Shown here in pieces: positions 1-64,000 of a stretch of DNA of 64,000 nt. Source of the DNA: Stutzerimonas stutzeri (GTDB lineage: Bacteria; Pseudomonadota; Gammaproteobacteria; Pseudomonadales; Pseudomonadaceae); assembly GCF_024448955.1 (NCBI RefSeq), contig NZ_JAMOIH010000003.1, positions 62,001 through 126,000 of the forward strand, written 5' to 3'. Numbering within the stretch: position 1 is the first letter of the stretch; every line of letters begins with the position of its first letter. Below the pieces are notes generated by a model. That model saw only the letters and a list, made by a program, of their open reading frames with translations, was not told where the DNA came from and ran no database searches. The position numbers were made by a program, and so were the translations under genes.

Positions 1-186
1 GTCGAGCCTGGCATCTATATCGCCGCCGACAATCAGGACGTGGCGAAGAAATGGCGCGGCATTGGTGTGCGCATCGAAGATGATGTGGTGGTGACTCGCA
101 CTGGCTGTGAAATCCTCACCGGTGGCGTGCCTAAATCCGTCGCCGAGATCGAGCAATTGATGGCGGCTGCCGCCGAGGTCGCTTAG
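1..186 (+). CDS. pepP: Xaa-Pro aminopeptidase P, C-terminal end (partial)
   Basis: The window opens inside a reading frame that runs for 61 codons to a TAG at 184-186. The peptide begins VEPGIYI and contains [15 protein letters not shown], which matches the last metal-binding and substrate-pocket segment of the M24 (pita-bread) aminopeptidase P family; the Glu of VEPG and the Glu of RIED are metal ligands in that family. The enzyme removes N-terminal residues preceding proline. The stop codon lies two bases before the ubiH start, so the two are probably cotranscribed, as in other pseudomonads where pepP precedes ubiH. The N-terminal part lies outside the window. Confidence 0.85.
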
Positions 187-188
187 CC

Positions 189-1367
189 ATGAGCGCGCTG
201 GCGATCATTGGTGGCGGACTTGTCGGCGCCAGCCTGGCGTTGGCGCTGCAAAAAGGAGCGAAGACGCGCGGCTGGTCGATTGAACTGATCGAGCCGTTCG
301 AGCCGGGCAGCGAATATCAGCCAAGCTACGATGCCCGCTCTACGGCGCTGTCCTACGGTACCCGGCTGATTTATCAGCGCCTTGGCGTCTGGGAGCAGAT
401 CGCCCAGCGTGCCGAACCCATTACCCAGATTCAGGTGTCCGACCGCGGCCGTGCAGGCGCTACCCGGCTGGACGCCAAGAAGGAGCAGGTGCCGGCGCTG
501 GGCTATGTGGTGGAGAACGCCTGGATCGGACATTGCCTGTGGCAGGCGCTGGACGACGCGGTCGTGGTTCGCCGCTGTCCGGCCGAGGTCGATCGCATGC
601 AGCCGGTGGAAGATGGTTTTCGCCTCAGTCTGACCGATGGCAAGCAGCTCGACTGCGATCTGGCGGTGCTGGCCGATGGCGGTCGTTCGGCGTTGCGCGA
701 ACAGCTCGGCATTGCGATCAAGCGGACCCCTTATGGCCAGACCGCGCTGATCGCCAACGTGACGCCGGGCAAACCTCACGGCGGACAGGCGTTTGAGCGC
801 TTCACTGATGAAGGCCCGATGGCACTGTTGCCGCTGCAGGACAATCGCTGCGCGCTGGTCTGGACGCGTCCGGAACAGGATGCGGCGCGCCTGGTCGCGC
901 TCCCTGAAGCGGAATTCCTTGGCGAACTGCAACAGGCGTTCGGCTATCGCCTGGGCGGCTTTCAGCAGGTTGGAGCGCGGCATCTCTACCCACTGGAATT
1001 GATCGAGGCCGAAGAGCAGGTTCGCTCCAGTTTGGTCGTATTAGGTAACGCCGCTCACAGCTTGCACCCGATCGCCGGGCAGGGTTACAACCTGTCGCTG
1101 CGAGACACCGAGGCGTTGGCCGCCGCGTTGTTAGGCGGTTCGGGGCGGCCCGGCGAACTGGCCGTGCTGCAGGCATACCATCGAAGGCAGCGTTCGGATC
1201 AATGGCTTACCGTGGGTTTTTCCGATCGGGTGACCCAGCTGTTCGCCGATTCGGGAAGCCTATCCGTTGTAGGGCGAAATCTTGGTCTGCTGGGGCTGGA
1301 TTTTTTGCCGCCCGCCAAGACCTGGTTCGCGCGACAGGCCATGGGATTGGGCGTCCGCGAGCGCTGA
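189..1367 (+). CDS. ubiH: 2-octaprenyl-6-methoxyphenol hydroxylase (ubiquinone synthesis)
   Basis: A 392-residue FAD-dependent monooxygenase of the UbiH/UbiF/VisC/COQ6 family, which hydroxylates the quinone ring during aerobic ubiquinone synthesis at the inner face of the membrane. The N-terminal dinucleotide-binding motif GGGLVGAS is at residues 8-15. The RSTALSYG segment near residue 50 and the second FAD motif GNAAHSLHPIAGQG near residue 286 are typical. The usual Asp of the GD motif is Asn here, as in many UbiH proteins. The start is two bases after the pepP stop. The next gene is a second member of the same family, which makes ubiH (first) and ubiI/visC (second) the likely assignment by analogy with P. 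aeruginosa. Confidence 0.88.
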   Translation: MSALAIIGGGLVGASLALALQKGAKTRGWSIELIEPFEPGSEYQPSYDARSTALSYGTRLIYQRLGVWEQIAQRAEPITQIQVSDRGRAGATRLDAKKEQVPALGYVVENAWIGHCLWQALDDAVVVRRCPAEVDRMQPVEDGFRLSLTDGKQLDCDLAVLADGGRSALREQLGIAIKRTPYGQTALIANVTPGKPHGGQAFERFTDEGPMALLPLQDNRCALVWTRPEQDAARLVALPEAEFLGELQQAFGYRLGGFQQVGARHLYPLELIEAEEQVRSSLVVLGNAAHSLHPIAGQGYNLSLRDTEALAAALLGGSGRPGELAVLQAYHRRQRSDQWLTVGFSDRVTQLFADSGSLSVVGRNLGLLGLDFLPPAKTWFARQAMGLGVRER

Positions 1368-1498
1368 GCATTGGCGAAAGCCGTCAGCGCCGGCAGGGCA
1401 AACCCTTCTGAATAAGCCGCAGCGATGCGCGTGAGAACCGGCAAGCAGACCCACTAGACATGCCGCAAGCCTCAGGCCCGGCGCGCAGGAGAGCAGTA

Positions 1499-2716
1499 AT
1501 GCAAGCGGACATCATCATCGTTGGTGCCGGGATGGTCGGCAGCACCCTGGCGCTGGCGCTGCAAGACGCCGGTCTCACCATCAAGCTGGTCGATGCCGGT
1601 CCGCTGGACGTTCAGCCGTTCACTCCAACCGATCCCTTCGAGCCGCGTGTCAGTGCGCTGTCCGCCGCGAGCCAGCGGATTCTCGAGCGCGTTGGTGCCT
1701 GGCCGGGAATTGTCGAGCGCCGCGTCAGCCCCTACCGCGACATGCATGTCTGGGATGGCTCCGGTACTGGTCAGATCCACTTTTCCGCGGCGTCGGTGCA
1801 TGCCGAGGTGCTCGGCCACATCGTCGAGAATCGCGTGGTCCAGGATGCGCTGCTGGATGCGCTTAGCGGCTGTGATTCGGTCGAACTGGTTTGCGCGCGT
1901 CTGGAGCAACTGCGTCAGACCGAAAGCGGCTGGGCCCTGACCCTCGACGACGGGCAGCAACTCAGCGCCGGCCTTGTGATTGCGGCCGATGGCGCCAATT
2001 CCGCAGTTCGCCGCCTGGCTGGCTGTGAAACCCGGGAATGGGATTACCTGCATCATGCCATCGTGACCAGCGTGCGCTGTGCCGAGCCGAACCAGCAGAC
2101 CGCCTGGCAGCGCTTCACCGACGATGGCCCGCTGGCATTCCTGCCACTGCAGCGTGAAGGCGACGAGCATTGGTGCTCGATCGTCTGGTCGGTCACCGAC
2201 GGCGAGGCGCAGCGCCTGATGGCGCTGGATGACGAAGGGTTCCGCCAGGCGCTCGGTCGGGCTTTCGAATACCGCCTGGGCGAAGTGTTGGAAGTCGATC
2301 CACGGTTGTGCATTCCGCTGCGTCAGCGGCACGCCAAGCGCTATGCACAGCCTGGTCTGGCATTGATCGGCGATGCCGCTCACACCATCCATCCGCTGGC
2401 GGGGCAGGGCGTGAATCTCGGCTTGCTCGATGCAGCGGTGCTGGCGGAGGTCCTGCTCGCGGCCATCGAACGCGGAGCGCCGCTGGGCGACCCGCGCGTG
2501 CTGGCCCGTTTCGAGCGGCGTCGGATGCCGCACAACTTGAGCATGATGGCGGCGATGGAGGGCTTCGAGCGACTTTTTCAGGCCGACAATCTGCCGCTGC
2601 GTTGGTTACGCAACGCCGGGTTGAAAGGCATTCAGGCGCTTCCTGAAGCCAAGGCCATATTCGTGCGTCAGGCCCTGGGCCTGAGCGGTGACCTGCCGGA
2701 CCTGGCGCGATTGTGA
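1499..2716 (+). CDS. ubiI: UbiH/UbiI/VisC-family FAD monooxygenase
   Basis: A 405-residue flavoprotein hydroxylase paralogous to the preceding ubiH. It has the Rossmann motif GAGMVGSTLAL near the N-terminus, the family signature RVSALSAAS, and the second FAD motif GDAAHTIHPLAGQG near residue 291. In pseudomonads the gene downstream of ubiH is the VisC/UbiI type, which performs the C5 hydroxylation of the octaprenylphenol ring; UbiF is the alternative and cannot be excluded by eye. An upstream in-frame ATG at 1460 exists, but the ATG at 1499 is preceded by AGGAG at a good spacing and places the Rossmann strand directly after the start, so it is preferred. Confidence 0.8.
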   Translation: MQADIIIVGAGMVGSTLALALQDAGLTIKLVDAGPLDVQPFTPTDPFEPRVSALSAASQRILERVGAWPGIVERRVSPYRDMHVWDGSGTGQIHFSAASVHAEVLGHIVENRVVQDALLDALSGCDSVELVCARLEQLRQTESGWALTLDDGQQLSAGLVIAADGANSAVRRLAGCETREWDYLHHAIVTSVRCAEPNQQTAWQRFTDDGPLAFLPLQREGDEHWCSIVWSVTDGEAQRLMALDDEGFRQALGRAFEYRLGEVLEVDPRLCIPLRQRHAKRYAQPGLALIGDAAHTIHPLAGQGVNLGLLDAAVLAEVLLAAIERGAPLGDPRVLARFERRRMPHNLSMMAAMEGFERLFQADNLPLRWLRNAGLKGIQALPEAKAIFVRQALGLSGDLPDLARL

Positions 2717-2767
2717 TCGACGACTCGCCTTGATCCAGGTGACTGCGCGAATTGTCGCGTTGAGAAA

Positions 2768-2786
2768 GTAAATGACATTCACTACT
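2768..2786 (+). promoter_or_regulatory. candidate Fur box
   Basis: The 19-bp stretch GTAAATGACATTCACTACT agrees with about 12 of 19 positions of the classical Fur consensus. It lies about 40 bp before the start of an iron-type ABC binding protein, where a Fur operator would be expected. The match is moderate, and iron control is inferred from the gene's role. Confidence 0.35.
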
Positions 2787-2822
2787 ATTTGGCCTCTTTC
2801 ACGGATACAAGAGGCATGACCC

Positions 2823-3824
2823 ATGCAGGCAAGCAAAGGTTTACTCGCCGCTCTGACGCTCACCGCGCTGTCAGGCGCTGTGCAAGCTGCCGATGAAGTA
2901 GTGGTTTACTCCTCGCGGATCGACGAGCTGATCAAGCCGGTTTTCGATGCGTACACGGCGAAAACAGGCGTCAACGTCAAATTCATCACCGACAAGGAAG
3001 CTCCGCTGATGGCCCGCATCAAGGCCGAAGGCGAGAACACTCCGGCAGATCTGCTGCTGACGGTGGACGGCGGCAACCTGTGGCAGGCCGAAGAAATGGG
3101 CATCCTGCAGCCGCTCAATTCGCAGGTGATAAAAGACAATATTCCCGCCCAGTACCGTTCCTCCACTGATGCTTGGACCGGCCTGTCGTTGCGCGCGCGG
3201 ACCATCGTCTATTCACCGGAGCGGGTCGAAGAGGGCGAGCTGACCACCTACGAAGCGCTGGCGGACGAGCGCTGGGAAGGTCGTCTGTGCCTGCGCACGA
3301 GCAAGAAGGTCTACAACCAGTCGTTGACGGCCACCATGATCGAGACCCATGGTGCCGCGAAGACCGAAGAGATCATCAAGGATTGGGTGAACAATCTCGC
3401 AACCGACGTCTTCGCCGATGACAACGCCGTGATTCAGGCGGTCGATGCGGGGCAGTGCGATGTTGGCATCGTCAATAGCTACTATTACGGCCGTCTGCAT
3501 GCACAAAATCCGGACCTGAAAGCCAAGCTGTTCTGGCCGAATCAGGAAGATCGCGGGGTTCACGTCAATCTTTCCGGCATCGGCCTGACCAAGCACGCGC
3601 CTAACCCAGAGGCCGCGCAAAAGCTGGTGGAGTGGATGACGACGCCTGAGGCGCAGAGCATCTTTGCCGGCACCAACATGGAATTCCCGGCCAACCCGAA
3701 TGTAGAGCCGTCGGCGGAAGTGGCCGCGTGGGGCGATTTCAAGGCGGACACCATTCCGGTCGAAGTCGCCGGAAAGCGTCAGGCTGAAGCCATCATGCTG
3801 ATGGATCGTGCGGGTTGGAGGTAA
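2823..3824 (+). CDS. ferric iron ABC transporter, periplasmic binding protein
   Basis: A 333-residue protein with a Sec signal peptide (cleavage probably after GAVQA, residue 22). The mature part starts [10 protein letters not shown], typical of the FbpA/HitA/FutA class-II transferrin-like iron-binding proteins. The triple-Tyr segment SYYYGRL at about residue 219 corresponds to the family's Fe(III)-ligating tyrosines. It would bind free ferric ion in the periplasm and deliver it to the permease encoded downstream. Gene order (ubiI, binding protein, permease, gcvT) parallels the PA5217-PA5216 locus of P. aeruginosa as recalled. A tandem repeat and a hairpin terminator separate it from the permease gene. 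No ATPase gene is adjacent. Confidence 0.85.
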
Positions 3825-3893
3825 GCAGCCATAAGCCACAGGCTGCAAGTAGAAGAGCCTCTGGCTTTCGGCACCAGCCGCTAGCCTGATTAG

Positions 3894-3921
3894 CTTCCAG
3901 CTTCCAGCTTCCAGCTTCCAG
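3894..3921. repeat. four tandem copies of a 7-bp unit CTTCCAG
   Basis: Four perfect head-to-tail copies of CTTCCAG, preceded by the partial copy AG. They sit in the gap between the iron-binding protein and permease genes. The flanking sequence (3825-3880) resembles degenerate AAGCTGCAAGC-like heptad runs that recur between genes in pseudomonads. Copy number could vary by slippage. Confidence 0.85.
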
Positions 3922-3935
3922 TACCGATATACTCG

Positions 3936-3965
3936 ACGCCCCCGCTTGCCGGGGGCGTTGTTTTT
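3936..3965 (+). terminator. intrinsic terminator or attenuator inside the iron ABC operon
   Basis: A perfect 9-bp stem, ACGCCCCCG pairing with CGGGGGCGT across a 5-nt loop, is followed by TG and five T residues. It ends 17 bp before the GTG start of the permease, so read-through or a separate promoter would be needed for permease expression. This would give more binding protein than permease. Confidence 0.85.
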
Positions 3966-3982
3966 CTGCTTCCGAGGTCTGC

Positions 3983-5599
3983 GTGTCCCACCCCGTCGAG
4001 CACCGTTGGTATCCCATCTCCTTTGCAGTCGCGGCACTGGTGCTGTTGCCGCTGAGTGTGCTGCTATTCAGTTGGGGCGATATCGACACCAGTATCTGGT
4101 CGCATCTCTGGGAGACCCAGATACCGCGGCTGTTGGGCAACACGCTGACGCTGGTGCTTGGCGTCGGAATTGGGGTGACGGTGCTCGGGGTCAGTCTGGC
4201 CTGGTTGACCTCGCTGTGCGAATTTCCGGGGCGGCGCTGGCTGGATTGGGCGTTGATGCTGCCCTTTGCAATTCCTGCCTACGTGCTGGCATTCGTCTTC
4301 ATCGGCTTGCTGGATTTCTCCGGTCCGGTGCAAACGCTGGCCCGCGAATGGTTCGGCACTGGGGTGCGGTTTCCCCGGGTTCGTTCCACGGGCGGTGTGA
4401 TCATCGTGCTGGTGCTGGTGTTCTACCCTTACGTATATCTGCTCGCCCGGTCGGCATTCCTTGCCCAGGGCAAAGGATTGATGGAGGCGGCGCGGGTGCT
4501 CGGGCAGTCGCCCTGGAAAGCGTTCTGGAGTGTCGCGTTGCCCATGGCGCGACCGGCGATCGGCGCCGGGCTGGCGCTGGCGCTGATGGAGACGCTGGCC
4601 GACTTCGGTGCTGTCGCAGTGTTCAATTTCGACACCTTCACCACCGCCATCTACAAGACCTGGTATGGCTTTTTCAGCCTCACCAGCGCGACTCAGCTGG
4701 CCAGCCTTTTGCTGCTGGCGGTGATGCTGGTGCTCTATGGCGAACGCCGCGCGCGCGGCGCCGCCAGGCCTGCCAACGACCGAGCCCGGTCTGCCCTGCT
4801 GTATCGCCTTCGCGGTTTCAAGGCCTTTGCAGCCTGCGCCTGGTGTGGCCTGGTGTTCCTCTGCGCGTTCGTCATTCCGGTGCTGCAATTGCTGGTCTGG
4901 CTCTGGCAGCGCGGGCGTTTCGACTTCGATGAGCGTTATACCGCGCTGATTCTGCACACGCTCTACCTGGGTGGGTTTGCCGCGTTCATCACTGTCGCGG
5001 TGGCGCTGCTGCTGGCTTTCGCTCGGCGCCAGGCGCCGGTGCGCTCGGTTAAAGCGGCGGTCGGCCTGGCGAATCTCGGCTATGCACTGCCGGGGTCGGT
5101 GCTGGCCGTTTCGATCATGCTTGCGTTCAGCTATCTCGACCGTGAGCTGGTCATCCCGCTATCCGGATGGCTTGGCGGTGCTGGAAAACCGATTCTGCTC
5201 GGCAGTCTCGGCGCCTTGCTGCTGGCCTATCTGGTCCGCTTCATGGCGGTGGCGTTCGGGCCGCTGGAAAGCGCGTTGGCACGGATTCGACCTTCGCTGC
5301 CGCAGGCATCGCGCAGTCTCGGCGTGGCTGGGGCGGGGCTGTTTTTCCGGGTTTACCTGCCGTTGTTGCTGCCCGGCACGCTGAGTGCCGCGTTGCTGGT
5401 GTTCGTCGACGTGTTGAAAGAAATGCCGGCTACGCTGTTGATGCGGCCATTCGGCTGGGACACGCTGTCGGTAAGGATCTTCGAGATGACCAGCGAGGGT
5501 GAATGGGCGCGTGCCGCGCTGCCGGCATTGACGCTGGTGTTGGTCGGGCTGCTGCCGGTCATCCTGCTGATTCGCCGTTCGGCCCGCCGGATCGGCTGA
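3983..5599 (+). CDS. ferric iron ABC transporter, fused two-domain permease
   Basis: A 538-residue inner-membrane protein in which two homologous permease halves are fused, about 12 membrane segments in all, as in FbpB/HitB-type ferric permeases. Each half carries an EAA loop that docks the ATPase: EAARVLGQSPWKAFW in the first half and QASRSLGVAGAGLFF in the second. The start is a GTG (protein MSHPVEHRW). It would form the channel for the iron-binding protein encoded upstream. No nucleotide-binding subunit is encoded before or after it in this window, so an unlinked ATPase must be used. The 139 bp to gcvT contain a candidate promoter. Confidence 0.85.
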   Translation: MSHPVEHRWYPISFAVAALVLLPLSVLLFSWGDIDTSIWSHLWETQIPRLLGNTLTLVLGVGIGVTVLGVSLAWLTSLCEFPGRRWLDWALMLPFAIPAYVLAFVFIGLLDFSGPVQTLAREWFGTGVRFPRVRSTGGVIIVLVLVFYPYVYLLARSAFLAQGKGLMEAARVLGQSPWKAFWSVALPMARPAIGAGLALALMETLADFGAVAVFNFDTFTTAIYKTWYGFFSLTSATQLASLLLLAVMLVLYGERRARGAARPANDRARSALLYRLRGFKAFAACAWCGLVFLCAFVIPVLQLLVWLWQRGRFDFDERYTALILHTLYLGGFAAFITVAVALLLAFARRQAPVRSVKAAVGLANLGYALPGSVLAVSIMLAFSYLDRELVIPLSGWLGGAGKPILLGSLGALLLAYLVRFMAVAFGPLESALARIRPSLPQASRSLGVAGAGLFFRVYLPLLLPGTLSAALLVFVDVLKEMPATLLMRPFGWDTLSVRIFEMTSEGEWARAALPALTLVLVGLLPVILLIRRSARRIG

Positions 5600-5619
5600 G
5601 TTCGCTCCATCGCCTCACC

Positions 5620-5648
5620 GTGACCTGTCCCAACCTTGAAGCTACAAT
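5620..5648 (+). promoter_or_regulatory. candidate sigma-70 promoter for gcvT
   Basis: GTGACC (4 of 6 matches to the -35 consensus) is separated by 17 bp from TACAAT (5 of 6 matches to -10). Transcription would begin about 80 bp before the gcvT start, consistent with independent control of the glycine cleavage genes. Confidence 0.45.
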
Positions 5649-5738
5649 GCGCCATCCAAAAAATCGTCGGGCTTGTCTGCTCGGCTCTAATGAGCTTCAC
5701 CCACGCCGCTTCGGCGACCTGCCCGGAAGGAGAAACCC

Positions 5739-6821
5739 ATGGGTCAGCGTACTCCCCTCTACGATCAGCACCTCGCACTTGGCGCCAAAATGGTTGATTT
5801 CGGCGGCTGGGACATGCCGCTGCATTACGGCTCCCAAGTGGAAGAACATCATCAGGTGCGGCGTGATTGTGGAGTGTTCGACGTCTCCCACATGACGGTC
5901 GTCGATGTCGCTGGTACTGAAGCCAAGGCTTATCTCCAGCACCTGCTGGCCAACGATGTGAGCCGCCTGGGGCAGGTGGGCAAAGCGCTGTATACGGCGA
6001 TGCTCAATGAGCGCGGCGGGGTGATCGACGATCTGATCGTCTACCTAACCGATTGGGGCTATCGCCTGGTCGTCAACGCCAGCACTCGCGACAAGGATCT
6101 GGCCTGGATGCAGGCGCAGACCGAAGGTTACTCGGTGGAAGTAAGTGAACGTCCTGAGCTGGCGATGCTGGCTATTCAGGGGCCGAATGCGCGGGCCAAG
6201 ACAGCCGAGCTGGTCAGCCAACCTCGCGCTGCGCTGATTAACGAACTCAAGCCTTTCCACGGCCGGGCCGTTGGTGACTGGTTCATCGGTCGCACCGGCT
6301 ATACCGGTGAGGACGGTCTGGAAATCATCCTGCCGGCCGAACAGGCTCCGGATTTCCTGAGTGAACTGGTCGGAGCCGGCATTTCACCGATTGGACTGGG
6401 CGCACGTGACACGCTGCGTCTGGAGGCCGGACTGAATCTCTACGGCCAGGACATGAACGAGGATGTCTCGCCGCTGCAGGCCAACATGGGCTGGACCGTA
6501 GCCTGGGAGCCAGCCGAGCGCGATTTCATCGGGCGCGCAGCTCTGGAGGTGCAGAAGACCCAGAGCGACCTGCAGAAGCTGGTGGGACTGGTGCTCGAAG
6601 AGCGCGGCGTGCTGCGTGCGCACCAGACCGTGCGGGTCAATGGTTCTGGCGAAGGCGAGATTACCAGCGGCAGTTTTTCGCCTACGCTTGGCAAAGCCAT
6701 CGCGCTGGCGCGAGTCCCTGCCGCGGCCGGCGACCGCGCCGAGGTGGAAATCCGCGGTAAATGGTATCCCGTGCGTGTGGTGCAACCGACTTTCGTGCGT
6801 CACGGCAAAGTACTGGTGTAA
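5739..6821 (+). CDS. gcvT: glycine cleavage system T protein (aminomethyltransferase)
   Basis: A 360-residue tetrahydrofolate-dependent aminomethyltransferase. It accepts the aminomethyl group carried on lipoyl-GcvH, releases ammonia and makes 5,10-methylene-tetrahydrofolate. The N-terminus ([20 protein letters not shown]) and the GVFDVSHMT segment are highly characteristic, as is [14 protein letters not shown] in the middle. The start is preceded by AAGGAG at 6-7 bp. Next in the operon is gcvH, then gcvP, matching the gcvT1-gcvH1-gcvP1 set of P. aeruginosa. Length is normal for the family. Confidence 0.95.
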
Positions 6822-6904
6822 ATTCGGCCGACTGCTTCATCGCAGCGGGCCGTTAGAGCCTGCTTCGTGCTCGCAAACCGACAGTTTCTCGAGGACATAA
6901 GAAA

Positions 6905-7294
6905 ATGAGCGACATCCCCAGCGATCTGCGTTACGCCGCCAGCCACGAATGGGCCCGCCATGAAGCCGACGGCAGTGTGACTGTCGGAATCTCCGATCAC
7001 GCCCAGGAAGCGCTGGGCGACGTCGTGTTTGTGGAACTGCCGGAAGTCGGCCAGCAGCTCGCAGCCGGCCAGCAGGCGGGCGTGGTGGAATCGGTGAAAG
7101 CCGCTTCCGATATCTACGCTCCGGTTTCCGGGGAAGTGGTGGCCGTCAACGACCAGCTCACCGACTCGCCTGAAATGGTCAACAGCGAACCCTACGGTAG
7201 CTGGTTCTTCAGGCTTAAGCCGAACGACGCTGCGGAGCTGGACAAGTTGCTCGATGCAGAGGGCTACAAGGCCTCCTGCGACGCCGACGCCTAA
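6905..7294 (+). CDS. gcvH: glycine cleavage system H protein (lipoyl carrier)
   Basis: A 129-residue lipoyl-domain protein that shuttles the methylamine group between GcvP and GcvT. The lipoylation site is the Lys in [14 protein letters not shown], about residue 64. The N-terminal YAASHEWAR and the [17 protein letters not shown] segment are standard for GcvH. The length is typical. It is 83 bp downstream of gcvT, and a strong terminator-like hairpin separates it from gcvP. Confidence 0.95.
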
Positions 7295-7309
7295 GCGTTC
7301 CCTATCAAG

Positions 7310-7340
7310 AAGCCCCGCTCTGTCGGGGCTTTCCTTTTTT
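7310..7340 (+). terminator. intrinsic terminator between gcvH and gcvP
   Basis: An 8-bp stem, AAGCCCCG pairing with CGGGGCTT across CTCTGT, is followed by a T-rich tract ending in six T residues. It stops 14 bp before the gcvP ATG. It probably ends part of the gcvTH transcripts and lowers gcvP output, or else gcvP uses read-through. Confidence 0.8.
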
Positions 7341-7354
7341 CGAGAGTAGCTGTC

Positions 7355-10231
7355 ATGTCGCAAATGCCGCGCCTTTCCCAACTTCAGCAACCTGACGCCT
7401 TTCTGCGTCGCCATCTCGGTCCCGATGCAGCTGAACAGCAGGCCATGCTCGACCTGCTCGGGCTGTCCAGTCGTGAGCAGCTGATCGAGCAGACGGTGCC
7501 GCCGGCGATTCGCCTGGAGGGCGAGTTGGCGCTGCCGCCGGCATTGGACGAGCAGGGGGCGCTGGCACGGCTGCGTAGCTATGCCGAACAGAACGAGCTC
7601 TGGACCAGCCTGATCGGTATGGGCTACCACGGCACCATCACGCCGCCAGTCATTCTGCGTAACGTGCTGGAGAATCCAGGCTGGTACACCGCCTACACGC
7701 CCTATCAGCCGGAAATCGCCCAGGGCCGCCTGGAAGCGCTGCTGAACTTCCAGCAGCTGACCATCGACCTCGCCGGGCTGGATCTGGCCAACGCGTCGCT
7801 GCTCGACGAAGCGACTGCAGCGGCCGAAGCGATGACCTTGGCGCGGCGCATGGCCAAGAGCAAGAGCAACCGCTTCTTCGTCGACGAGAATTGCCATCCG
7901 CAAACGCTATCGGTCATGCAGACCCGTGCAGAGGCGTTCGGCTTCGAGCTGGTAATCGGTGCGATCGAGGAGATCGACGGGCAGGATCTGTTCGGCGGGC
8001 TGCTGCAGTATCCGGATACCCACGGCGAGATTCGCGACCTGCGACCGGCCATCGAACAGCTACACGCCAAGCAGGCGCTGGCCTGCGTCGCCGCCGATCT
8101 GCTCAGCCTGTTGCTGTTGACCCCGCCGGGTGAACTGGGCGCCGATGTGGTGCTCGGTTCGACTCAGCGCTTCGGTGTGCCGATGGGCTATGGCGGCCCG
8201 CATGCGGCCTACTTCGCTACGCGTGATGCGTTCAAGCGAGCAATGCCGGGACGGATTATCGGTGTGTCCAAGGATGCCCGCGGCAACACGGCGCTGCGCA
8301 TGGCGCTGCAGACGCGCGAGCAACACATCCGGCGCGAGAAGGCCAACTCCAACATCTGCACCGCGCAGGTGCTGCTGGCCAATATCGCCAGCTGCTACGC
8401 CGTGTATCACGGCCCCGAGGGACTCAAGCGCATCGCCCAGCGTACCCATCGGCTGACCTCGATTCTGGCCAGTGCGCTGGAGCGAAAAGGCATCAAGCGC
8501 GTCAATCAGCATTTCTTCGACACCCTGACCCTGGAAGTCGGCGGCGCGCAGACGGCGATTCTCGAAAGCGCGCGAGCGGCACGGATCAACCTGCGCATTC
8601 TCGGGCGCGGCAAGCTCGGCGTCAGTCTTGACGAGGTCTGCAGCGAGGCGACAGTTCAGCAGTTGCTCGATGTCTTTCTGGGTGCCGATCACGGACTGGA
8701 AATCGCCAAGCTGGATGAGGGTGACATCCCCAGCGGCATCCCGTCCGAGCTGCAGCGCAGCAGCGCCTACCTGGCGCACCCGGTGTTCAATACCCATCAC
8801 AGCGAAACCGAGATGCTGCGCTATCTCAAGCAGCTGGAAAATAAGGATCTGGCGCTGAACCAGGCGATGATCCCGCTCGGTTCCTGCACCATGAAACTCA
8901 ACGCTACCAGCGAGATGATCCCCATCACCTGGCCGGAGTTCGCCAACCTGCATCCGTTCGCGCCACGCGAGCAGGCGCAGGGCTACAAGTTGATGATCGA
9001 GGAGCTGGAAGCCTGGCTTTGCGCGATAACCGGCTTCGATGCAATCTCGATGCAACCGAACTCCGGTGCCCAAGGTGAATACGCCGGGCTGGTGGCGATC
9101 CGCAAATATCACGAGAGTCGCGGTGAAGGTCAGCGCGATATCTGTCTGATCCCGTCCTCCGCTCACGGCACCAACCCGGCGTCGGCACAGATGGTCAGCA
9201 TGCGCGTCGTCATCGTCGAGTGCGACAAGGCGGGCAACGTCGACCTGGAAGATCTCAAGCGCAAGGCTGCCGAGGCGGGTGACAAGCTCTCTTGCCTGAT
9301 GATCACTTATCCGTCGACCCACGGCGTTTACGAGGAGGGCGTTCGCGAGATCTGCGAGGCGATCCATGCCCAGGGCGGCCAGGTCTACATGGACGGCGCC
9401 AACCTCAACGCCCAGGTCGGGCTGGCGCGGCCAGCGGACATTGGTGCCGACGTTTCGCACATGAACCTGCACAAAACCTTCTGCATTCCTCATGGTGGCG
9501 GTGGCCCGGGCATGGGCCCGATCGGCATCAAGGCGCATCTGCTGCCTTTCGTTTCCAACCATCCGGTGATCGAACTGCAAGGGCCGAATCCGGAGAATGG
9601 CGCGGTCAGTGCCGCGCCATGGGGTAGCGCGAGCATTTTGCCGATCAGCTGGATGTACATCGCGATGATGGGCCCGCAGCTGCGTGACGCCACGGAAATC
9701 GCGATCCTCAGCGCGAACTACCTAGCGGTGCGTCTCGATGAGGCATTCCCTGTGCTTTACAGCGGACGTAACGGTCGCGTGGCACATGAGTGCATCATCG
9801 ATTTGCGGCCATTGAAAGCGCAAACCGGCATTACCGAAGAAGATGTCGCCAAGCGCCTCATCGACTATGGCTTCCACGCACCGACCATGTCCTTTCCCGT
9901 ACCTGGCACATTGATGATCGAGCCTACGGAGAGCGAATCGAAGGTGGAGCTGGATCGCTTCGTCGAAGCGATGCTGAGCATTCGTGCCGAAATCGCCAAG
10001 GTCGAGAGCGGTGACTGGCCGGCCGAGGACAATCCGCTGGTACATGCGCCGCACACCCTGGCAGATGTGACCGGCGTTTGGGATCGTCCCTACAGCATCG
10101 CCGAGGGCGTGACGCCGAGTGCGCATTCTCAGGCGCATAAGTATTGGCCGGCGGTGAATAGGGTCGACAACGTCTTCGGCGATCGCAACCTGTTCTGCGC
10201 ATGCGTGCCGGTGGATGACTATCGCGAGTAG
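7355..10231 (+). CDS. gcvP: glycine dehydrogenase (decarboxylating), P protein
   Basis: A 958-residue single-chain P protein that decarboxylates glycine with pyridoxal phosphate and loads the aminomethyl group onto lipoyl-GcvH. The N-terminal [14 protein letters not shown] is typical. The PLP-binding lysine lies in [16 protein letters not shown], Lys707 by codon count. Both halves of the internally duplicated fold are present, so this is the homodimeric bacterial type and not the split GcvPA/GcvPB form. It completes the T-H-P set; the shared L protein (lipoamide dehydrogenase) is not in the window. Downstream the order switches to engB, a junction not found at this point in P. aeruginosa as recalled. 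Confidence 0.95.
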
Positions 10232-10240
10232 CGGTGAGTG

Positions 10241-10274
10241 GCTGCCCGCTCTGGATCGATTCCAGGCGGGCGGC
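10241..10274. terminator. hairpin between convergent gcvP and engB
   Basis: GCTGCCCGC pairs with GCGGGCGGC (one G-U) outside an inner CTGGA/TCCAG stem, giving a 14-bp stem with one bulged base. There is no T run on either strand, so it is at best a weak bidirectional terminator or an RNA-end stabiliser. Confidence 0.4.
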
Positions 10275-10293
10275 ATTGCATCGGATAAAGGGG

Positions 10294-10956
10294 TCAGTCT
10301 TGTGACGATTGTTCGTCGTGAGTCTCGTCACTGTCCTCGCCAATCATCCCCAGCAGCTGCGCCAGCACCAGCTGCGCCTCTTCCACGCCCTGACGTTTCG
10401 GCGCCGAGAAAAGCTGCACGCTGACGCCGTCTCCCCAGCCCTTGCGAATGTCTCGCTGGATTGCCAATAGGGCGTTCTTCGCCGCACCGAAGGCCAGCTT
10501 GTCTGACTTGGTCAGCAGGATATGCAGTGGCATGTCGCTGGCGGTGGACCAGTCGAGCATCATTCGGTCGAACTCGGTCAGCGGATGGCGGATATCCATC
10601 ATCAGGAACACGCCAGCGAGACTCTCGCGGCTGCTCAGATAGGCTTCCAGGTGGCGCTGCCAGTGCTGCTTCAATGGAATCGGCACCTTGGCGTAGCCAT
10701 AGCCGGGAAGATCGACCAGTCGGCGATCGTCATCGAGGCGAAAGAAATTGAGCAGCTGGGTGCGGCCCGGCGTCTTCGACGTACGGGCGAGGCTGGCGTG
10801 AGTCAGGGTGTTCAGCGCACTGGACTTACCCGCATTCGACCGGCCGGCGAAAGCGACTTCAAGGCCCTCGTCAGCCGGGCATTGATCGACCTTGGCGGCG
10901 CTGGTCATGAACGTGGCTTGCTGGCAGAGGCCGAGAATCGGGTTTTTTGGGAGCAT
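10294..10956 (-). CDS. engB: ribosome biogenesis GTP-binding protein EngB/YihA/YsxC
   Basis: A 220-residue essential-type GTPase involved in 50S ribosomal subunit assembly. The G1 loop GRSNAGKSS starts at residue 38, the G3 motif is [10 protein letters not shown], and the G4 motif is TKSD. The N-terminal SAAKVDQCP and the VAFAGRSN strand are family hallmarks. It is transcribed divergently from cytochrome c4 across a 255-bp gap, the same neighbour pair as PA5492/PA5490 in P. aeruginosa. The last residues are acidic and probably disordered. Confidence 0.93.
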
Positions 10957-11018
10957 GGGCTTTCCGGTGAGCGCGCGGGGTGCGGCAATGGTTCATTTCC
11001 GTTTCAGGACCGCCAGTA

Positions 11019-11024
11019 TATAAT
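11019..11024 (+). promoter_or_regulatory. candidate -10 element for cytochrome c4
   Basis: A perfect TATAAT lies in the 255-bp engB/cc4 gap, about 190 bp before the cytochrome start. The -35 region at about 10996 is poor. Transcription from here would give a long 5' leader. Nothing else was recognised in the gap. Confidence 0.35.
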
Positions 11025-11211
11025 GCCGCAGATTTTGTGTGCGCTTTGGTCTCGAAAGAGCCTATACAACGGCTCGCCGGCTGTGGCGGGAGTTATCGCT
11101 AACGCGCTCGGTGCGAGACCGGATGCCACCTTCAAACGAGCATGCCATGGCTCAATAGCTGGCTGCCGAATAAGATTCCTTTTTAACCCTTAGCCGTAGT
11201 TGGATGAGCTG

Positions 11212-11844
11212 ATGAACAAAGTACTCGTGAGTCTGCTGTTGACCCTTGGCATCACCGGTATCGCCCACGCGGCTGGAAATGCCGAAGCCGGTCAGGAAAA
11301 GATTGCCGTCTGTGGCGCCTGCCACGGCGCCGATGGCAACAGTCCCGCACCGAACTTCCCCAAACTGGCAGGCCAGGGCGAGAGTTATCTGCTCAAGCAG
11401 CTACAAGACATCAAGGCCGGCAGCACTCCGGGCGCCCCGGAAGGCGTTGGGCGCAAGGTGCTGGAAATGACCGGTATGCTCGACCCCTACAACGATCAGG
11501 ATCTGGCCGACATCGCCGCCTATTTCGCCAGCCAGAAGATGACCGTTGGCATGGCCGATCCGGCGCTGGTCGAGCAAGGTGAACAACTGTTCCGCGGTGG
11601 CAAACTGGACCTGGGCATGCCGGCCTGCACCGGCTGTCACGCGCCGAACGGAGTCGGTAACGACCTGGCGGGCTTCCCGCAGCTGGGCGGTCAGCACGCT
11701 GCCTACACGGCCAAGCAGCTCACTGATTTCCGCGAAGGCAACCGCACCAATGACGGTGACACCATGATTATGCGGACCATCGCCGCCAAGCTGAGCAACA
11801 AGGACATCGAAGCGCTGTCCAGCTACATCCAGGGTCTGCACTGA
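11212..11844 (+). CDS. cc4: diheme cytochrome c4
   Basis: A 210-residue periplasmic c-type cytochrome. A signal peptide (residues 1-20, cleaved after IAHA) is followed by two homologous heme domains with CGACH at residues 34-38 and CTGCH at 139-143. Met ligands are likely in LEMTGML and in TMIMRTIA. Cytochrome c4 passes electrons from the bc1 complex to terminal oxidases and is abundant in P. stutzeri. An in-frame ATG at 11200 exists, but the start at 11212 is preceded by GGATGAG and gives a proper signal sequence. The gene is followed by a strong terminator and then dsbA, the same order as PA5490-PA5489. Confidence 0.93.
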   Translation: MNKVLVSLLLTLGITGIAHAAGNAEAGQEKIAVCGACHGADGNSPAPNFPKLAGQGESYLLKQLQDIKAGSTPGAPEGVGRKVLEMTGMLDPYNDQDLADIAAYFASQKMTVGMADPALVEQGEQLFRGGKLDLGMPACTGCHAPNGVGNDLAGFPQLGGQHAAYTAKQLTDFREGNRTNDGDTMIMRTIAAKLSNKDIEALSSYIQGLH

Positions 11845-11867
11845 TAGCATCGGCGCAGCCGATATGG

Positions 11868-11901
11868 AGGGCGTTCAGGTGAGAGCCTGAGCGCCCTTTT
11901 T
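11868..11901 (+). terminator. intrinsic terminator after cytochrome c4
   Basis: A 12-bp stem, AGGGCGTTCAGG pairing with CCTGAGCGCCCT (one G-U) across TGAGAG, followed by five T residues. Confidence 0.9.
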
Positions 11902-12022
11902 GCTTTGCGCCGCTACAATGATTGTCAAGATATTGAAAAGCGGCGAAAAGCGCTGGCGAGCACGAATGATTTGCTGCAGCCTGTGGCGCTATCGGTCAGC
12001 CGTTCAAGCCAAGGGAGTCACC

Positions 12023-12652
12023 ATGCGTAAACTCGTTCTCAGTGCCGTTCTCGTAACCGCCAGCCTGTTCGGCTTGCCGGCCCACGCGGCGGAATTCCAG
12101 GCGGGCAAGGAATATGTCGAACTCAAGACTCCGGTACCGGTAGCCGAACCGGACAAGATCGAGGTCGTCGAGCTGTTCTGGTACGGCTGCCCACATTGCT
12201 ACCAGTTCGAGCCGATCATCAACCCATGGGTCGCAGAGCTGCCGGATGACGTGGATTTCAAGCGCATCCCGGCCATGTTCGGTGGCGTCTGGAACGTCCA
12301 TGGTCAGATGTTCCTGGCGCTGGAATCCATGAACGTCGAGCAGAAGGTTCACGACGCGGTATTCAATGCCTATCACCGCGACGGCAAGAAGCTGGACACG
12401 CCGGAAAAAATGGCTGAATTCCTTGCCGGGGAAGGCGTCGATCAGGAGGCGTTCCTCAAGGCCTATAACTCCTTCGGTGTGAAAAGCCGCGCCGAGCAGG
12501 CAAAAAAGCAGGCCATGGCGTATCAGATCACTGGCGTACCGGTCATGATCGTCAACGGCAAGTACCGTTTCGATATCGGCTCCGCAGGCGGCCCAGAGCG
12601 TGCGCTGGAAGTCGCCGACTTCCTGATCGAAAAAGAACGGGCAGCCCGGTAA
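12023..12652 (+). CDS. dsbA: periplasmic thiol:disulfide interchange protein DsbA
   Basis: A 209-residue thioredoxin-fold oxidase that introduces disulfides into exported proteins. The signal peptide ends after AHA (residue 22). The active site CPHC is at residues 56-59 in the context FWYGCPHCYQ, and the cis-proline loop is TGVPV near residue 172. The reading frame extends upstream to 11900, but ATG 12023 is preceded by AAGGGAG and begins the signal sequence MRKLVLSAVL. The neighbours (cc4 before, an endonuclease/exonuclease/phosphatase-fold gene 7 bp after) match the P. aeruginosa dsbA locus. Confidence 0.93.
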   Translation: MRKLVLSAVLVTASLFGLPAHAAEFQAGKEYVELKTPVPVAEPDKIEVVELFWYGCPHCYQFEPIINPWVAELPDDVDFKRIPAMFGGVWNVHGQMFLALESMNVEQKVHDAVFNAYHRDGKKLDTPEKMAEFLAGEGVDQEAFLKAYNSFGVKSRAEQAKKQAMAYQITGVPVMIVNGKYRFDIGSAGGPERALEVADFLIEKERAAR

Positions 12653-12659
12653 GCGCCAA

Positions 12660-13529
12660 ATGTTGCGCCGTTGGAGTTCACCACGCCTGGCCGGACCCGG
12701 TCAGGCACGGGTCAACCCACTCTGCCTGGACTCCAGCGGACTTCCGTGTAACGGGCGGTTGCGCCTGCTCAGCTTCAACATTCAAGTAGGTATCAGTACC
12801 GAGCGTTACCATCACTACCTGACACGCAGCTGGCAGCATCTACTGCCGCATCCGGGGCGAACCGGAAATCTGCAGCGCATTGGCGACCTTCTCGGCAATT
12901 ACGATCTGGTAGCGCTACAGGAAGCCGACGGCGGCAGCATGCGCTCCGGCTACATCAATCAGGTGGAACACCTCGCGCAGCTCGGGTCCTTTCCTTACTG
13001 GTATCAGCAGCTGAACCGCAATCTGGGTCGTTTTGCCCAGCACAGTAACGGCGTACTCAGCCGTCTGGAGCCGCAGGGGCTGGAAGATCACCCGTTACCC
13101 GGCCCGTCCGGACGCGGCGCTATCCTGCTGCGGTTTGGTGAGGGCGAGGATGCGCTGGCAGTGGTCATCATGCATCTGGCGCTCGGCGGTGGCACCAGAA
13201 CGCGCCAGCTTGCCTATATACGTGACCTGATTGGGGGCTACCGTCATCAGGTATTGATGGGCGACATGAATACCCATGCCAGCGATTTGCTCGAAAACTC
13301 GCCGTTGCGTGACCTTGGGCTGCAGGCCCCGCAGATCGAGGCGACCTTTCCCAGCTGGCGTCCGCAGCGCTGCCTCGACCACATATTGCTGAGTCCGAGC
13401 CTGACACTGGAGCGCGTCGACGTACTGGCGAAAAGCAGTTCGGATCACCTGCCCGTAGCCGTGGAGATTCGCCTGCCCGACTCATTGCATGGAGATGCCC
13501 TGCCGATGCCGGTAAGCACGCAGACATGA
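12660..13529 (+). CDS. endonuclease/exonuclease/phosphatase-fold protein
   Basis: A 289-residue member of the EEP superfamily (DNase I / inositol phosphatase fold). The metal and catalytic motifs are in order: LLSFN (Asn40), LQEAD (Glu88), GDMN (Asp202, Asn204), LDHIL and the terminal SSDHLP His-Asp pair. The substrate cannot be told from the sequence; members cut nucleic acids, phospholipids or phosphoinositides. No signal peptide is evident, so it is probably cytoplasmic. It lies 7 bp after dsbA and overlaps the next gene by 4 nt (ATGA), so it is in an operon with the diguanylate cyclase. PA5488 occupies the same position in P. aeruginosa. Confidence 0.8.
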   Translation: MLRRWSSPRLAGPGQARVNPLCLDSSGLPCNGRLRLLSFNIQVGISTERYHHYLTRSWQHLLPHPGRTGNLQRIGDLLGNYDLVALQEADGGSMRSGYINQVEHLAQLGSFPYWYQQLNRNLGRFAQHSNGVLSRLEPQGLEDHPLPGPSGRGAILLRFGEGEDALAVVIMHLALGGGTRTRQLAYIRDLIGGYRHQVLMGDMNTHASDLLENSPLRDLGLQAPQIEATFPSWRPQRCLDHILLSPSLTLERVDVLAKSSSDHLPVAVEIRLPDSLHGDALPMPVSTQT

Positions 13530-15355
13530 GCGACGACACGCAGCGCTGGAAGGAAAAGTACCTGCAATTGGTGGAGCAGCAGGAACAGCTCGAAGAGCGT
13601 TGGCGCTCGCATCTCGATTTGCTACGGCGCAGCCTGGTGCGCAGCAGCTATGCCGTGGATGGCACCGACCCGGTCGTCGAGCAGTGCATGCAAGAGCTTC
13701 GCGAAGTCCTGCGTGACGATGTGCCTGAAGATCGTCTGGCGGCGCTGGTGCCGCGTCTCGAACGCGCCGTGCTGGACACCGAGCGACGCAAGAAGGAGCG
13801 TTTGGAGCACCTGAGCCGGTCCTTGCACCGTCTGGTCGCGCAGTTGCTGGCATTACCATTGCCCCGCGAGGTTCGCCAGCCGTTGAAGCGTTTTGCGCGG
13901 CAGCTCGATGAACGGGCCGCGCAGCCGTTCGAGTTGCCGGCTTTGCTCGGTGAGCTGGGTGAGTTCCAAGATCGAGCGTTGACCCTGCAGCTAGCCGAGA
14001 CAGGCGGCTCGGTGGGTCTACTCGGCAGGCTGTTCGGCCAGCGGACACGGACTACGGAACGACTTCCGGGTCCTAGCGCTGTGGATTCGTCGGACACGAT
14101 CGAAACCGCTCGAACAGATCTGCCGGAACTCGACGAAACAGCGTCAACTCCGCGAATGGAGCCGTTGACCGCTGGCGGCCGCCAACAGCCGGTCGAGGCT
14201 GATCGTGGTGACGTGAACGAGGCGCTCTGTCTGGAGGCGGCCATCGCGCCAGTGGCTTCTGCTGCTCCGGTGGCCGAGGTCCACGTCCTTCCTGCCTCGC
14301 CCGAGCAAGCCTACAGCGCCATCGCCGAGCGGGTGGAGTCTGCGTTGTATAACCTGCTCGATGGCCTGCAATTGCCAGAACACCAGCAGCCGCAGTCGAT
14401 GGCACTTCGAGAGCGAATCGAGCAAGGGCTGAACTGGTATGAACTGGTGCCGCTTCTAGATGATCTGGCGCAGCTGATAATTGCGGCGGCTGATCAGGGG
14501 CAGCGCGAGTTCGAGAGCTACTTGAAGCAGCTCAATGAGCGCCTGGCGACCATGCAGGACAACCTTCGCGCTGCCCATAAGGGGCATGCGCAGAGCAGGG
14601 AAACCGCGCAAGCGCTGGATGAGCAGCTGCGTTACCAGGTGGATGGCTTACAGAGCAGTATGCTCAACGCCAAGGATCTGCCAACACTGAAGCACGCCGT
14701 TCAGACCCGAATCGATCGTTTGCTCGAGACGGTCGATACCTATGAGCAACAGCGCGGCGAGCATGAGCAGACTGTTGGTGAAAGGCTTAACGTTCTAGTT
14801 GAGCGGGTTGCGAGTCTTGAATTGGCTGCTAGCACGATGCGAGATCGTCTCGAAGAACAGCGGCAAATCGCCTTGCGTGACCCGCTGACCGAACTTCCCA
14901 ACCGCGCTGCATGGGATGAACGCCTGGAGTTGGAAGTGGCGCGTCAGCAACGCTACGGCGGCCAGCTGCTGCTGGCCGTGCTGGACGTCGACCATTTCAA
15001 ACGTATCAATGACAGTTTCGGCCATCTCGCCGGCGATCGCGTGCTCAAGATCGTTGCAGGTGAGCTGCGCAAACGGCTGCGCAAGACCGATTTCATTGCC
15101 CGTTTCGGTGGAGAAGAGTTTGCGCTACTGCTGCCTGAAACACCGGCAGAGGCGGGCCTGAATTTGCTCGAAAGCCTGCGTACGGGCATACAGAACTGCC
15201 CGTTTCACTTCAAGGGAGAGCGCATCCAGGTAACGCTATCGGGAGGGTTCGCAAGTTTCGCCCAGGCCGATCAGCCCGAGCAGGTGTTCGAGCGCGCCGA
15301 CCGCGCGCTCTATCGGGCCAAGGATGCCGGGCGCAATCGTATCGAAGCGGGCTGA
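13526..15355 (+). CDS. dgcH: diguanylate cyclase, soluble, with long coiled-coil N-terminus (DgcH-like)
   Basis: A 609-residue protein. The C-terminal 170 residues form a GGDEF domain with the DPLTELPNR lead-in and an active-site GGEEF at 528-532. RKTD at 519-522 sits five residues before it, so the product-inhibition I-site (RxxD) is present. About 430 N-terminal residues are rich in Gln, Glu, Leu and Arg, look largely helical or coiled-coil, and contain no membrane segments. It should make c-di-GMP under product feedback. The ATGA overlap with the EEP gene indicates translational coupling. Gene position matches PA5487 (dgcH). Confidence 0.88.
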   Translation: MSDDTQRWKEKYLQLVEQQEQLEERWRSHLDLLRRSLVRSSYAVDGTDPVVEQCMQELREVLRDDVPEDRLAALVPRLERAVLDTERRKKERLEHLSRSLHRLVAQLLALPLPREVRQPLKRFARQLDERAAQPFELPALLGELGEFQDRALTLQLAETGGSVGLLGRLFGQRTRTTERLPGPSAVDSSDTIETARTDLPELDETASTPRMEPLTAGGRQQPVEADRGDVNEALCLEAAIAPVASAAPVAEVHVLPASPEQAYSAIAERVESALYNLLDGLQLPEHQQPQSMALRERIEQGLNWYELVPLLDDLAQLIIAAADQGQREFESYLKQLNERLATMQDNLRAAHKGHAQSRETAQALDEQLRYQVDGLQSSMLNAKDLPTLKHAVQTRIDRLLETVDTYEQQRGEHEQTVGERLNVLVERVASLELAASTMRDRLEEQRQIALRDPLTELPNRAAWDERLELEVARQQRYGGQLLLAVLDVDHFKRINDSFGHLAGDRVLKIVAGELRKRLRKTDFIARFGGEEFALLLPETPAEAGLNLLESLRTGIQNCPFHFKGERIQVTLSGGFASFAQADQPEQVFERADRALYRAKDAGRNRIEAG

Positions 15356-15388
15356 CCAGCCGCTCTGGGAGCGGGTTGGGCGCCTCGG

Positions 15389-15394
15389 TATAAT
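15389..15394 (+). promoter_or_regulatory. candidate -10 element before the amidase gene
   Basis: A perfect TATAAT in GGTATAATCCC lies about 120 bp before the ampDh2 start in the 158-bp gap. The corresponding -35 (TGGGAG at about 15366) is weak. No terminator for the upstream cyclase was recognised. Confidence 0.35.
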
Positions 15395-15513
15395 CCCTTC
15401 CCCTTATCCCCCTTATTCCAGCACCAACTCTCGCGGTGCTGCGCCGCTGGCCGCTGCGTACTGTCCGTCCAGCTGCCGATGTCTGTGTCATTTCGCTGTC
15501 GACAGGGGTACCG

Positions 15514-16290
15514 ATGAAAGCCTTGATTCTTGCCGCGTTTGCCTTGCTGCTCGCAGGCTGCGCCAGTGGCCCGCGTATCGATACCAGCCATACGTCCATT
15601 GGCCAGGACAGCAGGGTGCAGTTCATCGTCCTGCATTACACATCAACCGATCTTCAGCACTCGCTCGATATCCTCAAGGGTGACGGCGTCAGCAGTCATT
15701 ACCTGATCGCAGAGGCGCCAGCGACCATTTACCAGTTGGTCGACGAGGATCGCCGCGCCTGGCATGCCGGCGATAGCCAATGGAATGGCCGCACCTGGCT
15801 CAACTCCAGTTCCATCGGCATCGAGTTGGTCAACCGCGGTTATATCGAAGGCGAGAGCGGGCGGCTCTGGTATCCCTATTCCGAGCAACAGATCGACGCG
15901 CTGATCGTGCTGCTCAAGGACATGATGCAGCGCCATGGCCTGAAGCCGGGCGCCATCGTCGGCCACAGCGATATTGCCCCGCAGCGAAAGGTCGATCCCG
16001 GCCCGCTGTTTCCCTGGAAGCGCCTGGCCGACGCCGGACTGGTGCCTTGGCCGGACGCCGCCGAAGTCGCACGTCAGCGCAGCCTGTTCGCCATGCAATT
16101 GCCGGATGTGGCCTGGTTCCAGGAGCAGCTCGTCAGGCAGGGTTATCAAGTGCCGAAGCACGGCCATCTCGATCTTGAAACGCGCAACGTGATCGCGGCC
16201 TTTCAGATGAAGTATCGCCCGACACGCTTTGACGGCGAACCGGATGCCGAAACCGCCGCGATTCTCGCCGCGCTAGACTCTCAGCGTTGA
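15514..16290 (+). CDS. ampDh2: lipoprotein N-acetylmuramoyl-L-alanine amidase (AmpDh2-like)
   Basis: A 258-residue zinc amidase that cleaves between N-acetylmuramic acid and the stem peptide. The N-terminus is a lipoprotein signal with lipobox LLAGC (Cys16), so it is membrane-anchored in the envelope. The amidase_2 domain follows, with zinc ligands expected at His41 (IVLHYTS) and in GHSDIAPQRKVDPGP near residue 150. A C-terminal peptidoglycan-binding repeat covers about residues 195-255. The upstream GTG at 15436 would bury the lipobox, so ATG 15514 is chosen. Position between dgcH and kinB matches ampDh2 (PA5485) of P. aeruginosa, where the enzyme acts in the periplasm. Confidence 0.88.
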   Translation: MKALILAAFALLLAGCASGPRIDTSHTSIGQDSRVQFIVLHYTSTDLQHSLDILKGDGVSSHYLIAEAPATIYQLVDEDRRAWHAGDSQWNGRTWLNSSSIGIELVNRGYIEGESGRLWYPYSEQQIDALIVLLKDMMQRHGLKPGAIVGHSDIAPQRKVDPGPLFPWKRLADAGLVPWPDAAEVARQRSLFAMQLPDVAWFQEQLVRQGYQVPKHGHLDLETRNVIAAFQMKYRPTRFDGEPDAETAAILAALDSQR

Positions 16291-16297
16291 GCTGCAC

Positions 16298-16705
16298 TCA
16301 GGCGCTTGGAATGCAGCCGATCAGCCGCGAGTCGGCCAGCGCAGCGGTGCGATGGATGGCTGCCGCCTGGTATTCCTCATCCGCCAGCATCGCCAGGAAG
16401 GCTTCCGGCGAGGGATATCGCACCAGCAGCATTTGATCCCAGCGCTCCTGGTCCGGGGCTATCAACGCGAACTGAGCTCTGGCGGCTACCTGTACCTCAC
16501 CCCCGGCCGCCCGCACCTTGCGTAGCGCGGTGCGGCTGTAGCGAGCATAGGCCTCCGTGCCGCTGCATGGTGCTTGTTCGCTGTCGACGGGATAGGCCGC
16601 CTCGTGATTGAAACGCAGCAGATTGAGCATGAGGATCGGTTCGCCGGCCGGCATCTGCTCGGCGAAGTGCTTCAGCTGTTCGACGCTGGGATTGAGGCTG
16701 GGCAT
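16298..16705 (-). CDS. DUF1330 family protein
   Basis: A 135-residue protein with the PILMLNLLRF strand and the later MLLVRYPSPEAFLAML segment of the DUF1330 ferredoxin-like (dimeric alpha/beta barrel) family. The function is unknown. The start has AGGAG six bases upstream. It converges on the amidase gene with a 7-bp gap and lies 36 bp after kinB stop on the same strand, so it may be transcribed with algB-kinB. Confidence 0.75.
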   Translation of the reverse strand: MPSLNPSVEQLKHFAEQMPAGEPILMLNLLRFNHEAAYPVDSEQAPCSGTEAYARYSRTALRKVRAAGGEVQVAARAQFALIAPDQERWDQMLLVRYPSPEAFLAMLADEEYQAAAIHRTAALADSRLIGCIPSA

Positions 16706-16741
16706 GCGCGGCTCCTGATTGTTCTTCTAGGCCCTGCCTGC

Positions 16742-18529
16742 TCAGATCGGCAGGGCGATGTAGAAGATGGTGCCGTGACCGATTCGCGAATGCACGCCGA
16801 TACGACCACCATGCAGTTGGGCAATTTCCTTGCATAAGGCCAACCCCAGTCCGGCACCACCGCGGCGGCGACCGATCTGCACGAACGGCTCGAAGATTCT
16901 CGCCTGCTGGCTGTAGGGAATTCCTTCGCCATTGTCTTCAACGCTGAGGATCACCCGCTCGCCGTGGTGCCGCGCCAGCAGGCGGATCTCGCCACCCTCG
17001 GGGGTGTGCCGCAACGCATTGCTGAGAAGATTGTCGAGCACTCGCTCCATCTGTTGCCGGTCCAGTAGCAGGTTAGGCAGCGGCTCCTGCAGTTCCAGTT
17101 CGATATCAATATCGCTCTGCGCGGCGACGGCCTGGAAGCGCTGGCGCGCTTGCTCGAGCAGCTCGCTCGGGTCGCATGGCTCGCGCTCTAGTTTTTGTTG
17201 GCCGCTCTGGTAACGCGAGAAATTCAGCAGATCGTTGATCAGCGTGACCAGACGCTGCATCTCCTCATGCACGGTGCTGAACAGGTCGGCCTCGCGGCTA
17301 CTGTCCGGATAGTGCGTCCGCTCGCGCAGCAGGCTGAATGCCATCTGCATGCCGGTAACCGGAGTACGCAGCTCGTGCGAAGCGCGCAGGACGAACTCGT
17401 TGCGTACGCGCTCGAAGGTGCGCTGGTCGGTGACATCGTGGAGGACCATTACCGCGCCGCTGATGCGTCCGTCGTGATGATTCACTGGACTCAAGCGCCA
17501 CGACAACAGCCTGCGCTCGCCGTCCGCTTCGATCACCAGATCCTCCGGCGGGCCGGATAATGGCTTGTCATCCAGCACCTGTTGCGCGGCCTCGTCCAGT
17601 TCCGGATAACCGAGGGCCTGACCGAGTGTCGAACCCAGGTGCTCGTTTTCCCACGCCAACTGCCGTTGTGCGACCGGATTGGCATGCTCCAGCCGGCCCT
17701 GGCGGTCGACGATCAGCAGGCCGTCATCGATGCTGTCCAGTAACGCCTGCAGGCGCTGTTGGCCATTGACCAGCGCCTCGACATTGGTTTGCTTGAATTG
17801 GTGCAGGGCCTGCGCCATCAGACCGAAGCGGCGGATCAGCGAGGACAGTTCGGCAATGGGCGAGGAGGGCAGGTCGATGCTGAAATCGCCGCGACCGATC
17901 TGGTCGGCCACACCGGACAGCTGTTCGATCGGATCGCCAAAGCGGCGGGCGAAGCTGTGCGCAGTGATGAAGCCGATCAGCAGTACCGCAATCCCGGTCA
18001 GACCGAGCAGTCCGGCCAGCAGCTGCGCCCGTTCACGGCTGCGAATCTCGGTGTCGCGAATCTGGGCGTATGCACTGTGCTGCATCTCGACCATCAGCTC
18101 ACGTACGCGATTGAAGGACTGGCTCAGGGCATTGTCTTCCAGCAGCGTCCAGTTCAGGCTCGCGGGCGTCTCCAGTTCGTTGATGAAGCTGGCGTATGCC
18201 TCTCCGATCGCCCGGTACGCCTGTTGGTCGGTCGCCTCCGTTGCCTGGGACAACCCGCGTGACAATGCCGTCTGGAACACCTCGCTCGATTCTGCGAACG
18301 CGGCGCCGTCACGCTCCTCGCGTACCAATAGCAGCAGATGATTGCTCAGGGCCTGGCGTAACTGCTGGTTGACCTCGATCACGCCGAAGTTGTCGCGGAT
18401 GAGCTTTTCCTGGCTCTGGGCCATCTGCACCACGCTGACCAGTGCTAGCACCAGCCCTAGTAGTGCCACGGTCATCAATGCCGAGAAACCCAGGAAGAGA
18501 CGGGTTCTCAGCTTCATCTGGATTTTCAT
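16742..18529 (-). CDS. kinB: sensor histidine kinase KinB
   Basis: A 595-residue membrane kinase and the partner of AlgB. There are two membrane segments (about 10-33 and 170-190) flanking a helical periplasmic domain, then a HAMP domain, a PAS domain (about 255-370), a HisKA domain with the phosphoacceptor in ASHELRTP at His385, and an HATPase_c domain ending IGHGTIFYIALPI. His385 has the same number as the KinB histidine reported for P. aeruginosa. KinB also acts as a phosphatase on AlgB in that species. The start codon overlaps the algB stop by 4 nt. Confidence 0.93.
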   Translation of the reverse strand: MKIQMKLRTRLFLGFSALMTVALLGLVLALVSVVQMAQSQEKLIRDNFGVIEVNQQLRQALSNHLLLLVREERDGAAFAESSEVFQTALSRGLSQATEATDQQAYRAIGEAYASFINELETPASLNWTLLEDNALSQSFNRVRELMVEMQHSAYAQIRDTEIRSRERAQLLAGLLGLTGIAVLLIGFITAHSFARRFGDPIEQLSGVADQIGRGDFSIDLPSSPIAELSSLIRRFGLMAQALHQFKQTNVEALVNGQQRLQALLDSIDDGLLIVDRQGRLEHANPVAQRQLAWENEHLGSTLGQALGYPELDEAAQQVLDDKPLSGPPEDLVIEADGERRLLSWRLSPVNHHDGRISGAVMVLHDVTDQRTFERVRNEFVLRASHELRTPVTGMQMAFSLLRERTHYPDSSREADLFSTVHEEMQRLVTLINDLLNFSRYQSGQQKLEREPCDPSELLEQARQRFQAVAAQSDIDIELELQEPLPNLLLDRQQMERVLDNLLSNALRHTPEGGEIRLLARHHGERVILSVEDNGEGIPYSQQARIFEPFVQIGRRRGGAGLGLALCKEIAQLHGGRIGVHSRIGHGTIFYIALPI

Positions 18530-19872
18530 AAGCCGTATTGCTTGCGCTTTCGGTAGAGCGTCGAGGCGTCGATGCCGAGAATCCGGGCGGCCTGTTCAAG
18601 GGTGTCGCTGGTGCTCAACACGCCGGAGATATGCGCTTTCTCCAGATCCTCGAGGCTGAGCGGCTCACCGATGCGTGGTGCGTTGTTGACGCTCTGGTCG
18701 GCCAGCCCGAGATGGCTGACTTCGATCATCTCCTGCGGGCAGATGATGCTGGCGCGCTCGACCACGTTGCGCAATTCGCGCACGTTGCCAGGCCAGCGAT
18801 AGGTTCGCAGTGCCGCGATGGCATTGTCGCTGAAGCCGCGTGCTGGTCGACCATAGTTCTTGACGAAGAACGCGAGGAAGCGCTCGGCCAGCGCAACAAC
18901 GTCTTCCGGACGCTCGCGCATCGGCGGCAGGTTTAAGGTAATGACGTTCAGGCGATAGAGCAGATCCTCGCGGAAGCGCCCTTCACGCACCATTTCCTCA
19001 AGATTCAAGTTAGTCGCGGCGAGGATGCGCACATCGGCACGCCGCGTGACCGGATCACCGACGCGTTCGTATTCCTTGTCCTGAATGAATCTGAGCAGCT
19101 TGGGTTGCAGGGCCAGAGGAAAGTCGCCGATTTCGTCGAGGAACAGCGTGCCGCCGTCAGCCTGGTTGACGCGCCCGAGAGTGCTTTCAGTCGCGCCGGT
19201 GAAGGCGCCGCGGTTGTGCCCGAACAGCTCGCTTTCCATCAGGTCCGCCGACAGCGATGGACAGTTGATGGTGATGAAGGCTTTCTTCGCGCGACGGCTC
19301 CAATTGTGGATCGCCCGCGCCAGTTCGCCCTTGCCGGTACCGGATTCGCCGAGAATCAGGATGTTCGCATCGGTGTCGGCCACCTGTCGGCCGGTCTCCA
19401 GGACGCTCATCATCGCCGGGCTATAAGATCCCAGCGCGTCACTGCGCTTCTGCACCTCTCCTTCCAGCGCTTCCAGCCGCGCCGCCATCTGGCGGACCTC
19501 CAGCTGCTTGGCGGCTGACAGGCGCAATTGCTCCGGGCTGCACGGCTTGACCAGATAGTCCGCAGCGCCGGCCTGCATGGCGTCCACCGCGGTATCCACG
19601 GCCGAATGAGCGGTGACGATCACGACGCGCATCCAGGGCGCGAGTACACGCATCTGTTGAAGGACGTCGAGGCCGTTGTCTTCGCCAAGGCGTAAATCGA
19701 GGAAGCACAGGTCGAACACCTGACGCTGCAGAATCGCTTCGGCCTGCGAGGCGCTAGCGGCCGTGACTACCGTGTAGCCCCGATCCTCGAGGCAGTAGCG
19801 GAAAGTACGCAGGATCGCGGCTTCGTCATCTACCAGGAGAATGCGCCCACCGCTGTCGGTCGTTTGGTCCAT
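18526..19872 (-). CDS. algB: NtrC-type response regulator AlgB
   Basis: A 448-residue regulator. The receiver has its phosphoacceptor at Asp59 (CFLDLRLG). The AAA+ domain has Walker A GESGTGKG at 175-182 and the sigma-54 contact loop GAFTGA at 222-227. A Fis-type helix-turn-helix occupies the last 25 residues (LEQAARILGIDASTLYRKRK). AlgB controls alginate and virulence genes with KinB in P. aeruginosa. The 306-bp upstream gap is divergent and holds a strong sigma-54 promoter pointing the other way, towards the DUF2383-type gene. Confidence 0.93.
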   Translation of the reverse strand: MDQTTDSGGRILLVDDEAAILRTFRYCLEDRGYTVVTAASASQAEAILQRQVFDLCFLDLRLGEDNGLDVLQQMRVLAPWMRVVIVTAHSAVDTAVDAMQAGAADYLVKPCSPEQLRLSAAKQLEVRQMAARLEALEGEVQKRSDALGSYSPAMMSVLETGRQVADTDANILILGESGTGKGELARAIHNWSRRAKKAFITINCPSLSADLMESELFGHNRGAFTGATESTLGRVNQADGGTLFLDEIGDFPLALQPKLLRFIQDKEYERVGDPVTRRADVRILAATNLNLEEMVREGRFREDLLYRLNVITLNLPPMRERPEDVVALAERFLAFFVKNYGRPARGFSDNAIAALRTYRWPGNVRELRNVVERASIICPQEMIEVSHLGLADQSVNNAPRIGEPLSLEDLEKAHISGVLSTSDTLEQAARILGIDASTLYRKRKQYGL

Positions 19873-20096
19873 GGATGCTCCAGTCAGGCAAAGGCGGCTT
19901 TGCTGGCCAATCGGGAAATAGTCGGGTCTTGTCGAGTGCTCGGATCGCCGAGCCTATGTTGGCGCCTGCTTTAGTCTACGAAAAGGCTTGCAAGTTGCAC
20001 GGTGTCATTGAGCCTTTCCTGCACCCTGCAATCAATCATCAAGCGCAACGCCTGCGCAAGTGTTTGATTATGAAGGCAGCGGGTTTTGCGTTCGTC

Positions 20097-20111
20097 TGGC
20101 ACGCAGCTTGC
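20097..20111 (+). promoter_or_regulatory. sigma-54 (-24/-12) promoter
   Basis: TGGCAC-GCAGC-TTGC fits the RpoN consensus: GG and GC doublets are ten bases apart, and the flanking CTGGCACG also matches. Transcription would start at about 20123, 56 bp before the DUF2383-type gene. The rest of the 306-bp algB gap holds no gene that I can support. Confidence 0.8.
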
Positions 20112-20178
20112 GGCCAAACCTTCGGAACGCGCTCGACCGGTTCGGTTCGCGCATCGTAGCAGTCATCCCGGAGGCCAT

Positions 20179-20613
20179 ATGAATCAGAACATGAGTCAGC
20201 TCAACGAGCTTATCGAGATCACCCGTGACGGCCAGCATTTCTACCAACACGCGCTTGACGTCGTAAAGGACGTCGAGTTGCAACATCTGTTTCGCGACCT
20301 CGCTCAGGCCAAGACCCACATTATTCAAGCGCTGTCGGTGAAAGTCGCTGCCAACCAGGAGCAACCGGCCCAGGGCGGCACCACTGCCGGCAAATTACGC
20401 GAGATGTATGCCGACACCAAAGCACGCCTCGGTGATGCCGATGCTGTGTACATCGATCAGCTGGATCAGACGGAAGAACGCATCCTCAATGCATTCGAAG
20501 ATGCCTTGAAAACTGCCGAACCGGATGTGAGGGCGTTACTGGCCATTGAGCTGCCGAAAATACGCGCCTGCCACGAGAAGATTCACAGGCTCAACCACGG
20601 CTCGGCCCTTTGA
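20179..20613 (+). CDS. PA2169-type four-helix-bundle protein (DUF2383)
   Basis: A 144-residue helical protein of the DUF2383/PA2169 family, a ferritin-like four-helix bundle of unknown function often linked to stress and anaerobic conditions. The motif LNELIEITRDGQHFY at the N-terminus and KIRACHEKIHRLNH at the end are characteristic. A reading frame extends upstream to 20086, but ATG 20179 has a GGAGG ribosome site and follows the sigma-54 promoter, so it is chosen. It is probably monocistronic. Confidence 0.75.
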   Translation: MNQNMSQLNELIEITRDGQHFYQHALDVVKDVELQHLFRDLAQAKTHIIQALSVKVAANQEQPAQGGTTAGKLREMYADTKARLGDADAVYIDQLDQTEERILNAFEDALKTAEPDVRALLAIELPKIRACHEKIHRLNHGSAL

Positions 20614-20713
20614 GCATGAAGCCGGGATTAGTCCGTCGTGCAAATCGCCCGGTGATCGAAGCAGGCATCGTGCAATATAAGTTGACGATCGGCCTAATAG
20701 GCACGGTAAGTTA

Positions 20714-20744
20714 TTGAAAATAAAGCATAAAATAGATTTTATAA
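20714..20744 (+). promoter_or_regulatory. AT-rich candidate promoter for the 78-aa protein
   Basis: TTGAAA (5 of 6) and TTATAA (20739-20744), with about 19 bp between them, stand in an AT-rich island inside otherwise GC-rich sequence. They lie about 80-110 bp before the small gene at 20826. Confidence 0.4.
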
Positions 20745-20825
20745 GGCTGGCATGACGTCTGCACTGTAATAAGCAAGACAGAGGGTAAGACCGACATGCC
20801 CCGCATGCTTAGAAGGAGTTTGAGG

Positions 20826-21062
20826 ATGAATCGTCAGGCGCGTTTCTCACTGGTTGGCAAAGGTTTTCTAACCGCAGCTGTAGTAACTCTCATCGTTGGT
20901 GCCGAGCGTCCGATGTCGCAACCGCTCAGCCAGGCACAGCATGAGTCAGCGGAACGAATCCGGATGTATGACGCTCAACCAGTAGGGATCGTGCAAACCG
21001 GCCCTGCACCGAAGACGATTGATTACATGCAGGTGCGGTCGGAGCAACGCTGGGTTTTTTAG
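20826..21062 (+). CDS. small membrane or exported protein, unknown
   Basis: A 78-residue protein beginning MNRQARFSLVGKGF, with one hydrophobic segment (about residues 10-28, GKGFLTAAVVTLIVGAE) followed by a polar tail ending RSEQRWVF. I do not recognise the family. The start at 20826 is preceded by AAGGAG at 7 bp; an in-frame ATG at 20796 lacks this. It is followed 74 bp later by a DUF1328 gene on the same strand and has an AT-rich promoter-like region upstream. Context suggests a small stress-type envelope protein, but this is inference only. Confidence 0.6.
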   Translation: MNRQARFSLVGKGFLTAAVVTLIVGAERPMSQPLSQAQHESAERIRMYDAQPVGIVQTGPAPKTIDYMQVRSEQRWVF

Positions 21063-21136
21063 TGGTAATCCGCGAGCTGATCAATTGCTGATATCGGTCC
21101 CGCAAAAGTTGTCTTGAACCGAAGAGAGGTAACACC

Positions 21137-21307
21137 ATGCTGAGCTGGGCTATTACATTTCTGATCATCGCCATCATCGCCGCGGTACTGGGCTTCGGTG
21201 GTATCGCTGGCACCGCAACGGGTATTGCCAAGATCCTGTTCGTGGTTTTCCTGGTGCTGTTCGTCGCTTCGCTGATCTTCGGCCGAGGCCGCGGTCCGCG
21301 TGTCTGA
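21137..21307 (+). CDS. DUF1328 (YtjA-type) small membrane protein
   Basis: A 56-residue protein, too short for many gene callers, starting [20 protein letters not shown] and continuing with [15 protein letters not shown] and a second hydrophobic helix, ending FGRGRGPRV. This is the two-helix DUF1328 family found in many proteobacteria. The function is unknown and members are often induced by envelope or osmotic stress. AGAGAGG precedes the ATG. A GC-rich hairpin (21317-21334, GCCGCCC/GGGCGGC) follows the stop directly and may end the transcript. Confidence 0.85.
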
Positions 21308-21756
21308 TGCAGTGATGCCGCCCGCAAGGGCGGCTGCAACACCAACGGATGTAGTAAAGGCGGGATGCCAGAATTCAGTGCCTTCGCATGATGCTTGCGC
21401 GGGCCTACAAGACTGAGGTGACTCGCCCAGCGAGCACCACTCAGCCCGCGTAGCGGGGAGGCCAAGGGGTCGGGACGCTCTGTTCGACGGAGTGACCTAA
21501 GGGTACATGGAGTGCCCTCTTCAGGGACCAGGCTCAGCAAAAGGCAACCGAAGGTGGAGTCACCACCTTCGGCTTGCGATTTCCTCATCTTCACTTCTTC
21601 AGCGCGTGCAACCGGTCCTTCGGACGCTGCGCAGCGATGCTCCTGGCCTCCTGGCCACACCTCCCGTCCTCATTCCGCCGAACGTCTCGGACGCGCGCAT
21701 GGCCGATCATCAGCCGCACCGCTATCATCGCGTGCAGTCAAAATCGGGAGACTCAC
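21308..21756. other. 449-bp non-coding stretch with two hairpins
   Basis: No gene is supported here. A 7-bp hairpin at 21317-21334 follows DUF1328. A perfect 10-bp inverted repeat (CCGAAGGTGG/CCACCTTCGG) lies at 21548-21572. The phrase GTGACTCGCCCAGC at about 21418 recurs in the repeat region near 23590, suggesting that both gaps carry pieces of the same intergenic repeat family. Confidence 0.5.
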
Positions 21757-22986
21757 ATGCTCAACGGCCTCTGGCTGGGCTTTTTTCTGATCGCCACCGT
21801 TGCTGCATTGGGGCGTTGGCTGGTGGGCGGAGATCCGGCGGTGTTTGCCGCCTTGGTCGAGAGCCTGTTTGCGATGGCCAAGCTGAGCGTGGAGGTGATG
21901 ATCCTGCTGTTCGGCACGCTGACGCTGTGGCTGGGCTTTCTGCGTATCGCTGAAAAGGCTGGACTGGTCGAGCTGCTGGGTCGCGCCCTCGGCCCCTTGT
22001 TCGCCCGGCTGATGCCCGAAGTGCCGCGTGGGCACCCGGCGTTGGGGTTGATCACGCTGAACTTCGCCGCCAACGGCCTGGGCCTGGACAACGCCGCCAC
22101 GCCCATCGGTCTGAAGGCCATGCGTTCATTGCAGGAACTCAACCCATCAAGTACCACGGCGAGCAATGCACAAATTCTGTTCCTGGTGCTCAATGCCTCG
22201 TCGCTGACGCTGTTGCCGGTGTCGATCTTCATGTACCGCGTGCAGCAGGGCGCTGAGGACCCGACCCTGGTGTTTCTGCCGATCCTGCTTGCCACCAGCG
22301 CCTCGACTCTGGCCGGACTGCTGTCGGTGGCGCTGATGCAGCGCCTGCGCCTATGGGACCCGGTGGTGCTGGCCTATCTGATTCCCGGTGCGCTACTGCT
22401 GGGTGCCTTCATGGCCCTGCTGGCCAGCCTGTCGTCGGTGGCGTTGGCCGAGCTGTCGTCGCTGCTGGGCAACCTGACGCTGTTCGGCCTGATCATCCTC
22501 TTTCTGGTGGTCGGTGCGTTGCGCAAGGTGCCGGTGTACGAAAGCTTCGTTGAAGGCGCCCAGGAAGGCTTCGAAGTGGCCAAGAGCTTGCTGCCCTATC
22601 TGGTTGCCATGCTGGTGGCGGTTGGCGCCTTGCGCGCCTCGGGCGCCCTGGAGTTCGGGCTCGATGGCATCCGCTGGCTGATCGAGGTGCTGGGTTGGGA
22701 TACCCGCTTCGTAGACGCGCTGCCCACGGCGCTGGTCAAGCCCTTCTCCGGCAGTGCGGCGCGGGCGATGCTGATCGAAACCATGCAGAACCACGGCGTC
22801 GACAGCTTCCCGGCACTGGTTGCGGCCACCATGCAGGGCAGTACCGAGACGACCTTTTATGTGCTTGCCGTGTATTTTGGCGCGGTCGGCATCCAGCGCG
22901 CACGCCACGCAGTGGGCTGTGCGCTGCTGGCGGATTTTGCCGGTGTGGTGGCGGCGATTGTGGTTTGTTACTGGTTCTTTGGGTGA
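21757..22986 (+). CDS. SpmA-SpmB fused nucleoside-recognition (Gate) domain membrane protein
   Basis: A 409-residue inner-membrane protein with two halves resembling spore maturation proteins A and B. Residues 1-200 contain LNFAANGLGLDNAATPIGLKA, diagnostic of SpmA; the second half contains a further Gate domain with KPFSGSAARAMLIE and the NHGVDSFPALVAATMQGSTE segment of SpmB. The fusion is common in non-sporulating proteobacteria, where its transport substrate is unknown. The frame is open to 21574, but ATG 21757 has CGGGAG upstream and starts the first membrane helix (MLNGLWLGFF). Confidence 0.8.
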   Translation: MLNGLWLGFFLIATVAALGRWLVGGDPAVFAALVESLFAMAKLSVEVMILLFGTLTLWLGFLRIAEKAGLVELLGRALGPLFARLMPEVPRGHPALGLITLNFAANGLGLDNAATPIGLKAMRSLQELNPSSTTASNAQILFLVLNASSLTLLPVSIFMYRVQQGAEDPTLVFLPILLATSASTLAGLLSVALMQRLRLWDPVVLAYLIPGALLLGAFMALLASLSSVALAELSSLLGNLTLFGLIILFLVVGALRKVPVYESFVEGAQEGFEVAKSLLPYLVAMLVAVGALRASGALEFGLDGIRWLIEVLGWDTRFVDALPTALVKPFSGSAARAMLIETMQNHGVDSFPALVAATMQGSTETTFYVLAVYFGAVGIQRARHAVGCALLADFAGVVAAIVVCYWFFG

Positions 22987-23113
22987 TACGTCGATTTGAT
23001 TACAAGGGTGACGTGGGGTGGTGACTCGCCGTGTAGCTTGACGGCTAAGCGGGGCGGTGGGGTTCATACCGGGCTGGCAAGTTTGCTGTTGATGGGGCTG
23101 AAACGTCGGCGTT

Positions 23114-23548
23114 AAAAACCGCTTGCCGGGTGTGCTGACACTTTAGGTTTCGCCCACTCCGGTGCCGCTCCGGGGGCACGGCTTACAAGGGCCATCCCTG
23201 GCCCTTTAAGCCTTTCGCGGCATCCATGCCGCTCATCCCCCTGCGCAACGCCTGCGTTCGGCCTCCTGAAGGGGGATTCAAGACCGAGTCGTCTGGAAGT
23301 TCTCAAGCAGCGATAGAGCAAAGCGCTTTGCTTGTTCACATGCACGGCCTAACAGACGACGCGAAACGCCCCATCAGGAGGATGAGCGGAATTGTCGTGG
23401 AAGGGGTTGAGCGGCATGGATGCTGCGAGAGGCGCGATGGGCCATGGATGGCCCTTCGTGCGGGGGCGCCTAGCCCGTGCCCCTGGAACGGCTATTGCGC
23501 GAACGAACCCCGGCGTAGCCGGGGCCGGATGCAGGGGCAAGCGTTTTT
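23114..23548. repeat. large imperfect inverted (foldback) intergenic repeat
   Basis: The 749-bp gap between spmAB and abrB has no supported gene and is folded around a centre near 23323. Nested pairs include 23187-23204 with 23439-23456 (17 of 18 complementary), 23216-23235 with 23408-23427 (19 of 20, both inner gaps 11 bp), 23288-23295 with 23353-23360, and a perfect 16-bp palindrome at 23317-23332. Outermost, a GGCAAGCG-plus-T-run motif occurs at 23536-23548 and, inverted, near 23114. It resembles non-coding repeat families found between genes in pseudomonads. Confidence 0.75.
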
Positions 23549-23735
23549 GGTTACTTTGAGGGGCCGGCCATCCGGGCGTCTGGAAAAAGTGACTCGCCCA
23601 GCAGGGCGAAACCGCACCATCAAACGACTCGATAATCGGTTTGAGACAAGCTTTCAGCCAACAGCAACACCCAAAATTGCCAGTCCAGACAACCGTCTTA
23701 TACAAGGATGTCCAAAAGACCCGCCTTGCAGCCGA

Positions 23736-24761
23736 TCAGGGCGCGACCCGCTGCCAGAGCCGAAACAGCGGCTCGGCAAGAAACATCACCAGAAACAACC
23801 TCAGCACCTGCAGCGCGGTGACCAGCGCCACTGACAGCTGCAGCGCCTCGGCCGTCAGGCATAGTTCGGTGATGCCGCCCGGCATCATCCCCAGCATCAA
23901 TGACGTCTGGTTCAGCGTCGCCGCCCAACCCAGCGCCTCGGCCAGGCCCGCCGCAGCGAGCATCGCCAGCAACGTGAATAGCAGAATGCGCAGCATGAAT
24001 CGCGGGGCGCTGCGAAAGAACGGTCGGTCGAAGTGACAACCCAATGAGCAACCGATCAGCCATTGGCCGAACTGACCGATGCCTTCCGGCAAGCCCAGAT
24101 GCAGATCGAAGACAACGCTGGCCGCAGCGCAAACGGTCAGCGGTCCCAGCATCCAGGGGTTGGGTTGGCCGAACTTCTTCCATAACAGTGCCAGCAGTGC
24201 GCCGGCCGGTAGCAACACCGCCAGCCATGGCCAGCTTACTGGGGCCGGTGGTGGGGCATCGACCGGCGGCAGGCTCCAGGTGAACAGTGCCGGAACGATC
24301 AGTACCACCAGCAGCAATCGCAGGCTGTGGGCAGCTGCGACCATTGCGGGCTGCGCGGCGTGGCGACCGGCCAGGTTGACCATTTCGCTGGCGCCGCCCG
24401 GCATGCTAGAGAAGAACGCGGTGGCGCGGTCGGTGCCGCTGCGCAGGAGAATGACGAGGCCGATCAGGCTCAGCAGCAGGGTACCCAGCGCGCCGGCGAG
24501 GATCACGCCGAAGTGCTCGATGACCTGCTGCATGACCTCGCTGGTGAAATGCAGGCCGATGGCGCTGGCGATCAACCATTGCCCGGTCTGCCGGCCATAG
24601 GGGACTTCCTTTACCAGCCAGCCGCTGCAGCGCACCGCGATGACTGCCAACAGCGAACCGACCATCCAGGGCAACGGCCAGTTCGCCAGGCTTGCCAGCA
24701 AGCCGCCGAGGGCGCCGACCAGAGGCGTCGCCCACCAGGCTGGAAGCCTGCGTTGAGGCAT
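23736..24761 (-). CDS. AbrB-family membrane protein
   Basis: A 341-residue integral membrane protein of the AbrB (PF05145) duplication family. The two halves repeat the signature SMPGGASEM (about residue 118) and MMPGGITEL (about residue 290), each within a helical bundle. Family members are putative regulators or transporters; a link to ammonia monooxygenase is historical and not supported here. The start overlaps the tctA region (2 bp gap), so it is the last gene of the opdH-tctCBA transcript. That suggests a role in tricarboxylate uptake or its control, which is inference. Confidence 0.8.
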   Translation of the reverse strand: MPQRRLPAWWATPLVGALGGLLASLANWPLPWMVGSLLAVIAVRCSGWLVKEVPYGRQTGQWLIASAIGLHFTSEVMQQVIEHFGVILAGALGTLLLSLIGLVILLRSGTDRATAFFSSMPGGASEMVNLAGRHAAQPAMVAAAHSLRLLLVVLIVPALFTWSLPPVDAPPPAPVSWPWLAVLLPAGALLALLWKKFGQPNPWMLGPLTVCAAASVVFDLHLGLPEGIGQFGQWLIGCSLGCHFDRPFFRSAPRFMLRILLFTLLAMLAAAGLAEALGWAATLNQTSLMLGMMPGGITELCLTAEALQLSVALVTALQVLRLFLVMFLAEPLFRLWQRVAP

Positions 24762-24762
24762 G

Positions 24763-26277
24763 TCAGGCGTGCGCCTCGTTCAACTTGGCGCGGCTGCGCT
24801 GACGCCACCAGCGCAGGCCGGGCATGGCCAGCATCAGCACGGCCATCGCCCATAGCACGAGGGTGATCGGGCTGCCCCAGAGGATGCCCAGGTCGCCTGC
24901 CGAAATCGACAGTGCGCGGCGCAGGTTGTCTTCCATCATCTCGCCGAGCACGAAGCCGAGAATCAGCGCCGACAGCGGGAACTCCAACTTACGCAGCAGG
25001 TAGCCGAACACCCCGAGGCCGACCATCAGTACCAGGTCGAACGTCGTGCTGTGCACCGAATAGACGCCGACCATGCTGATGGCGGTGATTGCCGGCACCA
25101 GCACCCAGTTGGGCACGCTGAGCATCCTGGAGAACAGCCCGACCAGCGGAATGTTCATGACCAGCAGGATCACGTTGCCGATGAACAGCGAGGCGATCAG
25201 TCCCCAGACCACGTCGGGCTGCTGTTCGAACAGCAGCGGGCCGGGCGTGATGTTGTACAGCGTCAACGCGCCGATCATCACCGCCGTGGTGCCCGAACCA
25301 GGCACGCCCAGGGTCAGCATCGGAATCAGCGATCCGCAGGCGGAGGCGTTGTTGGCGGCTTCCGGGGCGGCCAGGCCGCGCAAGTCGCCATCACCGAATC
25401 GGCCTTTTTCGCCGGCCATGCGCTTTTCGCTCATGTAGGTCATGGCACTGGCGATGGTGGCGCCGGCGCCAGGCAGGGTGCCGATGACGAACCCGGCCAG
25501 GGCGCTGCGCACCATGGTCCAGAACGTCAGGCAGAACTCCTTGAAGTTGAACAGCAGGCGTCCGCTGGCCTTGACCGCCTTTTGCCCGCTGTGGGTCTTT
25601 TCCAGCATCAGCAGCACTTCGCTGACGCTGAAGAAACCGATCACCACGATGACGAATTGAATGCCATCCGACAGGCTGACGCTGCCGAAGGTGAAGCGAT
25701 AAACGCCAGTGGTCGAGTCCACGCCAACCGTGGCCAGGCCCAGGCCGATCAGCGCCGCCATCAGGGTTTTCACCGGTTTGTCGCCGACCATACCGCCAAG
25801 GCAGGCAATGGCGAAGATCATCAGCACGAAATATTCCGCCGGTCCGAAGGCCACCGCCCATTTCGCCAGCAGCGGCGCGAACAGCACCACGCCGCAGGTG
25901 GCGATGGTGCTGCCGATGAACGAGCTGACCGCGGACAGCGACAGCGCGATACCGGCCTTGCCCTGACGTGCCAGCGGATAGCCGTCGAGCGTGGTCATCA
26001 CCGCGGCGGCATCGCCGGGGACGTTGAGCAGGATCGCCGAAATACGTCCGCCGTATTCGCACCCCAGATACACCGCGGCTAGCAGAATCAGCGCGGTTTC
26101 CGGCGGCAGGCCCAGGGCAAAGGCCAGGGGCAGCAGCAAGGCCACGCCGTTGATCGGACCCAGCCCCGGCAGCAGACCGACGACGGTGCCGACGAAGGCG
26201 CCGAACAGCGCCACCAGCAGGTTGGTCGGTCGCGTGGCGACATCGAAGCCCTGCATCAAGAAGTTCAAGGTTTCCAT
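24763..26277 (-). CDS. tctA: tripartite tricarboxylate transporter, large membrane subunit TctA
   Basis: A 504-residue protein with about 12 membrane helices. The N-terminal GTVVGLLPGLGPINGVALLLP loop and the later IGTLPGAGATIASAMTYMSE are the paired TctA signatures. It forms the sodium-coupled channel with TctB. Two bases separate it from tctB on the 5' side, and abrB follows directly. The order TctC-TctB-TctA is as in Salmonella and P. aeruginosa. Confidence 0.93.
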   Translation of the reverse strand: METLNFLMQGFDVATRPTNLLVALFGAFVGTVVGLLPGLGPINGVALLLPLAFALGLPPETALILLAAVYLGCEYGGRISAILLNVPGDAAAVMTTLDGYPLARQGKAGIALSLSAVSSFIGSTIATCGVVLFAPLLAKWAVAFGPAEYFVLMIFAIACLGGMVGDKPVKTLMAALIGLGLATVGVDSTTGVYRFTFGSVSLSDGIQFVIVVIGFFSVSEVLLMLEKTHSGQKAVKASGRLLFNFKEFCLTFWTMVRSALAGFVIGTLPGAGATIASAMTYMSEKRMAGEKGRFGDGDLRGLAAPEAANNASACGSLIPMLTLGVPGSGTTAVMIGALTLYNITPGPLLFEQQPDVVWGLIASLFIGNVILLVMNIPLVGLFSRMLSVPNWVLVPAITAISMVGVYSVHSTTFDLVLMVGLGVFGYLLRKLEFPLSALILGFVLGEMMEDNLRRALSISAGDLGILWGSPITLVLWAMAVLMLAMPGLRWWRQRSRAKLNEAHA

Positions 26278-26279
26278 TT

Positions 26280-26723
26280 TCAGCTCTCCAGCAAGCGCAG
26301 CACGCCCAGCGGCAGCGGCACATCAAGCAACAGGTCGAACAGGCCATAGAGCAGCACGCCCATCAGCACGCCACTGATCAGGCAGGGCCACAGGCGTCCG
26401 TTGAACAGCAGGCCCAGGGCGAAGGTGGCCAGTGCCGTGGTGATGACGAAGCCGAGCGCCTCGAACAGCAACGCGTATCCCAGCAGGGCCAGCACGCAAA
26501 ACAGGGCTCGCCGGGCCATCGTCCAGTCGAACGGCGGCGCCGGTTCCCCGTGCGGTTTGCAGAGCAGCCAGAGCGCGCCGCAGCCCATCAGAGACAGCAG
26601 CAGTAGCGGGTAGGCGCGCGGGCCGACCGGGTCGTAGGCGAAAGGCGCCTCGAAACTCCAGGCGAGCAGCGCAAGACCGGCGCAGGCGAGTAGCCACGCC
26701 GCGGCGAAGACACGAACGTACAT
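26280..26723 (-). CDS. tctB: tripartite tricarboxylate transporter, small membrane subunit TctB
   Basis: A 147-residue protein with four predicted membrane helices, starting MYVRVFAAAWLLACAGLAL and carrying the DPVGPRAYPLLL segment typical of TctB. The frame is open to 26861, but the start at 26723 removes an implausible Ser/Pro-rich leader and fits the family's usual size of about 145-160. It stabilises TctA and is 2 bp upstream of it. Confidence 0.88.
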   Translation of the reverse strand: MYVRVFAAAWLLACAGLALLAWSFEAPFAYDPVGPRAYPLLLLSLMGCGALWLLCKPHGEPAPPFDWTMARRALFCVLALLGYALLFEALGFVITTALATFALGLLFNGRLWPCLISGVLMGVLLYGLFDLLLDVPLPLGVLRLLES

Positions 26724-26784
26724 GAGTGGGTTACCTCGAGAGAGCCGGCAGCGGCTTCCATCCGGAAGCCAATGCCAGCGGGTG

Positions 26785-27759
26785 TTACTTGACCAGGCCG
26801 AACTCGGCGGCGAGTGCCTTGTAATCAGTGACCTGCTTGTTGACCAGGGCGGTGAGCTCATCCCCGGTCATCGACAGCGGGAACAGGTCACGTTGCTCGC
26901 GCAGCTTGGCGAACCCTTCGGTGGCGAGCAGGCTGTCGAACTGTGTCTTCCACCAGTTGAAGTCCTCGTCGCTGACTTCCGGGCCCATGTAGAAGCCGCG
27001 GATCACCGGCCAGCTGATGTCGTAGCCCTGTTCCTTGGCGGTCGGAATGTCCGACATCTTGCCTGGCAGACGATCGTCGGATAGCACCGCGAGGATGCGG
27101 ATCTTGCCGGCTTCGAGCTGTGGCGCGACCTCGGCCAAACCGCTGCTGGTGATCTGGACATGACCACCGAGCATGGCGGTGAGGGTTTCGCCGCCGCCTT
27201 CGAACGCGACATAGCGCAGTTGCTTCGGATCGACGCCAGCGGCGCGGGCGATCAGCGCGGTCTGCATCCAGTCCTGCCCGCCGATGGTGGCGCCAGCACC
27301 GAAGACCACACTGCTGGGGTCTTTCTTGACCGCGGCGATCAGGTCGTCGAGGTTCTGGTAAGGCGCGTCCGCCCGTACCGAAATGGCGCCGTAGTCGGTG
27401 CCGATGCCGGCCAGCCAGCGCACGTTGGTTTCGTCATAGCGACCGAACTTGCCTTGCGCCAGGTTCAGCAACGAGCCGCTGGAGAACGCCGTGATGGTCG
27501 CCGGATCGTCGGCGCGCTGGGCGATCACCGCGTTGTAGGCCACTGCGCCGACACCGCCGGGCATGTAGGTGACGCGCATCGGTGCTTCGAGCAGGCCTTC
27601 GTCCTTCAGGCCGCTCTGGGCCAGTTTGCAGGTCAGGTCGAAGGCGCCGCCGGGTTTGGCCGGGGCGATGCATTCGGGGCGCTTGGGCTCGGCGAACAAC
27701 TGGCTGGACAGGACCAGGCAGGACGAAAGCAGGGCGATACGGCGGATAGCAGTTTTCAT
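26785..27759 (-). CDS. tctC: tricarboxylate-binding periplasmic protein TctC
   Basis: A 324-residue extracytoplasmic solute receptor (Bug/TctC family) with a signal peptide cleaved after QLFA (residue 23). The ligand-binding loops include CIAPAKPGGAFD and GAGATIGGQDWMQT. It binds citrate-type tricarboxylates in the periplasm and feeds TctAB. It lies 33 bp downstream of the porin gene and 61 bp upstream of tctB. Confidence 0.9.
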   Translation of the reverse strand: MKTAIRRIALLSSCLVLSSQLFAEPKRPECIAPAKPGGAFDLTCKLAQSGLKDEGLLEAPMRVTYMPGGVGAVAYNAVIAQRADDPATITAFSSGSLLNLAQGKFGRYDETNVRWLAGIGTDYGAISVRADAPYQNLDDLIAAVKKDPSSVVFGAGATIGGQDWMQTALIARAAGVDPKQLRYVAFEGGGETLTAMLGGHVQITSSGLAEVAPQLEAGKIRILAVLSDDRLPGKMSDIPTAKEQGYDISWPVIRGFYMGPEVSDEDFNWWKTQFDSLLATEGFAKLREQRDLFPLSMTGDELTALVNKQVTDYKALAAEFGLVK

Positions 27760-27792
27760 GGTGTCTCCTTTTGATTCTTATTGTGGGCGGCT

Positions 27793-29055
27793 TTACCAGA
27801 TCGGCAGGCTGTAGCTGACGATCAGGCGGTTCTCATCGGCATCGCGGGCGAAATCGGAGCGGAACATGGCGTTACGCATGCGCACCGCGACATTCTTCAG
27901 CGGCCCGCTCTGCACCACGTACTTGAGCTCGATGTCGCGCTCCCACTCGCTGCCGTTGCTGCCGCCGGTGTATTCGGCGTTGTCGCCGGAAATGTAGCGG
28001 GTCAGGAAGGTCAGGCCGGGTATGCCGATGGACGCGAAGTTGTAGTCGTAACGGGCTTGCCAGGAGCGCTCTTCGGCGTTGGCGAAGTCGTTGATCTGGA
28101 CGAAGTTGACCAGGTACGGATCGCTGCCGTCGAGGTAGGCGTAACCGGTGTCGCCGTTCATCTGCTGGTAGGCGAGGCTGATCTTGTGACCACCGAGGCT
28201 GTAGCCGACCATCCCGTTCCAGGCCTGGTTGTCGATCTTGCCGGCATTGGCCGCGCCGGTGTCGTCGCTGATCATCAGCCGCAGGTCGGCGGTCAGCGCG
28301 GAGGCCTCGCCCAGCGGCCGAACCATTTGCAGATTGAAGAAGTGCTGACGGTAGATGTCGTCCAGCTCCGCCGCGTAATAGGTGCCGGTGAACTGATCGC
28401 TGAAGGCGTACTTGGCGCCGACGAAGGTCAGATGATCGGCTTCGGCGGAGCTGTCGAAACGACCATTCTTGTTGTTCAGCTGCAGATCCTGGGAGTTGGT
28501 CGAGGCGCGGTCGATGACCTTGTCCAGACGGCCGCCGCTCAGGGTCAGGCCGGTCACGTCCTGAGACACCAGCATCGTGCCTTCGAACACCTGGGGCAGG
28601 GTGCGGCTGTCGCTGGCCATCACCACTGGCGTTTCGGGGATATGGCTGCCGTAGCGCAGCTCCGTCTCGGAGACCTTCGCCTTGGCCGTCAGCCCGAGGC
28701 GGCTGAACTCATCCGGCGTGCTGCCATCGTCGCGCACCGGGAGCAGGTCGGTGCCGGCGCGGCCGCCGCCGGAGTCCAGCTTGATGCCGAGCATGCCCAT
28801 GGCATCGAGGCCGAAGCCCACGGTGCCTTCGGTGAAACCGGATTCGATATTGAGCAGAAAGCCCTGCGACCATTCCTCGCGTTTGGACTGGCCATCCCCT
28901 TCGCGAAAATCACGATTGAGGTAGATATTGTGAGTCTGTAGCGTGGCGCTGCTATCTTCGATGAAATCGGCCTGCGCCAGGGGCGACAGCGAGGCGGCCG
29001 CGACGGCGAGGGTAAGGCGAGCGTATGCGGGTTTAGTTCTGACGGCAGTCAGCAT
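27793..29055 (-). CDS. opdH: OprD-family outer membrane porin (OpdH-like)
   Basis: A 420-residue protein of the OprD/OccD-OccK family: signal peptide to PLAQA (about residue 30), DFIEDSSATLQTHNIYLNRDF at the mature start, and a C-terminal aromatic residue (SYSLPIW) suitable for Bam recognition. The 18-strand barrel passes small carboxylates. The location immediately upstream of tctCBA and divergent from tctDE matches P. aeruginosa OpdH, a tricarboxylate porin. The start at 29055 has GGAGATACAGG upstream; the longer frame to 29124 lacks a signal peptide. Confidence 0.88.
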   Translation of the reverse strand: MLTAVRTKPAYARLTLAVAAASLSPLAQADFIEDSSATLQTHNIYLNRDFREGDGQSKREEWSQGFLLNIESGFTEGTVGFGLDAMGMLGIKLDSGGGRAGTDLLPVRDDGSTPDEFSRLGLTAKAKVSETELRYGSHIPETPVVMASDSRTLPQVFEGTMLVSQDVTGLTLSGGRLDKVIDRASTNSQDLQLNNKNGRFDSSAEADHLTFVGAKYAFSDQFTGTYYAAELDDIYRQHFFNLQMVRPLGEASALTADLRLMISDDTGAANAGKIDNQAWNGMVGYSLGGHKISLAYQQMNGDTGYAYLDGSDPYLVNFVQINDFANAEERSWQARYDYNFASIGIPGLTFLTRYISGDNAEYTGGSNGSEWERDIELKYVVQSGPLKNVAVRMRNAMFRSDFARDADENRLIVSYSLPIW

Positions 29056-29100
29056 CCTGTATCTCCATTCTTGTTTTTGTTGTGACGGCGATGTGCCGTA

Positions 29101-29170
29101 GCAGGTGGTTCGAGCCACCTGCATGCGATCCTAGGCGGCGAAACTTTCGCCAGGCTTTCAGGCGTGAAAG
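29101..29170. promoter_or_regulatory. cluster of palindromes in the opdH/tctD divergent promoter
   Basis: The 178-bp gap contains three inverted repeats: GCAGGTGG/CCACCTGC at 29101-29122, GGCGAAA-C-TTTCGCC at 29137-29151 and CTTTCA-GGCG-TGAAAG at 29155-29170. One or more could be operators for TctD or transcription hairpins. This is inferred from position. Confidence 0.45.
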
Positions 29171-29233
29171 CAGCGTGCAGCGTGCCTTGTCGCTACACTT
29201 GCGCTCCTTTCCGTGTGTGGCAGAGGACAGGCA

Positions 29234-29905
29234 ATGCGGATTCTTCTGGTCGAGGACCATCCCCAACTGGCTGAAAGCGTCGCCCAGGCGTTGCGCGCCG
29301 GCGGATGGACGGTGGACCTGCTCAACGATGGCGTGGCGGCCGATCTGGCCCTGGCGACCGAGGATTACGCGCTGGCGATTCTCGACGTCGGGCTGCCTCG
29401 GCTCGACGGCTTTGAGGTCCTGGCGAGGCTGCGTGAACGCGGCAAGACGCTACCGGTCCTCATGCTCACCGCGCGTGGCGAGGTCACTGATCGCGTACAC
29501 GGGCTCAATCTCGGTGCCGACGATTATCTGGCCAAGCCGTTCGAGCTGTCCGAACTCGAAGCGCGGGTCAAAGCGCTGTTGCGGCGCAGCGTCGGTGGCG
29601 GCGAACGCCAGCAGCGTTGCGGCGTGCTGGCTCATGATCTGGATGCCCGGCGCTTCACCCTGGCTGGCGAGCCGCTGGCGCTGACCTCGCGCGAGCAGGG
29701 CGTACTCGAGGCGTTGATCGCCCGTCCTGGACGGGTGATGAGCAAGGATCAGCTTGCCGCGCAGGTCTTCGGCCTGGATGAGGACGCCAGCGCCGACGCC
29801 ATCGAGATCTACATCCACCGTCTGCGCAAGAAGCTCGAGGGTCAGCCGGTGCGCATCGTCACCTTCCGGGGCCTCGGCTATCTGCTCGAGGCCACCGATG
29901 GCTGA
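29234..29905 (+). CDS. tctD: OmpR-family response regulator TctD
   Basis: A 223-residue regulator with a receiver domain (phosphoacceptor Asp51 in AILDVGLPR, signalling Lys in LAKPFE) and a C-terminal winged helix ending VRIVTFRGLGYLLE. It is divergent from the tricarboxylate porin and transporter operon, which it presumably controls, as TctD does in Salmonella and P. aeruginosa. A short upstream extension to 29213 is possible, but ATG 29234 starts the first receiver strand (MRILLVEDH). It overlaps tctE by 8 nt. Confidence 0.92.
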   Translation: MRILLVEDHPQLAESVAQALRAGGWTVDLLNDGVAADLALATEDYALAILDVGLPRLDGFEVLARLRERGKTLPVLMLTARGEVTDRVHGLNLGADDYLAKPFELSELEARVKALLRRSVGGGERQQRCGVLAHDLDARRFTLAGEPLALTSREQGVLEALIARPGRVMSKDQLAAQVFGLDEDASADAIEIYIHRLRKKLEGQPVRIVTFRGLGYLLEATDG

Positions 29906-31289
29906 GGTCGGCAGCCTGCGCGGTAGGCTGCTGCGCCGGCTGGCGGTGCTGCTGGCGCTGTTGCTGCTGTTCAGCGGCTGGAGCGCCTACTGGAATGGCC
30001 GCGCCGCCGCCGATACCGCCTATGACCGCACGCTGCTGGCTTCGGCCCGCGCCATTGCCGACGGGCTGGTCGCCAATGACGGCAAGCTGCGCGCCAATGT
30101 GCCTTATGTGGCGCTGGATACCTTTGCCTATGACAGCGCCGGGCGCATCTACTACCAAGTGCTCGATATCCGCGGCCGCCTGGTCAGCGGCTACGAAGAC
30201 CTTCCAGCACCAGGCCCCGAAATCCGGCGCACCGACGACTATCCTGCGTTGGCGCGGTTCTATGACGGCGAGTTCAAGGGCGAGGGTGTGCGTCTGGTCA
30301 GTCTGTTGCAGCCGGTCAGCGAGCCGGAGCTCAACGGCATCGCCGAAATTCGCGTGGCCGAAACGCTCGGTGCCCGTGAACGCATGGCGCGCAGTCTGCT
30401 CACCGACACCCTGTGGCGGGTCGGCTTGCTGGCGATCACGGCGCTGCTGCTGGTGTGGCTGGCGGTGAGCGCCGCGCTGCGTCCGCTGGGCAAGCTCAGC
30501 GAGGCGGTCGAACTGCGTCAGCCGGACGATTTGCGTCCGTTGCCGCTGGTCACGGTACAGCGCGAACTCAAGCCGCTGGTGGCTGCGCTCAATCATTTCA
30601 CCGAACGCCTGCGCGGCCAGTTCGAGCGCCAGGCGCAGTTCATCGCCGATGCCTCGCACGAGTTACGCACGCCGCTGGCGGCGCTTAAGGCACGCATCGA
30701 GCTGGGCCTGCGCGAACAGCAACCGCAGCGCTGGCTGGAAACCCTCGAAGAAGCTGAGGCGCATACCGACCGGGTCATTCATCTGGCCAACCAGCTGCTG
30801 TCCCTGGCGCGCATCGAAAGCGGCGCGCAGTCGATTGCCGAGGGTGGCGCGCAACGCCTCGACTTGAGCCAGCTGGCCCGCGAGCTGGGTTTGGCGATGG
30901 CCGCGTTGGCGCACAAGCGTGGCGTCGCCATCGCCCTCGAAGCGGACCACCCGGTATGGATTCATGGCGAGCCGACGCTGCTCAGCGAGCTGCTGAGCAA
31001 CCTGCTGGACAATGCTTTGGGACATACGCCCGTTGGCGGCAACGTGGTGCTGCGGGTGAAGGAAGATGGCGTGCTGGAAGTCGAAGACGATGGTCCTGGA
31101 ATCCCGCCCGAGGAGCGCGAGAAGGTCTTCGCGCGGTTCTACCGTGTGCAGCAAAAGGGGCAGGGTGCCGGGCTCGGGCTGGCCATCGTCGGCGAGATCA
31201 GCCGCGCCCATCGCGCCACCATCGAGTTGGGTCAGGGCGCGTTGGGCGGTTTGCTGGTCAGGCTGCGCTTTGCGTCGACGCTCGACTGA
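29898..31289 (+). CDS. tctE: sensor histidine kinase TctE
   Basis: A 463-residue kinase with two membrane segments (about 12-30 and 170-192) flanking a periplasmic sensor. A short linker/HAMP follows, then HisKA with DASHELRTPL (His254), and HATPase_c with an N box near NLLDNALGHTP and the G box EDDGPGIPPEER. It should sense tricarboxylates and phosphorylate TctD. ATG 29898 overlaps tctD by 8 nt and is preferred over an upstream frame opening within tctD. It converges on the next gene with a 1-bp gap. Confidence 0.92.
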   Translation: MAEVGSLRGRLLRRLAVLLALLLLFSGWSAYWNGRAAADTAYDRTLLASARAIADGLVANDGKLRANVPYVALDTFAYDSAGRIYYQVLDIRGRLVSGYEDLPAPGPEIRRTDDYPALARFYDGEFKGEGVRLVSLLQPVSEPELNGIAEIRVAETLGARERMARSLLTDTLWRVGLLAITALLLVWLAVSAALRPLGKLSEAVELRQPDDLRPLPLVTVQRELKPLVAALNHFTERLRGQFERQAQFIADASHELRTPLAALKARIELGLREQQPQRWLETLEEAEAHTDRVIHLANQLLSLARIESGAQSIAEGGAQRLDLSQLARELGLAMAALAHKRGVAIALEADHPVWIHGEPTLLSELLSNLLDNALGHTPVGGNVVLRVKEDGVLEVEDDGPGIPPEEREKVFARFYRVQQKGQGAGLGLAIVGEISRAHRATIELGQGALGGLLVRLRFASTLD

Positions 31290-31290
31290 G

Positions 31291-33192
31291 TCAGCTCGGC
31301 TCTTGCGGGTCGGCGACCGCTACTTGGTTGCGGCCATTGCGTTTGGCTCGGTAGAGCGCGGCATCGGCTTCGGCCATTAGCTGGACCGTCGAGCAAGGCG
31401 CCTGTGGGTTCAGCGTTGCCACACCGATGCTGATTGTCAGATCGATGCGGGTATCGCCGTAGGTCGGGTGCAGCTCCGCCACCGCCGCGCGGATACGCTC
31501 GGCCTGTTCGCGGGCCTGATGGCTGTCGACACCCGGTAGCGCAATGATGAACTCCTCGCCACCGTAGCGCGCCACCACATCCCCGGCGCGCTGTCCGTGC
31601 TGTTTGAGGATGGCGGCGACCAGGCGCAGGCATTCGTCGCCGAATGGGTGGCCATAGGTGTCATTGATCCGTTTGAAGTGGTCGATGTCCAGCAGTAGCA
31701 CGGACAGTGGCGCGTCGATGCGCTGCGCGCGCCGAATCTCCTGTTCGAACATCAGATCGAAGTGGCCGCGGTTGGACAGCTGCGTCAGCGCGTCGGTAAC
31801 GCTCATGCGGGTCAGTTGCGCGTTGACCTGCTCCAGCCCACGCTTGGCCTCTTCCAGCGCTTGGGTCCGTTCGAGTACGCGGGCTTCCAGTGCCTCGTTG
31901 GCGCGCATCTGCAGCTCCAGCGTCTGTTGCTGCGCGCGCAAACGGGACTCGCGTTCCTGAGCCAGGGCCTCGGAGGAACGCAGCGCGCTCTTCTGCGCCT
32001 CGATTCGATGTTCGCGCTCGTGATTGATGCGCTCGGCCAGCGCCATCGAGAGCAATACGAACTCGGTGAACATGCCGATCAGCTGCCCGTTGAGGGTCAA
32101 TGCGTTCAGCGGCAGTACGCCTTCCAGGGCGAGCAGATGGGCGACGGTGAAAAACAACAGGGTCGACCAAGCGATGGTGAACTGACGGGCCGAGGCATTC
32201 CCGCGGATCCACAGGGTGATGGTCACCGCCATGCTCAGCGCACAGTGGACCAGCGCCATCGTTCCGATCGCCAGATAGTGGGTCAGCGCCGGGGCAAAGA
32301 CTATGGCCAGCAGTACGGCGGCCCAATAGCCGATGAGGAATAGCGTCACGTGCCAGACCCAGCCGCCGTAGCGCCTGATGTCGAGAAAGCGAGTGGCGAA
32401 AAGCAGCGGCGTGAAGAAACTCAACGCCGCTGAAAGGCCATAGAACCGGTTAGAAAACGTCGGCATGTTCGGCCACAGGAAGAGCTGGCCGAAGCCCGTG
32501 ATGCTCAGCACGTAGAACAGCGCGCTGAGCAGATAGGTAACGTAGAGCAGGTAGCTGATGTCCCGAGTGAACACGAACAAGCTGCAGTTGTAGAGCAGGA
32601 TCACTAACATGCCGCCGAAGAACAGACTGGTCATCGCAACGTCAGTGATCTTCGCGGCAATGAAGCCTGTCTCATCAGCTATCGCCAACGGCAGGACGAT
32701 CAGTTCGCCTGCTTGCACATGCAGATAAACCACGGCCGCTTCCTCGGCGCGCAGCTCGAATGGGTAGACGAAGTTGTGGTCGGCCTGGGGCCGCTCGCGC
32801 ATCGGCACGGTGTCGCCGGCCCGCATCGGCGGGCCCCACTGGTTACGGGTCGGATAGAACAGGCGCACGCGCACCTCGTCCAGAACCGGCCATTTCAGGC
32901 TGAGATACCAGGTACCGGGCGGTGCGGTCGTATTGTGCAGCATGAAGCGCAGCCATACGCCCTGCGGCTGCTTTTTCAGGTTGGGTCGTTGCAGCGGCTG
33001 CCAGTCCCAGGCCGCAACATGGGCGGTTTCGAAGCCCGCCTCGCTGTGGCCGACGACATACTCGACGGCACCTACCTGCAATTCATGAACGTTCTGGGCG
33101 ATTTGCGTTGGCGTGACATCAGCCGCAGCCAAGCCACAGCAGCCTGCCAGCAGAACGAAAAGGGCAAACGCCCGCAATGAATCACAACGCAT
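31291..33192 (-). CDS. 7TMR-DISM diguanylate cyclase
   Basis: A 633-residue membrane cyclase. A signal peptide (about residues 1-24) is followed by a periplasmic 7TMR-DISMED2 beta-sandwich (about 40-165), seven membrane helices (about 180-385), a coiled coil (about 390-460) and a GGDEF domain with GGEEF at 544-548. RAGD at 535-538, five residues earlier, provides an inhibitory I-site. The periplasmic domain is of a carbohydrate-binding type, so an external ligand probably sets c-di-GMP output. The gene appears monocistronic; the 146-bp gap upstream holds a GCCAGC triplet-like repeat but no gene. Confidence 0.88.
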   Translation of the reverse strand: MRCDSLRAFALFVLLAGCCGLAAADVTPTQIAQNVHELQVGAVEYVVGHSEAGFETAHVAAWDWQPLQRPNLKKQPQGVWLRFMLHNTTAPPGTWYLSLKWPVLDEVRVRLFYPTRNQWGPPMRAGDTVPMRERPQADHNFVYPFELRAEEAAVVYLHVQAGELIVLPLAIADETGFIAAKITDVAMTSLFFGGMLVILLYNCSLFVFTRDISYLLYVTYLLSALFYVLSITGFGQLFLWPNMPTFSNRFYGLSAALSFFTPLLFATRFLDIRRYGGWVWHVTLFLIGYWAAVLLAIVFAPALTHYLAIGTMALVHCALSMAVTITLWIRGNASARQFTIAWSTLLFFTVAHLLALEGVLPLNALTLNGQLIGMFTEFVLLSMALAERINHEREHRIEAQKSALRSSEALAQERESRLRAQQQTLELQMRANEALEARVLERTQALEEAKRGLEQVNAQLTRMSVTDALTQLSNRGHFDLMFEQEIRRAQRIDAPLSVLLLDIDHFKRINDTYGHPFGDECLRLVAAILKQHGQRAGDVVARYGGEEFIIALPGVDSHQAREQAERIRAAVAELHPTYGDTRIDLTISIGVATLNPQAPCSTVQLMAEADAALYRAKRNGRNQVAVADPQEPS

Positions 33193-33338
33193 TCGCTAAA
33201 GCCCTGTGAGTTGGCAAGTAGCGCGCAATGTGAGCCACGCTCCTGAGGAACACCATACGGCCGGTGCCGTCCCGGCGCCAGCGCCAGCGCCAGCACGCGC
33301 TTGGAGCAAGAGCGTTCAACCTTAGCTGTCGTGGCGTA

Positions 33339-35732
33339 TCAGTTCCGATTTGCTACGGCCTGCTTAGCGTCGTGCGGCATCGCCTGGCCGTGCAGCTGTT
33401 CGACGCGCAGCTCGGGCTGCGAACGGTTGCGTATCGCTACCCACTCCTCTAGCGCGGCCACTGAACGTGGCGGCGATATCAGATAGCCCTGGAACAAATC
33501 GCAGCCGGCCTGGAGCAGTGCGGACTGCTTTTCCATGGTGTCCACGCCCTCGGCATTGACCCGCTTGCCCTGCGCTTGGCAGAAGGCGGTGAGCGCAGTG
33601 AGGCTTTCCCGTAGTTCCGGTTGCGTCAGGCGCTGCACGATGGCCATGTCCAGTTTGATGGTGTCGGCCGGGTACTCGAGCAACTGCTGGATCGAGGTGT
33701 AGCCGACGCCGAAATCGTCGATGGCTACGCGGAAGCCCGCCGCGCGGATGGCCCGCACCACTTCCATGGTGTTGCTGCTCAGTTCGGCGGCGTAGGTTTC
33801 GGTCAGCTCGATCTCAATGTTGCCGGGCGCGACGCCATGGTGCGCGGCGCGTTCGATCAAGTAGCGGCAGATGTGATCGTCGGTCAGCTGCGCCGACGAG
33901 ACGTTGATCGCCAGAATCATGCCTTCGCCGAACAGCCTCACCAGTTCCGGATAGCCGGCCAGGGCCCTGTCGATCACCCAGCTGTCGATCTTCGGGAATA
34001 GCCCGGCGCGCTCGGCGATGGGAATGAATTCGCCCGGTGAAACCGTGCCGAGCAAGGGCGAATGCCAGCGCAGCAGGACTTCGCAGCTGACTACAAGACC
34101 CTCGCGATCCACCGCTGGCATGTAAACCAGGCGCAATTGCTCGTCGCCATCGAGCAGGCGCAACTGTTCCTCGACCAGCCGGATACGTTGGTTGCGTTGC
34201 TCCAGCTGAGCCGAAAAGGCCACCGCGACGTTCTTGCCTTCGGCCTTGGCCTGATACATCGCGGTGTCGGCGCGGGTCAGCAGTTGAGTGATGGAATCGG
34301 CGTCGGCCGGATAGCGTGCCGTGCCGATGCTGACACCGACCGGGTAGAGACGGTCCTCGAAACGGAAGCCGCTGCGACACAGATCCAGCAAGGCATCGGT
34401 AAGCGCCGGCAAGCTGTCGTACTCGGTACCGGTCAGCAGCAGGATGGCGAACTCGTCGCCGGAGAGCCGGGCGAGCGCGGTCTCGTCCTCAGGGTGGGCC
34501 TTGCGGTGGTGCTCGAGCACGCCTTGCATGCGTTTGGCGAGGATTCGCAGTAGGGTGTCGCCGGCATCGTGGCCGTGCTGGTCGTTCACCTGTTTGAAGT
34601 TGTCCAGATCAAGAAACAGCAGCGCCAGTTGCCGTCCGCCGCGTGCGCACTGGTCATACATGGCGGTGGCCAGCAGGCCGAAATGGGCGCGGTTGCTGAT
34701 ATGGGTCAGGCTGTCGGTCCAGGAGATTTCCTGAATACGCTGCAGCGCGGCCGTGTTGCGCTCGTGCAGGGTTTTCATATTCAGCGTCAGGCGGCCAATC
34801 TCGCCGCCATCGCTGGGTTCGTCCATCGCGTGGCGTTTGCCCTGCAGCAGCTCGGTGAGCTGCTGGTCGAGCCAGCTGATCGGACCGGTGACATAGTGAT
34901 GGATCAACACCAGCAACAGGCCGACGGAGATCAGGCAGATCAGCACGACGCCAAACAGAAATGCCAGCCCCAGCGTCTGCAGGCGCGCGGCAATGTAGTC
35001 GGGTGACGGCGTCAGGCGTGCGGACAGCGAGCGTGACAGCTCGATATCGGCCGACAACCCCCGTGGCGCCGGTTTGAGCTTGGGTGCAATCTCCACCGCC
35101 GCACCGTATTCGGCCTCCAGGCTGCGCTTGAGGCTGATGAAGCTTTCAGGGCGCACCGCCAGTTGCAGGGCGAAGGCTTCCGCTCGCTGGCTGGGCAAAG
35201 GGCGGCTGATCGAGGCAGGCAGGATGAAATCGGTATCCAACAACAGGCCGCCCTCGGCTGTTTCCACATAGGTCATTTCGCCGGTATGTGGCGTCTGCTT
35301 GGCCTCTCGGACAACCTGTTGCTGCGTGGCGCTCATGGTTGCGAAAGGTGACAGGCTGCTCTCGTGATAGTAGGCCACCTCACCGCCAGGCTGGACGATG
35401 GCGAAGGACACGAACGACATGCGGGTCGTCGATAGCGAGCGAATGCTCTGCTGGATGCGCAACCCCAGCGTTTCGTTACGGTAGGCAGTGTTCGACTCAC
35501 GCAGGAACAACAGCAACGCTTCGCTGTTGGCGATCGAGTAGAGCACGCTACGGTTGAACGCCTCGTAGTCCAGATAAGCGGATTTGAGCGCCAACAGTTG
35601 TTGCCCCAGACGCGCCTGTTCGAGGCCCAGCAGTGAAGCGCGCTGGGTCAGGTAAGCGGTCGTTGCAGCCAGCAGCTGGATGATCAGAATGACCGGGAAG
35701 ATCACCAGCAGCGTGCGTTTACCGAGCGTCAT
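33339..35732 (-). CDS. MbaA-like membrane GGDEF-EAL protein
   Basis: A 797-residue protein: membrane segment (about 8-28), periplasmic sensory region (about 30-265), second membrane segment (about 270-292), HAMP, a GGDEF domain with SGDEF at 424-428 and no clear RxxD I-site, then an EAL domain with EVLLRW (Glu551), NVSSAQL, ELTE, IDDFGVGY, KLD and NAEGVD. All phosphodiesterase residues appear intact, while the cyclase motif is degenerate at its first Gly. Domain order, size and SGDEF recall Vibrio cholerae MbaA. Its start lies 14 nt inside the upstream polyamine-type binding protein gene, so the two are translationally coupled and probably form a sensor pair. Confidence 0.85.
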   Translation of the reverse strand: MTLGKRTLLVIFPVILIIQLLAATTAYLTQRASLLGLEQARLGQQLLALKSAYLDYEAFNRSVLYSIANSEALLLFLRESNTAYRNETLGLRIQQSIRSLSTTRMSFVSFAIVQPGGEVAYYHESSLSPFATMSATQQQVVREAKQTPHTGEMTYVETAEGGLLLDTDFILPASISRPLPSQRAEAFALQLAVRPESFISLKRSLEAEYGAAVEIAPKLKPAPRGLSADIELSRSLSARLTPSPDYIAARLQTLGLAFLFGVVLICLISVGLLLVLIHHYVTGPISWLDQQLTELLQGKRHAMDEPSDGGEIGRLTLNMKTLHERNTAALQRIQEISWTDSLTHISNRAHFGLLATAMYDQCARGGRQLALLFLDLDNFKQVNDQHGHDAGDTLLRILAKRMQGVLEHHRKAHPEDETALARLSGDEFAILLLTGTEYDSLPALTDALLDLCRSGFRFEDRLYPVGVSIGTARYPADADSITQLLTRADTAMYQAKAEGKNVAVAFSAQLEQRNQRIRLVEEQLRLLDGDEQLRLVYMPAVDREGLVVSCEVLLRWHSPLLGTVSPGEFIPIAERAGLFPKIDSWVIDRALAGYPELVRLFGEGMILAINVSSAQLTDDHICRYLIERAAHHGVAPGNIEIELTETYAAELSSNTMEVVRAIRAAGFRVAIDDFGVGYTSIQQLLEYPADTIKLDMAIVQRLTQPELRESLTALTAFCQAQGKRVNAEGVDTMEKQSALLQAGCDLFQGYLISPPRSVAALEEWVAIRNRSQPELRVEQLHGQAMPHDAKQAVANRN

Positions 35733-36810
35733 GGGCGTTGATCAGTGCGTTGATGATGCGCCGCCGGGTCTGCGTCGCGTCCAGCGGACGTGGCTCATAG
35801 ACCTGGCTGTTCTGCAGTATCGCCTCGGGAGGATAGATGCTTCGATCCTGGCGGATCTCATCCGGCAACAGCGCGATGGCCGCCGTGTTGGCCGTGGCGA
35901 CGCCCAGCTCGGCGGCATTCAGGGCCGCTATTTCGGGCGTATTGATAAAACTCAGGAAGCGGTAGGCCAACGCCTTCTTCTGGCTGTTGACCGGCACCGA
36001 CAGGCAATCGACCCAAAGCAGCGTGCCTTCCTCGGGCACCACGTAGCGCCAGGGCTCGCCTTCGACGCCTTCGATCGCATTGAGCACCTGCTGATCGCCG
36101 CTGTAGGTCAGCGCCATGTCGGCCTTGTCGAGGTAGCGCTGGCTGCGTAGCGACGTGATCACATATTCATAGGTCAGCACGGCGTGGGACTGCGCCATCA
36201 GCAGCTCGTAGGCGGCTTTCAATTCGTCGACGCTTGAGGTGTTGATCGAGCGCTGCTGGTAAAGCAGCGGGCCGGCGAGGATGTCTTCGTGGTCCTCCAT
36301 CATGATGATGTGCGGCGCGTCGCGTTCGGCCGGTTGCAGCAAGTCGGCCCAGGAGCGGGGCGCGACGGGCAGGCGGTCGGAACGATAGGCGATGCCGAGC
36401 GTGCCCCAGAGATAGGGAATCGCGTGGGGCCCGCAGTGGTCGCGCCAGCGTTGCGGCGTGTGCCTCAGATTGGGCAGCGTCTTCTCATCGATCGGCTCCA
36501 GCAGCCCGCGTTCGCCGAAGCGGTCGGCGCTGATCAGCTCGGTCAGCGCGATGTCGATCCGGTGATCCGGCTCGGAGAGCACCTCGTCGCGCTTGTCGCC
36601 GCTGTCGAAGTAGACCTGTTGAATCTGCACGCCGGTCTCGGCCTGCCAGCGCTCGATCACCGCTTCGCTGAGAAAATCCTCCCAGTTCAGCAGATTCAGC
36701 GTTTGCGCGGCTTGCAGGGCGGTAGACGGAAACAGAAGGCTCGTCGCAACCAGAGTCGCGCCGCAGAGCCGCCGCAGATGTGACGCCGACACCAGAGTCT
36801 TGTTATTCAT
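35719..36810 (-). CDS. NspS/PotD-like periplasmic binding protein
   Basis: A 363-residue protein with a signal peptide cleaved after ALQA (about 34). Its mature part begins AQTLNLLNWEDFLSEAV, typical of spermidine/putrescine-binding proteins (PotD/PotF). Class motifs such as IPYLWGTLGIAYRSD and the DMALTYSGD loop are present. No permease or ATPase gene is adjacent. Instead the gene overlaps a GGDEF-EAL gene by 14 nt, the arrangement of nspS-mbaA in Vibrio, where NspS reports norspermidine and spermidine to MbaA. A sensing role is therefore more likely than transport; the actual ligand is not determinable here. Confidence 0.8.
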   Translation of the reverse strand: MNNKTLVSASHLRRLCGATLVATSLLFPSTALQAAQTLNLLNWEDFLSEAVIERWQAETGVQIQQVYFDSGDKRDEVLSEPDHRIDIALTELISADRFGERGLLEPIDEKTLPNLRHTPQRWRDHCGPHAIPYLWGTLGIAYRSDRLPVAPRSWADLLQPAERDAPHIIMMEDHEDILAGPLLYQQRSINTSSVDELKAAYELLMAQSHAVLTYEYVITSLRSQRYLDKADMALTYSGDQQVLNAIEGVEGEPWRYVVPEEGTLLWVDCLSVPVNSQKKALAYRFLSFINTPEIAALNAAELGVATANTAAIALLPDEIRQDRSIYPPEAILQNSQVYEPRPLDATQTRRRIINALINAHDAR

Positions 36811-36920
36811 TCTTCGCTCATCCGCTATGCAGGCCGGGACTGCACGCTGCAGCGTTCGGCTAGGGTTTGGCAGGCTTCGCAGCTAGGGTCCTATCCGCGT
36901 TCCGGCGTTCTCGATCGCAG

Positions 36921-36936
36921 CGAACATGTGTTCGCC
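36921..36936. promoter_or_regulatory. palindrome upstream of the nspS-like gene
   Basis: GCGAACA-TG-TGTTCGC, perfect 7-bp arms around 2 bp, about 110 bp before the binding-protein start in the 220-bp gap. It is a possible operator. No gene is seen in the rest of the gap. Confidence 0.4.
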
Positions 36937-37030
36937 GGGCATAGCGAGTTAGCGGCGTGCCTGGGTGGCACTTTAATGGCGCCAGACAAACGGCAGCAAT
37001 ATTTTTATAACAATCTTCAGGTCATGCCGA

Positions 37031-37606
37031 TCAGCGGATAGGGACTGGCTGTTTTGCAGGGCGCACCACGGGGCGGGTCGAAGCGCGCAGCCAGGGTGCA
37101 AGCAAGCGCGTGGACAGAGGAATGAAGAGATAGGTCATCAGTGGCGTCAGCGCCAGCGTGCTGAGCAATATCCGCATGACCAGGCTGAGTTCGCTGAGCA
37201 TCCCGCCGAACAGCATGTTGAACAGCAGTGAGACGGGAAAGAACGCCAGCCAGATCGCCACGCTTTGCTTCCAGCGCGGTGGTAGGGCGCTGTCATTGCT
37301 ACCGAACCAGGCGTCGATGCCCCGAGCGCGGCGCTCATGGGGCTGAGCGAAGAGTTCGCCGCCACGTTGCAGCCAGGCTCGGCGCGAGGCCGAATGTTCC
37401 CAGGAGTCGAGGGTCTGCTCGTTGGCGAAACGGAAGACGATCTGGAATTCATCATCGTCAGGCGGGGGCGCCAGTACGCCGGAGCCGAGGTAACCGGGAA
37501 AGTCCGCGGCCAGCAGTTCCCCTTCATGCAGCCAGGCGAGGAGGTCGTGGTAGCGGCCATCGCGGACGCGGCGGGCCACCATCAGCGTAACGGGTTCGGT
37601 AGACAT
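37031..37606 (-). CDS. ABM-domain protein with C-terminal membrane helices
   Basis: A 191-residue protein. The first 95 residues form an antibiotic-biosynthesis-monooxygenase (ABM) dimeric alpha/beta-barrel domain (VTLMVARRVRDGRYHDLLAWL, FRFANEQTLDSWEHS). Two hydrophobic helices follow (about 118-138 and 148-170), and the tail is basic. Such ABM-membrane fusions are conserved but of unknown function. The start at 37606 has GGAG upstream. It is flanked by gaps of over 200 bp and seems monocistronic. Confidence 0.75.
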   Translation of the reverse strand: MSTEPVTLMVARRVRDGRYHDLLAWLHEGELLAADFPGYLGSGVLAPPPDDDEFQIVFRFANEQTLDSWEHSASRRAWLQRGGELFAQPHERRARGIDAWFGSNDSALPPRWKQSVAIWLAFFPVSLLFNMLFGGMLSELSLVMRILLSTLALTPLMTYLFIPLSTRLLAPWLRASTRPVVRPAKQPVPIR

Positions 37607-37820
37607 CGTGTATCTCCAGCACAAGCCGGCCACCCGGATAGGGCATTCGGCAAACGCAGCGCCGGGGTGGTGGGCTGCGCCTTGGGGATGCGAATTCTAT
37701 TCCGTTTCCGGAGAAGCTCCAGCTTTAGTTTGCTGCTCGGTTGCGCCGGCGGGTAACGCGTCGCCCCCGTTAGGCTAGAGCCTGCACGAAGCTGCTGTGG
37801 AAAGGACTCCTCGGGGCGCT

Positions 37821-38813
37821 TCAGACCGCGTTCAGCCGCTCGCCAAACGCCTCGAGCGCGGCTTCGCCGACCACGTCTTCGGCCAGCAGGGGCAGTTGCT
37901 GCAGCGGAAGGCTCGGTAGGGCCTGTTGCAGCGTGTCCAAATGACGCTGTTCTTGCGCGTGTCGCTCGGCGAGAAAGGTGCCGGCGTCGGCGGGTGAGCG
38001 TTTATTCACCACCAGTCCGGCGACATCGATGCCGCTGCGCTGCAGCTGGGCCTGCAATTCGATGGTTTCCAGTACCGGCAGCCGCTCGGCAGCGAGGACG
38101 ATGACGAACGCGCAACGCTGGCGGTCCTGTATCACGTCACGCAGTTGGCTGAAGCGTTCGCGGCGTCGGTAGAGCAGCTGTCGCACGCGTTGCTGGCGGT
38201 CGTTGCCGTCGCTGGTTTCGCGGCCGAGGATGCTTTCGCCTAAACCGCCGTCGTCCTTGCCAAGATTTCGCAACACATCGCCGAATCGCTTGCTGCGTTC
38301 CTGACGTTGCAGCAACCCTTCGGTCCAGGCCGTCATCATTTCCGGCAGCGCCATGAGTCGTGAGGTATGACCGGATGGCGCGGTGTCGAAGACCAGCAGG
38401 TCGTAGTCGTCCATGCCCTGGATAATGGTGTCTGCAATACGTTCGAGCAGCGCTGCTTCGTGCATGCCGGGCGCATCGCGAGAGAGCGACATGTGCTTGT
38501 CGACTTCACCCGCCAGGTGCGGTGGCATCAACCGGCGCAAGGCGCTGCCCACTTCGTCGAGGTGTTGGCGTACGGTCTCGTCGGGATCGAGCTCTAGGCC
38601 GTCGAGCCCGGCCGCCAGACGTACGATATTCGGGCCAATGGAGCGGTTCCACAGATGGCCGAGGTTATGCGCGGGATCGGTGGAGACCAGCAGCACTCGG
38701 CGCCCGGCTCGTGCCTGATGCAGCGCGGTGGCTGCAGCGACGGTGGTCTTGCCGACGCCGCCCTTACCACCGATGAACAGCACCCGGCTTCGTGCGGCCA
38801 GTGCTAGCAGCAT
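37821..38813 (-). CDS. ArsA/Get3-type P-loop ATPase
   Basis: A 330-residue ATPase of the ArsA/Get3 (SIMIBI) class, with the deviant Walker A GGKGGVGKTT near residue 15, LLVSTDPAHNLG (switch I), and VFDTAPSGHTSRLM (switch II). It is single-domain, unlike duplicated arsenite ATPases, and there is no ars gene nearby, so arsenic resistance is not implied. It overlaps the upstream small CC-ending gene by 10 nt and belongs to the cstA transcript. The function is unknown; a role in maturation or regulation of the CstA carrier is possible. Confidence 0.8.
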   Translation of the reverse strand: MLLALAARSRVLFIGGKGGVGKTTVAAATALHQARAGRRVLLVSTDPAHNLGHLWNRSIGPNIVRLAAGLDGLELDPDETVRQHLDEVGSALRRLMPPHLAGEVDKHMSLSRDAPGMHEAALLERIADTIIQGMDDYDLLVFDTAPSGHTSRLMALPEMMTAWTEGLLQRQERSKRFGDVLRNLGKDDGGLGESILGRETSDGNDRQQRVRQLLYRRRERFSQLRDVIQDRQRCAFVIVLAAERLPVLETIELQAQLQRSGIDVAGLVVNKRSPADAGTFLAERHAQEQRHLDTLQQALPSLPLQQLPLLAEDVVGEAALEAFGERLNAV

Positions 38814-39067
38814 CCGATGTGATCCAGTGGTGAATGCTCCATGCCCATGCGGCGATGCCAGTCATGGAAGCGTTCATAGAGTTCCGGCATCAGCTCCAGG
38901 GTGTACCAGGCGGCAGGGTTGGGTACGCCCAGCGCCTCGGAAAACACCAGCAGCATGAACAGGTCGTCCTCGTCGCGCCGGGCGCGGGCGAAGGTACGCC
39001 GGTAGGGCGCGACGTAGAACTCCTGTAGCCCGTCCGACAACCGCTGGAAGAACGGCCGCTGCGTCAC
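38804..39067 (-). CDS. small cory-CC-star type protein ending in Cys-Cys
   Basis: An 87-residue protein starting MTQRPFFQRLSDGLQEFY and ending DHIGCC followed directly by the stop. It contains LMLLVFSEALGVPNPAAWYTLEL-like helices (DLFMLLVFSEALGVPNP). This fits the family known as cory-CC-star, recognised by its size, its C-terminal Cys-Cys and its position between CstA-type carriers and ArsA-type ATPases. Its start overlaps the cstA stop by 4 nt and its end overlaps the ATPase gene by 10 nt. The biochemical role is unknown; the terminal cysteines could bind metal or be modified. Confidence 0.75.
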   Translation of the reverse strand: MTQRPFFQRLSDGLQEFYVAPYRRTFARARRDEDDLFMLLVFSEALGVPNPAAWYTLELMPELYERFHDWHRRMGMEHSPLDHIGCC

Positions 39068-40746
39068 GGCAGCGGCTCGTCGGTGGTCATCTCGGCAGCC
39101 GGATCGCGGCCCTTGCGCATGGCGATGATCGCTTCAAGGGTGACCCACAGCGCTGCGATCAGAATCACCACGTCCATGCCCAGCAGCAGCCAGTTCTCGG
39201 CGCGGTAGAACTGGCCCATCTGCACTAGCAGCGCATAGATCGACATCGCCAGCAGGAACACCAGCGGCACCAGGGTGTACATCGCCGGACGACCCTGCTT
39301 GATCAGCAGCACGGTGATGATCGACAGCGTCAGGCCCGCCAGCAGCTGATTGGTGGTGCCGAACAGCGGCCAGATCGCCATGCCGCCGCTGCCCTCGGAG
39401 CCAGCGCCAAAGGCCAGGGCCATGCACACGCCGACTGCGATCAGCGTGCCGACCAGAGTGTTCACCTTCATGCCCGCCAGCTCGCCGGCTTCCTGAATCA
39501 CGAAGCGTTGCAGGCGCAGGCCGGTGTCCATGGTGGTGCCGGCGAAGAGAATCGCCATTACCGCAAGAATAGTGGCGCCGAGGTCCGCTGGCAGACCCAG
39601 GCCGTTGGCAAGCAGCGTGCCGCCGCCCTGGACGAAGGCATTCACGCCGCCCTGGCCGAAGGCGGTGTAGACCTGTTGCCAGTCGAGCAACGTAGCGAAA
39701 CCGGCAGTGCAGCAGATGATCGCCGCCAGCGAGAGCATGCCTTCACCCACCGCGCCGAAATAGCCGACGAAGCGGGCGTCGGTCTCCTTGTCCAGCTGCT
39801 TGGACGTGGTGCCGGACGCCACCAGCCCGTGGAAGCCAGAGATCGCCCCGCAGGCGATGGTCACGAACAGCAGCGGCACGATGCTCGGACTATCGGCAGG
39901 TAATTCGGTGTTGTACGCCGGCGCAACCAAATCCGGCGCACCAAACAGCACCGCCAGATAGAGCAGGCCGAGACCGACGAACAACTGCAGGCCGTTGATG
40001 TAGTCACGCGGCTGCAGCAGCACCCACACCGGCAGCAGCGACGCGATGGCGGCATAAGCGAACAGCAGCAGAATCCAGAACGACTTGGCGCTCAGGCCCA
40101 GCACGGTATCCGGCAGGGTGATCGGGTAGGCGTTGCCCAGCAGGATCAGCAGGTAGAGCACGATCACGCCGCCCAGGGAGGGCCACAGCAATTTGACGTT
40201 GTAGCGATAGATGAGCTGGCCGATTATCAGCGCGACGAGGATGGCGCCCCATACTGGAATTACCGAAGTCGGCGTCGACACCAGCAGGTTGGAGATCACC
40301 GCGGCAAAGGCGCCGTTGACCATCAGCAATACAAGGAAGATCACGACCAGAAACAGACTGCGGCCGCGCGAACCGATCAGCCGGCCGCTGAGCATGCCCA
40401 CCGATTGGCCCCGGTTGCGAGCGCTGGCCCAGAGCGCGCCGAAGTCATGAATGCCGGCGAAGAAGATGGTGCCCAGCACCACCCAGAGAAACGCCGGCAC
40501 CCAGCCCCAGATCACCGCAATGGCTGGGCCGACGATAGGTGCGGCGCCTGCCACTGAGGTGAAGTGGTGGCCCCAGAGTACGAACCGGTTGGTCGGCACA
40601 TAATCCACACCGTCGCGCATGGTATGGGCCGGGGTGCGGTAGTTCGGATCGAGGCGGTAGATCTTCTCAGCGATGAACTTCGAGTAGAACAGATACCCCA
40701 GCGACATCGCCGCCAGCCCCACAATCATCAACGCAATCGCACTCAT
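39064..40746 (-). CDS. cstA: CstA-family carbon starvation / pyruvate-peptide carrier
   Basis: A 560-residue protein with about 16 membrane helices. Family signatures are TNRFVLWGHHFTSVAGAAPI near residue 50, GFHGLVASGTTSK near the middle, and a DTGLRLQRF segment. CstA-type carriers take up pyruvate or peptides under carbon limitation. The reading frame is open to 40947, but ATG 40746 has AGGAG at good spacing and begins MSAIALMIVGL. The usual small partner YbdD (DUF466) is absent here and the CC-ending protein takes its place. Confidence 0.88.
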   Translation of the reverse strand: MSAIALMIVGLAAMSLGYLFYSKFIAEKIYRLDPNYRTPAHTMRDGVDYVPTNRFVLWGHHFTSVAGAAPIVGPAIAVIWGWVPAFLWVVLGTIFFAGIHDFGALWASARNRGQSVGMLSGRLIGSRGRSLFLVVIFLVLLMVNGAFAAVISNLLVSTPTSVIPVWGAILVALIIGQLIYRYNVKLLWPSLGGVIVLYLLILLGNAYPITLPDTVLGLSAKSFWILLLFAYAAIASLLPVWVLLQPRDYINGLQLFVGLGLLYLAVLFGAPDLVAPAYNTELPADSPSIVPLLFVTIACGAISGFHGLVASGTTSKQLDKETDARFVGYFGAVGEGMLSLAAIICCTAGFATLLDWQQVYTAFGQGGVNAFVQGGGTLLANGLGLPADLGATILAVMAILFAGTTMDTGLRLQRFVIQEAGELAGMKVNTLVGTLIAVGVCMALAFGAGSEGSGGMAIWPLFGTTNQLLAGLTLSIITVLLIKQGRPAMYTLVPLVFLLAMSIYALLVQMGQFYRAENWLLLGMDVVILIAALWVTLEAIIAMRKGRDPAAEMTTDEPLP

Positions 40747-41100
40747 TCGAAGGCTCCTCGCACGCGTGCCGATACAGGCATCACGCAGGCTTGGGCTGTT
40801 GCCCGACAGTAACTTGAACACCCTGACGGGTGCGGTGTTCGGTATCGCCAGCAAGCCCCGGCATGGATGCCTTGGCGCTGCGCCAGTGTTGGCGATTGAG
40901 GTTCGAGCGGCCGCGGCGCCAATGGGTTCCCGCCGATTGCCTCGCATCGGTAGGAGCCGCCTGCGCGTTGAAGTGCGAAAAGAAGCGGGGCGGGCGCTTC
41001 CCGCGATTGGTCAGAGCTGACCGATAAGGTAGCGAAACGCGAACCCTGGCCAGCCGTTCAGGTCCGTTAAAGGACGAGCTTGAACCACCGGAGCATGTTC
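40747..41100. other. 354-bp divergent gap between cstA and the PfkB kinase
   Basis: No gene is supported; reading frames here lack ribosome sites and protein-like composition. A palindrome TGGCGC-T-GCGCCA at 40873-40885 may be an operator. No clear -10/-35 pair was recognised on either strand. Confidence 0.4.
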
Positions 41101-42060
41101 ATGGAGCGCCTAACGCTGTTGTCCTTGGGCAGCATCAATGCCGATTTTCAGGTGCGGGTCGACGAACCGCCCGGCGGTCGCGAGACCCTGCTGGCCCATG
41201 ATCTGTGTCGCCTGTCCGGCGGCAAGGCCAGCAATACCGCCTACCTCGCTGCACGCTTCGGCCATCGCAGCATCCTGCTGGGTCGGGTGGGTGACGACGA
41301 TCTGGCCGAGCAGGCGCTCGGCCCATTGCGCGAGGCTGGGATAGAGATCGACGGCGTCGGTCGCGCGGCGGGCCAGGCCACTGGCGTTTCGATGATCATG
41401 GTGCCGCCGGATGCAAAGAAGCACATCGTGCTGGCGACCAATGCCAACGATTGCTGGGACGAGGCGGCCGCCGATGCCATCTGTTCATGCATCGAGAGCT
41501 GCGAGACCCCGGCCCGTCTGGCGCTCGACTACGAAATCCCCGCCTGGGTGGTGCGGCGCGCCGTCGAGACCGCGGCGCGCCGAGACATCCCGGTGGTGCT
41601 CGATCCGTCGTTTCCGGATCGGCTGGAGCGCGACCTGCTGCCGATGTTGCACGCGATCACGCCGAACGCCGACGAGGCCGAAGCGCTGGTCGGGTATCCG
41701 GTCGACAACATCGAGGCCGCTGCCGATACCGCGCGTGAGTTGCAGCGGGCCGGCACGGAGATCGTTTGCATCAAGCTGAGTGATGGCGGTTGCGTCCTGG
41801 CCTGTGGCGAGGAGGTTTCGCATATTCCGCCGGGGCAGGTGGAGCCGGTCGATACCACGGGCGCCGGCGATGCCTTTACCGGCGTCTTCGCCATCGCGTT
41901 GCTGGAGGGGCGCGCGCCACGCGAAGCCGCTGCTTGGGGCGTGGCCGCAGCCAATCTAGCCGTCACCGCCTATGGCTCGCAGCCGGCGTATCCCGATCGT
42001 GAACAGGTCGCCTCGATGGCGCAGCAGCTGTTGGGTGCTGTGAGGGTGCTGCATGACTGA
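41101..42060 (+). CDS. PfkB-family sugar kinase
   Basis: A 319-residue ribokinase-fold kinase. The N-terminal signature LSLGSINADFQ and SGGKASNTAYLAARFG, and the C-terminal DTTGAGDAFTGVF with its catalytic Asp, are complete. The substrate is unknown; ribokinase-like and fructokinase-like activities are both possible. ATG 41101 has GGAG at 7 bp, while upstream TTG 41080 and ATG 41095 are less well placed. It overlaps the GH65 gene by 8 nt, so the kinase probably phosphorylates a sugar released by that phosphorylase. Confidence 0.82.
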   Translation: MERLTLLSLGSINADFQVRVDEPPGGRETLLAHDLCRLSGGKASNTAYLAARFGHRSILLGRVGDDDLAEQALGPLREAGIEIDGVGRAAGQATGVSMIMVPPDAKKHIVLATNANDCWDEAAADAICSCIESCETPARLALDYEIPAWVVRRAVETAARRDIPVVLDPSFPDRLERDLLPMLHAITPNADEAEALVGYPVDNIEAAADTARELQRAGTEIVCIKLSDGGCVLACGEEVSHIPPGQVEPVDTTGAGDAFTGVFAIALLEGRAPREAAAWGVAAANLAVTAYGSQPAYPDREQVASMAQQLLGAVRVLHD

Positions 42061-44455
42061 GTCGAACGCTCCGAGCCAAGTGGTTTTCGATAGCTACGAC
42101 CCGGATGACGAACGCCGGCGCGAGGCGCTGCTGGCACTGGGCAATGGCCTGTTGGGCTGCCGCGCCTGCGCGCCGGAGGCAGCCGCCCTGCATTCGGCTG
42201 ATGGGGGTGACCATTACGCCGGCCTGTACCGTGCCGGCTGGTACGACGATGCTCCGCGCGAGGTCAATGGCAGTGCGGTGCGGATGGCCGCGCTGGTCAA
42301 CCTGCCCGACCCGTTCGGCCTGAGCTTCGCGCTGGACGACGGCGACTGGTACAGCCTCGACGGTGTCGAACTGCGCGGGTACCGCCAGTGCCTGACGCTG
42401 GAAAACGGCCTGCTGGAGCGCGAGCTGGATTTCGTCTTGGCGGGCCATGCGGTGCGGCTGCACGAGACGCGCTTCGTCAGCATGGCCTCGCCACAGCTGG
42501 CGGTGCTGCGTTGGGAGCTCAAGGTACCGCGAGACGTCGCTCGCATCCGTCTTCGCGCGATCCTCGATGGCGGCGTGACCAATGCGGCGATCCCCCGCAA
42601 TGACGCGTACGAAGGGCGACGTCTCGGCGCGTTAACCATCCAGCACGACGAGCAGGGGCGTGCTGCGCTGAGTGCCAGCGTCGACGACAACCATCGCCGC
42701 CTGGCGATGGCCGTGGGCCTCCGCACGCCGGGGCAGGAATCGCACTGGCATGGCCAGCAGGTCGAGCAGCGGCTCATCCAACAGGCTGAATGCACGGTGC
42801 CGGCGGACGGGCGGCTGGTCATCGAAAAGCGGGTGTTGGTGCAGGTCGATGACGAGCGGCCAGCCGACGATGATCACGCGCGCGAGCAGGTGCTCCAGCA
42901 ACTGCCGCAGGCTGATTTCGACGACCTGCAACGCGCGCACACCGATGCCTGGGCGCAGCTGTGGCGGCGCATGCCGATCGAATCGGATGATGCCCAGCTG
43001 CAGCTGGCGCTGCGCTTTCATGCCTTTCATCTCTTGCAAACGGTGTCAGGGAACAGCGTCGGCAAGGATCTCGGCTTTCCCCCGCGCGGCTGGATGGAGG
43101 GGTACTACGGCCAAGTGTTCTGGGATGAGCTGTTCGCCTTCCCGTTTCTCGTCACCCATTTTCCCGAGCTGGCGCGCAACCTGGTCGACTATCGCCATCG
43201 ACGTCTGGATACGGCCCGTGAACGGGCGCGTCGAGCCGGTTTGCGCGGCGCCATGTTTCCCTGGCGCAGTGCCGACAGTGGCGAGGAGGAAACCCCGCCA
43301 TGGCAGTTCAACCCGATGTCGGGGCGCTGGATGCCCGATCACACCCACCTGCAGCGCCATATCGGCTCGGCGGTGGCGTTCGATGCGTGGCAGCTTTATC
43401 TCGCCACCGGTGACGAGGCGCTGCTAGCCGGGTCGGTGGGGGAGCTGATCATCGAAGTGGCGCGCTTCTGGACCAGCCTGGCGCGCTTCGACGAGTCTCG
43501 GCAGCGCTATCTGATCTGTGGCGTGATCGGCCCAGACGAGTATCACAACGGCTATCCCGGCGCGGCGGAGCCCGGATTGGATGACAACGCCTATACCAAT
43601 CTCATGGCCGTCTGGACGCTATGTCGTGCGCGACAGGTACTCGAGTTGCTCCCCGATGACAAGGCCGGTGCGCTGCGCAACAGGCTGCAACTCGAAGCGG
43701 AAGAGGTGGAAGGCTGGGAGCGGATCAGCCGGCGCATCTATCTCCCCTTCGTCGAGGACGAGGTGCTTAGCCAGTTCGAGGGTTTCGACAAGCTCGAACC
43801 GCCTCCGCAAGAGTGGCTGCACGGCGACCATCCGCGGCTGGACTGGATGCTCGAAGCGCAGCACGACAGTTGCGACCGCTATCAGTTGACCAAGCAGGCG
43901 GATGTGCTGATGGCGCACCACTTGCTGCCGCAGCATCAGTATCAGGCGCTTTTTCAGTGGCTCGGCTATCGGCACGACGAGGACGCCCTGCATCGCACGC
44001 TGGCCTACCATCTGGCGCGCCTGACTCACGAGTCGAGCCTGTCGAACGTCAGCTGCGCCGGCGCTCTGGCCGAAGTCGATAGCGAGGCGTCATGGACTTA
44101 TTTTCAGCAAACCCTGGATGTCGATCTGTGTACGCCGGGCGATGAAGGCACGCAGGAAGGCGTGCATCTGGGCGCCATGTCCGGGTCGCTGGATGTACTG
44201 CAGCGCCGCTACCTCGGCGTGCGGCCAGAACTCGATGGCCTGCATGTTTTCCCCATGCCTCCGGCTGAGCTGCGGCACGTGGCGCTGTCGTTGTTCTACC
44301 GTCAGGCGTGCCTGCATCTGCAGCTGGACGATGGCTGGCTGACGGTGACGGCTGACAGCGCCAACGACCGGTCGGTAACCGTGCATCACGCGGCGGGTCG
44401 CGAGCAGCTCGAACCGGGCCAGTCACTGCGGATGCCGTGTCGGGCAGCGGAGTGA
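42053..44455 (+). CDS. glycoside hydrolase family 65 protein (disaccharide phosphorylase type)
   Basis: An 800-residue GH65 enzyme: N-terminal beta-sandwich (about 1-270), linker helices, an (alpha/alpha)6 barrel (about 310-690) with the catalytic acid in IGPDEYHNG (Glu496), and a small C-terminal beta domain. The signature PPRGWMEGYYGQVFWDELF near residue 345 and SLSNVSCAGALAEVD near the end are standard. Family members split trehalose, maltose, kojibiose or nigerose with phosphate, inverting to beta-glucose-1-phosphate. The specificity cannot be read off by eye. No beta-phosphoglucomutase gene is adjacent; a PfkB kinase is instead. Confidence 0.85.
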   Translation: MTESNAPSQVVFDSYDPDDERRREALLALGNGLLGCRACAPEAAALHSADGGDHYAGLYRAGWYDDAPREVNGSAVRMAALVNLPDPFGLSFALDDGDWYSLDGVELRGYRQCLTLENGLLERELDFVLAGHAVRLHETRFVSMASPQLAVLRWELKVPRDVARIRLRAILDGGVTNAAIPRNDAYEGRRLGALTIQHDEQGRAALSASVDDNHRRLAMAVGLRTPGQESHWHGQQVEQRLIQQAECTVPADGRLVIEKRVLVQVDDERPADDDHAREQVLQQLPQADFDDLQRAHTDAWAQLWRRMPIESDDAQLQLALRFHAFHLLQTVSGNSVGKDLGFPPRGWMEGYYGQVFWDELFAFPFLVTHFPELARNLVDYRHRRLDTARERARRAGLRGAMFPWRSADSGEEETPPWQFNPMSGRWMPDHTHLQRHIGSAVAFDAWQLYLATGDEALLAGSVGELIIEVARFWTSLARFDESRQRYLICGVIGPDEYHNGYPGAAEPGLDDNAYTNLMAVWTLCRARQVLELLPDDKAGALRNRLQLEAEEVEGWERISRRIYLPFVEDEVLSQFEGFDKLEPPPQEWLHGDHPRLDWMLEAQHDSCDRYQLTKQADVLMAHHLLPQHQYQALFQWLGYRHDEDALHRTLAYHLARLTHESSLSNVSCAGALAEVDSEASWTYFQQTLDVDLCTPGDEGTQEGVHLGAMSGSLDVLQRRYLGVRPELDGLHVFPMPPAELRHVALSLFYRQACLHLQLDDGWLTVTADSANDRSVTVHHAAGREQLEPGQSLRMPCRAAE

Positions 44456-44574
44456 GCGCCCGGCGCTCGGGCGCTCATTCACTGTGCAATGCCACGAAAC
44501 AAGCCCATCGCCAGCGCGACGGAACGCCATGGAGGATTTCGGATCGACACTTCGATCAGCCGAAAGGAGACCTT

Positions 44575-45069
44575 GTGAGCAGAGAAACTGGATCGCGCCG
44601 CCGTTGGATCGATGGGCTGGGTTGGACGCTGCTCTATACCGTGATCTGGGCGCTGTTCGTCGACGGCAGCGGCTGGGCCATCGGCGTGCCGAGCGTGCTG
44701 CTCGCCGTTGGGCTGTCGCTCTGGCTGGGTCTGCGGTCCTGGCAACCCTCGCTGGTAAGCCTGCCGGGCTTCGTCTGGTTCGTCCTCAAACACATGACGC
44801 TGGGTGCCTGGGACGTGGCGCTGCGCGCGCTGCATCCAGGGCGGTCGCTGCAGCCGGCGTGGGTTGATTACCGACTGCGCTGCGAATCGCCGCGGACGCG
44901 GCTAATGCTATCGGCGCTGGTCGGGTTGCTGCCGGGCACGCTGGCTTCGCGGATCGATGCCGGCTGCATGCGTATGCATGTGTTAGACGAGCGGCAGCCG
45001 TGGGAAGCGACGCTGATCGAGCTGGAACAGCGGCTGACCCGACTGCTTCCCGCACGGGATGAGCCCTGA
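44575..45069 (+). CDS. mrpE: Na+/H+ antiporter subunit E (MrpE/MnhE)
   Basis: A 164-residue membrane protein starting with GTG at 44575 behind AAAGGAGA. Three N-terminal helices (DGLGWTLLYTVIWALFV, then two more) precede a cytoplasmic domain with LVGLLPGTLASRID, the MrpE signature. It is the first gene of an eight-gene antiporter operon whose genes overlap by 1-8 nt. MrpE helps complex assembly. The frame is open further upstream to 44437, within the GH65 gene end, but no ribosome site supports that. Confidence 0.85.
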   Translation: MSRETGSRRRWIDGLGWTLLYTVIWALFVDGSGWAIGVPSVLLAVGLSLWLGLRSWQPSLVSLPGFVWFVLKHMTLGAWDVALRALHPGRSLQPAWVDYRLRCESPRTRLMLSALVGLLPGTLASRIDAGCMRMHVLDERQPWEATLIELEQRLTRLLPARDEP

Positions 45070-45320
45070 TGGCGCTGTATTCGGCACTCTTGCTGCTGAC
45101 CATCGGCGTCGGTCTGGTGCGCGTCGTGCTGGGCCCGAAGCGGGTGGACCGGCTCCTTGCGATCCAGCTGTTCGGCACCGCCGGCACGGCGCTGCTGCTG
45201 GTCATGGCGCAATGGCAGGAACAGCCCGCGCTGCGTGACGTGGCGCTGCTGCTGGGCTTGCTGGCGGCGGTCGCCAGTGCCGCGCTGGTGCAACTGTTGC
45301 GGCAAAGCCACCATGATTGA
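45069..45320 (+). CDS. mrpF: Na+/H+ antiporter subunit F (MrpF/MnhF)
   Basis: An 83-residue protein with three membrane helices and the family motif VRVVLGPKRVDRLLAIQLFGTAG. The ATG shares one base with the mrpE stop. MrpF is a small structural subunit at the interface of Mrp and Mbh complexes. Confidence 0.85.
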   Translation: MALYSALLLLTIGVGLVRVVLGPKRVDRLLAIQLFGTAGTALLLVMAQWQEQPALRDVALLLGLLAAVASAALVQLLRQSHHD

Positions 45321-45609
45321 TCTTTTGCTCGACGCATTGAGCTGGGCGCTATTGCTCGGCGGTCTGCTGTTCTTTGCCGCCGGCAGCATCGGCCTGCTGC
45401 GCTTTCCCGACGCGGTCAGCCGGCTGCACGCCCTCACCAAGGCCGATACCCTCGGCCTCGGGCTGGTGGTCGCCGGCTTGTCGATCCGCGCCGAGAGTCT
45501 GCTCGAAGTGGGGCAGATGCTGCTGATCTGGCTGCTGTTGATGGCCTCCAGCGCCACCGCCTGCCAGCTGCTGGCGCGCCAGGCGAGCGAGGACCCGGAC
45601 GATGACTGA
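45313..45609 (+). CDS. mrpG: Na+/H+ antiporter subunit G (MrpG/MnhG)
   Basis: A 98-residue protein with three membrane helices and the MrpG signature GLLRFPDAVSRLHALTKADTLG. ATG 45313 overlaps mrpF by 8 nt. The frame extends upstream through mrpF, but the region before 45313 is a shadow frame. Confidence 0.87.
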   Translation: MIDLLLDALSWALLLGGLLFFAAGSIGLLRFPDAVSRLHALTKADTLGLGLVVAGLSIRAESLLEVGQMLLIWLLLMASSATACQLLARQASEDPDDD

Positions 45610-46510
45610 CTGGCTGTTCGACGGCACGCTGGGTCTGCTGTTGCTTGCGCTCGCCCTGGGCGCGCTACACGGGCGCAATCTCTATGCGAGCGTGCTGCTG
45701 TTCGTTGCCTTCGGCATGGTGATGGCGGTGATCTGGGCACGCTTGGGCGCGGCGGATCTTGCGCTGGCCGAGGCTGCCATCGGCGCCGGGCTGACCGGCG
45801 TGTTGCTGTTTGCCGCGCTGGCGCGTCAGCCGGGTCGCCAGGAATTGCCGGACATTACCCCGACCCGTCAGCGGCTGGCGGCAGCGTTGGTGGTGTTGCC
45901 TTTGCTGTTCATGCTGCTGCAAGGCCTCGCTCCGCTGGCCGACGGCACGCCAACGCTGCCCGATGAGCTTGACCGAGTGATGCCGCGCACCGGTGTCAGC
46001 CATCCGGTGACGGCGGTGCTGCTGAACGTGCGGGCCTGGGACACGCTGCTCGAACTGGCCGTGCTGCTGCTGGCGTTGCTCGGTGCACGACAGCTCGGCC
46101 CGCGCCGCCTCGATCTGGCCGAACCCTGGCCACTGTTGCGTGCCTGGGCACGGGTGCTGGCACCGTTGCTGGTGCTGGCGGCGGGCTACATCCTCTGGCG
46201 TGGCGCCAGCTCGCCGGGCGGTGCCTTCCAGGCAGGTTCGCTGCTCGCTGCGGGCGTGGTGCTGCTGCGCCTGTCGGCCCTGCTGCCGAGGTTGCGCTGG
46301 TCGTTCGCTCCGCTGCGGCTGCTGGTGCTGGGCGGACTGTTGCTGTTCATCGGCGTGGCCATCGTCACCGCCTGGCTGGGCGAGGGTTGGCTGAACTACC
46401 CGGACGATTCGGCCAAGCTCATCATTCTGCTGATCGAAGCCGTGGCCACCCTGTCGATCGCCGCCAGTCTGAGCCTGTTGGTCATCGGCGAAGGCGAGGA
46501 ATCGTCATGA
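45602..46510 (+). CDS. mrpB: fused antiporter subunit: MbhD/DUF4040 plus MrpB (MnhB)
   Basis: A 302-residue protein. Residues 1-90 form a DUF4040/MbhD-like domain (YASVLLFVAFGMVMAVIWARLGAADLALAEAAIG), normally the end of MrpA. Residues 100-150 resemble MbhE. Residues 150-302 are MnhB (YILWRGASSPGGAFQAGS, LNYPDDSAK). In Bacillus-type Mrp these pieces are split between MrpA and MrpB, and in archaeal Mbh they are MbhD, MbhE and MbhF. Here they are one chain. It overlaps mrpG by 8 nt and mrpC by 4 nt. Confidence 0.83.
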   Translation: MTDWLFDGTLGLLLLALALGALHGRNLYASVLLFVAFGMVMAVIWARLGAADLALAEAAIGAGLTGVLLFAALARQPGRQELPDITPTRQRLAAALVVLPLLFMLLQGLAPLADGTPTLPDELDRVMPRTGVSHPVTAVLLNVRAWDTLLELAVLLLALLGARQLGPRRLDLAEPWPLLRAWARVLAPLLVLAAGYILWRGASSPGGAFQAGSLLAAGVVLLRLSALLPRLRWSFAPLRLLVLGGLLLFIGVAIVTAWLGEGWLNYPDDSAKLIILLIEAVATLSIAASLSLLVIGEGEESS

Positions 46511-46788
46511 GCAGCGCACTGTTCTGGATGGGTGTAGGCGCCGCGCTCTGGTTACTCGGGCTGTACGGGCTGCTGACCCTGCGCCAGGCATTGAGGCGGA
46601 TCATCGCGTTCAATCTGATGGGCAGCGGGGTGTTTCTGGTAATGATCGCCCTGGCGACGCGCAGTCAGCCGAGCGACCCGGTGCTGGTGGCGCTGGTGGT
46701 CACCGGCCTGGTGGTGGCGGTCAGCGCCACGGCTCTTGCCTTGCGGTTGGCGGGCGCGGTGCAGGACGACCGGGAGCAGCGCCGATGA
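46507..46788 (+). CDS. mrpC: Na+/H+ antiporter subunit C (MrpC/MnhC, NuoK-like)
   Basis: A 93-residue NuoK-like protein with three membrane helices; LRRIIAFNLMGSGVFLVMIAL and the SDPVLVALVVTGLVVAVSAT segment are typical. The ATGA overlap with the preceding gene and the next ATGA overlap with mrpD1 place it firmly in the operon. Confidence 0.87.
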   Translation: MSSALFWMGVGAALWLLGLYGLLTLRQALRRIIAFNLMGSGVFLVMIALATRSQPSDPVLVALVVTGLVVAVSATALALRLAGAVQDDREQRR

Positions 46789-48221
46789 CGCCGGCACTGA
46801 CGCTTGCACTGGCGAGCCTGACGCTGCCGCTGCTGGGTGGTCTGCTTCTGCTGGGGATACAGCTGCGGCGTAAGGGTCCGTGGGTGATTGCAATCACCTT
46901 CGCCAGCCTGCTCGCCGCGGCTGCAGCCCTACACCACGTCATGCAGCTGGGACCGCAGCTGCTGAACATTGGCGGCTGGGACACCCCGCTGGCGATCCGC
47001 TTCCAGCTCACGCCGCTGACCGCCTTGCTGATGGTCTTCACCGCTGGGCTGCACCTGCTGGTAGCGCTTTACGCCGCGCGCAGCCCGCACGCCACCGGCA
47101 ATGAGGATTACTGGCCCTTGTCCTGCCTGCTGCACGCCGCGCTGGTCGCCTTGTGGCTGTCGGCGGATCTGTTCAACCTCTACGTCACCCTCGAACTGCT
47201 CAGCCTCACGGCGGTTGCGCTGGTGGCGCTGGCCGGGCGCAAGGCTTACCGCCCGGCGTTCAACTACCTGATGCTGTCGCTGGCCGGATCGCTTGCCTAC
47301 CTGTTCGGCGTCGCGCTGTTGTATGGCCGCTACGGTGTGCTCGACATTCTGCTGCTGGCGGAACTGGCCGAAGCGGATGCCAGCACCCGGCTGGCGCTGC
47401 TGTTGATGAGTGTCGGATTGATGTTGAAAGCGGCGCTGTGGCCGCTGCACCTGTGGTTGCCGCCCGCGCATTCCGGCGCGCCGACGGCAGTCAGCGCGTT
47501 GCTCTCGGCGTTAGTGGTCAAGGGACCGATCTACATTCTCTGGTTGGTCTGGACCCAGATCGCGCCGCCCGAACTGGGCCGCCAGGCCGGCGTGCTGTTT
47601 GCCGCGGCGGGCATCCTGGCGTTGCTGTCCGGCGGATGGTCGGCTCTGCGCGCGCCGCGCTTGAAGATGCTGGTGGCCTATTCGACGGTCGCGCAACTGG
47701 GTTACGCCTTGCTGGCGCTGGGTCTGCTGCTGCACTGGCAGGAACCGCGCATGACCGCCGCGCTGTGGCTGTTCGTCATCGCCCATGGCCTGGCTAAGGT
47801 GTCGATGTTTCTCGCCGCTGGCGAATTGCAGCGGGTTCTTGGCACGCGGCGGGTGCGCGCATTGAAAGGCGCGAGCCAGAACATGCCGGTGGCGATGGCG
47901 GCCTTCGCGGTAGCCGGCGCCAGCCTGATCGGTTTGCCGCCCAGTGGCGGCTTTCTCGCCAAATGGCTGTTGCTGCAACCGCTGTTCGAGCAGCCACAGC
48001 ATTGGCCCTGGGCATTCGGCGTGCTGCTCGGCACGCTGATGTCCGCCGCCTACGTATTTCGCGTGGTGGCGCTGGGCTTCGACCGCGCCCGACCGAATCC
48101 GCCCAGCGTCGTACCGGACCGCCTCGCGCAGTGGCTGGCAATGCTGCCGGCGCTGCTGGCCTTGAGCCTGGCGTTGATCAGCGAACCGCTGCTGCTCTGG
48201 CTTGGCGGGGTGGAGCGATGA
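46785..48221 (+). CDS. mrpD: antiporter subunit D, first copy (NuoN/M-like)
   Basis: A 478-residue proton-translocating subunit with about 14 helices. The TM5 glutamate is Glu137 (YVTLELLSL, the same number as in characterised MrpD), and both pump lysines are present (GLMLKAALWPLHLWLP and SALVVKGPIYI). Discontinuous-helix features such as PSGGFLAKW are present. It should be a functional ion-pumping module. It overlaps its neighbours by 4 nt. Confidence 0.88.
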   Translation: MTPALTLALASLTLPLLGGLLLLGIQLRRKGPWVIAITFASLLAAAAALHHVMQLGPQLLNIGGWDTPLAIRFQLTPLTALLMVFTAGLHLLVALYAARSPHATGNEDYWPLSCLLHAALVALWLSADLFNLYVTLELLSLTAVALVALAGRKAYRPAFNYLMLSLAGSLAYLFGVALLYGRYGVLDILLLAELAEADASTRLALLLMSVGLMLKAALWPLHLWLPPAHSGAPTAVSALLSALVVKGPIYILWLVWTQIAPPELGRQAGVLFAAAGILALLSGGWSALRAPRLKMLVAYSTVAQLGYALLALGLLLHWQEPRMTAALWLFVIAHGLAKVSMFLAAGELQRVLGTRRVRALKGASQNMPVAMAAFAVAGASLIGLPPSGGFLAKWLLLQPLFEQPQHWPWAFGVLLGTLMSAAYVFRVVALGFDRARPNPPSVVPDRLAQWLAMLPALLALSLALISEPLLLWLGGVER

Positions 48222-49714
48222 CCTGGACCAGTTGGCTGCCGTTAGCCATCGTGCTCAGCTCGATGCTGCCGGGGCTGCTCATCTTCATCTTGCGCGAGGA
48301 ACAGCAGCGCACCCGTGTGGTGCTTAACCTGCTGGGCGTGGGCGTCAAGCTGCTGTTGGTGGGGGCAATGATCTACGGCGTCAGCCGCGGCCTGGAGTTC
48401 CGCTTCAGCCTGCCGTTCCTGCCCGGCGCGCCCTTGGTGCTGCAGGCCGATGCGCTGTCACTGCTGTTCGTCGCGCTGTCCTCGGTGCTATGGATGGCGA
48501 CGACCGTCTATGCCATCGGCTATCTGGAAAACTCGCCGCTGCGCTCACGCTTCTTCGGCTACTTCAGCCTCTGCGTCAGTGCCACCGTGGGGCTGGCGCT
48601 GGCGGGCAATCTGGTCAGCTTCCTGCTGTTCTACGAGATGCTCACCCTGGCGACCTTTCCGTTGGTGGTGCATCGTGGCACGCCTGAAGCGCTGCGGGCC
48701 GGACGCGTCTATCTGGCCTATACCGTAGGCGGCGGAGCGCTGGTGTTGATGGGGGTGGCGCTGCTGCACGGCCTGGCGGGCGGGCCGGATTTCCAGCCTG
48801 GCGGCTATCTGCTGGAACAGGTCGGCGAGCAGGATTTGGCACTGCGTGTGGCGTTCGTCTTGCTCATCGCTGGCCTTGGGGTCAAGGCGGCGCTGATTCC
48901 GCTACACGGTTGGTTGCCCAAGGCGATGGTGGCGCCGGCGCCGGTCAGTGCGTTGTTGCATGCAGTGGCGGTGGTCAAGGCGGGCGCGTTCGGCATCATC
49001 CGGGTGGTCTATGACGTGTTCGGCGCCGAGGCGCTGTCCCGACTGGATATGGCCGGGCCGCTGCTGTGGTTGGCGGCGGCGACCATCCTCTACGGCTCGC
49101 TGCGTGCGCTGCAGCAACAGGAGCTGAAGAAGCGTCTGGCCTACTCGACCATCAGTCAGGTGTCTTACGTGACCCTTGGCGTGGCGCTGCTCGGGCCGAT
49201 CGCGGCGGTCGGTGGGCTGGCGCATCTGGTGCACCAAGGCCTGATGAAAGTCACGCTGTTCTATTGCGCCGGCAATTTCGCCGAGACCCTGGGCATTCAT
49301 CGCATCCGCGAGATGAACGGCGTTGGTCGACGCATGCCCTTGACCATGACCGCATTCAGCATCGGAGCGCTGGGGATGATAGGCATCCCACCGATTGCCG
49401 GTTTCGTCAGCAAATGGGCGCTGGGCATGGGCGCGCTGGAAGCAGGCCAGGACTGGGTATTGCTGGTGCTGATGGGGTCGGCGCTGCTCAACGCCGGTTA
49501 TTTCCTACCGCTGCTCTGGCGTGGCTGGTTCGCCGAACCGGCCGATTGGCATGAAGACAACTGGCGCGAGGAGCGTTGGGAGACGCACTGGATGTTGCTG
49601 CTACCGGCGCTTTTTACCGCGCTGCTGGCGTTGCTGGTCGGTTTGCTGGCCGGCACCGCGCTGAGTCCGCTGGGCTGGGCGCAGCTGATCGTCGATAGGG
49701 AATTCGAGATATGA
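48218..49714 (+). CDS. antiporter subunit D, second copy (NuoL/M-like)
   Basis: A 498-residue NuoM/MrpD-like subunit starting MTWTSWLPLA at 48218 (4-nt overlap with mrpD1). The TM5 glutamate is Glu140 (LLFYEMLTL), and the lysines GLGVKAALIPLHGWLP and AVAVVKAGAFG are present, so it looks pump-competent. IPPIAGFVSKW is the usual later loop. It differs enough from the first copy to be an old paralogue and could stand in for the antiporter half of MrpA, since no full-length MrpA is encoded in the operon. Confidence 0.85.
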   Translation: MTWTSWLPLAIVLSSMLPGLLIFILREEQQRTRVVLNLLGVGVKLLLVGAMIYGVSRGLEFRFSLPFLPGAPLVLQADALSLLFVALSSVLWMATTVYAIGYLENSPLRSRFFGYFSLCVSATVGLALAGNLVSFLLFYEMLTLATFPLVVHRGTPEALRAGRVYLAYTVGGGALVLMGVALLHGLAGGPDFQPGGYLLEQVGEQDLALRVAFVLLIAGLGVKAALIPLHGWLPKAMVAPAPVSALLHAVAVVKAGAFGIIRVVYDVFGAEALSRLDMAGPLLWLAAATILYGSLRALQQQELKKRLAYSTISQVSYVTLGVALLGPIAAVGGLAHLVHQGLMKVTLFYCAGNFAETLGIHRIREMNGVGRRMPLTMTAFSIGALGMIGIPPIAGFVSKWALGMGALEAGQDWVLLVLMGSALLNAGYFLPLLWRGWFAEPADWHEDNWREERWETHWMLLLPALFTALLALLVGLLAGTALSPLGWAQLIVDREFEI

Positions 49715-51357
49715 GCGGGCTTTGGCTGCTCGTTCCGCTGGCGCCTTTGCTGGTCGGCGCGCTGCTGCTGTTTCGCGAGCGTGCAGCCGGCTGGCTTTGG
49801 CTCGGTTGTATGCCAGCGTTGGCGATGGTCATCTGGCCGATGCCGGCACTGGATCTGCCGATGCTCTGGGAGGGCGTGCGCTGGGGTGCGGATGATGAAT
49901 TGACCCGCGCCTGGCTGGGCTTCACCGCATTGCTTTGGGGTTGCGCCGGGGTGTTCGCCAGCAGCAGTCAGCGAGACGACCCCAAACGCAGGCACTTCTG
50001 GACGTTCTGGTCGCTGGCGCTGTCCGGCAATCTGTTGCTGATCATCGCCACCGATGCGTTGAGTTTCTACCTTGGCTTCAGTGTCATGAGCCTCGCCGCC
50101 TACGGGCTGATCGTGCATCAGCGCGGCCCAGGCCCGCGCCGCGCTGGGCGCCTGTATCTGCAACTGGCGATCTGTGGCGAGATGGCCCTGCTCGCTGCAC
50201 TGATGCTGCGCAGCCATGCCGCCGACGGCGGTTTCGCCTTTGCCGCCTGGCGAACGCTGCCCATCGACGGCCTGACGCTGCTGCTATTGCTGATCGGCCT
50301 CGGCCTGAAAGCCGGGTTCTGGCCGCTGCACGTGTGGCTGCCGCTGGCACACCCAGCGGCACCTGCACCCGCCAGTGCGGTGCTTTCCGGGGCGATGCTC
50401 AAGGCGGGTTTTCTCGGCCTGTGGCGCTGCCTGCCGGAGGGTGATCCGCTGCTGTCGAACTGGGCGGATGTGCTGCTTGCCATCGGCATCTTCGGCGCTC
50501 TCTATCCAGCGCTGCTGGGACTGACCAGCGACAAGGCCAAGGCGGTGTTGGCTTATTCTTCGGTCAGTCAGATGGGTTATCTGCTGATGATCCTGGCACT
50601 GGCCTGGCGGCATCCTCAGCAAGCGCAGGCGCTGACGGTCGTACTGATGCTCTACGGCGTGCATCACGGCCTGGCCAAGGGGGCGCTGTTTCTTTCTGCA
50701 GGCTTGATCCACGCCGGACGCTTGCCGCGTATCGGCTGGCTGCTGCTGACAATACCGGCGCTGGCGATCATCGGTTTGCCCTTGACCAGCGGTGGTGCGG
50801 TCAAGACGGCGCTGAAGGAGGTCTGGCATGGCGGTGAGTTCGAGTCCTGGCTGGTCTGGCTGAGCCTTGGCAGCCTGACCACCGCTCTGTTGCTGATCCG
50901 TGCGCTGTGGCTGCTGCGCCGTGATGCGCGTGATGCGCCAGCCTCACGGCCGCCTTTGCGGCAACTGCTGCCTTGGGCCTTGCTTAGCAGCCTGGCACTG
51001 CTGCTGCCCTGGCTCTGGCCTGCTTTGCGCGAACCCATGCTGCACGGCTTGTATTCGAGTGGCATCTGGGCTGCATCGTGGCCATTGCTGCTGGCAATGG
51101 CCTTGGCCGGGGTGGCGCTGAAATTCGGTTGGAAGGTGCCGGCCCGGCTGACCGCGCTGCCGAATCCGGCGCTGGTGATTTCGCTTTGGCTCAAGCGACT
51201 GCTGCAACGGCCACCGCTGAGGGTGCCAAATGTCGACCCTGACCAATCCCGTTGGCGGCATCGGGAAAGGCACTGGAATCGCTTGTGTAATACCGGCACG
51301 CTCGCCGTAAGCACCTGGTTGCTGGTGGCTTTGCTGTGGTTGGGTTGGTTGTGGTGA
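49711..51357 (+). CDS. antiporter subunit D, third copy, TM5 glutamate replaced
   Basis: A 548-residue NuoN/M-like subunit, 4-nt overlap with the second copy. The lysine helices are intact (GLGLKAGFWPLHVWLP and GAMLKAGFLGL), but the TM5 position aligned with Glu140 of the preceding copy is Ser124 (YLGFSVMSL). That residue is essential in most antiporter-like subunits, so proton pumping here is doubtful or altered. A C-terminal extension of about 50 residues with basic patches ends in a final helix. It is the last gene of the operon; the 84 bp to the convergent SnoaL gene contain no clear terminator. Confidence 0.82.
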   Translation: MSGLWLLVPLAPLLVGALLLFRERAAGWLWLGCMPALAMVIWPMPALDLPMLWEGVRWGADDELTRAWLGFTALLWGCAGVFASSSQRDDPKRRHFWTFWSLALSGNLLLIIATDALSFYLGFSVMSLAAYGLIVHQRGPGPRRAGRLYLQLAICGEMALLAALMLRSHAADGGFAFAAWRTLPIDGLTLLLLLIGLGLKAGFWPLHVWLPLAHPAAPAPASAVLSGAMLKAGFLGLWRCLPEGDPLLSNWADVLLAIGIFGALYPALLGLTSDKAKAVLAYSSVSQMGYLLMILALAWRHPQQAQALTVVLMLYGVHHGLAKGALFLSAGLIHAGRLPRIGWLLLTIPALAIIGLPLTSGGAVKTALKEVWHGGEFESWLVWLSLGSLTTALLLIRALWLLRRDARDAPASRPPLRQLLPWALLSSLALLLPWLWPALREPMLHGLYSSGIWAASWPLLLAMALAGVALKFGWKVPARLTALPNPALVISLWLKRLLQRPPLRVPNVDPDQSRWRHRERHWNRLCNTGTLAVSTWLLVALLWLGWLW

Positions 51358-51441
51358 GTCACTCTAAATCCAGAAGCGCTTGCCAACCACTTACGGTAAG
51401 AATTGCAACTTCCGTTTAAGGCTGCTCGTTTCGGCGGTTCT

Positions 51442-51885
51442 TCAGGGCAAGGCTTTCTCGGCATAGGTGCGAGTGGGCAGACCCAGCTGAGAGCGAAAGC
51501 TCTCCATGTCGAACATAGTGCAGATACTGCGAATCTGCCCGCTAGGGGTCAGGGTCCAGAACGCCATGGCCGAGATGCTCAGGACCTTGTCGCTCGGCGG
51601 ATAGCCGAGCGCCGGATTCTCGATGGTGCCGATCAGCGTGCTCCAGGTGACGACCTTGTCGCCCTCTGCGACGCATTCCTCGATCACCACTTCGAGATCG
51701 GGCATGGCTGCGCGAATCTGAGTGACCATATTCGCGAACTCGGCGCTGGCCATGGGGTGGCCAACGAAGGAGCTTTTGTAGAGAAAATCCTTGCTGTGCA
51801 GCTGCTCGGCCAGGGCCATGTGGCCGCGGTTCCAGGTCAGGTCTATGTGCTTGCGAACCAGTTTCTTGCTGCCGTCCGGTGACAT
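51442..51885 (-). CDS. SnoaL-like / NTF2-fold protein
   Basis: A 147-residue NTF2-like fold protein of the SnoaL/ester-cyclase type (KKLVRKHIDLTWNRGHM at the N-terminus, then IEECVAEGDKVVTWSTLIGT and the strand IRSICTMFDMESF). Substrate and reaction are unknown; members range from cyclases to ketosteroid isomerases. It is monocistronic, convergent with the antiporter operon and tandem with phoQ 81 bp away. Confidence 0.7.
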   Translation of the reverse strand: MSPDGSKKLVRKHIDLTWNRGHMALAEQLHSKDFLYKSSFVGHPMASAEFANMVTQIRAAMPDLEVVIEECVAEGDKVVTWSTLIGTIENPALGYPPSDKVLSISAMAFWTLTPSGQIRSICTMFDMESFRSQLGLPTRTYAEKALP

Positions 51886-51966
51886 CTGAAGCGTCCGTAG
51901 GTGGCGGAAAGCCGAACTTTAGCAGCAGCCACGGCAAGCGGGCAGAGCGGGATGTCCTTCATCGGC

Positions 51967-53364
51967 TTATTCGAGCGGCAATCGCAGCCGGAACGCAGCG
52001 CCGCCAAGGCTGGAATCATCGAGCCTGAGCTCACCGCCGTAGCTGTCGAGAATGTCCTTGACCACCGCCAGACCGATGCCCTGGCCGGGATGCTGGGCGT
52101 CCAGCCGCTCGCCGCGACGCAGGATGCGAGCACGCTGGTCGACCGGAACGCCGGGGCCGTCGTCTTCAATACTCAGCAACAGGTACTCGGCGTCTTCCTG
52201 CAGGCTGATGCGTACCTGATGCAGACAGAGCCGGTAGGCGTTTTCCAGCAGATTGCCCAGCAGCTCCATGAGGGCGCCTTGCTCCAGCGGCAGGGTGGCG
52301 CTCGGTGGAATGTCTAGGTCGACCCGCACGTGCTTGTCCTGATAGACCTTGTCCAGTGTGCTGCACAGGCGCACCAGCAGCGGCTGCAACTCAACTCGGT
52401 GCCGCACCAGGCCACTCTGGCCCAGGCTCGCACGTTGGAGTTGATAGCCGATCTGCTGGCTCATGCGTTCGATCTGCGCGTGCATGACGCGCGCCTGCTC
52501 GCGGTTGTCCGGTTGCGCACTGATCACCTCGCCCACGCTTTGCAGCACGGTCAATGGTGTTTTCAGGCTGTGGGCCAGATCGCCCAAGGAATTGCGGTAC
52601 TGCTCACGCTGACGGCGTTCGCCATCGAGCAGCCGGTTCAGCGAGCGGGTCAGGCGTAGCAGTTCCATTGGATGCTGATCGCTGAGTCGATCCAGCCGTC
52701 CATTCTCGACCTGGTCCAATTCATGGCTCAGGCGCTTCAACGAGCGAAAGCCCCAGGTCAGGCCCAGCCAAAGCAGCGTCAGCAACACCAGCAAGCCCCC
52801 GCCAAGCCAGAGATAGAGCTGTTGACGGAATTCCTCGAAAAGGCTGCGGTATTCGCTGGTCGGTTGCATGGTGACGAAGCTGAAGGCCTGGCGATCGTCG
52901 TTGGTCAAGCGCAGCTCGACGTCGTAGACGAAGTATTCAACGCCCTCGATGTCACGCACTCGCTGGAATTCTGTGACGTCACCGTGCAGGCGCGGCCGGT
53001 AGTCGATGCTTTCATCTTCGGCCGAACGCGACTGCCACAGCCGGTTGCCCTGCGGGTCGTAGATATAGCCGAGCAGCTTGGCATCCGGCAGATCGAACTC
53101 CTCGTCCGGCAGCCGATCCGGCATTACCAGCTGCCCTTCTTCGATGCGCGAAGCGGTAATCAGCGTGTTGGCATCAGCGGCCAACCGCTCTTCTATGACG
53201 CGCTCGAAGGCGAGGCTGAACGCAGCCTGCAGCACCGGCAGCAGGGCGAGCATGAACAGGACGGCCAGGCAGGTCGCGCCCAGCATGAGGCGCAGGCGCA
53301 GCGAAAGACTGCCGTTGCGTGAGGCTCGCAGCTCAACCAGCCAGCGGCGCCAGCGCAGGCTCAT
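51967..53364 (-). CDS. phoQ: sensor histidine kinase PhoQ
   Basis: A 465-residue kinase with membrane segments (about 25-48 and 183-203) flanking an acidic periplasmic sensor domain that includes clusters such as DEEFD and AEDESID suited to divalent-cation sensing. Then come HAMP, HisKA with GDLAHSLKTP (His265) and HATPase_c. This is the PhoQ type that responds to low Mg2+ and cationic peptides. The start overlaps the phoP stop by 4 nt. The gene itself is intact, but its cognate regulator is frameshifted in this sequence. Confidence 0.87.
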   Translation of the reverse strand: MSLRWRRWLVELRASRNGSLSLRLRLMLGATCLAVLFMLALLPVLQAAFSLAFERVIEERLAADANTLITASRIEEGQLVMPDRLPDEEFDLPDAKLLGYIYDPQGNRLWQSRSAEDESIDYRPRLHGDVTEFQRVRDIEGVEYFVYDVELRLTNDDRQAFSFVTMQPTSEYRSLFEEFRQQLYLWLGGGLLVLLTLLWLGLTWGFRSLKRLSHELDQVENGRLDRLSDQHPMELLRLTRSLNRLLDGERRQREQYRNSLGDLAHSLKTPLTVLQSVGEVISAQPDNREQARVMHAQIERMSQQIGYQLQRASLGQSGLVRHRVELQPLLVRLCSTLDKVYQDKHVRVDLDIPPSATLPLEQGALMELLGNLLENAYRLCLHQVRISLQEDAEYLLLSIEDDGPGVPVDQRARILRRGERLDAQHPGQGIGLAVVKDILDSYGGELRLDDSSLGGAAFRLRLPLE

Positions 53365-54037
53365 CGGCAGCGCTCGGTGAAGAGATAGCCCAGGCCGCGA
53401 ACGGTATCGATGGGTTTCAGCCCGCCCTGTGCTTCGAGCTTGCGCCGCAAACGCCCAACCAGCACCTCGATGACATTGGCATCGCGCTCGTTGTCGTCGG
53501 GGTACAGCTGTTCCATCAGGCGTTCCTTCGCTACCACCTGCTGTTGGTGGCGCATCAGGTATTCGAGGATGCGATATTCAAGGCGGTCAATGCCAGGGGT
53601 TCGTCATTGACCAGGGCCTGCTTGCGGTTGAGGTCGAGTTTCAGCGCCCCGGCCTCGATGCTGGCTTGGGTGAAGCCGGACGAACGACGCAATAGTGCAT
53701 TGAGCCGCGCCTCTAACTCCTCGAACTGGAACGGCTTGACGACATAGTCGTCAGCGCCGGCTGCGAGCCCCTCGACCTTATCCTGCCAGTTGCCGCGCGC
53801 AGTCAGGATGAGGATGGGAAAGCGTTCGCCATTGCTGCGCAGCTGACGGATCAGGTCCAGGCCGCTGATACCCGGCAGGCCGAGATCGACCACCGCCAGG
53901 TCATGATTGAATTCGCGCGTCTGGTAGAGCGCCTCCTCGGCATTGGCCACCGCATCGACCACATGACCGCTTTCGCTCAGGCGAGTCAACAGGTGGTGGC
54001 GCAACAGCGCCTCGTCTTCCACCACCAGCACTTTCAT
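53361..54037 (-). pseudogene. phoP: response regulator PhoP, interrupted by a one-base frameshift
   Basis: The first 150 codons encode an intact receiver (Asp51 in AVVDLGLPG, KPF lysine loop) and the start of the effector domain to PLALTAL. Then the frame shifts: the coded chain ends NIASSNT, 160 residues in all. Restoring one base near 53579 (TTGAATAT read as TTGGAATAT) gives LTALEYRILEYLMRHQQQ and joins the remaining winged helix (53361-53555), which includes the DNA-recognition helix VIEVLVGRLRRKLE and ends 4 nt into phoQ. As written, the DNA-binding domain is lost. It is either a real inactivating mutation or a sequencing error. Confidence 0.85.
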
Positions 54038-54057
54038 TTGCGGCTCCTATCATGCAA

Positions 54058-54080
54058 ACGGCCGGGACGATCCCGGCCGT
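54058..54080. terminator. perfect hairpin between oprH and phoP
   Basis: Ten-bp perfect arms ACGGCCGGGA/TCCCGGCCGT around a 3-nt loop, in the 69-bp gap. On the operon strand only two T residues follow, so it is likely a partial terminator or an mRNA-stabilising stem that keeps oprH output above phoPQ. Confidence 0.6.
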
Positions 54081-54106
54081 GGTCCTGTTAAGGCAAGCCG
54101 TGTGGC

Positions 54107-54709
54107 TTAGAAGTGATAGTTCACGCCCAGGTAGGCCTGCTTGCTGCTGTGTACGTCGATCGAACCAACCTTGCCGACGCCGCGCTCGGACACCTCGGTA
54201 CCGGCGTTGCTGCGCAGGTAACGGTAGCCGGCTTCGATCGACGCGTTGTTGCCGAGCTCCTGCAGAACGCCGGCCTGCAAGCCAACCAGGTAGCCGATGT
54301 CGCTGTCACGGCTGTAGCCGCTGGACTCGTTCTCCAGCTTGGTCAGACCGGCGCTGGCGCCGCCGAACAGACGGGTGGTATCACCGACCGGCAGGAACAT
54401 GTCGTAGCTGCCGATCAGGTTCTGCTGACGCAGCTTGAGTGCGCTGCCGTAGTCGTCGGAGACGTTTTCGTAGGTGGCATAGTAGCGCGCCTCATCGGTC
54501 ATCTGACCGGCACGGATACCCCAGGTGCCGCTGTTCTTGATGATGTCATCGAAGCGGTCTTGGCCCATGTTCTGCTTCAGGGTGCTGGAGCGGTCGATAT
54601 TGACCGTGCTCTTGCCCCAGGTGAGACCGGCGAAGTTCTCGGCGGCATGGGCGCCCAGGGTGAAGAGGCTCAAGCCGGTGGCGATGGCGAGGGTGTGCAG
54701 CTTGTTCAT
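54107..54709 (-). CDS. oprH: outer membrane protein OprH
   Basis: A 200-residue outer membrane protein, the same length as P. aeruginosa OprH, which it closely resembles from memory: signal peptide to GAHA, mature start AENFAGLTWG, then GTWGIRAGQ, RYYATYENVSDD and KLRQQNLIGSYD, ending in Phe. It should form an eight-stranded beta-barrel that binds LPS and stabilises the outer membrane at low Mg2+. It heads the oprH-phoP-phoQ operon and is preceded by a four-unit PhoP-type direct repeat. Confidence 0.92.
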   Translation of the reverse strand: MNKLHTLAIATGLSLFTLGAHAAENFAGLTWGKSTVNIDRSSTLKQNMGQDRFDDIIKNSGTWGIRAGQMTDEARYYATYENVSDDYGSALKLRQQNLIGSYDMFLPVGDTTRLFGGASAGLTKLENESSGYSRDSDIGYLVGLQAGVLQELGNNASIEAGYRYLRSNAGTEVSERGVGKVGSIDVHSSKQAYLGVNYHF

Positions 54710-54764
54710 GTGTTGCTCCTTTGCAGGCGTGGAAAAGTCACGTCTGCATCCTGCCTGCGACCCG

Positions 54765-54803
54765 CTGAACGACGCCTGAACCCTGGCTGAACCTGAGCTG
54801 AAC
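54765..54803 (-). promoter_or_regulatory. four-copy PhoP-type direct repeat upstream of oprH
   Basis: On the oprH strand the hexamer GTTCAG occurs four times at exact 11-bp steps (plus-strand CTGAAC at 54765, 54776, 54787 and 54798). Two hexamers separated by 5 bp are the usual Pseudomonas PhoP box. The array lies 56-94 bp before the oprH start. Confidence 0.8.
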
Positions 54804-54845
54804 GACTGGCCAAGACAGCGCAGCGAGGGCTGCGCCGTTGACCCG

Positions 54846-55856
54846 CTAACGCCCGCGGCGTCCCAGCAAGGCGACCAACGCCGCTGCGCCCACCGCCACG
54901 GCCACCGTTGTGGCGACGGGATGTTGCGTGGCGCGGGTGTAGAGGCTGCGCGTCAGCACCATTCCTGGATAATCGCCGCTGGCCTTGCCGTCGCCGGCGC
55001 TGCCGACATCACTGGCGTGGAGTGCGCCGCGAGGGTGCCGGTCCGGGCGTCCGCTCTGGATGGCATCGTAGACAAAGGTGCGGTTGATCCAGTCGGCCAG
55101 GCGCGGGGCATTCTGCGCCAGCTTTGACAGCAACTTGGCGTTGCCGATATAGACGTCGCGCTGCGGATGCTCAGCCGCATGGAGAATCGCCTGTGCGACG
55201 ACTTCCGGCGCGTAGACCGGCGGAGGAAACACCGGTGCGCTGGGTAGCTGATTTTTCGAATGATCCATGAACTGGGTGTCAGTCGAGGACGGGCGTACTA
55301 GCGTCACCGATACCGGCGTTCGGGACTTCTGCAGCTCGACGCGAAGCACGTCGGTCATGGCCTTGATAGCATGCTTGCTGGCGCTGTAGCTGGCATGAAA
55401 CGGCAAGGCATTGGCGGACTCCACGCTGCCGATGTTGATCAACGCTCCGCCTTTTTCGCGCAGATGTTTCACGGCGATGGACGACCCGTAGTGCGTGCCC
55501 CAGAAATTGGTTTGCATGACTTGGTAGTGGTCTTCATCGCTGACCTCGTCGAAGCGCCCCCAGACCGAACTGCCGGCATTATTGATCCAGGTATCGAAGC
55601 CGCCGAAATGTTCGATGGTCTGCCGGGCGACGTGTTCGAGCTGCTCGCGTTCACCGACATCAGCCATCACATGCAGGACCCGATCGCCCGCGTTCAGGTC
55701 GCGCTGGATATCCGCCAGGGCGAGTTCGTTGCGTGCCACCAGCACAACCCGGGCGCCTCTTTCTACGGCGAGGCGGGCTGTCGCCAGGCCGATCCCGCTT
55801 GAGGCGCCGGTAATGACGATGACTTGTTCATGCAAGGGTTTCAGGGAAATGCGCAT
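54846..55856 (-). CDS. short-chain dehydrogenase/reductase with C-terminal membrane helix
   Basis: A 336-residue SDR. The cofactor motif TGASSGIG begins at residue 16, NNAG is at 92-95, and the catalytic Ser144, Tyr157 and Lys161 are in GSVES and YSASK. The C-terminal 25 residues form a hydrophobic segment (TTVAVAVGAAALVALLG) ending RRGR, a membrane anchor. The substrate is unknown. A longer frame to 55904 exists; ATG 55856 has GGAG upstream. It lies 106 bp after the deacetylase gene on the same strand. Confidence 0.83.
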   Translation of the reverse strand: MRISLKPLHEQVIVITGASSGIGLATARLAVERGARVVLVARNELALADIQRDLNAGDRVLHVMADVGEREQLEHVARQTIEHFGGFDTWINNAGSSVWGRFDEVSDEDHYQVMQTNFWGTHYGSSIAVKHLREKGGALINIGSVESANALPFHASYSASKHAIKAMTDVLRVELQKSRTPVSVTLVRPSSTDTQFMDHSKNQLPSAPVFPPPVYAPEVVAQAILHAAEHPQRDVYIGNAKLLSKLAQNAPRLADWINRTFVYDAIQSGRPDRHPRGALHASDVGSAGDGKASGDYPGMVLTRSLYTRATQHPVATTVAVAVGAAALVALLGRRGR

Positions 55857-55962
55857 GGGATCTCCTCGGTAGCAGCAACGATGGGTTGGCTCGGTAGAAG
55901 CCATAGGCCCGTTGCAGGTTCCGAGCAGACGATGGATGGCGATGCTCGTCAGAGAGCGCCGG

Positions 55963-57981
55963 TCATTGCAGACGGATCCGTGTCGTCCCGGCAGGCAGAT
56001 GCTTGATCAGCAGGCGATTGCCCTCGAGCAGTTCAGCGGTCGGCGTCGGGCCGCTGACGCTCAGGCCTGCCGGCAATCGCATGCTGATATTGTCGATTGG
56101 CTCGGCGCTGGTCAGGCTGATGACCGTGGCGGACTTCTCCCGGGCGACGTCGATGCCCAGCTGATCACGCGCGGCCCACCAACCACCCAGCTGCGCCAGG
56201 GTGCCGAACCAGGCGAAGGGCTGCAGGCGCGGGACGACGTTTTCCAGGAAGCGATATTTGTGCTCGGTCTCGTTGGGGTGCACAAGGATGACGAAGCTGC
56301 CGCCATAGGCGGCAAGCTGGTGCGCCAGCGCAACGGCCTCGTCGGTGCGCTGGTCCATCACTGGCGGGAGTTCATCTTCCACCGCGATCGGAAATTCGTA
56401 GACCGACGTCTCACGCCCATACAGTCGGTCGTGGTTGCTGCGGTAGGGCAGGTGCGTCGTCACGTTGCCGGCCGTCGCGGACGAACCGAAGCGATACCCC
56501 GACGCTTCCATCGCCTGCGGCAGGCTCGGCGGCGTGGCCAGGTAACCGGGGCGAAACGAGACCACCTCGGAATCGCTCAATTGTTCGAGCAGAAATTTGC
56601 TGACGCGCAGTTCGCCCAGCACGCTGGCGTTTCGGGTGTCGCCCTCGGCCTTCACCCTCGGCTGGTAGTCCGGATAGGTTTCGCGTCCATCGCCGAGGGA
56701 AACCGCGGCGTACATGTCGGAGTGGCTGACCGAATGGCTGGCGATCTCCATACCGGCGCGCTGCAGCTCAGCGATCGCCTCAAGCGTTCTGTCGTTGAAA
56801 AAACCTTCATCCTGAAAGTCGCGGTAGTACTTGGTCTGGATGAAGAAGGTCGCGGGTACCTGCAGGCGCTTGAGCAGGTCTCGATAGACCAACAGATGCT
56901 CCATCGATTGAACGAAGTCGACGTCGAACGTCACCACGGCTGCGAGCGGCTTGCCTTCGGGCACCGTGTCCAGAGTGACGGCCAGCGGCTCGTGCTGGTG
57001 GTACAGCTCACGGAGCCAGCGCAGCCAGACGTCTACGGAGGGTTCGTAGTGATTGGCATAGCTGCGATAGCCCTGGTCGTTGCGGTCGCCGTGCGCGCGC
57101 ATGATGAAGAAACCAAGGTCGAAGCCCAGCGCATAGGCCGAGCCACCGCGCGCATCCTGACGCCGAATCAGCGCTGGCGAGCCGTCGTCAAAGCGCGCCA
57201 GGACTGTCTCGGCGTCTTGGTAAACCTGAGTACCGATCCAGCTGTCGGGGTTATCCGGGTTGCCAAGCAGCACCGACCGCTCGTGCGGATGGTTCAGCCA
57301 GCCCAGTGATGGCTCCGTGGCCGATGCGGCGGCGTCGAAATCGATACGGTGGTGGCTGCGTGATTCGCTTACCGCGTCGAAACCGAACACATCCTGCATG
57401 CCACCACCGAGGACCTGAGTGGCGATCAGCGTGCCGCCGCGTGTTACGTGCTGGCGCAGCGCGACCAGTGCCTGTTCGTCGAGCATGCGTCCCGAGATGG
57501 TCGGGTAGGCGAGCACCACTTTGTGTCGGGTGGCCGCCGCCGCGTCCCGAGTGATGGTGAACGGCACGCCAATGCTCCTCAAACCATGCGCGAGCCCGAG
57601 CCAGGCGGAGTCTTCGTCGGTCAGCAAGATCGCCAGCCGCGAGGTCTCACCGTTCTTGTATATGCGCCAGTCGGTTCTCGTATCGGCTGCTATCTGGCTG
57701 TGGCTCTGCGGACCCTTCAGGCTGTCGAAACGGGCAAAGGTGTTGCGTTCGAGATACGCCGCCAGCCCGAGCGCGAGCAGGGCGGCGATGCCTAAAGCGA
57801 CAGCTGCGCGAAGGAGGTTCGAGGGATGGCACCAACGTGGCAAGAAAACCTCGGCGTCCGGATTCGACAGGAAGCCTAGACCGTACGGACAAACCCGAGG
57901 CTCGTCCACCCCGTGCCGACCGCCAATGAGCTGCGCTGTTTGCAAAGCAACGGAACGCTTCGTACGGCTTGGTTCCCGCAT
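55963..57981 (-). CDS. membrane-anchored polysaccharide deacetylase with N-terminal GATase-like domain
   Basis: A 672-residue protein. A membrane helix (about 58-80) is followed by a domain (about 105-330) resembling class I glutamine amidotransferase-like/ThuA folds without an obvious catalytic triad, then a NodB-type deacetylase domain with the metal motif TFDVD near residue 350 and HSVSH near 415. The C-terminal 70 residues are beta-rich. It should deacetylate an exopolysaccharide or peptidoglycan in the periplasm. The N-terminal 55 residues are atypical, so the true start may be further in. It lies between an SDR and a curli cluster. Confidence 0.75.
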   Translation of the reverse strand: MREPSRTKRSVALQTAQLIGGRHGVDEPRVCPYGLGFLSNPDAEVFLPRWCHPSNLLRAAVALGIAALLALGLAAYLERNTFARFDSLKGPQSHSQIAADTRTDWRIYKNGETSRLAILLTDEDSAWLGLAHGLRSIGVPFTITRDAAAATRHKVVLAYPTISGRMLDEQALVALRQHVTRGGTLIATQVLGGGMQDVFGFDAVSESRSHHRIDFDAAASATEPSLGWLNHPHERSVLLGNPDNPDSWIGTQVYQDAETVLARFDDGSPALIRRQDARGGSAYALGFDLGFFIMRAHGDRNDQGYRSYANHYEPSVDVWLRWLRELYHQHEPLAVTLDTVPEGKPLAAVVTFDVDFVQSMEHLLVYRDLLKRLQVPATFFIQTKYYRDFQDEGFFNDRTLEAIAELQRAGMEIASHSVSHSDMYAAVSLGDGRETYPDYQPRVKAEGDTRNASVLGELRVSKFLLEQLSDSEVVSFRPGYLATPPSLPQAMEASGYRFGSSATAGNVTTHLPYRSNHDRLYGRETSVYEFPIAVEDELPPVMDQRTDEAVALAHQLAAYGGSFVILVHPNETEHKYRFLENVVPRLQPFAWFGTLAQLGGWWAARDQLGIDVAREKSATVISLTSAEPIDNISMRLPAGLSVSGPTPTAELLEGNRLLIKHLPAGTTRIRLQ

Positions 57982-58024
57982 ACGGCGGATGTGAGTTCGG
58001 CACCGACGTGCTCAAGCGCGATCA

Positions 58025-58624
58025 TCAGCCGCATCTTTCGTCTGTATCCGCTGCACCGGCGATACTGCTGGTTTTCATTGGCTGGAAGTTCGACAAGCTT
58101 GTCGAGTTGAAGGGGATCGAAATAAGTCGCCGGATTACGCGCAACGAGCCGCTAAGGCTGTCACGTGTCTGAAGAGTCGTCGGCCGGTCAGGACGGTGGC
58201 TGTGAGCGGAGGCCATCAATCGTTCGGTTGCTTGCGCAGGCTCGCCGGGCGGCGTTGATTGCGGTTGCGGGCTGGCAGGTGCCGTCGTCGGGTAGCTGCG
58301 CTGTATCGGCGCTTGCGGCTGGCCATCGATCGACCAGTTCAACACCGCCTCCAGTCGACCATCTTCGGAAAGGCTGACTCGATTGCTCAGCGGGCACTGA
58401 CGGTTGCTGCCGCTGACCAATTCGCCTGCCTGTCGCGAACGGTTGGTCCCGGCGGAACCGGTGGACGTCACTTCCAATTGATAGCGCAGCTGGTGGGGCT
58501 GCTGGCTGGTGAAGCACAGCCGCAAGCTGACGCGACCGCTGCCATCGGGGGTCAGCTCAAGTTGGGCGTCGACCGGGGAGGGTGCGGCTGCCAATATCCA
58601 TGTCGCCAGTGCGGCGCTCAACAT
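58025..58624 (-). CDS. CsgH-like (CsgC analogue) curli periplasmic protein with proline-rich tail
   Basis: A 199-residue exported protein: signal peptide to SPVDA (about residue 20), then about 90 residues of beta-strand character with two cysteines (RLCFTSQ and NRQCPLS) resembling the CsgH/CsgC immunoglobulin-like fold that keeps curlin soluble in the periplasm. From about residue 112 the sequence is Pro/Thr/Ser-rich and then basic, an unusual extension. It follows csgA by 34 bp, the position of csgC in enteric bacteria. The call rests mainly on position, so it is tentative. Confidence 0.5.
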   Translation of the reverse strand: MLSAALATWILAAAPSPVDAQLELTPDGSGRVSLRLCFTSQQPHQLRYQLEVTSTGSAGTNRSRQAGELVSGSNRQCPLSNRVSLSEDGRLEAVLNWSIDGQPQAPIQRSYPTTAPASPQPQSTPPGEPAQATERLMASAHSHRPDRPTTLQTRDSLSGSLRVIRRLISIPFNSTSLSNFQPMKTSSIAGAADTDERCG

Positions 58625-58658
58625 AACGATGCCCTATCTGTTTTTGCCGCCCCGGTGA

Positions 58659-59588
58659 CTACTGCTGGTTGATCGTCGCCATGTTACCGCTGCCGGTCTG
58701 CTGGATGATCGCGCTCACGCCTTCGGCGCTCTGCATGATGAAGGCCTGGTTCGACGCGCCCAGCTGCGAAATCGCCGCCTGGCTGTAGGCAGTGATCTGG
58801 TTGATCGACGCGAGGTTGTCCGTGCCGTTCTGCAGTACCGCGGCTTCGTTGCCTTCGTAGGCCTGAGCGATATCGATGCGGTTGCCGGTGCCTGCGGATG
58901 AGCCTTGGATGCTCTGCCCGCGACCGCTCTGCTCGACGGTGAGCAGGTTGTCATCACCGCTCTGGCTGAAGTCGAGTTCATTGAAATAGCCCAGCTGCTG
59001 GACCTGCGCAACGTTGAACGTGCCGGTCTGTATCAGCTGCAGGCCATTGCCATCGTCCTGCTGGATATTGGCGAGGTTCTCATCACCGACCTGATAGACG
59101 GCCAGCGACGAGCCGTGGAACGAGCCGTTCTGAACGAAGCTGAGCGAGTTGCCATTACCGATCTGGCTGGCGTGCGCATTGGCAAAGCCGGTCTGGGTGG
59201 CGGAGACGTAGTTGTCGTTGCCGATGCTGCTGATCTGTAGCTCGTTGACTCGCCAGGTCTGCTCGACTTCGGCGCGGTTGCCGTTGCCCTGCTGATAGAC
59301 GCTTGCGGTGGAGAAATGACTGTCGAGTGCCTGGTAGATCGAGGCGCTGTTGCCGTTGCCGAGCTGTTCGATGCCCGCCTGGTTCGACTCGGCAATGTCA
59401 CCTTGATAGATGCTGGCGTCATTGTCGTTGCCGTGCTGGCTGATGACGGCCTGGTTGAGCAGCCCGGTCTGATCGACAGTGGCGCTGTTGGTATCGCCGA
59501 TCTGTTCGAGCTCGATACTGTTGTCCGCGTAGAGATCGCTGGCGGCCGCAAGCAGCACGGCAAGCGCAATGGGGTGCAAGTAGCGCAT
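58659..59588 (-). CDS. csgA: curlin major subunit CsgA, long form
   Basis: A 309-residue amyloid subunit with a signal peptide to DLYA (about residue 21). The mature chain consists of about a dozen imperfect curlin repeats of the type QxGxxNxAxxxQ, for example QIGDTNSATVDQTG and QHGNDNDASIYQGD. It is rich in Gln, Asn, Ser and Gly, with few charged residues. Twice the length of E. coli CsgA (151 residues), it would make a longer beta-solenoid. The ATG at 59588 has AAGGAAG upstream; an in-frame TTG at 59603 does not. It is 21 bp after csgB. Confidence 0.88.
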   Translation of the reverse strand: MRYLHPIALAVLLAAASDLYADNSIELEQIGDTNSATVDQTGLLNQAVISQHGNDNDASIYQGDIAESNQAGIEQLGNGNSASIYQALDSHFSTASVYQQGNGNRAEVEQTWRVNELQISSIGNDNYVSATQTGFANAHASQIGNGNSLSFVQNGSFHGSSLAVYQVGDENLANIQQDDGNGLQLIQTGTFNVAQVQQLGYFNELDFSQSGDDNLLTVEQSGRGQSIQGSSAGTGNRIDIAQAYEGNEAAVLQNGTDNLASINQITAYSQAAISQLGASNQAFIMQSAEGVSAIIQQTGSGNMATINQQ

Positions 59589-59609
59589 GTTGCTTCCTTT
59601 CAATTGTTA

Positions 59610-60095
59610 TTAGTGTTGGACGATCTGAACGCGCTGCCCGCTTCCGTATTGAATGACGCTACTGCTCAGGCCGCTACCGAGCTGTTCGATGCTGGCATTG
59701 TTGTCGGAGCCCACCTGGGCGATCGCGGCCTGGTTGTCGCTGCCGATCTGGCTGATGTCAGCCATGTTGCCTTGGCCGATCTGAAGGATGGTGGCGAGCT
59801 GGTTTTCGCCCTGCTGGAGAATGAAGGCCTGCTGGTCGCTGCCTTGCTGAACGATGCTGGACAGCTGGTTCTCGCCGAGCTGGTTGAGATCGGCCAAGTT
59901 GTCGCTACCTTGCTGCAGCACGTGCGCGGTCTGGCCATCGACCAGCTGCGGGCCAAGCGCCGCCGGGTTGCTCAGGCTCAACGAACCGACGGCCAAATCG
60001 GCGTTGTCCATCAGATCGGCGGCATGAACGGGGATATTGGCAGACAGCAGGAGGGCGGCAAACAAGCCGCGACGAAAAAGCGCTAGACGTTCCAT
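59610..60095 (-). CDS. csgB: curlin nucleator CsgB
   Basis: A 161-residue minor curlin. Signal peptide to PVHA (about residue 25), a linker with SLSNPAALGPQLVDGQ, then about five curlin repeats (LQQGSDNLADLNQLG, VQQGSDQQAFILQQG and others), ending GQRVQIVQH. CsgB anchors to the cell surface and templates CsgA polymerisation. The size is close to E. coli CsgB. It precedes csgA. Confidence 0.88.
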   Translation of the reverse strand: MERLALFRRGLFAALLLSANIPVHAADLMDNADLAVGSLSLSNPAALGPQLVDGQTAHVLQQGSDNLADLNQLGENQLSSIVQQGSDQQAFILQQGENQLATILQIGQGNMADISQIGSDNQAAIAQVGSDNNASIEQLGSGLSSSVIQYGSGQRVQIVQH

Positions 60096-60203
60096 GCAGG
60101 CACCTCGAAATAGTGCTCGGATTCTTGATTGGCGGAGCGGGGCTGAACATCCATCGAACGGTGCAAAAAGAATCCACGGTGACGTGCGGTGCGGATTAAT
60201 CCT

Positions 60204-60617
60204 TCAAAGCTCGTCCCGATCCATGTCGAAGGTGTCCTGCAGCAGGTTTTGCAGCTTGCTACGGCTGATGTCCTCGAGGATCACCCGCGCGGCGTCCTCT
60301 GCGATCGCCTCGATTTCGGTCATGTTCGGCTGTAGAAATCGGCGATAGACGGTGCGCGGCCCATATTCCACCCAGACCAGGCTGCCCCAGCGCGCCGAGG
60401 GGCGCTCGCGAACGACCAGGTCATTTTCCAGCTCTTCGGCGTCCTGCAGCTGGAAACTCAGATACCGGTGAAAGTCATGGCCGAAGCGGGAGATGGTGTT
60501 GTCGATGATCAACCCGCTCAGTTCCGCCTCGCTCCTGGCTTGAGCCGATTGCTGCTCCTCTGCCTGCAACGGGCCGAGCAGGCAGAGGAGCAGCAGGCCG
60601 AGTGTCAGGCGTGACAT
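60204..60617 (-). CDS. csgE: curli secretion specificity factor CsgE
   Basis: A 137-residue periplasmic protein with a signal peptide to LQAEE (about residue 20), then the CsgE signature IDNTISRFGHDFHRYLSF and VRERPSARWGSLVWVEY. CsgE caps the CsgG pore and delivers curlin subunits. The start at 60617 overlaps csgD by 13 nt, so the two are coupled. The frame is open to 60734 without a ribosome site. CsgG and CsgF, its usual partners, are not encoded nearby. Confidence 0.87.
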   Translation of the reverse strand: MSRLTLGLLLLCLLGPLQAEEQQSAQARSEAELSGLIIDNTISRFGHDFHRYLSFQLQDAEELENDLVVRERPSARWGSLVWVEYGPRTVYRRFLQPNMTEIEAIAEDAARVILEDISRSKLQNLLQDTFDMDRDEL

Positions 60618-61267
60618 GACTCGGACCAGTCCAGCCGGCCACGTAGCAGGAATGCCGCCTCGGCACGGTTGGAGGCGCCAATCTTGCGCAACAGATTGTG
60701 AATATGGCTCTTGATGGTATGCGGGCTCAGGCACAGCTGTTCGGCGATCTCGGCATTGGACAGGCCTTTGCCCGCCAGGCTGAGAATCTCGCGCTCGCGC
60801 AGGGTCAGTGACGGTTTGCTACCGGCCATCTGGCGCATGCGTCGCCACTGGCTGAGCAGGCGCTCGGTCAGGACCCGCGGTAGCCAGTCGCCGCCATCGA
60901 GCAATACCTGGATGCCATCGAGCAGATGCTCACGCGTGGCGTGGCTGTAGAACACGCCACGAATGCCTGGGTGCTTGTCGACGAGCTGTTCGGCCTGTTC
61001 CGCAGCGATGTTCACCAGCGCAACGGGGGTCTGCTCGTCGAGCTGGTCGATGAGTGACGAAAGTTGTTCGGTCTGGCTGTTGCCCGCGTCGACCAGATAG
61101 AGATCGCTGGCGCCTCTGGAAGTCTCTTCGAGCCGGTTGAGCGATACGTCCAGCTGGGCCTGCTCACCGAGAAAATGCTTGAAAAACAATCCCAGAAGCT
61201 CATTGCCGGTAAGCAGGGTGACGGTAGGCTGATGGGCTTCCAGGTGGGTGAGGTCCGCGTCGTCCAT
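60605..61267 (-). CDS. csgD: LuxR-family curli regulator CsgD
   Basis: A 220-residue regulator with a degenerate receiver-like N-terminal domain (YLVDAGN in place of a standard phosphoacceptor segment) and a C-terminal LuxR-type helix-turn-helix at about 154-215 (LTLREREILSLAGKGLSNAEIAE, then HTIKSHIHNLLRKIG). CsgD activates the curli structural genes in enteric bacteria. AAGGA precedes the start. It is the first gene of the csgDE-csgBA-csgH-like series and is divergent from the OPT transporter. Confidence 0.85.
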   Translation of the reverse strand: MDDADLTHLEAHQPTVTLLTGNELLGLFFKHFLGEQAQLDVSLNRLEETSRGASDLYLVDAGNSQTEQLSSLIDQLDEQTPVALVNIAAEQAEQLVDKHPGIRGVFYSHATREHLLDGIQVLLDGGDWLPRVLTERLLSQWRRMRQMAGSKPSLTLREREILSLAGKGLSNAEIAEQLCLSPHTIKSHIHNLLRKIGASNRAEAAFLLRGRLDWSESCHA

Positions 61268-61425
61268 GTTCGATCCTTGGTATGGGCCGTTATGCTGCCG
61301 ATGAAAAGTTACTAAACGACCGGCCGAAAAAGCCGAAGTTCAGCGTTCAGGTGGGGATTAGGCTGGCATCTGCGTCCGGATGACGACAACCCGACGGACG
61401 GTTGGCGAAACGGCCAATGGGTTGA

Positions 61426-61445
61426 ATTGACTAAGGTGAGTCAAT
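61426..61445. promoter_or_regulatory. palindrome immediately upstream of the OPT transporter
   Basis: ATTGACT-AAGGTG-AGTCAAT, perfect 7-bp arms, ends 21 bp before the transporter ATG in the 199-bp divergent gap with csgD. It is a probable operator of an unknown regulator. Confidence 0.5.
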
Positions 61446-61466
61446 CACCCATAGGATGGAGTCGGC

Positions 61467-63164
61467 ATGAGCGGACCCACACGTGAACTCACGCTCCGCG
61501 CATTGCTCACCGGCTTGCTGCTGGGCGCCGTGCTGACGCCTTCGAATATCTATTCCGGATTGAAGATCGGCTGGTCGTTCAACATGTCGATCATCGCGTT
61601 GCTGGTTGGCTTCGCCTTCTGGCAGAGCATGTCGAAGATGCTGGGTCGGCCCGCCTGGACATTGCACGAGAGCAATATCAACCAGACCACCGCATCGTCC
61701 GCAGCCTCGATCATCTCCAGTGGCCTGGTGGCGCCGATACCGGCTTACACCCTGATCACCGGTCAGCAATTCGAAACCTTGCCACTGATGGCCTGGGTGT
61801 TCTCGGTCAGTTTTCTCGGTATCTGGGTCGCCTGGTATCTGCGGCCGTCACTGATCGTCGAGGCACAGCTGCGCTTTCCCGAAGGCATGGCGACGCTGGC
61901 GACCATGCAGCAGATCTACAGCCATGGAGCTGAGGCGACTCGGCGTCTGCTGGTGCTGGGTTCGGCGGCAGCGCTGGCGGCCGCGGTCAAGCTGATCGAC
62001 AGCCTGTTGTGGACCTTGCCGCGCTGGGCGCCGAGTGCGCAGTTGGAGCGCCTGACCTTCAGTCTGGAACCGTCGCTGCTGCTGGTGGGGTTCGGCGGAA
62101 TCATAGGGTTGCGCGTCGGCCTGTCGTTGCTGCTCGGCGCGGTGATCGCTTGGGGAATGCTCGCGCCGTGGTTGGTGGCGCAAGGCCTGGTGGCGATGCC
62201 TGCGGATGCCAGCGGGCCGCAGTTCGCGTTGCTGATCGAGTGGCTGTTGTGGCCTGGAGTCAGTCTGATGGTCTGCGCCACGCTGACCTCGCTCGGGCTG
62301 CGCCTGCTGCGCTCGCGCCGGGATTCGGAAAGCCGTTTGCAGCTGCGCCGGCCGGCTGCGCTGCCGCTGCTCGGGCTGGTAGTGGCGGCGGGGTTGGTCG
62401 TGGTCCTGCAGATATCGCTGTTCGGTATCCATGTGCTGATGGCCGTATTGTCGATTCCCCTGGCGTTGTTGCTGGCAATGGTGGCGGCGCGGGTAGTCGG
62501 CGCCACCGGCATCCCGCCGATCGGCGCCATCGGGCAGCTGTCGCAGCTGAGCTTCGCTGTGATTGCGCCCGGCCAGGTGGCGATCAATCTAATGAGCGCC
62601 AACACCGCCGGCGGCGCGGCGGGGCAATGCACGGACCTGCTCAACGACTTCAAGGTGGGTCACGCCATCGGTGCGGCGCCGTCGCGGCAGGCGATCGCGC
62701 AATGCCTGGGAATATTGGTGGGCAGCCTGGTGGGGGTATTGGTCTATCAGGTGCTGATCCCCGACCCGCAGACGATGCTGATCACCGCGGAATGGCCCGC
62801 ACCGGCCGTCGCTACCTGGAAGGCGGTAGCCGAGGCGCTGACGGCGGGGTTGGGTTCGATCGGCAGCGACATTCGCTGGGCGATTTTATGCGGTGCGCTT
62901 GCCGGCGTGCTGCTGGGCACGCTCGAAGGACTGCTGCCGCCCTCGCGTCTGCGCTGGTTGCCGAGTTCCGCGGCGCTGGGTCTGGCGTTCATCATCCCGG
63001 CCTCGATTTCGCTGATGATGATGCTTGGCGCGCTGCTGGCCTGGCTGTTCGCGGCGCGCTGGGGGAGTCTTGCCGAGCGTTTCGTCATCGTCGCAGCCGC
63101 GGGACTGGTGGCGGGCGAGAGCATGGCCGGGATCGGCATCTCCTTGGCGCAGTTGCTGAGCTGA
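61467..63164 (+). CDS. OPT-family (oligopeptide/metal-chelate) transporter
   Basis: A 565-residue membrane protein with about 14-15 helices. The N-terminal TPSNIYSGLKIGWSFNMSI and TTASSAASI segments and SNTAGG-like MSANTAGGAAGQCTDLLNDFK are features of the OPT/YSL superfamily, which imports peptides or metal chelates with protons. The substrate is unknown. ATG 61467 follows AGGATGGAG. It is divergent from csgD. Confidence 0.82.
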   Translation: MSGPTRELTLRALLTGLLLGAVLTPSNIYSGLKIGWSFNMSIIALLVGFAFWQSMSKMLGRPAWTLHESNINQTTASSAASIISSGLVAPIPAYTLITGQQFETLPLMAWVFSVSFLGIWVAWYLRPSLIVEAQLRFPEGMATLATMQQIYSHGAEATRRLLVLGSAAALAAAVKLIDSLLWTLPRWAPSAQLERLTFSLEPSLLLVGFGGIIGLRVGLSLLLGAVIAWGMLAPWLVAQGLVAMPADASGPQFALLIEWLLWPGVSLMVCATLTSLGLRLLRSRRDSESRLQLRRPAALPLLGLVVAAGLVVVLQISLFGIHVLMAVLSIPLALLLAMVAARVVGATGIPPIGAIGQLSQLSFAVIAPGQVAINLMSANTAGGAAGQCTDLLNDFKVGHAIGAAPSRQAIAQCLGILVGSLVGVLVYQVLIPDPQTMLITAEWPAPAVATWKAVAEALTAGLGSIGSDIRWAILCGALAGVLLGTLEGLLPPSRLRWLPSSAALGLAFIIPASISLMMMLGALLAWLFAARWGSLAERFVIVAAAGLVAGESMAGIGISLAQLLS

Positions 63165-63348
63165 AGCGGCGTCTGACCTGAGCACCGACCAACGGTAGTG
63201 CCATGGGTGACTGGACGAACGGTTGTCGGTAGCGAATGCGCTAGCTCGGTCCTTTGCGCCGTCGGAAAGAATTTGTAATGCGCTCGATGCAACCCCCGCG
63301 CCCAGCGGATGCCCGAACAGAGGTAACGCCTCAAAAAAGGAGAGTGAC

Positions 63349-63669
63349 ATGCAAACGAAAAAATTAGCGGCCTTGACTCTGGCCGGTTTGATGTCCACGG
63401 CTGTTTTCGCGGCAGGTACTGCTGATCACGACAGCACCATGAGCGGCGACACCATGAACGAGTCGATGGATGGAACAATGACTGATGACACCCGTCCTGG
63501 AATGACCACCGGTACGGGTACCGGTACCGGCATGGGCACCGATGGAGGATCCGGTGCAGGCGCTGGTACTGGTGATACCACAGGTACCGGGACCGGCGGA
63601 GGTGTCGGGACTGGAACTGGAACTGGAACCGGAACCGGCACAGGCGGTGCTGGCGGCGCAGGTAATTAA
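63349..63669 (+). CDS. small exported Gly/Thr-rich repeat protein
   Basis: A 106-residue protein with a clear signal peptide (residues 1-21, cleaved at VFA-AG). The mature chain begins with a Met/Asp/Ser/Thr-rich acidic segment (HDSTMSGDTMNESMDGTM) and then consists almost entirely of Gly and Thr dipeptides to the end (GGAGGAGN). I recognise no family. The start at 63349 has AAAAAAGGAGAG upstream. A strong hairpin with a T run follows. It may be an unstructured periplasmic or surface protein. Confidence 0.72.
   Translation: MQTKKLAALTLAGLMSTAVFAAGTADHDSTMSGDTMNESMDGTMTDDTRPGMTTGTGTGTGMGTDGGSGAGAGTGDTTGTGTGGGVGTGTGTGTGTGTGGAGGAGN
63511..63660. repeat. imperfect 6-bp tandem repeats coding for Gly-Thr
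   Basis: Runs of GGTACC/GGAACT/GGCACC-like hexamers encode alternating Gly and Thr in the small exported protein. Repeat units vary at third positions, so it is an old or slippage-prone array. Confidence 0.75.
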
Positions 63670-63687
63670 TGTGGCTGCAGCCAGATG

Positions 63688-63717
63688 AAAAGTCCCGGCC
63701 TTTGGCTGGGGCTTTTT
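63688..63717 (+). terminator. intrinsic terminator after the Gly/Thr-rich gene
   Basis: AAAAGTCCCGGCC pairs with GGCTGGGGCTTTT (two G-U pairs) across TTT and ends in a run of five T residues. Confidence 0.85.
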
Positions 63718-63794
63718 ATGTTGAACAGTGCGACGCCTGCGTTTAGTTGAACCCACCGTGCGAGGCGCCGGGCTGCCACTTTCAGGAGTGAGCC

Positions 63795-64000
63795 ATGGAC
63801 CTGCGTATTCCGTTGTTTCTAGCAACCTTGGCATTGGCGTCCACCGCCGTGGCGACCGGCACCGGTCCAACGCTGCCGGAGAAAAGCCGCGAACATCCGC
63901 TGGACAATCGCGAGCCTCGGCAGGATGTCATCGAGCGGCAGGACGAAAGCGAATCCCTGCCGCGACCGCCGACGCTCGAAGCTCCGCCGCAAATACCGCC
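63795..64000 (+). CDS. exported protein of unknown function, N-terminal part
   Basis: The reading frame starts MDLRIPLFLATLALASTAVA, a signal peptide, behind AGGAGTGAG, and runs off the window after 68 codons. The mature part is charged and Pro-rich (LPEKSREHPLDNREP, then SLPRPPTLEAPPQIP). The family is not recognised. It follows the terminator of the previous gene by 77 bp and so is separately transcribed. Confidence 0.65.
   Translation, partial: MDLRIPLFLATLALASTAVATGTGPTLPEKSREHPLDNREPRQDVIERQDESESLPRPPTLEAPPQIP

What the first reader, a model, noticed from the sequence alone, without database searches (positions are those of the whole stretch)
53361..54037. phoP carries a one-base deletion that removes the DNA-binding domain
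The receiver (160-residue product) and the winged helix (53361-53555) lie in different frames, and insertion of one base near 53579 restores a standard OmpR-family chain. oprH and phoQ are intact. If real, the strain keeps a functional sensor and a receiver without its effector, which should disconnect OprH and LPS remodelling from Mg2+.
Basis: seen in the sequence. Interest (0 to 1): 0.7.

Follow-up and report, generated by a model that had tools for sequence, protein, structure and literature searches.

The report
Frame-broken phoP beside intact phoQ
In this Stutzerimonas genome the gene for the magnesium-response regulator PhoP is split by a frame break while its sensor and its target gene look intact; it is probably a recent, ordinary loss of function in one strain, or an assembly error.

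Summary
In detail: on the minus strand phoP reads as a 160-aa receiver ORF (53555-54037) and a 64-aa winged-helix ORF (53361-53555) in another frame; oprH and phoQ are open. By its relatives' names the genome is of the Stutzerimonas stutzeri group. Of 56 genus genomes 38 hold phoP; 36 of these are unbroken, this genome and G054 (break elsewhere) are not. Of 80 named loci, partly the same genomes, 78 have an open 225-aa frame. In about 304 kb shared with each of two relatives, phoP is the only one of 223 conserved ORFs split over frames in this genome, so the assembly is not generally frame-broken; one local error cannot be excluded without reads. The winged-helix piece has no amino-acid change on this branch and four GTTCA repeats upstream of oprH are kept: recent, or not real. 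oprH, phoP and phoQ occur together in 38 of 56 genus genomes and none is found in 17 (16 near-complete); G048 has a clean empty site, so the block is dispensable in this genus. Low interest.

The parts
53555..54037 (-). phoP, receiver part, 160-aa ORF (its last residues are out of frame)
   Evidence: PF00072 at residues 3-112; best NCBIfam hit PhoP NF008078, below cut-off as a fragment
53361..53555 (-). phoP, winged-helix part, 64-aa ORF in another frame; lacks the first 17 positions of Trans_reg_C
   Evidence: (PF00486 18-77 of 77)
53579..53594 (-). interval in which the reading frame changes
   Evidence: overlapping tblastn segments (contig C3 coordinates minus 62000), residues repeated
53553..53557 (-). 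TGATG: stop of the receiver ORF overlaps the ATG of the winged-helix ORF; 52 of 80 named loci have the same five letters there, so it arises from codon use
51967..53364 (-). phoQ sensor kinase, 465 aa, open; its ATG overlaps the phoP stop
   Evidence: best match PDB 1id0, PhoQ histidine kinase
54107..54709 (-). oprH, 200 aa, open
   Evidence: PDB 2lhf, outer membrane protein H1, E 1.8e-69
54766..54803 (-). four GTTCA repeats at 11-base spacing upstream of oprH, likely PhoP binding sites (that identity is recalled)
   Evidence: same distances in L039; at least two GTTCA within 250 bases upstream in all 65 named loci with an oprH match; no chance expectation was computed
51442..51885 (-). downstream flank gene, present at the empty site of G048
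54846..55904 (-). upstream flank gene (dehydrogenase-like by eye, not searched), present at the empty site of G048

Best explanation
A recent, strain-level loss-of-function allele of phoP in a Stutzerimonas stutzeri-group bacterium. Shown: the frame change, the truncated winged helix, open oprH and phoQ, kept upstream repeats, and intact copies in nearly all relatives examined. Inferred: translation stops after the receiver, so no full PhoP is made; PhoQ can at most phosphorylate a receiver that cannot bind DNA; oprH and phoQ then run at basal level whatever the Mg2+. Some ribosomes may restart at the TGATG overlap, giving a short winged-helix piece that lacks the start of its domain and is probably inactive, though the restart could keep phoQ translated.
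For: Frame change in the assembly. 36 of 38 phoP-bearing genus genomes unbroken; in a family sample 101 of 102 matching genomes (138 searched) have the receiver in an open frame of at least 225 aa. phoP is the only one of 223 conserved ORFs split over frames in this genome, against 1 of 220 in G041 and 6 of 220 in G024. PhoB and OmpR are intact in this genome, and 11 of its 12 Trans_reg_C matches lie in open frames of 224-367 aa. No long homopolymer near the break (longest run 4 bases in 53540-53620). The genus tolerates absence of the whole block. Other phoP breaks with phoQ open: S. xanthomarina PX_067 (L052, same contig as G054) and Pseudomonas graminis PDD-13b-3 (L090).
Against: No reads were seen; one break in about 234 kb of examined coding sequence is also compatible with a rare assembly error. 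No decay: 0 replacement against 4 silent changes in the winged-helix piece, 2 against 3 in the receiver; phoQ 9 against 30, still constrained. The laxer filter flagged 13 of 247 ORFs in this genome (18 of 248 in G041, 18 of 212 in G024): 10 of the 13 are single-frame ORFs with stops that I take for antisense frames without proof, one is phoP, one is a further 117-aa ORF split over two frames, one a partial match.
Confidence: 0.6

Rival explanations
1. Assembly or sequencing error at one place; the strain has a normal PhoP.
For: The closest held genome G041 (97% over the gene) is intact; no sign of relaxed constraint in the winged-helix piece; draft assembly of 33 contigs. Such errors seem to occur in data of this genus: in G012 phoQ is split (L060) and OmpR is matched only from residue 103.
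Against: Only 1 frame-split ORF in 223 and no long homopolymer at the site.
Confidence: 0.35
2. A split, two-chain PhoP made by stop-restart coupling at TGATG that still works.
For: TGATG overlap at 53553-53557; the second ORF runs to the phoP stop that overlaps the phoQ start.
Against: The second ORF lacks the first 17 of 77 Trans_reg_C positions; 52 of 80 named loci have the same letters at that place, although phoP is open in 78 of these 80, so it is no adaptation.
Confidence: 0.02
3. Programmed ribosomal frameshifting yields full PhoP.
For: None beyond the two overlapping frames.
Against: Nearly all relatives examined encode the protein in a single frame; the longest run in 53540-53620 is 4 bases.
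Confidence: 0.02

Closest known systems
PhoP/PhoQ two-component system with oprH (Pseudomonas aeruginosa type operon; recalled)
   Same: Gene order oprH-phoP-phoQ; OprH matched to PDB 2lhf, PhoQ best matched to PDB 1id0, and the NCBIfam PhoP model is the best for both phoP pieces
   Different: phoP is split over two frames here
Broken phoP beside open phoQ in Stutzerimonas xanthomarina PX_067 (L052) and Pseudomonas graminis PDD-13b-3 (L090)
   Same: phoP frame broken, phoQ open over its length
   Different: Breaks lie near receiver residue 43 and after residue 134, so they are separate events; L090 has no oprH match

Membership tests
OmpR/PhoB-type response regulator PhoP | Complete receiver domain | tested here: met
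   PF00072 positions 1-110 of 111
OmpR/PhoB-type response regulator PhoP | Complete winged-helix effector domain in the same chain | tested here: not met
   Different frame; PF00486 only 18-77 of 77 in the ATG-started ORF
OmpR/PhoB-type response regulator PhoP | PhoP equivalog model at curated cut-off | tested here: inconclusive
   Best hit for both pieces but 182.6 and 57.1 bits against 336; pieces were scored apart, and no intact relative was scored
PhoQ sensor kinase | Full-length kinase, PhoQ-type | tested here: inconclusive
   465 aa open; HisKA and HATPase_c met; the PhoQ model is the best hit at 283.4 bits, below its cut-off of 497; best PDB match 1id0 PhoQ
OprH | Sequence relation to OprH outer membrane protein | tested here: met
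   PDB 2lhf, E 1.8e-69; no Pfam or NCBIfam family at E 0.001
PhoP regulon | oprH induced at low Mg2+ through PhoP | not testable with these tools
   GTTCA repeats present; function recalled, not measured

The most novel reading that the evidence does not exclude
Loss of PhoP while PhoQ is kept is a recurring first step, perhaps selected, toward loss of the whole oprH-phoP-phoQ block in Pseudomonadaceae: three separate phoP breaks with phoQ open were met here, in this genome, in S. xanthomarina PX_067 and in P. graminis PDD-13b-3.
Probability: 0.1. Interest if true: 0.4.

Novelty: new member of a known kind. Interest (0 to 1): 0.15.

Why it matters
If real, the strain is a natural phoP-null with an intact sensor and kept target sites, useful for asking what PhoQ and OprH do without the regulator. 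Broader and better supported is that oprH-phoP-phoQ comes or goes as a block in Stutzerimonas (38 of 56 genomes with all three).

Tried and rejected
Tried: a genus-wide DNA search, PhoQ, receiver and OprH protein searches, a family sample, PhoB and OmpR as control regulators, an ORF-by-ORF comparison with G041 and G024, branch-wise silent and replacement counts, and an empty-site comparison.

Rejected: general poor assembly quality (1 of 223 ORFs split; the four stretches of contig C6 fetched had almost no counterpart in the relatives' stretches, so only contig C3 was tested); programmed frameshifting. The excess of phoP breaks over the control regulators, leaving out G012, is 2 of 37 against 0 of 108, Fisher p 0.064: suggestive only, and PhoB and OmpR may be less dispensable. 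With G012 kept in, controls show 1 break in 110. The phoQ counts were wrong because of an alignment gap and were replaced. In one search my ORF picker returned a partner kinase, an antisense frame or a doubtful start for several of the seven loci; only L004 (PhoB by my reading) and L006 (OmpR by my reading) were used; those two names were not checked against a library.

All seven literature requests failed, so nothing here on PhoPQ biology in P. aeruginosa, nor the identity of the GTTCA repeats, comes from a paper; it is recalled. No claim is made about what is or is not in print. The assembly quality of the P. graminis genome was not tested; of G054 only PhoB and OmpR were seen to be intact.

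Full report
Where it lies. The window is bases 62001-126000 of contig C3 of a 4.35-Mb, 33-contig genome. The nearest named PhoQ relative is that of Stutzerimonas stutzeri SD25545, 96% identical (L039, which warns that records of the window's own genome may be left out). The nearest held genome over phoP is G041, 97%; its contig length and positions equal those of L039, so it is the same record.

The observation. On the minus strand the order is oprH (54709-54107), phoP receiver (54037-53555), phoP winged helix (53555-53361), phoQ (53364-51967). The two phoP pieces lie in different frames; G041's PhoP aligns with residues 1-153 in one and 149-225 in the other, so the frame changes within 53579-53594. 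The receiver is complete (PF00072, positions 1-110 of 111); the 64-aa ORF covers PF00486 positions 18-77 of 77. OprH matches PDB 2lhf, and the kinase matches PDB 1id0, PhoQ, best. For both phoP pieces the NCBIfam PhoP model is the best hit, below its whole-protein cut-off.

Relatives. Of 56 genus genomes, 38 hold a full-length phoP match; the matched stretch is 678 bases in 36 and 677 in this genome and G054. Of the 29 other genus loci fetched (L010-L038) 28 have an open 225-aa frame; the 8 not fetched have the receiver in open frames of 229-268 aa. Of 80 named loci from the PhoQ search (L039-L118, some of them the same genomes; the 80 best of 113 relatives) 78 have an open 225-aa frame. The exceptions are S. 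xanthomarina PX_067 (L052, same contig as G054/L031, break near receiver residue 43) and P. graminis PDD-13b-3 (L090, break after residue 134); both have phoQ open. In a family sample, which includes 16 of the genus genomes, 102 of 138 matched the receiver, and 101 of these have it in an open frame of at least 225 aa, this genome being the exception with 163. That column counts from stop to stop, so an upstream extension could hide a late break.

Error or mutation. About 304 kb of contig C3 is covered by each of G041 and G024. Of 223 conserved, non-overlapping ORFs examined, one is split over frames in this genome: phoP. For G041 it is 1 of 220, for G024 6 of 220. Nine of the 223 are full length but contain a stop in this genome (8 of 220 and 20 of 220 in the others); I take most of these for antisense frames, unproven. 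A laxer filter flagged 13 of 247 in this genome, including one further frame-split 117-aa ORF, 18 of 248 in G041 and 18 of 212 in G024. Two control regulators: PhoB is matched over its length in 55 of 55 genomes that have it, OmpR in 54 of 55; G019 (73% complete) has neither, and the exception is G012, whose OmpR is matched only from residue 103. In G012 the phoQ match also starts only at residue 103, while in the other 37 it starts at residue 18 or before; the same record, RM2 (L060), has phoQ in two pieces. So that assembly looks error-prone. Outside G012, phoP is broken in 2 of 37 against 0 of 108 control copies, Fisher p 0.064. The longest run of one base in 53540-53620 is 4. None of this replaces reads.

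Age. On this branch, judged against G041 and G024, the winged-helix piece has 4 silent and 0 replacement changes, the receiver 3 and 2, oprH 3 and 0, phoQ 30 and 9. Four GTTCA repeats 11 bases apart sit upstream of oprH at the same distances as in L039; all 65 of 80 named loci with an oprH match have at least two GTTCA within 250 bases upstream, most at 11-base steps. So apart from the break the operon shows little sign of decay: the break is recent, or not real.

The block. PhoQ (E 1e-60) and the PhoP receiver (E 1e-50) are found in the same 38 of 56 genus genomes. OprH (E 1e-8) is in those 38 and, as a 75-residue match, in G022, which is 71% complete. In 17 genomes none of the three was found at these cut-offs; 16 of them are near-complete and one (G019) is 73% complete. 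I looked for both flanking genes in 12 genomes, 9 of them without the block: the upstream gene is in 3 of the 9, a close match to the downstream gene in 5, both in 1, G048. There they stand 220 bases apart against 2963 here, with no tblastn match to oprH, phoP or phoQ pieces in the fetched 3.5 kb and no GTTCA on the operon's strand of the gap. The genomes without the block include ones with PhoB 99% identical to this genome's (G045, G042, G048) and ones with PhoB at 93% (G018, G021, G029), which hints at several losses or gains (no tree was built).

How it works. Shown: no single frame encodes PhoP here. Inferred: a receiver without effector is made, the promoter sites stay free of PhoP, and oprH-phoQ run at basal level whatever the Mg2+. 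The stop of the first ORF overlaps an ATG (TGATG) in the frame that runs to the phoP stop, which itself overlaps the phoQ start; restart there could keep phoQ translated. 52 of 80 named loci carry the same letters at that place, so this is codon usage, not design. A working two-chain PhoP is unlikely, since the second ORF lacks the start of its domain.

Verdict. Observation confirmed. An ordinary loss-of-function allele (0.6) or an assembly error (0.35); low interest.

Noticed in passing
G048:C1:320388-320607 (in L209) against window 51886-54848: Clean empty site: the flank genes stand 220 bases apart without oprH, phoP, phoQ; 38 of 56 genus genomes have all three, 17 have none found.
   Followed up: partly
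L060 (S. stutzeri RM2, same record as G012): phoQ lies in two pieces meeting near residues 104-107, and OmpR in G012 is matched only from residue 103: the assembly looks error-prone.
   Followed up: partly
L090 2328-2989: Pseudomonas graminis PDD-13b-3 has a broken phoP (open frame 146 aa) and open phoQ, and no oprH match.
   Followed up: partly
L087, L088, L090, L092, L094-L097, L099, L102, L106, L110, L114, L116, L118: 15 of 80 named phoPQ loci have no oprH match by tblastn at E 1e-5; several have titles of the P. syringae group.
   Followed up: no
G041:C2:244097-244779 (C3:28569-29255 of this genome): A 228-aa ORF of this genome is split over two frames in G041.
   Followed up: no
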